In this document: positions 1-35,486 of the stretch, in pieces | Numbering within the stretch: position 1 is the stretch's first letter | Layout: each line of letters begins with the position of its first letter | NCBI GenBank assembly: GCA_008638015.1 | Contig: VTPD01000010.1 | Location: 1 to 35,486 of the forward strand | Direction of reading: 5' to 3' | DNA: 35,486 nucleotides | Source of the DNA: Pelagibacteraceae bacterium | GTDB taxonomy: Bacteria; Pseudomonadota; Alphaproteobacteria; Pelagibacterales; Pelagibacteraceae | The notes under the pieces: model-generated | What the model saw: only the letters and a program-made list of their open reading frames with translations | What the model was told of the DNA's origin: nothing | Databases searched by the model: none | Position numbers and translations under genes: made by a program

Positions 1-55
1 GAGCATCGGTTTTCTAAACCGAGGGTCGCACGTTCGAGTCGTGCAGGGCGCACCA
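1..55 (+). tRNA. tRNA-Arg(TCT), 5' truncated by window edge
   Basis: Anticodon stem-loop TCGGT-TTTCTAA-ACCGA (anticodon TCT), T-arm GCACG-TTCGAGT-CGTGC, 3' end GGGCGCACCA with encoded CCA. Confidence 0.9.
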
Positions 56-61
56 AATTAA

Positions 62-340
62 ATGTTTTTTGTTTATCTGATAATCTCAACAAATGATCAG
101 CCTAATACATATGTAGGATATACTAACAATATTTTTAAAAGAATTATTTTACATAATGATGGCAAAGGTGCAAAATATACAAAGGGTAGATTTTGGAAAT
201 TAGCTTATTTTGAAAAATTTAATTCTAAAAAAGTTGCCATGAAGAGAGAATATGCATTGAAAAAAGATTATAAATTTAGAAAAACTCTTAAAAACCTATT
301 TAATCTGGCTTACTCAATTAAAACTAGAAATTTTAAGTAA
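62..340 (+). CDS. GIY-YIG nuclease superfamily protein (small standalone, UPF0213/YhbQ-like)
   Basis: FFVYLIIS...TYVGYTNNIFKRIILHNDGKGAKYTKGR matches the GIY-YIG core (YxY...Y(V/T)GxTxxxxxRxxxHNxGxGAxYT). Confidence 0.85.
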   Translation: MFFVYLIISTNDQPNTYVGYTNNIFKRIILHNDGKGAKYTKGRFWKLAYFEKFNSKKVAMKREYALKKDYKFRKTLKNLFNLAYSIKTRNFK

Positions 341-411
341 ATTTGAGCTTAAATTAATACGTAAAATTAGCTATACTTTGTCATAAATCAATAATTAATA
401 AGGGGATAATA

Positions 412-1443
412 ATGAAAATTATTAAATTAATGATTTCAATGTTTGCAGTTTTTTTAATTACTGCATGCGGAAATCAAACTACAAAAAAAACAAGCACTCT
501 TGATACTACCAAAAAACAAGGTTTTGTTAAATGTGGAGTATCACAAGGTCTTCCAGGATTTTCAAATGCTGATGCAGGAGGAAATTGGACTGGTATCGAC
601 GTTGATGTGTGCAGAGCTGTAGCTGCTGCTGTTTTAGGCGATGCTACTAAAGTTAAATACACACCTTTAAGTGCCAAAGAGAGGTTTACAGCACTTCAAG
701 CAGGTGACATTGATGTGTTATCTAGAAACACAACTTGGACTTTAGAAAGAGATGCTGCAATTGGATTGGAATTCGTTGGAGTTAATTTTTATGATGGCCA
801 AGGATTTATGGTTCGATCATCTTCTGGAATTAAATCTGTTAAAGATTTTAAAAATGGAACTAAAGTTTGCACAAACACTGGTACCACTACTGAGTTAAAT
901 ATGGCAGACTTTTTTAAAGCAGCAGGTGTTACTTATGAACCTGTAGTTTTTGAAAAAGCTGATGAAGTTGTTCAGGCTTATGATGCTGGTCGTTGTGACA
1001 CATACACAACTGACAAATCAGGATTGGCAGCTCAAAGAACTAAAATGTCAAAACCTGATGATCACATTGTTCTTCCTGAAACAATTTCAAAAGAACCATT
1101 AGGACCTGTTGTAAGAGAAGGTGATGGTGATTGGGCGGACGTTGTAAGATGGTCATTAAACGTTTGGATAGAAGCTGAAGAATACGGCGTAAATTCAAGC
1201 AATATTGACTCTATGATGGATAGTAAAAATCCTGCAATTCAAAGAATAGTTGGTGCCGAAGGTACAAAAAATGGTGCTGCTTTAAATTTGGATCAAAAAT
1301 GGAGTTATAACATTATCAAACAAGTAGGTAATTATGCTGAAAGCTATAAAAGAAATTTAGCTGATACTGGAATAATGCCTGACAGAGGTCCTAATGCATT
1401 ATGGACAAAAGGTGGAATACTTTACGTTCCTCCAGTAAGATAA
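412..1443 (+). CDS. aapJ: General L-amino acid ABC transporter, substrate-binding protein (AapJ/BztA-like), predicted lipoprotein
   Basis: VKCGVSQGLPGFSNADAGGNWTGIDVDVCRAVAAAVLGDATKVKYTPLSAKERFTALQAGDIDVLSRNTTWTLERD is typical of AapJ; signal peptide with ITAC lipobox; followed by aapQMP-type genes. Confidence 0.92.
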   Translation: MKIIKLMISMFAVFLITACGNQTTKKTSTLDTTKKQGFVKCGVSQGLPGFSNADAGGNWTGIDVDVCRAVAAAVLGDATKVKYTPLSAKERFTALQAGDIDVLSRNTTWTLERDAAIGLEFVGVNFYDGQGFMVRSSSGIKSVKDFKNGTKVCTNTGTTTELNMADFFKAAGVTYEPVVFEKADEVVQAYDAGRCDTYTTDKSGLAAQRTKMSKPDDHIVLPETISKEPLGPVVREGDGDWADVVRWSLNVWIEAEEYGVNSSNIDSMMDSKNPAIQRIVGAEGTKNGAALNLDQKWSYNIIKQVGNYAESYKRNLADTGIMPDRGPNALWTKGGILYVPPVR

Positions 1444-1457
1444 TATATAATTATCTT

Positions 1458-1490
1458 AAAAAAAGGGGGCAATTAAAGCCCCCTTTTTTA
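1458..1490 (+). terminator. Stem-loop with T-tract between SBP and permease genes (terminator/attenuator)
   Basis: AAAAAAAGGGGGC-AATTAAA-GCCCCCTTTTTT dyad directly after the aapJ stop codon. Confidence 0.8.
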
Positions 1491-1500
1491 ATATTTAAAA

Positions 1501-2697
1501 ATGAAAATTCTTAGCAAGACTTTAAATAAAATTAATATTTTTTTGGAAAATAATCCAAAAATTACTATCTATTTTCCTCAGTTTTTAATTATTTTGGTTT
1601 TAACAATTATCATTTCTTATTTTTCTCTAAATGCCAGTACAAATATGGCAGCAAGAGGTATAGAGACAGGTTTTGCTTTTTTGAAAAATAAAGCATCTTT
1701 TGATATTCAATTTAGTTTAATAGAATTTGACAGTAACGATAGTTATGCGAGGGCATATCTCGTTGGTCTTTTAAATACTTTGTTAGTCTCAGGTATTGGT
1801 ATTTTTTTTGCCACTGTTATAGGTTTTTTTGTAGGTATTATAAGGCTTTCTACCAACATTTTAGCATCTAAAGTAGCAGAAGCTTATATAGAAATATTTA
1901 GAAATATACCTTTATTATTACAAATTTTTTTTTGGTACTTTGCAGTATTACGTTTGTTACCAAGTTCAGAAAATTCTTTAATTTTATTTGATTTTGTTTT
2001 CGCAAATATCAAAGGTATTTACGTTCCAAGATTTGTTTGGACTAATTTTAATTTTTTAACATATGGTTTAGTTGTTTCTATTTTAGCAATATATATCTTT
2101 AGGTTTTATTCAAAAAAAAAACAAGATTTGACTGGAGTTCAAGTTCCGACTTTCACAACTTCGCTAATAATTTTTGTTGTAATTAATTTATTATTTATAA
2201 TAATTGGAAATGTAGGGTTGAGCTTAACTTATCCTGTTTTAGAAACTAACAGAGGTATTCATAATTATTCAGGCGGAGTTTCAGTTATTCCAGAATTAAT
2301 AGCTCTTGCTTTTTCTTTATCGTTGTATACTTCAACTTTTATAGCAGAATGTGTTAGAGCTGGTATACTTGGTATAGACAAAGGACAAAAAGAAGCCGCA
2401 GCATCCATAGGTCTTTCTAAATCTCAAATTTTAAAACTTATTGTTATACCGCAAGCTCTAAGAATAATAATACCTCCAGTGACCAATCAATATCTTAACT
2501 TAACAAAAAATTCATCTTTAGCAGCCGCAATTGCTTACCCAGATATTGTTTTAGTTTTTGCTGGTACTGCGTTGATGCAAACTGGCAAAGCAATAGAAAT
2601 TGTCTCGATTACGATGCTTACATACTTAACTTTAAGTATATCAATTTCACTGTTTATGAATTGGTATAATAAAAAAAACTCACTTACGGAAAGATAG
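1501..2697 (+). CDS. aapQ: Amino acid ABC transporter permease (AapQ-like)
   Basis: Hydrophobic; EAAASIGLSKSQILKLIVIPQALRIIIPPVTNQYLNLTKNSSLAAAIAYPD (EAA loop) typical of AapQ. Confidence 0.9.
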   Translation: MKILSKTLNKINIFLENNPKITIYFPQFLIILVLTIIISYFSLNASTNMAARGIETGFAFLKNKASFDIQFSLIEFDSNDSYARAYLVGLLNTLLVSGIGIFFATVIGFFVGIIRLSTNILASKVAEAYIEIFRNIPLLLQIFFWYFAVLRLLPSSENSLILFDFVFANIKGIYVPRFVWTNFNFLTYGLVVSILAIYIFRFYSKKKQDLTGVQVPTFTTSLIIFVVINLLFIIIGNVGLSLTYPVLETNRGIHNYSGGVSVIPELIALAFSLSLYTSTFIAECVRAGILGIDKGQKEAAASIGLSKSQILKLIVIPQALRIIIPPVTNQYLNLTKNSSLAAAIAYPDIVLVFAGTALMQTGKAIEIVSITMLTYLTLSISISLFMNWYNKKNSLTER

Positions 2698-2700
2698 TTT

Positions 2701-3744
2701 ATGAATCTTGTTAATTGGACTAGAAAAAATTTATTTTCAAATTGGCATGATACCTTATTAACATTTATAATTTTATTTTTATTTTATATTTCAATTCCTC
2801 CTCTTTTAAGTTGGATGTTTTTTGATGCTACTTTTTTTGGAACAAGTAAAAAAGATTGCTCTGGTACTGGAGCTTGTTGGGTTTTTATTCAAGTTTGGTT
2901 AAAGAGATTTACTTATGGAATGTACCCAAATGACCAAATATGGAGAATTGATTTAGCTTTTATTATATTCTTTTTTGTTATCGGGGCTTATTTTTTTGTT
3001 AACACAAAAATAAAAAAAATATTATTTATATTTCTTACAATTATCTTTCCATTTTTAGCTATTTTTCTTTTTCATGGCGGATTATTTGGTTTGGAGGAAG
3101 TAGAAACAAGAGTTTGGGGAGGTTTGTTTTTAACATTATTTATTTCTGTTTTTTCAATAATTTTTTGCTTTCCAATTGGAGTTTTGCTTGCAATGGGAAG
3201 AAGATCGAAATTACCTGTAATTAGATACTTTTCTATTGGTTTCATAGAACTTTGGAGAGGTGTTCCTTTAATTACTGTTTTGTTTATGGCGGCGGTTATG
3301 TTTCCCGTTTTTTTGCCTAGCGGTACTAATTTAGATAAATTAGTAAGAGTTATAATTGCTATCACACTGTTCGAGTCTGCTTACATTGCTGAAGTTATCA
3401 GGGGAGGATTACAAGCAATTCCAAAAGGACAGTACGATGCCGCAAACTCGCTAGGAATGGGTTATTGGAAAAGCCATATATTAATTATTTTACCCCAAGC
3501 TTTAAAAATTGTAATTCCAGGCGTTGCAAACACTTTTATTGCACTATTTAAAGATACTCCTTTAATTTTAGTAGTCGGCTTAATGGAATTGCTAGGAATG
3601 GTTAATATGGCAAAAACTAATCCAGCATGGTTAGGTCTTGCTACCGAAGGATATGTGTTTGCCGCAATAGTTTATTTTATTTTTTGTTTCGCAATGAGTC
3701 GATATAGTTTAAGATTAGAAAAACAATTAAAAACTTCAAATTAA
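2701..3744 (+). CDS. aapM: Amino acid ABC transporter permease (AapM-like)
   Basis: [20 protein letters not shown]..., [55 protein letters not shown]. Confidence 0.9.
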
Positions 3745-3745
3745 T

Positions 3746-4480
3746 ATGCAAAGTATAATAGAACTTAAAAATGTTAATAAATGGTTTGGAGAATTTCAAG
3801 TTCTAAAAGATATTAATTTACAAGTATCCCAAAAAGAAAAAATTGTTATATGTGGTCCTTCTGGTTCAGGTAAATCTACTTTAATTAGATGTATTAATAG
3901 ATTGGAAGAACACCAAAAAGGCGACATTATTGTTGATGGCATTACTTTAGATGCAAATACTAAAAATATTGAAAAGATCAGGAGTGAAGTTGGCATGGTA
4001 TTTCAGCAATTTAATCTTTTCCCTCATCTTACTATTTTAGATAATTGTACTTTAGCTCCAATATGGGTCAAAAAAAAAACTAAAAAAGAAGCTGAAGAGA
4101 TTGCTACAAAATATCTAGAGAAAGTTCAGATTATTGATCAAGCTAAAAAATTTCCTGGTCAACTATCTGGAGGTCAACAACAGAGGGCTGCAATTGCTAG
4201 AGCTCTTTGTATGGAACCAAATATTATGCTGTTTGATGAACCTACCTCTGCATTAGATCCTGAAATGATTAAAGAAGTTCTTGATGTTATGGTTGATCTA
4301 GCAAATGGTGGTATGACCATGTGTGTAGTTACTCATGAAATGGGTTTTGCTAAAGAAGTTGCAGACAGAGTTATATTTATGGACGAGGGGAAAATTGTTG
4401 AAGAAAAACCTACTCAACAATTTTTTAATAATCCTGAAAACGAAAGAACAAAGTTGTTTTTGAGTCAAATATTAAACTAG
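3746..4480 (+). CDS. aapP: Amino acid ABC transporter ATP-binding protein (AapP-like)
   Basis: Walker [10 protein letters not shown], signature [15 protein letters not shown], Walker [16 protein letters not shown]. Confidence 0.93.
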
Positions 4481-5467
4481 CCAATCAGGATAGGGTAAAT
4501 TTTTTGATTTTAAGAAATCAACATTAAATATTTTACTAGCTGATCTTGAACCTACATCACATAAAATAGTTACTATTGTTTTACCAGGTCCCATTTCCTT
4601 TGCCATTTCTATCGCACCTGCAACGTTAATGCCGGATGAAGTACCTAAGCACAACCCTTCATTTTTAAGCAAACCAAATATGGTATTTAGCGCATTTGTA
4701 TCGTCAATGCGGTATGCAAAATCAACCTTGGTATTTTCAAAATTTTTAGTAATTCTTGAAGTTCCAATTCCTTCAGTAATAGAGGAACCTTCTGCTGCTA
4801 AAGCGTTAGTTTTGATATAGCTATACAAAGAGGAGCCATATGGATCGCTAAGACCTATTTTTATATTGCTATTTTTTCTTTTTAAACCCTCAGAAACTCC
4901 AGCAAGAGTACCACCACTACCAACAGAACAAATAAATCCATCTACTTTACCTGAGGTTTGCTCCCAAATTTCCTCAGCGGTTGTTTCTATATGGGCTTGT
5001 TTGTTTATTGTATTATCAAATTGGTTAGCCCAATAAGTTAATTTACCCGATTCTTTTCTTATCTGCTCAGCAACATTAGCAGAATACTTTACATAATTTT
5101 TAGGGTCAGAGTAGGGAACCGCTTCAACTTCAATTAATTTTGCACCAAGTTGTTTTATAGCATCTTTTTTTTCAGGCGCTTGTGTTTTGGGAATTACAAT
5201 GACAGTTTTAATTCCATAAAAATTTGCCACTAAAGTAATACCAATACCAGTGTTTCCAGCCGTACCTTCAACAATAATTCCACCTTCATCTAGCTCTTTT
5301 TTTCTCATGGCATCTTGGATGATATAGAGAGCGGCGCGATCTTTAACTGATTGTCCAGGATTTAAAAATTCCGCTTTACCAAAAATATTACATTTTGTTA
5401 GCTCGGAAGCTTCTTTTAGATAAACAAGAGGAGTATTGCCAATCAGGTCGATGAGATTTTTTTTCAT
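4472..5467 (-). CDS. cysK: Cysteine synthase A-like PLP enzyme (O-acetylserine sulfhydrylase family)
   Basis: [53 protein letters not shown]. Confidence 0.88.
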
Positions 5468-5501
5468 AAATTGATATTAAATACCTACTATAAATTTAAT
5501 A

Positions 5502-6677
5502 TTAAGCAACTTTCTTTAAATAAAATTGACTTACATCAGTGTGCTTTAACGAAAACCCTGTTTCACAATAGTCAAAATAGTAATTCCATATATTTTTAAA
5601 CTTTTTATCAAATTTAGTATTTTCAATTTGATCCCAATTATTGTTAAAATTTTTTTTCCACTCCATTAATGTTTTTGAATAATCTAGTCCAAAATCTTCT
5701 TGTTGATATAATTTTAAATTATGTTTTTTAAATAGATTTTCTAAAATAGATTTTGTAGGAAGAACGCCTCCTGGAAAAATATATTTTTGAATAAAGTCAA
5801 CATTGTTAATATAATTAGAGAATGAATTTTCATTAATTGTTATGATTTGCAAACATACTTTTCCGTTATCTAGTAAAGAATCACTAATTTTTTTAAAATA
5901 AATATCCCAATATTTTTCACCAACTGCCTCAAACATTTCAATTGAAATAATTTTATTAAAAGTTTTTTTAATATCTCTGTAGTCTAAAAAATGAAAATTA
6001 AAATTTTTTGAGTTATTTTGAAATTTATTATTAATAAACTCTAATTGTTTATTGCTAATTGTATATCCATCGTAATTAATATTTGGAAATTTTTTATTTA
6101 TTTCACCAGCAAATCCACCCCAGCCAGTACCTATTTCACAAATAGCATCAGAATCAGTAATTTCTAAATTATTGATGATGTTTTGATATTTATTTATTTG
6201 AGCATTATTTAATGAAATAATATCATTTTTGTACAATGCGGAAGAGTAAGTCATGGTTTCATCAAGCCACTTTGAATAAAAATCATTTCCTAAATCGTAA
6301 TGAAAAGTAATGTTCTTCTTAGCTTGGGAAATAGAATTTTTTTTTAAAAAAAATTTAATTTTTTCTAATATGTTATTAAAAAAACTTTGTTTAATTGTGT
6401 AAGTATTTAACTTTTGGTTTTGTAAAAGAACTTTTAGTAAATTGCCAAGATTATTAGTTTTCCATTTATTATTTATATATCCTTCCGCAAAGCCTAACTC
6501 ACCTTTAAATAATATATCTTTATATAATGAGGTGTCATTTATTATTATGTCTGAATTTAAACCTTTAATTTTTCCCTCAAATATTTTTTCAATTTGATTA
6601 TTAAAATTAACTTTTATTGAGCCCCAAGTGATATTTTTTAATTTATTTTCAATAAATTTAATAAATACTTTATCCAT
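5502..6677 (-). CDS. cfa: Cyclopropane-fatty-acyl-phospholipid synthase family SAM methyltransferase
   Basis: ITFHYDLGNDFYSKWLDETMTYSSALY, CEIGTGWGGFAGEI, ISIEMFEAVGEKYWDIYFKKI, FIQKYIFPGGVLPT motifs. Confidence 0.92.
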   Translation of the reverse strand: MDKVFIKFIENKLKNITWGSIKVNFNNQIEKIFEGKIKGLNSDIIINDTSLYKDILFKGELGFAEGYINNKWKTNNLGNLLKVLLQNQKLNTYTIKQSFFNNILEKIKFFLKKNSISQAKKNITFHYDLGNDFYSKWLDETMTYSSALYKNDIISLNNAQINKYQNIINNLEITDSDAICEIGTGWGGFAGEINKKFPNINYDGYTISNKQLEFINNKFQNNSKNFNFHFLDYRDIKKTFNKIISIEMFEAVGEKYWDIYFKKISDSLLDNGKVCLQIITINENSFSNYINNVDFIQKYIFPGGVLPTKSILENLFKKHNLKLYQQEDFGLDYSKTLMEWKKNFNNNWDQIENTKFDKKFKNIWNYYFDYCETGFSLKHTDVSQFYLKKVA

Positions 6678-7422
6678 GATAGCTAAAACTATCTATTTTT
6701 TTATCAGGTTTAAAGAAGAATTTTTTACTTTTAAGAAAAATCTTTATTGCTTGATAGTGAATTAAAAACATTATTTTTTGAGAAAAAAATAAATTCAGCA
6801 ACGATTCTTTTAAAACATTTGTATTAGAAAAATTAATCTCATTAGTTTTTAATCCAGTTAAAAGATCCATTGTTTTATTTTTTACATTGATTTGCAAGGA
6901 TATGTTTGGAAAATTATTTTTTAAAAGAAATTTATAAATCATGTTACCTGTTAAAAAAGGTGAAACATAAAATTTTTTGTATGCATAATGACTCTTTAAA
7001 TTTTTTTTATTTATTTTAAATATGTAACAATGCTGCTCATGATGAGTATTTTTAACCTCATAAACTATAAACTTAATTTGATTATTTGTATCAAAACAGA
7101 AATAAACAGAAATTGGATTAAATACGTAGTTTAAAAATCTTGGTATACAAAATAAATAAACATTTAATTTATTCTTAAAATTATATTTTTTTTTAATTAA
7201 CTTAATTATCCATTGATATAAATTATAATTTTTCTTTCGCGGCCCATGATCTTCTGAATAAAAACTTAATAAATTAAATTTATTTATTGAAAAAAAAAAA
7301 TTATCATTTTTCATATTTTCTAAATTCAACAATAATGATGGATACTTATATGTAAAAAAATTAAAAAAGGGTTTAGTTCTTTTGTGAAAAATTTTAGTTT
7401 TTAGTAAAAAAATATTTTTCAT
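6670..7422 (-). CDS. DUF1365 family protein
   Basis: KIFHKRTKPFFNFFTYKYPSLLLNL..., YVFNPISVYFCFD, VKNTHHEQHCY, YKKFYVSPFL; position next to cfa and FAD oxidoreductase. Confidence 0.85.
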   Translation of the reverse strand: MKNIFLLKTKIFHKRTKPFFNFFTYKYPSLLLNLENMKNDNFFFSINKFNLLSFYSEDHGPRKKNYNLYQWIIKLIKKKYNFKNKLNVYLFCIPRFLNYVFNPISVYFCFDTNNQIKFIVYEVKNTHHEQHCYIFKINKKNLKSHYAYKKFYVSPFLTGNMIYKFLLKNNFPNISLQINVKNKTMDLLTGLKTNEINFSNTNVLKESLLNLFFSQKIMFLIHYQAIKIFLKSKKFFFKPDKKIDSFSYHG

Positions 7423-8652
7423 TTATTTGATTTTATCTAAAATCCTTCTTGTTGATTTAATGCCATCTTCATGAAAACCATATCCTTGCCATGCACCTAC
7501 AAACCAAATGTTATTTATACCTTGAATTTCTTTTATTTTTTTTTCAACTATTTCAATTTTATTTTTAAATACTGGATGTTTATAATTAATTATTTTAATA
7601 ATTTTTTTTGGTTGTATTTTTTCTAAACAATTAATTGAAACAAATACATTTGTTTTAATTTTTAAATTTTGTAATAGGTTCATCCAATATGTAAGTGCAA
7701 AGTTTTTTTTGGTTCGTATGAAATTCCAACTTGACCAATTAATTTTATTATTTGGCATAATTTTTTCATCTGTATGCAAAATTGCTGTATTTTTGCGGTA
7801 TTTAACAAGATTTAATACTTTTTTTTGATCATTACTAATTTTTTTTAAAAAAAATAGAGCATCATCTGTATGTGTGGCAATGATTAAATGATCATATTTT
7901 ATTTTTTTATTAGCATGTGTAATTATTATTTTTTTAATTGCGTCTACACTTGTTACCTTTTGGTTAATAATTTTTTTTAAATTTATTAATTTAATAATTT
8001 TTTTAACATACTGGTTACTACCATTTTTAATAGTGTACCAAGTAGGTCTTTTTTTAAAGATATTTATAAGACCATGGTTTGCAAAAAATTTTAAAATAAA
8101 ATGCATTTTATAATTTTTGATTTCATCTATAGGATTAGACCATATGGATGCACACATGGGATAAAAATATAAATTTAAAAAATATTGTGAAAATTGATAC
8201 TTATTTACAAACTCTGAAACTTTTAAATCAACTGTTCGATCCTTTGAAATATATTTTTTTGTAATATAATTAAATCTTAGTATTTCTTTTATTATAATCC
8301 AATACCGCAAACTAAATATATTCTTTGTAAAAAAAATTGTTTTTAGATTTTTTCCTGACCATTCATAATTTTGATACTTATCCAATACTGAAAAACTCAT
8401 ATCGCTATTTTGAAATTTTATCTTTAACTTATGTAAAAATTGTAAAAAAAATTTATAATTTAAATTATTAAATACTATAAAACCACTATCTACATTGAAT
8501 ATTTCATTTTTAATTTTTAAATTGTGTGTGTGAGTATGACCACCCAAATATGAATTTTGTTCGATTAAAGTAATCTCAAATTTCTTATGTAGATAAAAAG
8601 CAGCAGACAGTCCTGATATACCAGAACCTATAATTACTAATTTTTTTTTCAC
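7423..8652 (-). CDS. FAD/NAD(P)-binding amine-oxidase-like protein of the DUF1365/CFA cluster
   Basis: N-terminal KKLVIIGSGISGLSAAFYLHKKFEITLIEQNSYLGGHTHT dinucleotide-binding motif; C-terminal NIWFVGAWQGYGFHEDGIKS. Confidence 0.9.
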   Translation of the reverse strand: MKKKLVIIGSGISGLSAAFYLHKKFEITLIEQNSYLGGHTHTHNLKIKNEIFNVDSGFIVFNNLNYKFFLQFLHKLKIKFQNSDMSFSVLDKYQNYEWSGKNLKTIFFTKNIFSLRYWIIIKEILRFNYITKKYISKDRTVDLKVSEFVNKYQFSQYFLNLYFYPMCASIWSNPIDEIKNYKMHFILKFFANHGLINIFKKRPTWYTIKNGSNQYVKKIIKLINLKKIINQKVTSVDAIKKIIITHANKKIKYDHLIIATHTDDALFFLKKISNDQKKVLNLVKYRKNTAILHTDEKIMPNNKINWSSWNFIRTKKNFALTYWMNLLQNLKIKTNVFVSINCLEKIQPKKIIKIINYKHPVFKNKIEIVEKKIKEIQGINNIWFVGAWQGYGFHEDGIKSTRRILDKIK

Positions 8653-10067
8653 TTTTTTAATTCTTTAAATGCTGCTAATGCCAATTCTCTAGCAATTTTA
8701 TGATCAACGATCGGTTTGTAGTAGTTCTTTTCAAGATTAAAATTTATTAATTTTTTTTCCATTTCTGGAATTTCCCATGGTTTGTGAACATATTTTTTAG
8801 GAATATCTTTTAACTCTTTCACCCATTTTTTTACATACAAGCCATTAGGATCAAATTTTTCTCCCTGCAATATAGGATTGAATATTCTAAAATACGGAGC
8901 AGCATCTGCTCCGCAACCTGCTACCCATTGCCAACCAGCAATATTGTTAGGTAAGTTAAAATCTAATAAGCAATCTCTAAAATGCTTTTCACCTTCTCTC
9001 CAGTCAATTCTAAGATGTTTTACTAAAAAAGAAGCTGTTATCATTCTTACCCTGTTATGCATCCATCCTGTTTCGTATAGCTCTCTCATTCCAGCATCTA
9101 CGATAGGATAACCAGTTATTCCTTTTTTCCATTTATTTAATTTATCTCGATCGTTGACCCAGGGAAATTTATCAAATTGATTTCTTAAATTATTTTTTTC
9201 CATTGTTGGAAAATGATATAAAAGATGATGTGAGAATTCTCTCCATCCAATTTCATTTATATATTTTCTAAATCCAATATTTTTTTTTGTGATTTTATAG
9301 CATTCATTTAAAATATATTGTGGTGAGATTTCGCCAAAAGCTAAATAAGGAGATAGTTTAGAGGTTCCTTCTACAGAAGGAATATCTCTATTAGTTCCAT
9401 AATCTTTTATGTTATTTTCTATAAAATTTTTAAGTAAAGATTTTGCCGCATCTTCGCCTGGTTTCCAATAAATATTAAATTTTTTATACCAATCTTTGTT
9501 TGGCTTAATTTTTTTTTCTAAAATATCTACATTTGCGTTAGAAATTGCTTTGGATTTATAATTAATTTTTTTTTTAAAGTAATTTTTTGACTTCAAGTAA
9601 ATCTCTTCTGCTGTTCTCCAGAATGGAGTAAATACTTGAAAGGGTGTATTATCTTTTTTTTTTACATCGAATGGATTTTGTAATAAATTTCCATTAAATT
9701 TTTGATATAAAATACTTTTGGCATCTAATAAATTCTCTACTTTTTTTTCAATGCTTAATTCTTGAGGTGTAAATACTGTATTCCAATAAAAAGTGTTAAT
9801 ATTCTCATTTTTAATAAGGTTTTTAACAATATCAATTTCATTACCTTCATATATTTCTAATTTTATTCCAATATTTCCTAATTTTTTTTGATAATTATTA
9901 AGCGACTGGTACAACCACCATCTTTGTGCAGATCTATCTTCAAATTTTTTATGATTATAAAGGTAAAAAATAGTAAATTTTTCACTTTTTTTTGAAATTT
10001 CGTATAAAGCTGGATTATCCTCTAGTCTAAAATCTTCTCTAAGCCATAAAATATTTTTTTTTTGCAT
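8649..10067 (-). CDS. phrB: Deoxyribodipyrimidine photolyase (cryptochrome/photolyase family)
   Basis: LWLREDFRLEDNPALYE; WREFSHHLLYHFP; WKKGITGYPIVDAGMRELYETGWMHNRVRMITASFLVKHLRIDWREGEKHF; GWQWVAGCGADAAPYFRIFNPILQGEKFDP. Confidence 0.95.
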   Translation of the reverse strand: MQKKNILWLREDFRLEDNPALYEISKKSEKFTIFYLYNHKKFEDRSAQRWWLYQSLNNYQKKLGNIGIKLEIYEGNEIDIVKNLIKNENINTFYWNTVFTPQELSIEKKVENLLDAKSILYQKFNGNLLQNPFDVKKKDNTPFQVFTPFWRTAEEIYLKSKNYFKKKINYKSKAISNANVDILEKKIKPNKDWYKKFNIYWKPGEDAAKSLLKNFIENNIKDYGTNRDIPSVEGTSKLSPYLAFGEISPQYILNECYKITKKNIGFRKYINEIGWREFSHHLLYHFPTMEKNNLRNQFDKFPWVNDRDKLNKWKKGITGYPIVDAGMRELYETGWMHNRVRMITASFLVKHLRIDWREGEKHFRDCLLDFNLPNNIAGWQWVAGCGADAAPYFRIFNPILQGEKFDPNGLYVKKWVKELKDIPKKYVHKPWEIPEMEKKLINFNLEKNYYKPIVDHKIARELALAAFKELKK

Positions 10068-10119
10068 ATAATAAAACTATATAAAATCAATGATTATAAA
10101 GCAGTAAAATTATTTTTTT

Positions 10120-10133
10120 TATAGCTTGCTATA
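10120..10133. promoter_or_regulatory. Short dyad TATAGC-TT-GCTATA in the divergent phrB/HTH intergenic region (possible operator)
   Basis: Perfect 6-bp inverted repeat with 2-nt spacer, followed by a T-rich run. Confidence 0.3.
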
Positions 10134-10178
10134 TTTTTTTTTTTAATGTTAATTATCAAAAAAAGAGGGACACTTTTC

Positions 10179-10538
10179 ATGAGCACAGCATTAAATCAGC
10201 ATCTAGGTAAAAAATTAAGATTAAGAAGAGTTGCTTTGGGTTTAACTCAAACACAAGTAGCGCAAGCAATTAACGTAACATTTCAACAAATTCAAAAATA
10301 CGAAAAGGGCACAAATGGAGTTTCTTCAGCTAGGCTTTTGCAATTATCGAATTTTTTAAAAGTTCAAATTAAATATTTTTTTGAAGATTTCTCAGAATTT
10401 GAAAATAAAGAGGAAATATCTAATCAGAGTTTGAACTACGCCTTCTTATCAAAGTTGTTTAGTGAACTTGAGCCACAAGAAAAACAAAAAATATTAGAAG
10501 TTTTAAGAAATCAAAAAGAATTTAAGAAAGTAGTTTAG
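10179..10538 (+). CDS. XRE-family helix-turn-helix transcriptional regulator
   Basis: LGKKLRLRRVALGLTQTQVAQAINVTFQQIQKYEKGTNGVSSARLLQLSNFL; start moved to 10179 because of the GAGGGA Shine-Dalgarno-like sequence upstream (ORF track starts at 10146). Confidence 0.9.
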   Translation: MSTALNQHLGKKLRLRRVALGLTQTQVAQAINVTFQQIQKYEKGTNGVSSARLLQLSNFLKVQIKYFFEDFSEFENKEEISNQSLNYAFLSKLFSELEPQEKQKILEVLRNQKEFKKVV

Positions 10539-10546
10539 AGAAATTT

Positions 10547-10622
10547 TGGCTCCTCGAGCAGGACTCGAACCTGCGACCAATTGATTAACAGTCAACTGCT
10601 CTACCAACTGAGCTATCGAGGA
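10547..10622 (-). tRNA. tRNA-Asn(GTT)
   Basis: Minus strand TCCTCGATAGCTCAGTTGGTAGAGCAGTTGACTGTTAATCAATTGGTCGCAGGTTCGAGTCCTGCTCGAGGAGCCA; cloverleaf and encoded CCA. Confidence 0.96.
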
Positions 10623-10668
10623 ATTTTTTACACAATACAAATTTTAATTCTAAAAACAATATAAAAAT

Positions 10669-10742
10669 TGGAGGCCACGTCCAGAATCGAACTGGAATAA
10701 AAGGATTTGCAATCCTCTGCGTAACCATTCCGCCACGTGGCC
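10669..10742 (-). tRNA. tRNA-Cys(GCA)
   Basis: Minus strand GGCCACGTGGCGGAATGG...GGATTGCAAATCC...GGTTCGA-like T-loop...CGTGGCCTCCA; acceptor stem pairs and CCA encoded. Confidence 0.94.
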
Positions 10743-10814
10743 AATAACTGTTTCATATTTAATTAATTTTAAAACGTGTATATATATATTTTAAGAATTT
10801 ATAATCAATACAAC

Positions 10815-11468
10815 ATGAAATTTGAATATCAAAGAAAACAAATGGTTGAAAGCCAATTAAGGGCTAATTTAGTTATTGATGAATCAATTTTAGACTCTTT
10901 TTCCAAAGTTAAACTAGAAAATTTTTTATCAGATAATTTAAAGTCTATTGCCTACATTGACGATAATATCTTTGTAAATCAAGATAGGTTTATTTTGAGA
11001 CCTTTTATTTTGGGAAAATTAATTTCAAATTTAAATTTAAAAAATAATAGCGCTGTTTTAGATATAGGTTCTTGCACCGGTTATAGTTCGGCAATCTTAG
11101 CAAATCTTTTTAAAAAAGTTTATTCAGTTGAAAATGATCAATATTGTTTTGAAGAAAATAAAAAGAATTTATCAAGTGAAAAAATTTTAAATGTTAAATT
11201 ATATAATAATAATTATTTGAACTTAGATTTTGAAGGTATGCAATTTGACAATGTGTTAATTAATGGAGAATTAAATGATGAGCCATTGTTTTTAATAAAT
11301 TTACTAAAACCGAATGGAAAAATAACTGCAATTTTTCGTGATAACAAAAACTCCTTTGCCGTAACTTATATTAAAAAACAAAATTCTTTTGATAAAATTA
11401 GAATTTTTGATGCTTCCTCTCCTTTGTTGATAGATTGTAAAAATAAAGAGCCAGTTTTCACTTTTTAA
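10815..11468 (+). CDS. pcm: Protein-L-isoaspartate O-methyltransferase family
   Basis: FEYQRKQMVESQLRANLV...; VLDIGSCTGYSSAILANLF SAM motif; start at the internal Met (MKFEYQRKQM) preferred over the track start 10776. Confidence 0.85.
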   Translation: MKFEYQRKQMVESQLRANLVIDESILDSFSKVKLENFLSDNLKSIAYIDDNIFVNQDRFILRPFILGKLISNLNLKNNSAVLDIGSCTGYSSAILANLFKKVYSVENDQYCFEENKKNLSSEKILNVKLYNNNYLNLDFEGMQFDNVLINGELNDEPLFLINLLKPNGKITAIFRDNKNSFAVTYIKKQNSFDKIRIFDASSPLLIDCKNKEPVFTF

Positions 11469-11469
11469 T

Positions 11470-14124
11470 ATGAAAAATTTCGGTTTGTATAATCATACAA
11501 AAATAGAAAATAAAATTTATAATTTTTGGGAAAAAAAAAAATTATTTAAGCCCATTAAAAATACAAAAAAAAACAAATACTTTTCAGTAGTAATACCGCC
11601 ACCTAATGTAACCGGCAGTCTTCATATGGGGCATGCTTTGAACAATACAATTCAAGATTTACTTATAAGATTTAAGAGAAATCAAGGTTATGAAACTTTG
11701 TGGCAACCAGGAACTGATCATGCGGGAATTGCAACACAAATGGTTGTTGAGAAACAATTAGCAAAAAAAAATATTGATAAAAAAATACTGGGTCGTGAAG
11801 CATTCATCAAAGAAATATGGAAATGGAAAGATCAGTCTGGAAATGAAATTGTTTCTCAATTAAAAAAACTAGGATCTTCTTGTGATTGGAGTAAAGAGCG
11901 TTTTACAATGGACAAGGGTTTGTCCAGCGCTGTTACAAAAGTATTTGTAGATCTTTATAATAAAAAATTAATTTATAAAGATGTAAAATTAGTTAATTGG
12001 GATCCTGTGCTTCAAACCGCAGTTTCAGATCTTGAGGTTGTTCAAAAAGATGTTGAGGGAAAATTATATTACATAAATTACTCTATTAAAAATTCTGATG
12101 AGCATGTAACCATAGCTACAACAAGACCTGAAACAATGTTTGGTGATACTGCTCTAGCAGTAAATCCAAAAGACAAACGTTACAAACATTTAGTAGGAAA
12201 AAAAGCATTAATACCAATTTTAAATAGGGAAATTGTAATTATTGAAGATATTTACGCCGATCCAGAACAGGGTAGTGGTGTTGTGAAAATTACTCCAGCC
12301 CATGATTTTAATGATTTTTTAGTTGGTGAACGGAATAATCTAGAAAAAATAAATATCTTTTCGAAAGATGCAAAACTAAATAACAATGCTCCAACTAGTT
12401 ATATTGGTTTAGATAGATTTGTTGCTAGAACTAAATTGGTTGAAGAATTAAACGCATTAAATAAACTTGATAAAGTTGAAAATATAAAACATGCTGTTCC
12501 TTACGGAGACAGATCTGATGCTGTTATAGAGCCTTATTTAACGGAGCAGTGGTTTCTAAATGCAAAACATTTAGCAAAAGATGCTATTGCAAATGTAAAA
12601 AATAAAACAACTTCTTTTTTTCCGGAGAATTGGTCTAAGACATATTTTCAATGGATGAATAATATCCAACCTTGGTGCATTTCAAGACAATTATGGTGGG
12701 GACATCAGATACCTGCCTGGTACGATCAGAATGGAAATATATTTGTTGCAACGAATAAAAAGGAAGCCGAAAAAATTGCACAAAAAAAATTACAAAAAAA
12801 AGTAATTTTAAAACAAGATGAAGACGTTTTAGATACTTGGTTTTCTTCTGCATTATGGTCTTTTGCAACTTTTGGTTGGCCTAAAAAAACCTATGAACTA
12901 AAAAGATTTTATAGAACATCAGTCTTAGTCACTGGTTTTGACATCATTTTTTTTTGGGTAGCAAGAATGATGATGATGTCATTATATTTTATGAAAGAGG
13001 TTCCTTTTTCCCATGTATATGTTCATGCTTTAGTAAGGGATGAAAAAGGACAAAAAATGTCCAAGTCAAAAGGTAATGTTATAGATCCATTAGTTTTAAT
13101 AAATGAATATGGCGCAGATGCATTAAGATTTACTTTAATTTCAATGTCTTCACCGGGTAGGGACGTAAAATTATCGAAAGATAGAGTTAATGGTTATAAA
13201 AACTTTGCTACTAAAATTTGGAATATATTTAATTTTTCAAAGTTTAATAAAACTTTTGATGTACCAAAAATTAATATCAAACAAATTAAAAACCCAGTTA
13301 ATTTATGGATATTAAATGAGTTTAAAGAATGCAAAACAAATACAAACAAATGTTTAGAGAGTTATAGGTTTGATGAGGCATCGAAGTATGTATACCAATT
13401 TACTTGGAATGCATTTTGTGATTGGTATATAGAATTTGCAAAACCAATTTTATATTCGGGTGATAAAAAAAATATAAAAGAATTAAAACAAACTATTACT
13501 TTCTTACAATCCGAAATACTTTTATTACTTCATCCATTTATGCCATTTATTACAGAAGAATTATGGCATTTAACAAAATTCAATAAATATTTTCAATCTG
13601 CTTTAATTAGTTACGTTTCTAAAAGTAAATATAATTTGAATTCAATTCAAATAAAAAAAGCAAAAAACATTAACAGTGTAATCGAATTTATTACTCAACT
13701 CAGATCCTTTAAAACTAGTCTTGGAATAAACCCATCAAGTTTTTGTAAAATTTATTTAAATGACACTTCTTCAAAATTTAAAAAAATAATTAATGACAAT
13801 CTTGATATCATCAAACGGTTAGGAAGAATAGAAGAGATAGATTCTACTCAAAATATATCTCAGTCATTCATCAAGACTATATTGGCTGACGAAAATATAA
13901 AAATTCAATTTGATAACAATGTCGATTTACAAGCTCAAAAAATTTTACAAGAAAAGAAACAACAAGAAATATTAAATAAAATTACAATATGTGAAAAAAA
14001 ATTAGAAAATCAAAGTTTTGTTAAAAATGCTCCAAAAAATATTGTTGATAATGAAAGAGAAATGTTGTCAAATTACAAAATAGATCTAGAAAAAATTAAT
14101 ATTATTTTAAGGAGCTTCGTTTAA
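11470..14124 (+). CDS. valS: Valyl-tRNA synthetase
   Basis: [21 protein letters not shown] (HIGH), [29 protein letters not shown] (KMSKS), [10 protein letters not shown]. Confidence 0.97.
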
Positions 14125-15842
14125 TGACAACATTTGATAAATCTAAACTACCTAGTAGGCACACAACTGTAGGACCGGAAAGAGCTCCTCACCGATCATT
14201 TTATTATGCAATGGATTTGACACGAGAAGATGTTGCAAAACCATTTGTTGGTGTTGTTTCTACATGGAATGAAGCTGCTCCTTGCAATATTGCACTTATG
14301 AGACAGGCTCAAAGTGTAAAAAAAGGTGTTTACGATAATATGGGTATGCCAAGAGAATTTTGTACCATTACTGTTACAGATGGAATTGCCATGGGTCATG
14401 AAGGTATGAAGTCTTCATTAATATCAAGAGAGGTAATAGCTGATTCTACAGAATTAACAGTCCGTGGTCACTGTTATGATGCGCTGGTTGGTGTCGCTGG
14501 ATGTGATAAGTCTTTACCAGGATTAATGATGGCTATGTGTCGTTTGAATGTCCCTAGTGTTTTTATTTATGGTGGATCAATCCTACCAGGGAAATTTAAG
14601 GGCAAAGATGTAACAGTCGTGGATGTGTATGAGGCTGTTGGAATGCACGAAAATGGAAAAATGACTGATGAAGAATTATTGGAATTAGAATTGCATGCTT
14701 GCCCAAGTGCAGGTGCATGCGGTGGTCAATTTACCGCTAATACTATGGCCTGCGTATCAGAGGCCATTGGTTTAGCTTTGCCTTATTCATCTGGAACTCC
14801 TGCTCCTTACGAAGAAAGAGATAAATATGCTTATGAAAGTGGAAAAGCTGTTATGGCATTACTAAAAAATAAAATTAGACCAAGAGACATTGTTACAATT
14901 GAATCCTTAAAAAATGCAGCTGTTATCGTTGCTGCCACAGGCGGGTCTACCAATGCAGCTTTACATTTACCTGCTATTGCAAACGAATGTGGTATTAAAT
15001 TTGATATTATGGATGTCGCAGAAATATTTAAAAAAACTCCATATCTTGCTGATTTAAAGCCAGGAGGAAAATATGTTGCTAAAGACATGTTTGAAGCTGG
15101 TGGCGTTCCTATGCTTCTTAAAACACTATTGGACGGTGGATTTATAAACGGCGATTGTTTAACCGTCACAGGAAAAACTATGGCTGAAAATTTAAAAGAT
15201 GTAAAATTTAATAATAATCAAAAAGTCATGCGTCCATTTGATAATCCTATCACACCAACGGGTGGGGTAGTTGGATTGCAAGGTAATTTGGCACCAGATG
15301 GTGCAATTGTAAAAGTTGCGGGTATGAAAAAACTAAGATTTGAGGGAGTAGCAAAGTGTTTTGATAGTGAAGAAGAAGCTTTTAAAGCTGTGAAAAGTAA
15401 AAATTATAAGAAAGGCGATGTTATTATTATTCGTTATGAAGGACCAAGAGGCGGTCCTGGAATGAGAGAAATGCTTTCAACTACTGCCGCAATTTATGGA
15501 CAAGGCTTGGGTGAAGATGTTGCTTTAATTACAGATGGCCGATTCTCTGGCGCAACTCGAGGATTTTGTATAGGCCATGTTAGTCCCGAGGCATCCATTG
15601 GTGGACCAATAGCTTTATTGAAAGATGGTGATAAAATTATTATTGATGCCGAAAAAGGAACAATTGATGTTGAGCTAGATAAGAGCGTCCTTGATAAGAG
15701 AAGAGAAGAGTGGAAAGCAAAAGAACCAAATTTCAATAGTGGAACTTTGTGGAAGTATAGCCAAACAGTCGGATCAGCAAAAAATGGTGCGGTTACTCAC
15801 CCTGGTGGCTCAAAAGAAAAAAGTTGTTACGCAGACATATAG
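14124..15842 (+). CDS. ilvD: Dihydroxy-acid dehydratase
   Basis: [93 protein letters not shown]. Confidence 0.97.
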
Positions 15843-17038
15843 TGAAAATAAAACCAGTTATATTGTGCGGTGGAGCGGGGACAAGACTATTTCCAAAAAA
15901 TTATAATAATGACCCCAAACAATTTATAGATTTTGGTGGTTGGAACTTATTTGAAAAAACTCTTGATAGAGTTAACGACCCTATTTACGATTATCCTTTA
16001 ATTAGCTCTAATTATAAATATGAAAAAATTATAAAAAAAATATTAAAAAAAAATAACATAAAAAAATATAATTTAATTTTAGAACCTTTAAAAAAAAATA
16101 CTGCTCCAGCAATTTTAGCGTCTGCTTTAATTAAAAATATAAGTGACAAACAGCCAATATTATTTTTACCAGCTGATCAATTAATAGATAATAAAAAGTT
16201 ATTTAATAAAACTGTGAGGGTTAACGCAAAAAATTTAACTAGTAATAATATTTGTATCTTTGGTATAAAACCAATTAGTCCTTCGGATCAGTATGGTTAT
16301 TTTTTAACTAATAAAAACTCCAATTTATTAAAGAAATTTATTGAAAAACCAAAAATAAATATCGCTAAACAAATTATTAAAAAAGGAGCCTACTGGAATT
16401 CAGGAATTTTCTTTGTTAGAAAAGACTCTCTTATTTTTCACTATAAAAAATATCAAAAAAATATTTTTTTTAATTGTAATCATTCTATTCAAAAATTAAA
16501 AATAAAGAAATCAACAATTAAGCTTAATAAATTTTACTACAGCAAAGCCAAGGAAATATCATTTGATTACGCAATTTTAGAAAATGCAAAGCATATAATT
16601 GCTGCTAAACTTAATCTAAATTGGTCAGACTTAGGAAGTTGGAGCTCTATTACTTCTTTATTTAATAAAATAAAGCATAAATATTACTCAAAAAAAAATA
16701 CTTTTATTAAACCCTGGGGTAAATATTTTAATTTACATCGTGGCAATTGTTTTTTAATTAAAGAACTTGTTGTTAATAAAAATTCTTCAATAAGCTTGCA
16801 AAAACATAAACATAGAGCTGAACATTGGACAATTGTGAATGGTAAGCCCAAAATCACAATTGATAAAAAAATTATTTTTCCAAAATTATTTCAAACAATT
16901 TATATACCGCTTGGTGCGGTGCATAGAGTAGAAAACAATTTCACTACACCCGTCAAAATAATCGAGGCTCAAGTCGGAAAAATCTTAAAAGAAACAGATA
17001 TCACTAGATACGTTGATCAGTACGGTAGAATTAAATAA
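15842..17038 (+). CDS. manC: Mannose-1-phosphate guanylyltransferase / mannose-6-phosphate isomerase (type II, bifunctional ManC/AlgA-like)
   Basis: VILCGGAGTRLFPKNYNNDPKQF, FIEKPK, YWNSGIFFVRKDS, C-terminal cupin KPWGKYFNLHRG...SLQKHKHRAEHWTIVNG...YIPLGAVHRVEN. GTG start overlaps the ilvD TAG by 1 nt (TAGTG). Confidence 0.9.
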   Translation: MKIKPVILCGGAGTRLFPKNYNNDPKQFIDFGGWNLFEKTLDRVNDPIYDYPLISSNYKYEKIIKKILKKNNIKKYNLILEPLKKNTAPAILASALIKNISDKQPILFLPADQLIDNKKLFNKTVRVNAKNLTSNNICIFGIKPISPSDQYGYFLTNKNSNLLKKFIEKPKINIAKQIIKKGAYWNSGIFFVRKDSLIFHYKKYQKNIFFNCNHSIQKLKIKKSTIKLNKFYYSKAKEISFDYAILENAKHIIAAKLNLNWSDLGSWSSITSLFNKIKHKYYSKKNTFIKPWGKYFNLHRGNCFLIKELVVNKNSSISLQKHKHRAEHWTIVNGKPKITIDKKIIFPKLFQTIYIPLGAVHRVENNFTTPVKIIEAQVGKILKETDITRYVDQYGRIK

Positions 17039-17804
17039 GTACGCATTTAATAGGAGCGTGATCTGAAGGTCTCTCATTTCCCCTTGTATATTTGTCAATC
17101 TCAATTTTTTTTAAATTACCAAGCATATTATCCGAGATTAAAAAGTGATCAATTCTTAAACCTTTGTTTCTTTGCCAGGATCCTTGTTGATAATCCCAGA
17201 AGGTGTATTGTTTAGGTTCTTGATTAAATAAACGCAATCCATCCTTAAAACCAAGATTTAGCAAATCTCTAAATTTTTTTCTAATTTCTAATTTGAATAA
17301 TGCATCATTTAACCAATCGTCAGGGTTATCAACATCGTTTTCATTGGGTATAACGTTGAAATCTCCAGCAATAATAATATTTTTATTTTTTTTGATTTTT
17401 CCTTTAATTAATTTAGCAAATGAATCCATCCATTTTTTTTTGTAATCATACTTTTCTGTATTGATTGGATTACCATTAGGTAGATAGATTGATATTAGTA
17501 GAAAATTATTGTTTTTATAATTTATTTCAGCACAAATATATCTCGATTGTTTTAAAGGATCTTTAAAATTATTAATATCAATTTCTAATTCTTTTTTAGA
17601 TATAATCGCGACACCATTATAAGATTTTTGTCCATTGCTATATGAGTAATATCCTTTTTTTTTAAATTCATCGTATGGAAAATTTTTATCTTCCGTCTTT
17701 ATTTCTTGCAGTAACAAAATATCTATTTTTTCTTTTTTTAAGTAGTTAATAACTTGGTCAACTCTTATTCTTATGGAATTTATATTCCAGCTTGCAATGA
17801 TCAT
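17031..17804 (-). CDS. xthA: Exodeoxyribonuclease III
   Basis: MIIASWNINSIRIRVDQV, DILLLQEIKT, NIIIAGDFNVIP, LRIDHFLIS, RPSDHAPIKCVL. Start chosen at MIIASWN. Confidence 0.94.
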   Translation of the reverse strand: MIIASWNINSIRIRVDQVINYLKKEKIDILLLQEIKTEDKNFPYDEFKKKGYYSYSNGQKSYNGVAIISKKELEIDINNFKDPLKQSRYICAEINYKNNNFLLISIYLPNGNPINTEKYDYKKKWMDSFAKLIKGKIKKNKNIIIAGDFNVIPNENDVDNPDDWLNDALFKLEIRKKFRDLLNLGFKDGLRLFNQEPKQYTFWDYQQGSWQRNKGLRIDHFLISDNMLGNLKKIEIDKYTRGNERPSDHAPIKCVLI

Positions 17805-18115
17805 TAAATAGAAAAAGATGTTCCACACCCACAAGAACTTGTGGCTTTAGGATTTAAGATTTTAAAAGATTTTTCTATTAAGGTATCTACAAAGTCAACT
17901 TTTGACCCATCTATTAACGAAAGACTGGTATTATCAATTATTATACTTTCAAATCTTTGATCATCTTCATTTATGATGTTGTCAATTGAGAATTTGTATT
18001 TAAAACCTGAGCAACCACCGCCCTCGATTGTAATTCTAAAAAAACTTTTAGAACTCTCATTCTTGAGTAGATTTTGAATTTCTAATTTTGCTTTATCTGT
18101 TATTTCTAAATTCAT
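17804..18115 (-). CDS. erpA: Iron-sulfur cluster insertion/assembly protein (ErpA/IscA family)
   Basis: ITIEGGGCSGFKYKF...SSCGCGTSFSI (A-type carrier cysteine motif C...CGC). Confidence 0.9.
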   Translation of the reverse strand: MNLEITDKAKLEIQNLLKNESSKSFFRITIEGGGCSGFKYKFSIDNIINEDDQRFESIIIDNTSLSLIDGSKVDFVDTLIEKSFKILNPKATSSCGCGTSFSI

Positions 18116-18161
18116 CTGTGTTAGTGTATACATTTCTTACAATATTATATTATTTTTTTAA

Positions 18162-19298
18162 ATGAATTCTTCTACGCTAACTTATAATAGTATTTTGAAA
18201 CTATACGCCTCAAATGACGTTAATTTTAGAGGAAGAATTTTTTCTGACAGCAAAAATTTGTATAGATCTGAATATCAGAGAGATAGAGATAGAGTAATAC
18301 ACACTTCTTCCTTTAGGAGGTTAAAGCATAAAACTCAGGTTTTTATTTATCATGAGGGTGACCATTTCAGAACAAGACTTACTCATTCTTTAGAAGTGTC
18401 GCAAATTTCAAGATCGATTGCTAGATACCTTGGTTTGAATGAGGATTTATGTGAAGTATTAAGTTTAGCGCATGACTTAGGACATACGCCTTTTGGTCAT
18501 GCTGGTGAGAATGTTTTATCTGAATGTATGAATAATTATGGAAGTTTTGATCATAATATCCAATCATTAAGAATTCTTACACTTTTAGAAAATCCTTACG
18601 ATGATTTTTTAGGCTTAAATTTATCAATTAACACTATTGATGGTCTTTTAAAACATAACGGTCCCATCCAAGATAAAAAATTAGTACTTGAGCTATTACC
18701 AGATTTAAATAGTTACAAAATTAATTTTGGTAACCATGGATCACTAGAATCACAAATCAGCTCTTTAGCGGATGATATTGCTTACAATAATCACGATATA
18801 GACGACGGACTAAGGGCAAATTTTTTTTCAATAGATGAACTAAAAGAAATTCCAATTTTACAAAATATTATTAGTGAAACTTTAGAAAAAAACTCTGCTA
18901 AAAATAATTATAAATTAATAAGAAAACTAATTGATTATATGGTTACAGATCTCACAGAAAATACAAAAAAAAATATTCACAAATATAATATTAATAAAAT
19001 TGAAGATATTTATAATGCAAAATTATCAATTGCGGACTTTACGGAGGATACAAAAAAACTCATTGCTAATATAAAATTATTTCTTCATGAAAAAATGTAT
19101 AAACATAAGTATATTTTAAAATGGACCAATAAATCTGAAGAAGTAATAAAATTTTTGTTTAATTATTATCTTAAAAATTACAATTTATTAGAAAATAAAA
19201 CAAATAAACTTTTTACTAAAGAAAGAAATATATGTGATTTTATTGCAGGAATGACGGACAAGTATGCTATTGATCAATATAATAATTTAAATAAATGA
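18162..19298 (+). CDS. dgt: Deoxyguanosinetriphosphate triphosphohydrolase-like HD protein
   Basis: RDRDRVIHTSSFRRLKHKTQVFI..GDHFRTRLTHSLEVSQI, LAHDLGHTPFGHAGE, FDHNIQSLRIL. Confidence 0.94.
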   Translation: MNSSTLTYNSILKLYASNDVNFRGRIFSDSKNLYRSEYQRDRDRVIHTSSFRRLKHKTQVFIYHEGDHFRTRLTHSLEVSQISRSIARYLGLNEDLCEVLSLAHDLGHTPFGHAGENVLSECMNNYGSFDHNIQSLRILTLLENPYDDFLGLNLSINTIDGLLKHNGPIQDKKLVLELLPDLNSYKINFGNHGSLESQISSLADDIAYNNHDIDDGLRANFFSIDELKEIPILQNIISETLEKNSAKNNYKLIRKLIDYMVTDLTENTKKNIHKYNINKIEDIYNAKLSIADFTEDTKKLIANIKLFLHEKMYKHKYILKWTNKSEEVIKFLFNYYLKNYNLLENKTNKLFTKERNICDFIAGMTDKYAIDQYNNLNK

Positions 19299-21001
19299 GT
19301 ATTTTTAAGTTCTATAAAGCAAAATTTATTTCCTCATTAACTTCGCAAGGATTTGAATTGAATGACTTTAGTGAAAAATTAAGCGTTGATATACCTAAAC
19401 AAGAAAAATTTGGTGATATTTCATTTAATGCGCCTCTTGTACTTTCTTCATCATTGAAAAAAAATCCTATTATTATAGCCCAAGAAATTTTAGATATTTT
19501 TCTAAAGCAATTTAATGAATTCCAGTCTATTGAAGTTGCAAAACCAGGTTTTATTAATTTTAAATTTAACAATAATTTTTGGCTTAATTATTTGCTTCAA
19601 ATTAGTGACGAAAAAAATTTATTAAAAGATCATTCTAAAAAAATTAATATTGAATACGTTTCAGCAAACCCAACTGGTCCACTACATGTAGGTCATTGCA
19701 GAGGAGCAATATACGGTGATACTTTGGCAAATTTACTAAATTATGTTGGGAATACCGTTACCAAAGAGTATTATATTAATGATTATGGAAACCAAATTCA
19801 TATGTTTTCCAAATCAGTGTACGCAAGAATTTTGGAAATTCAAAAATCTATTAAATTTGATGCCACATCAGGTCTATATCCAGGAGAATATATTAAGGAT
19901 ATTGCTAAATCGATTATTAAAAAAAAATTAATTATATCTTTTGAAAATTATGATCTCATTAAAGAGGATCTTGGCAAGTTTGCTATGCAAGAAGCCATGG
20001 TAATGATTAAGAATGATTTATTATCACTCGGAATAAAGCATGATCTTTTTGTATCTGAGACAGATTTAGTAAATAAAAATAACGTAAATAAAGCAATAAA
20101 AATACTTGAAGATAAAAATTATATTTATACAGGTGTTTTACCAAAGCCAAAGGGCGATGAAAATGAAGACTGGGAACCTAGAGATCAGCTGTTGTTTAAA
20201 TCTACATTGTTCGGAGATGATGTGGATAGAGCATTAAAAAAATCTGATGATACTTGGACATATTTCGCTAACGATGTTGCATATCATTTATACAAACTAG
20301 ATAGAGAGTATGATCAATATATTAATATATTAGGAGCTGATCATGCAGGATATTTAAAGAGACTACAAGCATGTGTTACAGCATTATCTGACAGTAAAGT
20401 AAATTTTGTTTGTAAGGTTTGTCAGTTAGTTAAGCTATATAAATCTGGTGAACCTTATAAAATGTCTAAAAGGGCTGGAGATTTTATCACTGCTAAAGAA
20501 TTAGTAGATGCTGTTGGAAAAGATGCGGTCCGTTTTATGATGATTTATAGAAGTAATGATAGTCAATTAGATTTTGACTTTGATTTGGTAACTGAAAAGT
20601 CAAAAGAAAACCCTGTTTTTTACGTACAGTATGCGACCGCTAGAATTAATTCAATATTGCGAAAAGTAAAAGTAGACAATAATCAAATTACTAAAGATGA
20701 TTTGAGCTTACTGAATTCATCTTATGAATTAGAAATTATTAAAAAATTATCTGTATGGCCAAAATGTTTAGAGTTATCAGCAGTTAATTTGGAGCCACAC
20801 AGAATTCCATATTATTTATATGAACTTTCATCAATGTTTCATTCTTATTGGAATTTAGGAAAAGAAAATAATGATTTTAAAATTGTAGACAATCCAAATA
20901 TAAATTTAGTGAAAGCTAGAGTGTTTTTAATTAATAAAATTTTATTAATATTAAAATCTGGATTGTCAATTTTAAATGTTTCGGCACCAGAAACTATGTA
21001 A
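19295..21001 (+). CDS. argS: Arginyl-tRNA synthetase
   Basis: EYVSANPTGPLHVGHCRGAIYGDTLANLL (HIGH), YKMSKRAGDFITAKELVD (KMSKS). Confidence 0.96.
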   Translation: MSIFKFYKAKFISSLTSQGFELNDFSEKLSVDIPKQEKFGDISFNAPLVLSSSLKKNPIIIAQEILDIFLKQFNEFQSIEVAKPGFINFKFNNNFWLNYLLQISDEKNLLKDHSKKINIEYVSANPTGPLHVGHCRGAIYGDTLANLLNYVGNTVTKEYYINDYGNQIHMFSKSVYARILEIQKSIKFDATSGLYPGEYIKDIAKSIIKKKLIISFENYDLIKEDLGKFAMQEAMVMIKNDLLSLGIKHDLFVSETDLVNKNNVNKAIKILEDKNYIYTGVLPKPKGDENEDWEPRDQLLFKSTLFGDDVDRALKKSDDTWTYFANDVAYHLYKLDREYDQYINILGADHAGYLKRLQACVTALSDSKVNFVCKVCQLVKLYKSGEPYKMSKRAGDFITAKELVDAVGKDAVRFMMIYRSNDSQLDFDFDLVTEKSKENPVFYVQYATARINSILRKVKVDNNQITKDDLSLLNSSYELEIIKKLSVWPKCLELSAVNLEPHRIPYYLYELSSMFHSYWNLGKENNDFKIVDNPNINLVKARVFLINKILLILKSGLSILNVSAPETM

Positions 21002-21258
21002 TGTATTTGAAAGTATTTAAAATTATTTCTTTCTTAGTTTTTATTATTTTTTTTTATTTTCACATCTCCTTTTATGTATCGGATACATTCAAAAATCATG
21101 TTAAGGTTTCTAGAAAAAATCATGACCAATTTATTGAAAATTTCAGTAAAAATCTGAATATAATTCCATCTAAATTAGAGTATAAAAAATTTATAGATAA
21201 TTCTGAATATTTTAAAAAAATTGAAAAACAGCCAAAATTCTGGGAGCTTTTAAAATAA
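21001..21258 (+). CDS. Small hypothetical protein with N-terminal transmembrane segment
   Basis: ATG overlaps the argS stop (TAATG) and its stop overlaps the nagZ start; one hydrophobic N-terminal helix; no recognised family. Confidence 0.7.
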   Translation: MYLKVFKIISFLVFIIFFYFHISFYVSDTFKNHVKVSRKNHDQFIENFSKNLNIIPSKLEYKKFIDNSEYFKKIEKQPKFWELLK

Positions 21259-22205
21259 TGACAAATAATAATATTAAGCCAATTATTGTAGGTATTGAAA
21301 GTAAATCTTTATCGAAAAAAGAATACTTATTATTTAAAAAAAATTTACCTATAGGATATATAATATTTTCTAGAAATATTGAAAATATCAATCAATTAAA
21401 ATCTCTTATTCAGCAATTAAAATCAATTAATAAGCGACACAAAGCAATTATTATGATTGATCATGAGGGTGGGAGAGTAAATCGTTTAAATAAAATTTTA
21501 AACCAAGATAAATACACAGCTAAATATTTTGGTGATCTTTATAGTAATAATAAAAAACAATTTAATACTGAAATAAAAAAATTTGTTACATGTAACTCAA
21601 ATATTTTTAATTATATTGGTGTAAATTTAGTTGCTGCTCCAGTATTAGATTTGTTTTATAGCAATAAGTCTAAAATAGTTGGTGATAGGTCTTATTCAAG
21701 CAATGTAAAAATAGTCAAACATATTGGAAAGCTAATAATTGAAGAATACAAAAAGTATAATATTAAAACTATAGCCAAGCATGCTCCTGGCCATGGTTTA
21801 GCTACCGTTGATTCTCATTTTTCTTTACCAGTAGTTAATCATTCAAAATCTTATCTTTTTAACAATGATTTTAAAACATTCTATCAAATCAAATCAGATT
21901 TTTTAATGACAGCTCACATTTTATATAAAAATGTAGACTCTAAAAATTTAGCAACTTTTTCTCATCAGATTATAAAAAAAATTTTAAAAAAAAAATTATC
22001 CTTCAAGGGGTTAATTATGACTGATGACATATGCATGAAAGCATTAACGGGATCTGTAATGAGTAGGGCAAATAAATCCTTAAAGGCTGGATGTGATTTA
22101 GTGCTTCATTGCAATGGCAATTACGATGAAATGAATAAATTGTTAGTTGGATTACCCACAATTTCTCCTAAATTGTTTAAAAAAATTAATAAAATCTTTA
22201 ATTAA
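21258..22205 (+). CDS. nagZ: Beta-N-acetylhexosaminidase (glycoside hydrolase family 3, NagZ-like)
   Basis: MIDHEGGRVNRL, VNLVAAPVLDL, AKHAPGHGLATVDSHFSLP, LIMTDDICMKAL. Confidence 0.93.
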   Translation: MTNNNIKPIIVGIESKSLSKKEYLLFKKNLPIGYIIFSRNIENINQLKSLIQQLKSINKRHKAIIMIDHEGGRVNRLNKILNQDKYTAKYFGDLYSNNKKQFNTEIKKFVTCNSNIFNYIGVNLVAAPVLDLFYSNKSKIVGDRSYSSNVKIVKHIGKLIIEEYKKYNIKTIAKHAPGHGLATVDSHFSLPVVNHSKSYLFNNDFKTFYQIKSDFLMTAHILYKNVDSKNLATFSHQIIKKILKKKLSFKGLIMTDDICMKALTGSVMSRANKSLKAGCDLVLHCNGNYDEMNKLLVGLPTISPKLFKKINKIFN

Positions 22206-22230
22206 CAATGATTATTTAGTAGGGTTTTTT

Positions 22231-22977
22231 ATGCCCGAGAATCATAGTGAACTCTTAAGTAATAATTTTAAATTACACATCAATAATTACGAAGGACCCC
22301 TAGAATTGCTTTTGGATATGGCAAAATCGCAAAAAGTTGATTTAATGGAAATTTCAATAGTTCAATTAGCTGATCAATACATTGATTATGTGGAAAAATT
22401 AAAAGATAATTTAGAATTAGCTGCTGATTTTTTAGTCATGGCAGCATGGCTAGCATATTTAAAATCTAGATTATTATTACCAGAAGTTGGAGATGATGAT
22501 TTTTCAGCAATAAAAATGGCTGAAAAATTAAAATTACAACTTAGGAAGCTAGAAAGCATTAGGTTACTTTCTGATCAGCTCATGAGTAAACCAAAATTAG
22601 GGTTTGAAGTCTTTATGAGAGCAATGAGAGAGGGCATTAAACCAATTAATAAATCAGAATATTCTGTTTCTCTTTATGAATTAATAAAATCTTATGCGGA
22701 TTTTAAAAGAAGAGAAAATTTTTCATCAATTAATATTTCTAAACTACCAGTATATACAATGGAAGAAGCTATCAAAACTATTACAATGCTTTTTGAAAAA
22801 ATTAAGGAATGGTGTGAAATTAAAACTATTATACCTAAAAATTTTCTAAAATCTAAAAAATTAAAAAAATCTGGGTTAGCCGGAACATTTGCAGCAAGTC
22901 TTGAACTTGTTAGAGAAGGAAAACTTTTAGTTAAACAGGAAAATATTTTTGATAAAATATTTATAAAATCAAAATAA
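22231..22977 (+). CDS. scpA: Segregation and condensation protein A
   Basis: NYEGPLELLLDMAKSQKVDLMEISIVQLADQYIDYV, AAWLAYLKSRLLLP. Start at 22231 preferred over 22147. Confidence 0.94.
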   Translation: MPENHSELLSNNFKLHINNYEGPLELLLDMAKSQKVDLMEISIVQLADQYIDYVEKLKDNLELAADFLVMAAWLAYLKSRLLLPEVGDDDFSAIKMAEKLKLQLRKLESIRLLSDQLMSKPKLGFEVFMRAMREGIKPINKSEYSVSLYELIKSYADFKRRENFSSINISKLPVYTMEEAIKTITMLFEKIKEWCEIKTIIPKNFLKSKKLKKSGLAGTFAASLELVREGKLLVKQENIFDKIFIKSK

Positions 22978-22978
22978 A

Positions 22979-23644
22979 ATGAAAAATGATTATTTAAAAG
23001 ATAAAAAAATTATTGAAGCTTTTTTATTTGCTGCTGATGAGCCACTTGATATGGAAACATTGCAGTCGAAGGTAAGCAAAGCTACTGATGTGCTAAAAAT
23101 AGTTGAAGAATTGCAAAATGAATACAAAGATAGAGGTATTAATTTAATAAAACTTGCTAATAAATGGTCTTTCAGAACTTCCATTGATTTAGCTGATCAG
23201 TTAAGAGAGGAAGTAACAAGTCAAAAAAAACTTTCCAAAGCAGCAATTGAGACTTTGGCAATTATTGCATATCATCAACCGGTTACAAGATCTGAAATTG
23301 AAGAGATTAGAGGTGTCTCTTTTAGTACAGGAACTATGGAAGTATTATTTGAACTAGGATGGGTAAAACCAGCTGGCAGAAAAGATATCCCTGGAAAGCC
23401 GCTAGCGTATGGTACTTCTGAGAAGTTTTTAAGTCATTTTAACCTTAACTCTCTTGAAGACCTACCTAATTCTGATGAGCTTATGGCTGCAGGTTTAATA
23501 GATAGTAGAGTTGACAGCAGCATATTTGGAACAAATAAATTTGCAAAAGAAGAAGAAAATGAAAACTTAAAAGAAAACATCTTTAGTAATATTGATGATA
23601 TGATTAGCGATACCTTGAAAAATGAGGGAGATACAAAAAATTAA
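22979..23644 (+). CDS. scpB: Segregation and condensation protein B
   Basis: IIEAFLFAADEPLDMETL, LSKAAIETLAIIAYHQPVTRSEIEEIRGVS, GRKDIPGKPLAYGTSEKFL. Confidence 0.95.
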   Translation: MKNDYLKDKKIIEAFLFAADEPLDMETLQSKVSKATDVLKIVEELQNEYKDRGINLIKLANKWSFRTSIDLADQLREEVTSQKKLSKAAIETLAIIAYHQPVTRSEIEEIRGVSFSTGTMEVLFELGWVKPAGRKDIPGKPLAYGTSEKFLSHFNLNSLEDLPNSDELMAAGLIDSRVDSSIFGTNKFAKEEENENLKENIFSNIDDMISDTLKNEGDTKN

Positions 23645-23682
23645 AGATTGTTTTTTTAAGTAATACTAGTTAATATAAATTT

Positions 23683-23877
23683 ATGAGCATTGGTTTTTGG
23701 CAGATAGTTATAGTTGTTGTACTTGTGGTCCTTCTGTTTGGAAGAGGCAAAATTTCTGACCTTATGGGTGATGTTGCTAAAGGTATTAAAAGCTTTAAAA
23801 AAGGCATGTCATCTGTTGATGATATTTCTGAAGATAAAACCCTGTCAAATAAAGATAACAATAAATCCGAAAGTTAA
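23683..23877 (+). CDS. tatA: Twin-arginine translocase subunit TatA
   Basis: [40 protein letters not shown]. Confidence 0.92.
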
Positions 23878-23883
23878 TCTGTA

Positions 23884-24138
23884 ATGCCACAAATAGGGTG
23901 GTCTGAGCTATTAATAATTGCTGTAATAGCAATCTTAGTGATTGGTCCAAAGGAACTTCCCATTGTCATGAAAAAAGTTGGGTCTTGGATCAAGACCATC
24001 AAAAGCTACGCGAATAGTTTTCAAACTAATTTAGAAAATATTTCAAATATTGAAAATATTGATTCAGAAAATTACGAAGTAAAAAAAACTTCTAATAAGA
24101 AAAATAAAATCAAAGTAGATGAATCAAAAGACAGCTAG
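23884..24138 (+). CDS. tatB: Twin-arginine translocase subunit TatB
   Basis: MPQIGWSELLIIAVIAILVIGPKELPIVMKKVGSWIKTIKSYANSF. Confidence 0.9.
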   Translation: MPQIGWSELLIIAVIAILVIGPKELPIVMKKVGSWIKTIKSYANSFQTNLENISNIENIDSENYEVKKTSNKKNKIKVDESKDS

Positions 24139-24862
24139 TATTTCAGAACATTTAAAAGAACTAAGGTCAAGATTGTTAAAATCAATTGTTCTTTTATTAA
24201 TTTCGTTTGTCATTTGTTATTATTTTGCTGATAAAATTTATTCTTTTTTATTAGATCCGTATGTTCAAGCCGTAAAGGGAGATACGGTTCAACGCAGAAT
24301 GATTTTTACTGCGATGCATGAAACTTTTCTAACTTATTTAAAATTAGCTTTTTTTTCTGCCCTGTGCATTTCCTTTCCAGTAATATTAATTCAAATTTGG
24401 AAATTTATTGCACCTGGATTATACAAAGATGAGAAATTGGCACTTCTACCTTTTTTAATTTCAACACCAATTTTATTTATCATGGGCGGTATGTTAGTTT
24501 ATTATTTAATTATGCCTTTAGCGATAAAGTTTTTTTTATCTTTTGAAACTACCGCTGTAACATCTGGTCTACCAATCCAATTAGAAGCAAAAGTAAACGA
24601 GTACTTGTCTTTGATTACCAGATTAATTTTTGCTTTTGGATTAAGTTTTCAACTTCCTGTATTGTTAACTTTATTAGCAAAAGTTGGATTTATAGATTCT
24701 GATTATCTGAAAAAAAGAAGAAAATATGTTGTTGTTATCATTTTTGCTGTCGCAGCTGTTTTAACTCCGCCTGATCCAATTACCCAAGTTGGATTGGCTC
24801 TACCTCTTTTGTTATTGTATGAACTATCAATTATAACCGTTAAATTTGTTGAAAAAAAATAA
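24119..24862 (+). CDS. tatC: Twin-arginine translocase subunit TatC
   Basis: SISEHLKELRSRLLKSI, FWKFIAPGLYKDEK-like segment, PVLLTLLAKVG, TPPDPITQVGLALPLLLLYELSI. Confidence 0.95.
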   Translation: MNQKTASISEHLKELRSRLLKSIVLLLISFVICYYFADKIYSFLLDPYVQAVKGDTVQRRMIFTAMHETFLTYLKLAFFSALCISFPVILIQIWKFIAPGLYKDEKLALLPFLISTPILFIMGGMLVYYLIMPLAIKFFLSFETTAVTSGLPIQLEAKVNEYLSLITRLIFAFGLSFQLPVLLTLLAKVGFIDSDYLKKRRKYVVVIIFAVAAVLTPPDPITQVGLALPLLLLYELSIITVKFVEKK

Positions 24863-26136
24863 TGTTAATTTTAAAAGATATTAGAAAAAACCCTGAATTA
24901 TTTAAACAAAAACTAAAAGCAAGGTTTATTGAAAATTCAGATAAACAGATAGATCATCTTATACAACTCGATAGTAATTTAAGAACTAATCTTGAATTAC
25001 AACAAGAATTTCAAAATCAAAGAAATTCAATTTCTAAATCTTTAGGTTTAATAAAAGATAAAAAAAGTGATGAATTTATAAAAAAAACTAAAGAAGTAAG
25101 TGAAATAAAATCAAAAATATCCAATTTAGAAGAAGCTATTAACCAATTATATTTGGGTATCGATGAAATTTTGCATAACTTACCTAATATACCTGATGAA
25201 AGTGTACCTGTTGGGTCTGATGAAAATTCTAATAAAGAAATAAAAAAAGAAGGAAAAATTAGAGATTTTGAGTTCGAGCCACTAAGTCATGAAGAAATAG
25301 GTCTTAATTTAAATCAAATTGATTTTGAGACTGCAGTAAATATTTCTGGTTCACGATTTGTGATACTAAAGAAAAATATTGCCAAACTGGAAAGGGCATT
25401 GATTAATTTTATGATTGATGTTCATACAAAAGAAAACGATTACACAGAAGTAAATGTTCCTGTGTTGGTAAAAGAGGAAACTATGTTTGGCACCGGTCAA
25501 CTTCCAAAATTTAAAGATGAGCAGTTTAAAACAACTAATAATTTATGGTTAATTCCAACTAGTGAAGTTTCATTAACAAACATAGTTTCGAATCAGATTG
25601 TTGCATACGAGCAATTGCCATTACGCTATGTTAGTTCATCTTTGTGTTTTAGATCAGAAGCAGGAGCTGCAGGAAAAGATACGAAAGGAATGATGCGACA
25701 GCATCAATTCACCAAAGTAGAGTTAGTAAGCATTGTGCAACCTGAATTTAGATTTAAAGAATTGGATAGACTTACAAAATCTGCAGAAGTTATTTTACAA
25801 AAACTTGAGCTGCCTTACCGCGTTACTCTTTTATCTTCAGGTGACATGGGATTTGGTGCTGAAAAAACTTATGATCTTGAAGTATGGATACCATCCCAAA
25901 ATAAATATAGAGAAATATCTAGCTGTTCAAGTTGTGGAACTTTTCAAGCAAATAGAATGAAAGCAAGGTACAAAACTATCGAAGGTAAAAATGAATTACT
26001 TGCAACTTTGAATGGTTCAGGATTAGCAGTTGGAAGAACTATCATAGCAATATTAGAAAATTATCAAAACAAAGATGGCACCGTAGCTATTCCAAAAGTA
26101 TTACAATCTTATATGGGAAGCGAGATAATTAATTAG
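24862..26136 (+). CDS. serS: Seryl-tRNA synthetase
   Basis: GTGQLPKF, LIPTSEVSLTNIV, LCFRSEAGAAGKDTKGMMRQHQFTKVELV, NGSGLAVGRTIIAILENYQ. Confidence 0.97.
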   Translation: MLILKDIRKNPELFKQKLKARFIENSDKQIDHLIQLDSNLRTNLELQQEFQNQRNSISKSLGLIKDKKSDEFIKKTKEVSEIKSKISNLEEAINQLYLGIDEILHNLPNIPDESVPVGSDENSNKEIKKEGKIRDFEFEPLSHEEIGLNLNQIDFETAVNISGSRFVILKKNIAKLERALINFMIDVHTKENDYTEVNVPVLVKEETMFGTGQLPKFKDEQFKTTNNLWLIPTSEVSLTNIVSNQIVAYEQLPLRYVSSSLCFRSEAGAAGKDTKGMMRQHQFTKVELVSIVQPEFRFKELDRLTKSAEVILQKLELPYRVTLLSSGDMGFGAEKTYDLEVWIPSQNKYREISSCSSCGTFQANRMKARYKTIEGKNELLATLNGSGLAVGRTIIAILENYQNKDGTVAIPKVLQSYMGSEIIN

Positions 26137-26141
26137 TAATT

Positions 26142-26231
26142 TGGCGGAGAGACAGAGATTCGAACTCTGGAATGGGTTGCCCCATTGCCGGTTTTCAAGA
26201 CCGGTGCTTTCAACCGCTCAGCCATCTCTCC
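26142..26231 (-). tRNA. tRNA-Ser(TGA)
   Basis: Minus strand GGAGAGATGGCTGAGCGGTTGAAAGCACCGGTCTTGAAAACCGGCAATGGGGCAACCCATTCCAGAGTTCGAATCTCTGTCTCTCCGCCA; long variable arm; CCA encoded. Confidence 0.97.
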
Positions 26232-26324
26232 GTGAGAGACGTTTATAGGCAAAATATATTCATTCATCAATAAGATTATTATTTACCTAAAATTTTATAG
26301 AGCTAGTGTAACATTCATACAATT

Positions 26325-27317
26325 ATGTTAAAAAAAACAATGAAAATTTTATTAAAAATTTTTTGTTTTGTAATTTTAATTCATCCCTCTACTTATGCTA
26401 ATCAAGCAGATGATTTTAATAACTGGGTTTTGTCTTTTAAATCAAGAGCTATAAAAGAGGGTATAAAAGAACAAACTTTTGATAGAGCTTTCAAAGATGT
26501 TAAGTTTTTAGAAAGATTGTTGATTTACGATAAAAGACAACCTGAATTCATAGAAACAACAAGTGTTTACGTTGGAAAAAGAGTTACAAATCAAAGAGTT
26601 TTAAAAGCAAAAAATTTTATTAAAGAAAATGAAAAGTTATTAAATAAAATTTCTAATGAATTTAAGGTGCCAAAAGAGTATCTTTTGGCTTTATGGGGAG
26701 TGGAAACAAGTTTTGGCGTTCATAAAGGAAAAGTTAATACAGTTTCAGCTTTAGCCACTTTATCTTTTGACAAAAGAAGATCTGAATACTTTTCAAAAGA
26801 ATTAATAATCTTACTTAAATTGCTTGATATGAAAAAAATTAGCTATAATTCATTATTTGGTTCTTGGGCTGGCGCACATGGTAATTTTCAATTTATGCCT
26901 TCATCCATTAAAAACTATGCAATTGATTATGATAAGGATGGCACAATTGATCTCGTTAACTCATTAGAGGATTCATTTGCATCAGCCGCTAATTATTTAA
27001 GTAAAATTGGATGGAACAATAATTATCCATGGGGTCAAGAAGTTACATCTAGTAAGCAAATTAATCTAAATATTATAACTACTGATGCCAGGAAACTTAC
27101 AAAATCATTTACCAAAAATAAATGGCAAGAGCTAGGTATTAATAACGAAATATTATTTAAGTCCAAAACAAAACTAAAACTAGTTAGACCAGATGGAGAT
27201 ACTGGACCTTTATTTTTAGTATCGAGTAATTATGAAAAATTATTACATTGGAATAGATCACTTAGATTTGCTATTTCGATAGGTATTTTTGCTGACAAAA
27301 TAAAAAATGAAATATAA
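26325..27317 (+). CDS. mltB: Lytic murein transglycosylase (MltB-like)
   Basis: FKVPKEYLLALWGVETSFGVHKGKVNTVSALATLSFDKRRSEYF, GSWAGAHGNFQFMPSSIKNYAIDYDKDGTIDLVNSLEDSFASAANYL. Confidence 0.93.
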   Translation: MLKKTMKILLKIFCFVILIHPSTYANQADDFNNWVLSFKSRAIKEGIKEQTFDRAFKDVKFLERLLIYDKRQPEFIETTSVYVGKRVTNQRVLKAKNFIKENEKLLNKISNEFKVPKEYLLALWGVETSFGVHKGKVNTVSALATLSFDKRRSEYFSKELIILLKLLDMKKISYNSLFGSWAGAHGNFQFMPSSIKNYAIDYDKDGTIDLVNSLEDSFASAANYLSKIGWNNNYPWGQEVTSSKQINLNIITTDARKLTKSFTKNKWQELGINNEILFKSKTKLKLVRPDGDTGPLFLVSSNYEKLLHWNRSLRFAISIGIFADKIKNEI

Positions 27318-27996
27318 ATTTTTAATTGTACTATTTTTTTTATTGTCTAATTGCCAAGCATCTAAGAACAATTTTGTTTATGAATCTAATGGTTTCGCTG
27401 GTAATTTAATTGACTTGGGTATTAAAGAAAATTCTGAAGTATTTCAAGTTGCTCTTAATAAAAAAATACCTAGTAAAAATATAAAAATAACAAATCTATC
27501 AAATAATAAATCAATTATTATTTCAAATATTATATTTAAAAAAATAGAATCTGAGTATTCTATATTTTTAAACAACAAGGCATTCAGCGATTTAAGTTTA
27601 GACAGCAATCTTCCATACGTTAGGATTGAAACAGTAAAAGCAAATCCTAAATTTATTGCAAAAACTGCCAAAGAATTTAAGGAAGAAAAAAAAGTAAGTA
27701 ATGTTTCAAAAGTTTCTTCTGTAGGTGTAATTAGCTTAAATTCAAAAAATAAATCGAACTTAGTTAAGAATAATAAAAATATTTATTTAAAATATGGCTC
27801 ATTTTATTACAAATCTTACGCCGTGAGCCTAAAAAATAATCTTAGAAATATTCTAAAATTTAATCAAATCAGTGTAGAAGGAAAGGGTAAATCATTTAAT
27901 GTTTTAATAGGACCCTTGAAAATGTCTCAATATAAACAAGTTTATAATTTACTAAAAAAAACAAATTATGACAGTTACGATATAATTGTAAAATGA
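27307..27996 (+). CDS. Putative lipoprotein with C-terminal SPOR-like domain (divergent RlpA-like)
   Basis: Signal peptide with lipobox LLSNC; C-terminal YLKYGSFYYKSYAVSLKNNLRN...FNVLIGPLKMSQYKQVYNLLKK resembles SPOR; position mltB-X-dac. Confidence 0.65.
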   Translation: MKYKFLIVLFFLLSNCQASKNNFVYESNGFAGNLIDLGIKENSEVFQVALNKKIPSKNIKITNLSNNKSIIISNIIFKKIESEYSIFLNNKAFSDLSLDSNLPYVRIETVKANPKFIAKTAKEFKEEKKVSNVSKVSSVGVISLNSKNKSNLVKNNKNIYLKYGSFYYKSYAVSLKNNLRNILKFNQISVEGKGKSFNVLIGPLKMSQYKQVYNLLKKTNYDSYDIIVK

Positions 27997-29135
27997 AACT
28001 CTTTTTAAATTTTATACTAATTTCTTATATATTTTTTATTTCAAATATTTCTAATGCATTAGAAACTTCAGCAAAACAAGCGATTCTAATAGATTCAAAT
28101 TCAAAGCAAGTTTTATTTGCCAAAAATGAAAATGAAAAAATATCTCCAGCATCTTTAACTAAAATTATGACTGCTGCTGTTGTGTTTGAGCTAATAAAAA
28201 AAGGTGAAATAAAATTAGATGATAAGTTTATAATCTCAACTAAAGCCTGGAGGATGTCTAAGCAGGGATATTCATCTATGTTTATTATGCCTAATGACAA
28301 AATCACTGTAGAAAATCTTTTAAAGGGCATTATCGTTGCATCTGGTAATGATGCTTGTATCGCCTTGGCTGAAGGTGTTGCTGGTACAGAGAGTAATTTT
28401 GCAACCTTAATGAATGATATGGCTAAAAGAATTGGGATGGATAATACCCATTTTTCTAATTCTTCAGGAATTTATGATCAAGAAAATTATTCAACTGTTG
28501 CAGATATAGCTAAATTATCAATTTATTTAATAGATCAATTTCCAGAACTTTACAAAATGTTTAAAGAAAAAACCTTTGAATGGTCTAGGACTGGTGGCTC
28601 TCCAATAAAACAAGCTAATAGAAATTCACTACTGTATCGAGATTCAAATGTTGATGGAATTAAAACAGGCCATCTATCAGATTCCGGGTATTCACTTGCA
28701 GCTTCTATGAAAGTGGGAGACAGAAGAGTGGTAAGTGTACTAAGTGGTACAAATTCAAATGCAGAAAGAACAAAAGAGTCTTCAAAATTATTAAATTATG
28801 CAATAATTACAAATGATTTAATAAAAATAAGTAAGGACAATCAAAATTTTGAAGCTGAAATTTGGAATGGCAAAATAAATAAAGTCAAATTATCTCTTAA
28901 TGAGGATATTTTTATTACTTATCCAAAAAGAAAATCTAACAATATAAGTTTAATATTGGAGATTGATTCTCCTATTAAGAATACATTTAAAAAAGGTGAT
29001 CAGCTTGGCAATTTAAAAATACAAGACAACAGCGGTTTGATTAAAGAAGTTCCAGTTTATGCCAATGAAGATTTTAAAAAAATAAATTTCATTAGTCGCT
29101 TCTTAAATACCTTAAGCTTTTTGGTATGGGGATAA
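27993..29135 (+). CDS. dac: D-alanyl-D-alanine carboxypeptidase (peptidase S11)
   Basis: SPASLTKIMTAAVVFELIKKG (SxxK), VASGNDACIALAEGVAG (SGN), DGIKTGHLSDSGYSLAAS (KTG). Confidence 0.95.
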   Translation: MKLFLNFILISYIFFISNISNALETSAKQAILIDSNSKQVLFAKNENEKISPASLTKIMTAAVVFELIKKGEIKLDDKFIISTKAWRMSKQGYSSMFIMPNDKITVENLLKGIIVASGNDACIALAEGVAGTESNFATLMNDMAKRIGMDNTHFSNSSGIYDQENYSTVADIAKLSIYLIDQFPELYKMFKEKTFEWSRTGGSPIKQANRNSLLYRDSNVDGIKTGHLSDSGYSLAASMKVGDRRVVSVLSGTNSNAERTKESSKLLNYAIITNDLIKISKDNQNFEAEIWNGKINKVKLSLNEDIFITYPKRKSNNISLILEIDSPIKNTFKKGDQLGNLKIQDNSGLIKEVPVYANEDFKKINFISRFLNTLSFLVWG

Positions 29136-29758
29136 GAAAAAAAGGGAAATTTATAACTTTTGAAGGTATTGAGGGTTCTGGTAAATCAACTCAAATTAAA
29201 CTTTTAAAAAATTTCATAGAAAAAAAACTTAAAAAAAAAGTTTTTTTGACTAGAGAGCCTGGTGGGACAAGTATTTCAGAAAAAATAAGAAAATTAATAA
29301 TTAATGATTTAAAAGATAATCATAATCCATACGCAGAATTATATTTAATTTTTGCTGCAAGAGCTTTGCATTTTGATGTTATTAAAGAAAAAATAGACAA
29401 AGGATATTTTGTACTTTGTGATAGATATATTGATTCAACGATTGCGTATCAACACTATAACGGATCTATTGATCTAAATTTTATTAAAATAATGCAGTCA
29501 AAAATTCATAGCAACAAATTGCCAAATATAACTTTTTTATTAGATATAAATCCACAGATCAGCAAACAAAGACTTTTAAAAAGGGGCAAAAAACTTGATA
29601 GATTTGATAAACTTTCTCTAAAAAAAATGACATTAGTTCGAAATGGCTTTTTAAAAATAGCAAAAATAAACAAAAAAAGGGTCGTAATAGTAAAAAATGA
29701 TATTAATAAAGAAGTAGCTCATGACTTAATAGTAAAAAACCTTTTAAAAAAAATTTAG
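29126..29758 (+). CDS. tmk: Thymidylate kinase
   Basis: FITFEGIEGSGKSTQIKLL, LTREPGGTSISEKIRKLI, CDRYIDSTIAYQ. Confidence 0.95.
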   Translation: MGIRKKGKFITFEGIEGSGKSTQIKLLKNFIEKKLKKKVFLTREPGGTSISEKIRKLIINDLKDNHNPYAELYLIFAARALHFDVIKEKIDKGYFVLCDRYIDSTIAYQHYNGSIDLNFIKIMQSKIHSNKLPNITFLLDINPQISKQRLLKRGKKLDRFDKLSLKKMTLVRNGFLKIAKINKKRVVIVKNDINKEVAHDLIVKNLLKKI

Positions 29759-29761
29759 CCA

Positions 29762-30667
29762 GTGAATATAAATAAATCTCTACACTCATTTCATAAAGAA
29801 TTTTTGAATTTTAACAATTTGTATGAAGATAATAACTTGTCAAATTCTATAATGATTTCAGGTCATGATGGAATAGGCAAAAGAACTTTTGCAACACATT
29901 TTGCTTTATTCTGTCTAATGAAAGATGAAGATCGTAAAAAATATTTAATAAATTTTGAAATAAATGACATAAATTTATTAAAGCAGTTAGAAAGCAATTC
30001 TTTTTTACAAATTAATTTTTTACAAAAAAAAGAAAATAAAAATTTGATTTTAATAGAAGAAATACGAAATGTAATTAATTTTTGTAGCATGCAATCATTT
30101 AACAATGCTCCTAAATTTATTATTGTTAACAATGCAGAACATTTAAATATTAATTCATCTAATGCAATTTTGAAAATTTTAGAGACACCTCCAGAGAATA
30201 CATATTTTATATTGTTAAATAATTCTAATCATAAAGTTTTAGATACAATTAAATCTAGATGTAGAAAATTTTTATTTAAAATTAACATGAATACTTCTAA
30301 TAAAATTTTTAATAAATTATCTATCTCTAAAGATCATATAGACTTTAATAACAATATTTTTTCAAAATATGAATTTCATGGAACCAGAATAAAAAAAATA
30401 GACTACTTAAATAAAAACTTTTCAATAGATATTTCGACAAAAGATATTTTTAATTTTTGTATAGACGATTATAGAAAAAATAAAAGTGAAATTGCTTACA
30501 ATATAGCAATGACAATAGCCCTTAATAATTATTCAATTTTATTTAAAAGTAAAAATAATATTTACAAAACTAACTTTTTTTATAATAAATTTTTGAATAT
30601 CATTAAAGACTCTTCAGAAATGAATTCTACTTTTAGTAGATTGCCAAATTACGCTTTGATAAACTAA
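29762..30667 (+). CDS. holB: DNA polymerase III delta' subunit-like ATPase
   Basis: SIMISGHDGIGKRTFATHFA, FIIVNNAEHLNINSSNAILKILETPPENTYFILLNNSNHKVLDTIKSRCRKF; GTG start; located between tmk and metG. Confidence 0.87.
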   Translation: MNINKSLHSFHKEFLNFNNLYEDNNLSNSIMISGHDGIGKRTFATHFALFCLMKDEDRKKYLINFEINDINLLKQLESNSFLQINFLQKKENKNLILIEEIRNVINFCSMQSFNNAPKFIIVNNAEHLNINSSNAILKILETPPENTYFILLNNSNHKVLDTIKSRCRKFLFKINMNTSNKIFNKLSISKDHIDFNNNIFSKYEFHGTRIKKIDYLNKNFSIDISTKDIFNFCIDDYRKNKSEIAYNIAMTIALNNYSILFKSKNNIYKTNFFYNKFLNIIKDSSEMNSTFSRLPNYALIN

Positions 30668-30669
30668 TT

Positions 30670-32181
30670 ATGTCTAAAAACTTTTATATTACTACTCCAA
30701 TTTATTATCCATCAGCAAAACCACATATGGGTCATGCTTATTCGAGTATTTCTGCTGATGTAATTGCTAGATTCAAAAGATTACAAGATTATAAAGTTTT
30801 CTTTTTAACTGGCACTGATGAACATGGTCAAAAAATTCAAAAAGCTGCAGAAAAAGAAAAAAAAACTCCTTTGGAATTTTGTGATCAAATATCTAAAATT
30901 TTTTTAGATTTATGTTCAATTTTAAATTTAAGTAATACCGATTTTATTAGAACTACCGAGAAAAGGCATTACGATACTGTGCAACACTTATGGAACTTAT
31001 TGCAAAAAAATGATGAAATTTATTTATCAAAATATAGTGGCTGGTATTCTGTTTCTGATGAAGCTTTTTATTCACAAGATGAAATCGAAGAAGTAGATGG
31101 AATAAAACGAAATATTGCTAGCGGCAGTCCAGTTGAATGGGTAGAGGAGGAGTCGTATTTTTTTAGATTATCTAAATGGACTGAACCATTAATAAAATTT
31201 TACAAAGAAAATCCGGATTTTATTCAACCCGAATCTAGAAGAAATGAAGTTGTTAAATTTGTAGAAAGTGGCCTTAAAGATCTATCAATTTCAAGGACTT
31301 CTTTTAATTGGGGTATACCAGTTCCTAATGATGACAAGCATATAATGTATGTATGGATGGACGCTTTAACAAATTATATAAGTGCCACAAATTATTTTTC
31401 CAAAGAAAACAACAATAATTTCTGGCCTGCAGATATCCATATTATAGGTAAAGACATTCTTCGATTTCATGCTGTTTATTGGCCAGCTTTTTTAATGGCT
31501 GCCAAAATTAATTTGCCAAAAAAAGTCTTTGGTCATGGATGGATTCTTTCTGGAGAAGAAAAAATGTCAAAATCAAAAGGTAATATATTAGATCCTATTG
31601 AAATTATTAATGAATTTGGTTTAGATGAATTACGTTACTATCTCATGAAAGAGGTAATATATGGCCAAGATGGTAAAATTAATTTAGAAAATTTAAAAAA
31701 TTGTATCAATAGCGATTTGGCAAACAATATTGGAAACCTAAGTCAAAGAATTATTACAATTCTTTTAAAAAAATTTGATGGAAGATTACCAGCAATAAAA
31801 AATTTAACTCAAATTGATAAGAATATTTTAGAAACAAATGATAGTAAATTTGTTAATGCAATGAATAGTTTAGAATTACACAATTATGTAAGACAAATTG
31901 TTAATTTTGCCTCAGATGTAAATAAATATGTAAATGATGAGGAGCCATGGAATATAAAAAGAAATTCTAATGAACGTATTGCAAATATACTTTATGTTGT
32001 AATTGAGAGTTTAAAAAAAATATTTATTTTATTGCATCCTATCATGCCAGAAAAGTCTGAAAATTTTTTAAAATGTTTATCAATAAAAAAAGAAGATATA
32101 ACATTAGTTAATTTTAATAAGAAATTAGAGATTGGTTTAGAAATTACATCACCAGGAATTTTATTTAAAAAAATATTATAA
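30670..32181 (+). CDS. metG: Methionyl-tRNA synthetase
   Basis: [66 protein letters not shown]. Confidence 0.96.
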   Translation: MSKNFYITTPIYYPSAKPHMGHAYSSISADVIARFKRLQDYKVFFLTGTDEHGQKIQKAAEKEKKTPLEFCDQISKIFLDLCSILNLSNTDFIRTTEKRHYDTVQHLWNLLQKNDEIYLSKYSGWYSVSDEAFYSQDEIEEVDGIKRNIASGSPVEWVEEESYFFRLSKWTEPLIKFYKENPDFIQPESRRNEVVKFVESGLKDLSISRTSFNWGIPVPNDDKHIMYVWMDALTNYISATNYFSKENNNNFWPADIHIIGKDILRFHAVYWPAFLMAAKINLPKKVFGHGWILSGEEKMSKSKGNILDPIEIINEFGLDELRYYLMKEVIYGQDGKINLENLKNCINSDLANNIGNLSQRIITILLKKFDGRLPAIKNLTQIDKNILETNDSKFVNAMNSLELHNYVRQIVNFASDVNKYVNDEEPWNIKRNSNERIANILYVVIESLKKIFILLHPIMPEKSENFLKCLSIKKEDITLVNFNKKLEIGLEITSPGILFKKIL

Positions 32182-32957
32182 TGCTTATAGATTCTCATTG
32201 TCACTTGACATATGAACCAATGGTCAGTGATATTCAAAAAGTTTTGGATTTATGCGAGCAAAATCAAGTATCTAAAATTTTAACTATTGGCACAAATCTT
32301 GAAACATCAAAAAAATCTATTCAAATAGCAGAATCATATAAAAATATATTTTGCACAATCGGGTTGCACCCTAATGAGGCAGAAAGAGATGCAGTCAATT
32401 TTACAGAAATAAAAAATTTAGCAAGAAGTTCAAAGAAAATTATAGGAATAGGAGAAACGGGTCTTGATTTTTATTACAATAAAGAAAAAGAAAAATCTGC
32501 AATTCAAATAGATATGTTTGAAAAACATATAGAACTTGCGCAAGAAACCCGCAAACCTGTAATTGTGCACACCAGATCTGCTGACAAGGAGACTTTAGAA
32601 GTTATTAAAAAAATTAAAAATACTAGAGAAATTGATTTTGTTATTCATTGTTTTACAGGTAATACCAATTTCTGTTATAAACTTTTAGATTTGGGATGTT
32701 ATATATCGTTTAGCGGAATAATTACGTTCAATAAGGTTGAAGAAATATGTAAATCTGTTGAAATTGTACCTTTAGATAAGCTGCTAGTTGAAACAGACTC
32801 ACCGTATCTTTCTCCAGTTCCTTTTAGAGGAAAAAAAAATTTTCCATCAAATGTAAAATTTGTGGCAGAAAAAATTGCACAAATTAAAAAAATATCTTTT
32901 GAAGAAATTGCTTTTTCCACGTCAAAAAACTTTAATAAAATATTTTTAATTAAATGA
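32181..32957 (+). CDS. tatD: TatD family metal-dependent hydrolase
   Basis: LIDSHCHLTYEP, GLHPNEAER, IGIGETGLDFYYN, PVIVHTRSAD, VIHCFTG, LLVETDSPYLSPVPFRGKKNFPSNV. Confidence 0.95.
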   Translation: MLIDSHCHLTYEPMVSDIQKVLDLCEQNQVSKILTIGTNLETSKKSIQIAESYKNIFCTIGLHPNEAERDAVNFTEIKNLARSSKKIIGIGETGLDFYYNKEKEKSAIQIDMFEKHIELAQETRKPVIVHTRSADKETLEVIKKIKNTREIDFVIHCFTGNTNFCYKLLDLGCYISFSGIITFNKVEEICKSVEIVPLDKLLVETDSPYLSPVPFRGKKNFPSNVKFVAEKIAQIKKISFEEIAFSTSKNFNKIFLIK

Positions 32958-33961
32958 ATATTCATATTTTATTGCCACAAAAAGAATTTTTTTTAGACAA
33001 GTCTCCAGGCGCAGTTTCTATAATGGTCAGTGATCAATTGAAGTTTTCAAAATTTAAAAAAAAAATTAACGTCTATGGTTCAATTAATATTAAAAAAAAT
33101 TATAAAAATTTTTTTAAACCAATAAAAAAATCTTTTTTTTTTAAAAATAAAAATTATCTTAAGGATTTTTCAAAGTATAGTATTAAGAAAAATTCTATTA
33201 TTGAAATACATAATAGACCTTTTTATTTTAAATATTTAAAAAAAAAGTATCCAGAAAGTAAATTTATACTTTATTTTCATAACAACCCTTTAGATCTAAA
33301 AGGATCCCAAACATCTAGCGAAAGACAATATCTTTTAAATAATTGTGATCATATTATTTTCTTAAGCAATTGGATAAAGAGAAAATTTTTTAAAAATTTA
33401 AAAAAAAATAAAAAAAATCATACTGTAGTATATCCTGGTTGTGTTAAATTAAAAAAAATTACAAAAAAAAAAAATTTTATAGTTTTTGTCGGTAAGCTTA
33501 ATCATGCAAAAGGCTATGATGTTTTTTCTAAGTTTGCTTCGCTTTTTACTAAAGTTTACAAAAATTGGAATATTTTATCAGTGGGCGATGAGCCTAGAAG
33601 AATGATTCCTCACAATTCTAGTATAAAAGAACTTGGTCCCTTAAATCATTCTAAGGTTTTAAATTTATTAAAAATATCAAAAATTTCTATTGCCAATTCA
33701 AGATGGGAAGAGCCATTGGGAAGATTGCCCATTGAAAGTGCTGCAAATGCATGCGTGCCAATTTCTACAGATAGGGGAGGCCTAATAGAATCAAATACTC
33801 ACGGTATAATTCTAAAAAAAAATAGCCCTAAAGAGTTATATGATGCATGTGTAAAAATTATTGATGATTATAATAAATTTCAAAAAAAAGTTTTTAATCA
33901 TTATAAGTTTGACTCAGTTTTAATGAATCAAAAATTAGATCTTATTAGAGAGAGTATTTAA
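32954..33961 (+). CDS. Glycosyltransferase family 4/GT1-like
   Basis: FIVFVGKLNHAKGYDVFSKFASLF, LGPLNHSKVLNLLKISKISIANSRWEEPLGRLPIESAANACVPISTDRGGLIE (GT-B C-terminal signature). Confidence 0.85.
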   Translation: MNIHILLPQKEFFLDKSPGAVSIMVSDQLKFSKFKKKINVYGSINIKKNYKNFFKPIKKSFFFKNKNYLKDFSKYSIKKNSIIEIHNRPFYFKYLKKKYPESKFILYFHNNPLDLKGSQTSSERQYLLNNCDHIIFLSNWIKRKFFKNLKKNKKNHTVVYPGCVKLKKITKKKNFIVFVGKLNHAKGYDVFSKFASLFTKVYKNWNILSVGDEPRRMIPHNSSIKELGPLNHSKVLNLLKISKISIANSRWEEPLGRLPIESAANACVPISTDRGGLIESNTHGIILKKNSPKELYDACVKIIDDYNKFQKKVFNHYKFDSVLMNQKLDLIRESI

Positions 33962-33963
33962 CA

Positions 33964-34890
33964 CTAATTTTCAAATTTTATTTTATCTAAAGCGTTATTG
34001 TTAAAGATATTGGCTTCTTTAATATATCTTCTGACCATTTCTGAGGATTTGTGGCCTGTCATTTGCATGATACTTCTCTCATCAGCGCCCATACTAGCCG
34101 TTGAGGTGGCAAATCCCGATCTTAGACTGTGACCCGAGTATAATTTGGGATCTAATCCTATTAAAGAAGTATATTTTTTAACAATTAATGAGATAGTTTT
34201 GTCAGAACAGTAAAATAGGCTGTTTTTGCTTGTATCTCTAACATTTGTCCATTCCTTTAATGTGATTACAGGGCATATTTCTGTTTTTTCGAATGTTGGT
34301 ATTCCTTTTATATATCCTTCCCCAAATTGATCACTTTTTGAAAAATTTAATTTAATTTTTAGACCTTCTTTAACAAATTCCAAATCATCGATTTTTAGAT
34401 TTGCTATTTCTGATCTCCTAAAACCTCCAGCAAATCCTAAAAGCAATATAGCTTTATCTCTAATAATTTGTACATTATTATGTACTAATTTATTATTTAT
34501 TAAATTAATTATATTAATTAAATTACTATATAATAATGGTTTTTTTCCTTTTTGATATGAACCTATTTTTCTTTTTATTCCTATTAAGTTTTCTCTAATC
34601 AGCGGATGCCTACAATCAATATGGTAGCCTTTTATTTTGTGTATTACATTTATACTTGCTAACCTACGTTTTAAAGTGCTGTATTTTTTCTGATTACTTA
34701 AATTAGTTAAGTACAAGCCAATTATTTTAGGATTGCTTGGCAAAGATTGAAAACTATATTTTTTACAAAAATTTTCAAAATCTTCAAAATCTGACCTATA
34801 AGCTTTTAGAGTATTTTTTGATTTAGAATGATTTAAATTATCGCTAATTTGCTTTTCTAAATCACTTATTTGATTTATTATTTCATTCAT
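33964..34890 (-). CDS. Tyrosine recombinase / phage-integrase family protein (solo Xer/Cre-like)
   Basis: N-terminal SAM-like domain (KNTLKAYRSDFEDFENFCKKY); catalytic residues R (GGFRRSEIANL), K (FSKSDQFGEG), HxxR (SGHSLRSGFATSTASMGADERSIMQMTGH), Y (EMVRRYIKEANIF). Confidence 0.93.
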   Translation of the reverse strand: MNEIINQISDLEKQISDNLNHSKSKNTLKAYRSDFEDFENFCKKYSFQSLPSNPKIIGLYLTNLSNQKKYSTLKRRLASINVIHKIKGYHIDCRHPLIRENLIGIKRKIGSYQKGKKPLLYSNLINIINLINNKLVHNNVQIIRDKAILLLGFAGGFRRSEIANLKIDDLEFVKEGLKIKLNFSKSDQFGEGYIKGIPTFEKTEICPVITLKEWTNVRDTSKNSLFYCSDKTISLIVKKYTSLIGLDPKLYSGHSLRSGFATSTASMGADERSIMQMTGHKSSEMVRRYIKEANIFNNNALDKIKFEN

Positions 34891-34917
34891 TTCCGATAAC
34901 CATTAATTATCGGAAAT
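34889..34917. repeat. Perfect 11-bp inverted repeat with 7-bp centre; candidate recombinase core site or operator
   Basis: ATTTCCGATAA (34889-34899) ccattaa (34900-34906) TTATCGGAAAT (34907-34917), exact reverse complements, overlapping the integrase start codon CAT (34888-34890). Confidence 0.75.
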
Positions 34918-34962
34918 AATATAATTGTTTATAAAACTTGTCAATAGCATTATTTAGCTACA

Positions 34963-35343
34963 ATGAATTTTTTTATTAAAACAAAAAATATTAATATTGA
35001 ATGCTTTTCACTAAAGACAGAAACTTCAAATAAAATAATTCAAAATTTACCAATCAAGGCACAAATAAACACCTGGGGAGATGAAATATACTTTGATACA
35101 AAGTTAAGGGGAATTTTGTTAGAAAAAGAAGCAAAAGAGGTATTTAATTTAGGTGAAATTGCTTATTGGACTGAAGGCAGCTCCATAGCCATTGGTTTTG
35201 GACCTACTCCTGCAAGCCTTGGTTCTGAAATTAGATTAGTTACTAAATGCAATTATTGGGCAACAGCTAAGAATCCTCAAGATTTGCTTAATTTAAAAAA
35301 AGTTAACGATGGTGATGAAATTATCATTGATTTAAAGGGTTAA
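34963..35343 (+). CDS. Cyclophilin-like fold protein (TM1367-like, Cyclophil_like family)
   Basis: INTWGDEIYFDTKL..., GEIAYWTEGSSIAIGFGPTPAS..EIRLVTKCNYWATAKNPQDLLNLKKVNDGDEIIID. Confidence 0.75.
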   Translation: MNFFIKTKNINIECFSLKTETSNKIIQNLPIKAQINTWGDEIYFDTKLRGILLEKEAKEVFNLGEIAYWTEGSSIAIGFGPTPASLGSEIRLVTKCNYWATAKNPQDLLNLKKVNDGDEIIIDLKG

Positions 35344-35346
35344 TTT

Positions 35347-35486
35347 ATGCTTAAGGGTAGTAAATTTCAAATTAAAGTCTGGAAAGAAATTAAAAAAATC
35401 CCAAAAGGAAAGGTAACTACCTACAAAAATATAGCAAAAAAAATAGGTTTTCCTAAGGCTTCTAGGGCTGTTGCAAATGCCTGCGG
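35347..35486 (+). CDS. Methylated-DNA-[protein]-cysteine S-methyltransferase / ATL-like DNA-binding domain, truncated by window end
   Basis: Translation MLKGSKFQIKVWKEIKKIPKGKVTTYKNIAKKIGFPKASRAVANACG matches the Ogt/Ada C-terminal helix-turn-helix (F..VW..l..IP.G.v.TY..iA..ig.p.a.RAVa.A.g). Confidence 0.85.
   Translation, partial: MLKGSKFQIKVWKEIKKIPKGKVTTYKNIAKKIGFPKASRAVANAC

Follow-up and report, generated by a model that had tools for sequence, protein, structure and literature searches.

SAR11 bacteria are the most abundant bacteria of the ocean and form a strongly streamlined lineage. A tyrosine recombinase gene of this clade, with a palindrome at its start codon, raises the question of whether one recombinase and its own site could serve chromosome resolution here. 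In Cre/loxP of the phage-plasmid P1, a single tyrosine recombinase acts on inverted arms around a short asymmetric centre and resolves circular dimers. A 2009 survey listed Pelagibacter ubique as lacking a dif/Xer system, stated that Cre/loxP placed at the terminus can substitute for dif in E. coli and found no evidence of Cre/loxP-like systems in dif/Xer-deficient proteobacteria (Carnoy and Roten, 2009; PMC2731167). In a review, XerS, XerH and XerA are listed as single systems, and difH and difSL are located close to the respective genes (PMC5357621). The main text of Kono et al. (2011; PMC3025954) does not mention Pelagibacter, and the 2009 survey was the only publication linking Pelagibacter with dimer resolution that was found in a literature search outside which most subscription papers lay. 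In this study, we analysed a window of 35,486 nucleotides, contig C24 of a 1.09-Mb Pelagibacteraceae draft genome (67 contigs, 95% complete), and followed its recombinase and palindrome through related genomes, plasmids and pelagiphages. With a probability of roughly 0.8, gene and palindrome constitute a self-contained single-recombinase chromosome resolution (dif-like) system of SAR11; there are no data on recombination, binding or cleavage.

The recombinase gene and its palindromic site

The initial annotation had described a complete R-K-HxxR-H-Y tyrosine recombinase on the minus strand and, at its start codon, a palindrome of dif/lox geometry with exact arms and an asymmetric centre; both descriptions hold (Table 1). 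The predicted catalytic set is complete (R158, K185, H254, R257, H280 and Y289) and none of its residues varies across the homologue alignment; the protein meets the definition of the tyrosine recombinase superfamily, PF00589 with R-K-H-R-H-Y in the Phage_integrase domain. Its named homologues belong to Pelagibacteraceae (SAR11 clade). The site, ATTTCCGATAA-CCATTAA-TTATCGGAAAT, shares two bases with the recombinase ATG (34890-34888). It occurs once in the window when up to three mismatches are allowed (mean for shuffled sequence, 0.01), and its sole further match in the genome is a three-mismatch copy on contig C41. The TTGACA-17 bp-TATTAT arrangement resembles a sigma-70 promoter as far as can be read from sequence, and ends on the site, so that the expected transcription start would be covered by it. 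At the other end of the window (62-340), a small ORF of 92 amino acids has, judged by eye only, a GIY-YIG nuclease-like appearance.

Table 1. Features of the recombinase locus in window coordinates
Feature	Position	Strand	Remarks
Tyrosine recombinase ORF	33964-34890	minus	308 aa; PF00589 (E 1.6e-19) and PF02899; solo, Cre-like
Putative dif/lox-like recombination site, class A	34889-34917		29 bp; perfect 11-bp arms and 7-bp centre
Gene-proximal arm ATTTCCGATAA	34889-34899		overlaps ATG by 2 bases
Asymmetric centre	34900-34906		minus-strand reading TTAATGG
Promoter-side arm TTATCGGAAAT	34907-34917		read from sequence
-10 box TATTAT	34916-34921	minus	17-bp spacing from -35; abuts site; equivalents upstream of homologues
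Alternative -10 TATATT	34918-34923	minus	read from sequence
-35 box TTGACA of recombinase promoter	34939-34944	minus	read from sequence; TTGACN common to homologous loci

A site is present upstream of the gene in all 120 distinct homologous loci, always between the ATG and a TTGACN box that lies no more than 45 bp upstream of the site. Its centre is near-invariant (TTAATGG in 97 and TTAATTG in 17 of the 120 loci). With site and position common to every locus, the palindrome is, on sequence grounds, far beyond chance. Two arm specificities can be distinguished: class A arms, TTCCGATAA/TTATCGGAA, are found in 98 loci and class B arms, CTAAYGATAA/TTATCAATAG with close variants, in 20, leaving two loci unclassed. 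The class of the site switches once on the unrooted tree of the homologous proteins and coincides with a 12-residue segment after F226, which is present in class B proteins and absent from class A. The 7-bp asymmetric centre is kept even across the switch. Gene and palindrome have hence been kept together and the two arms have changed in concert, the pattern that the initial annotation had put forward as a test, and the arm class tracks the protein. Both classes are found inside genera g2, g5 and g8 (e.g. G005/G024, G034/G008 and G011/G018), so gene and site may move together as one module. Some loci of each class have the same glycosyltransferase and TatD genes downstream.

Since the site occupies the promoter from which the recombinase is transcribed, we infer that the protein probably also represses its own expression. 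It could be argued that self-repression is the only role of the palindrome and that the recombination site is elsewhere or unrelated, since it always separates the promoter box from the ATG and spans the expected transcription start. We regard this as improbable: an operator spacer would not need the conserved and asymmetric centre that persists across the A/B switch, and one DNA stretch can serve as both operator and recombination site.

Family distribution, XerCD and the replication terminus

Orthologs of the recombinase were found in 205 of 248 Pelagibacteraceae genomes, almost always as one copy, and in all nine single-contig genomes of the family within a set of 60 relatives. No match was found in 43 of the 248. 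In one of these, G003, the contig stops at the neighbouring gene, consistent with an assembly break; the others may include real losses, and the system therefore need not be essential. A site search of the 248 genomes revealed none with two host-type sites.

The genome of the window encodes no PF00589 protein besides the recombinase. Across the 60 relatives, Pelagibacteraceae usually possess one such protein of approximately 310-325 residues, and the sister family of the same order mostly two, far higher-scoring. The pair in sister-family genome G036 has XerC (283 bits) and XerD (271 bits) as its best NCBIfam models, with frames truncated at the start; the solo SAR11 proteins reach 60-76 bits on the XerC/XerD models, for which the curated cut-offs are 330-335, and the window recombinase itself 60-65. 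The requirement for XerCD/dif, two recombinases above these cut-offs, is not met, and the search of the window's own genome for xerC and xerD that the initial annotation had proposed returned neither (draft, 95% complete). The genome does contain what defines a single-recombinase chromosomal dif system: one candidate recombinase only, and an inverted-repeat site linked to it. The further criterion of FtsK with a gamma domain is also satisfied, this protein being kept in 55 of the 60 relatives, the window's own genome among them.

The terminus is not visible in the 67-contig draft, and closed relatives served as stand-ins. GC skew was sampled in seven closed Pelagibacteraceae genomes (10-20 stretches per genome, one containing the site) and a two-replichore model was fitted for the best terminus. 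In five genomes (G004, G009, G011, G020 and G025) the site and this terminus are separated by less than 0.5% of the genome length, and in G007 by 4.6%, placing six of the seven within 5%; in G030 the fit fails, with the best terminus 26.7% of the genome away. The combined p value for terminus location is 6e-8, related genomes being treated as independent. By itself, the local skew drop at the site is only weak in several genomes, and the two-replichore fit was used in its place. The skew check suggested at the outset thus comes out in favour of the terminus, and a single-copy site at the replication terminus, as expected of a chromosomal dif system, is observed with one exception among the seven closed relatives. 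A locus at the terminus also speaks against the palindrome being an operator only. The window itself ends about 570 bases past the site (34889-35486), and the neighbouring gene in G003 is likewise close to a contig end, so assembly breaks near the terminus may be possible.

Relationship to Cre, Xer and plasmid recombinases

A profile search of the PDB gave Cre structures as the best matches (residues 24-291, E 7.7e-13). XerD matched the C-terminal domain only, and XerH residues 104-288 only (E 1.1e-7), far more weakly than Cre and short of the close full-length match that would define an XerH. In a fold search with an AlphaFold (AF2) model of moderate quality (pLDDT 74), the first 33 matches were all Cre or Cre-derived (TM about 0.6), followed by XerA, Tn1549 integrase and XerH. 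The XerS model NF003462 scores 49 bits against a cut-off of 267, which excludes membership of that group. The initial annotation had named XerH/difH and XerS/difSL as known solo systems. Its idea of a single recombinase is supported, with the refinement that the protein is nearest to Cre by profile and fold, rather than XerH- or XerS-like, and that its closest relatives outside SAR11 are plasmid-borne.

In sequence and fold the protein thus matches Cre over its full length, but the 34-bp lox architecture of 13-bp arms and an 8-bp spacer is absent, the SAR11 site having perfect 11-bp arms and a 7-bp centre. The two systems share one tyrosine recombinase, inverted arms and a short asymmetric centre. 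They differ in protein sequence (18-20% identity), and the SAR11 system is chromosomal and terminus-located, with FtsK-gamma present and the site placed on the recombinase promoter. In XerH/difH (Helicobacter, Campylobacter) and XerS/difSL (Streptococcus, Lactococcus), too, one recombinase serves the chromosome and its site is close to the gene (PMC5357621, PMC2731167), but the SAR11 protein is about 50 residues shorter and matches their models weakly, and its site has different arms and lies between promoter and start codon. XerCD/dif has in common the inner ATAA...TTAT edges, the terminus location and the retention of FtsK-gamma; it differs in having two proteins, whereas the single SAR11 protein scores far below the XerC/XerD cut-offs, and in a 6-bp rather than a 7-bp centre, the SAR11 arms being symmetric.

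The nearest non-SAR11 homologues in annotated collections are plasmid-borne (Paenibacillus, Alicyclobacillus, Protochlamydia and others). When XerC/XerD serve as the root, the tree places the SAR11 proteins in a single clade (support 99) amid plasmid, alphaproteobacterial and viral-contig proteins. The integrases of Paenibacillus pPPM1a, Alicyclobacillus pAACI01, Protochlamydia pPNK and Rickettsiales Ac37b plasmid 2 show 34-41% identity, and several have upstream palindromes with GATAA/TTATC or GACAA/TTGTC inner edges; their plasmid location, the distance of the site from the gene and the other arms set them apart. A dyad site with similar inner edges lies 71-190 bp upstream in four of ten plasmid relatives (shuffles, approximately 2%). 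Long dyad sites were noted upstream in Protochlamydia pPNK, Iodobacter pl1, Rickettsiales Ac37b plasmid 2 and Sphingobium p-B-Sy (L386, L388, L390 and L392), and the pPNK site, ttctaacgttcgataa-TGTGTTC-ttatcgaacgttagaa, has perfect 16-bp arms. The same geometry so far from a start codon is not what an operator alone would predict. GATAA-N6/7-TTATC palindromes were also seen upstream of distantly related recombinase genes in other alphaproteobacteria and one viral contig (L378, L379, L380 and L195; 30-36% identity).

Such abundant plasmid relatives, a downstream region of variable length and the frequent adjacency of tyrosine integrases to att sites are compatible with an integrative element or phage remnant in which the protein is the integrase and the palindrome the att site. 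We consider this very unlikely, as the ortholog is single-copy in most of the family, with one site per genome and often one neighbourhood, and neither a second att copy nor a close viral relative of the recombinase was found.

Pelagiphage copies of the site and proposed function

The site patterns match 19 viral contigs without the recombinase, related to the HTVC010P and HTVC106P pelagiphages. The phage site is intergenic, upstream of terL and usually behind a small gene that may encode the terminase small subunit. A and/or B sites were found there in 19 of 62 terL contigs with enough upstream sequence, and none in the remaining 525 kb of those contigs. Tandem arrangements are frequent among contigs and isolates. 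In HTVC106P, HTVC100P and HTVC035P, roughly 30 bp separate an A-like from a B-like site; Greip has a B site, HTVC024P has weaker sites and HTVC010P has degenerate ones at the equivalent position. That phages carry the site without the gene is a further point against an operator function only. A PF00589 integrase was detected in none of nine site-bearing phage records tested, several of which are fragments, and in three of 12 site-less HTVC010P-type phages (HTVC028P, G275 and G276); any complementarity of integrase and site is only suggestive in so small a sample.

In a search ignoring the centre, most phage sites have centres of 6-8 bp unlike the host TTAATGG/TTAATTG, which argues against simple integration through identical centres. 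A single-sequence scan of the viral contigs for the recombinase found none and an alignment scan only remote relatives, and the phage records held only eight homologues, all remote, so that no junction between phage and host emerged from them. A terL search of 397 SAR11 genomes revealed seven HTVC010P-like loci (G221, G244, G099, G528, G250, G491 and G150), possible prophages, with no site in their examined flanks. Phage integration at the host site, considered as a candidate, is without evidence, as none of these seven loci has a site in those flanks and no prophage was seen at the host site. According to a 2024 study, known means of chromosomal integration are missing from the genomes of the most abundant pelagiphages (PMC11094077). 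Site-bearing pelagiphages probably engage the host recombinase, and whether for integration, phage-DNA resolution or another purpose is undecided. It is possible, at somewhat less than even odds, that integrase-less HTVC010P-type pelagiphages exploit it through their A/B sites for integration at the host terminus or resolution of their own genomes, the A/B pair widening the host range.

The initial annotation had put forward a system of one recombinase and a dedicated site, serving dimer resolution or mobility. The absence of XerCD, the terminus location and the co-conservation of gene and site support it, and the finding named as refuting it, XerC, XerD and a canonical dif elsewhere in the genome together with orthologous loci lacking the palindrome, was not made. 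Because most genomes of the family carry one copy each of gene and site, often in a common neighbourhood, we prefer dimer resolution to mobility. That the system is an inactive or dispensable relic of a plasmid module, near the terminus by chance, has very little in its favour: some genomes lack a recombinase match and endosymbionts manage without Xer (PMC2731167), but the catalytic residues are all invariant, promoter and site are kept in 120 of 120 loci, and arms and protein have changed in step in a strongly streamlined lineage.

For the chromosome resolution system that we propose, four recombinase protomers would bind the two arms of the site on two sister copies, cleave at either border of the 7-bp centre and carry out strand exchange, converting a chromosome dimer into two monomers at the terminus. 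Cleavage and strand exchange are inferred, as is a dependence on FtsK, which, with its gamma domain, would bring the sites together and is the likely organiser. The asymmetry of the centre would set the direction. It appears that a plasmid-type resolution module took over from XerCD/dif in Pelagibacteraceae, the direction of descent being an inference.

The locus thus provides a candidate replacement for dif/Xer in one of the ocean's most abundant bacterial families, with a directly testable site, and what would be a natural example of a chromosome adopting a plasmid-type resolution module. A defined protein segment distinguishes its two naturally occurring recombinase/site specificities, and the site may show how abundant pelagiphages without an integrase could interact with the genome of their host.
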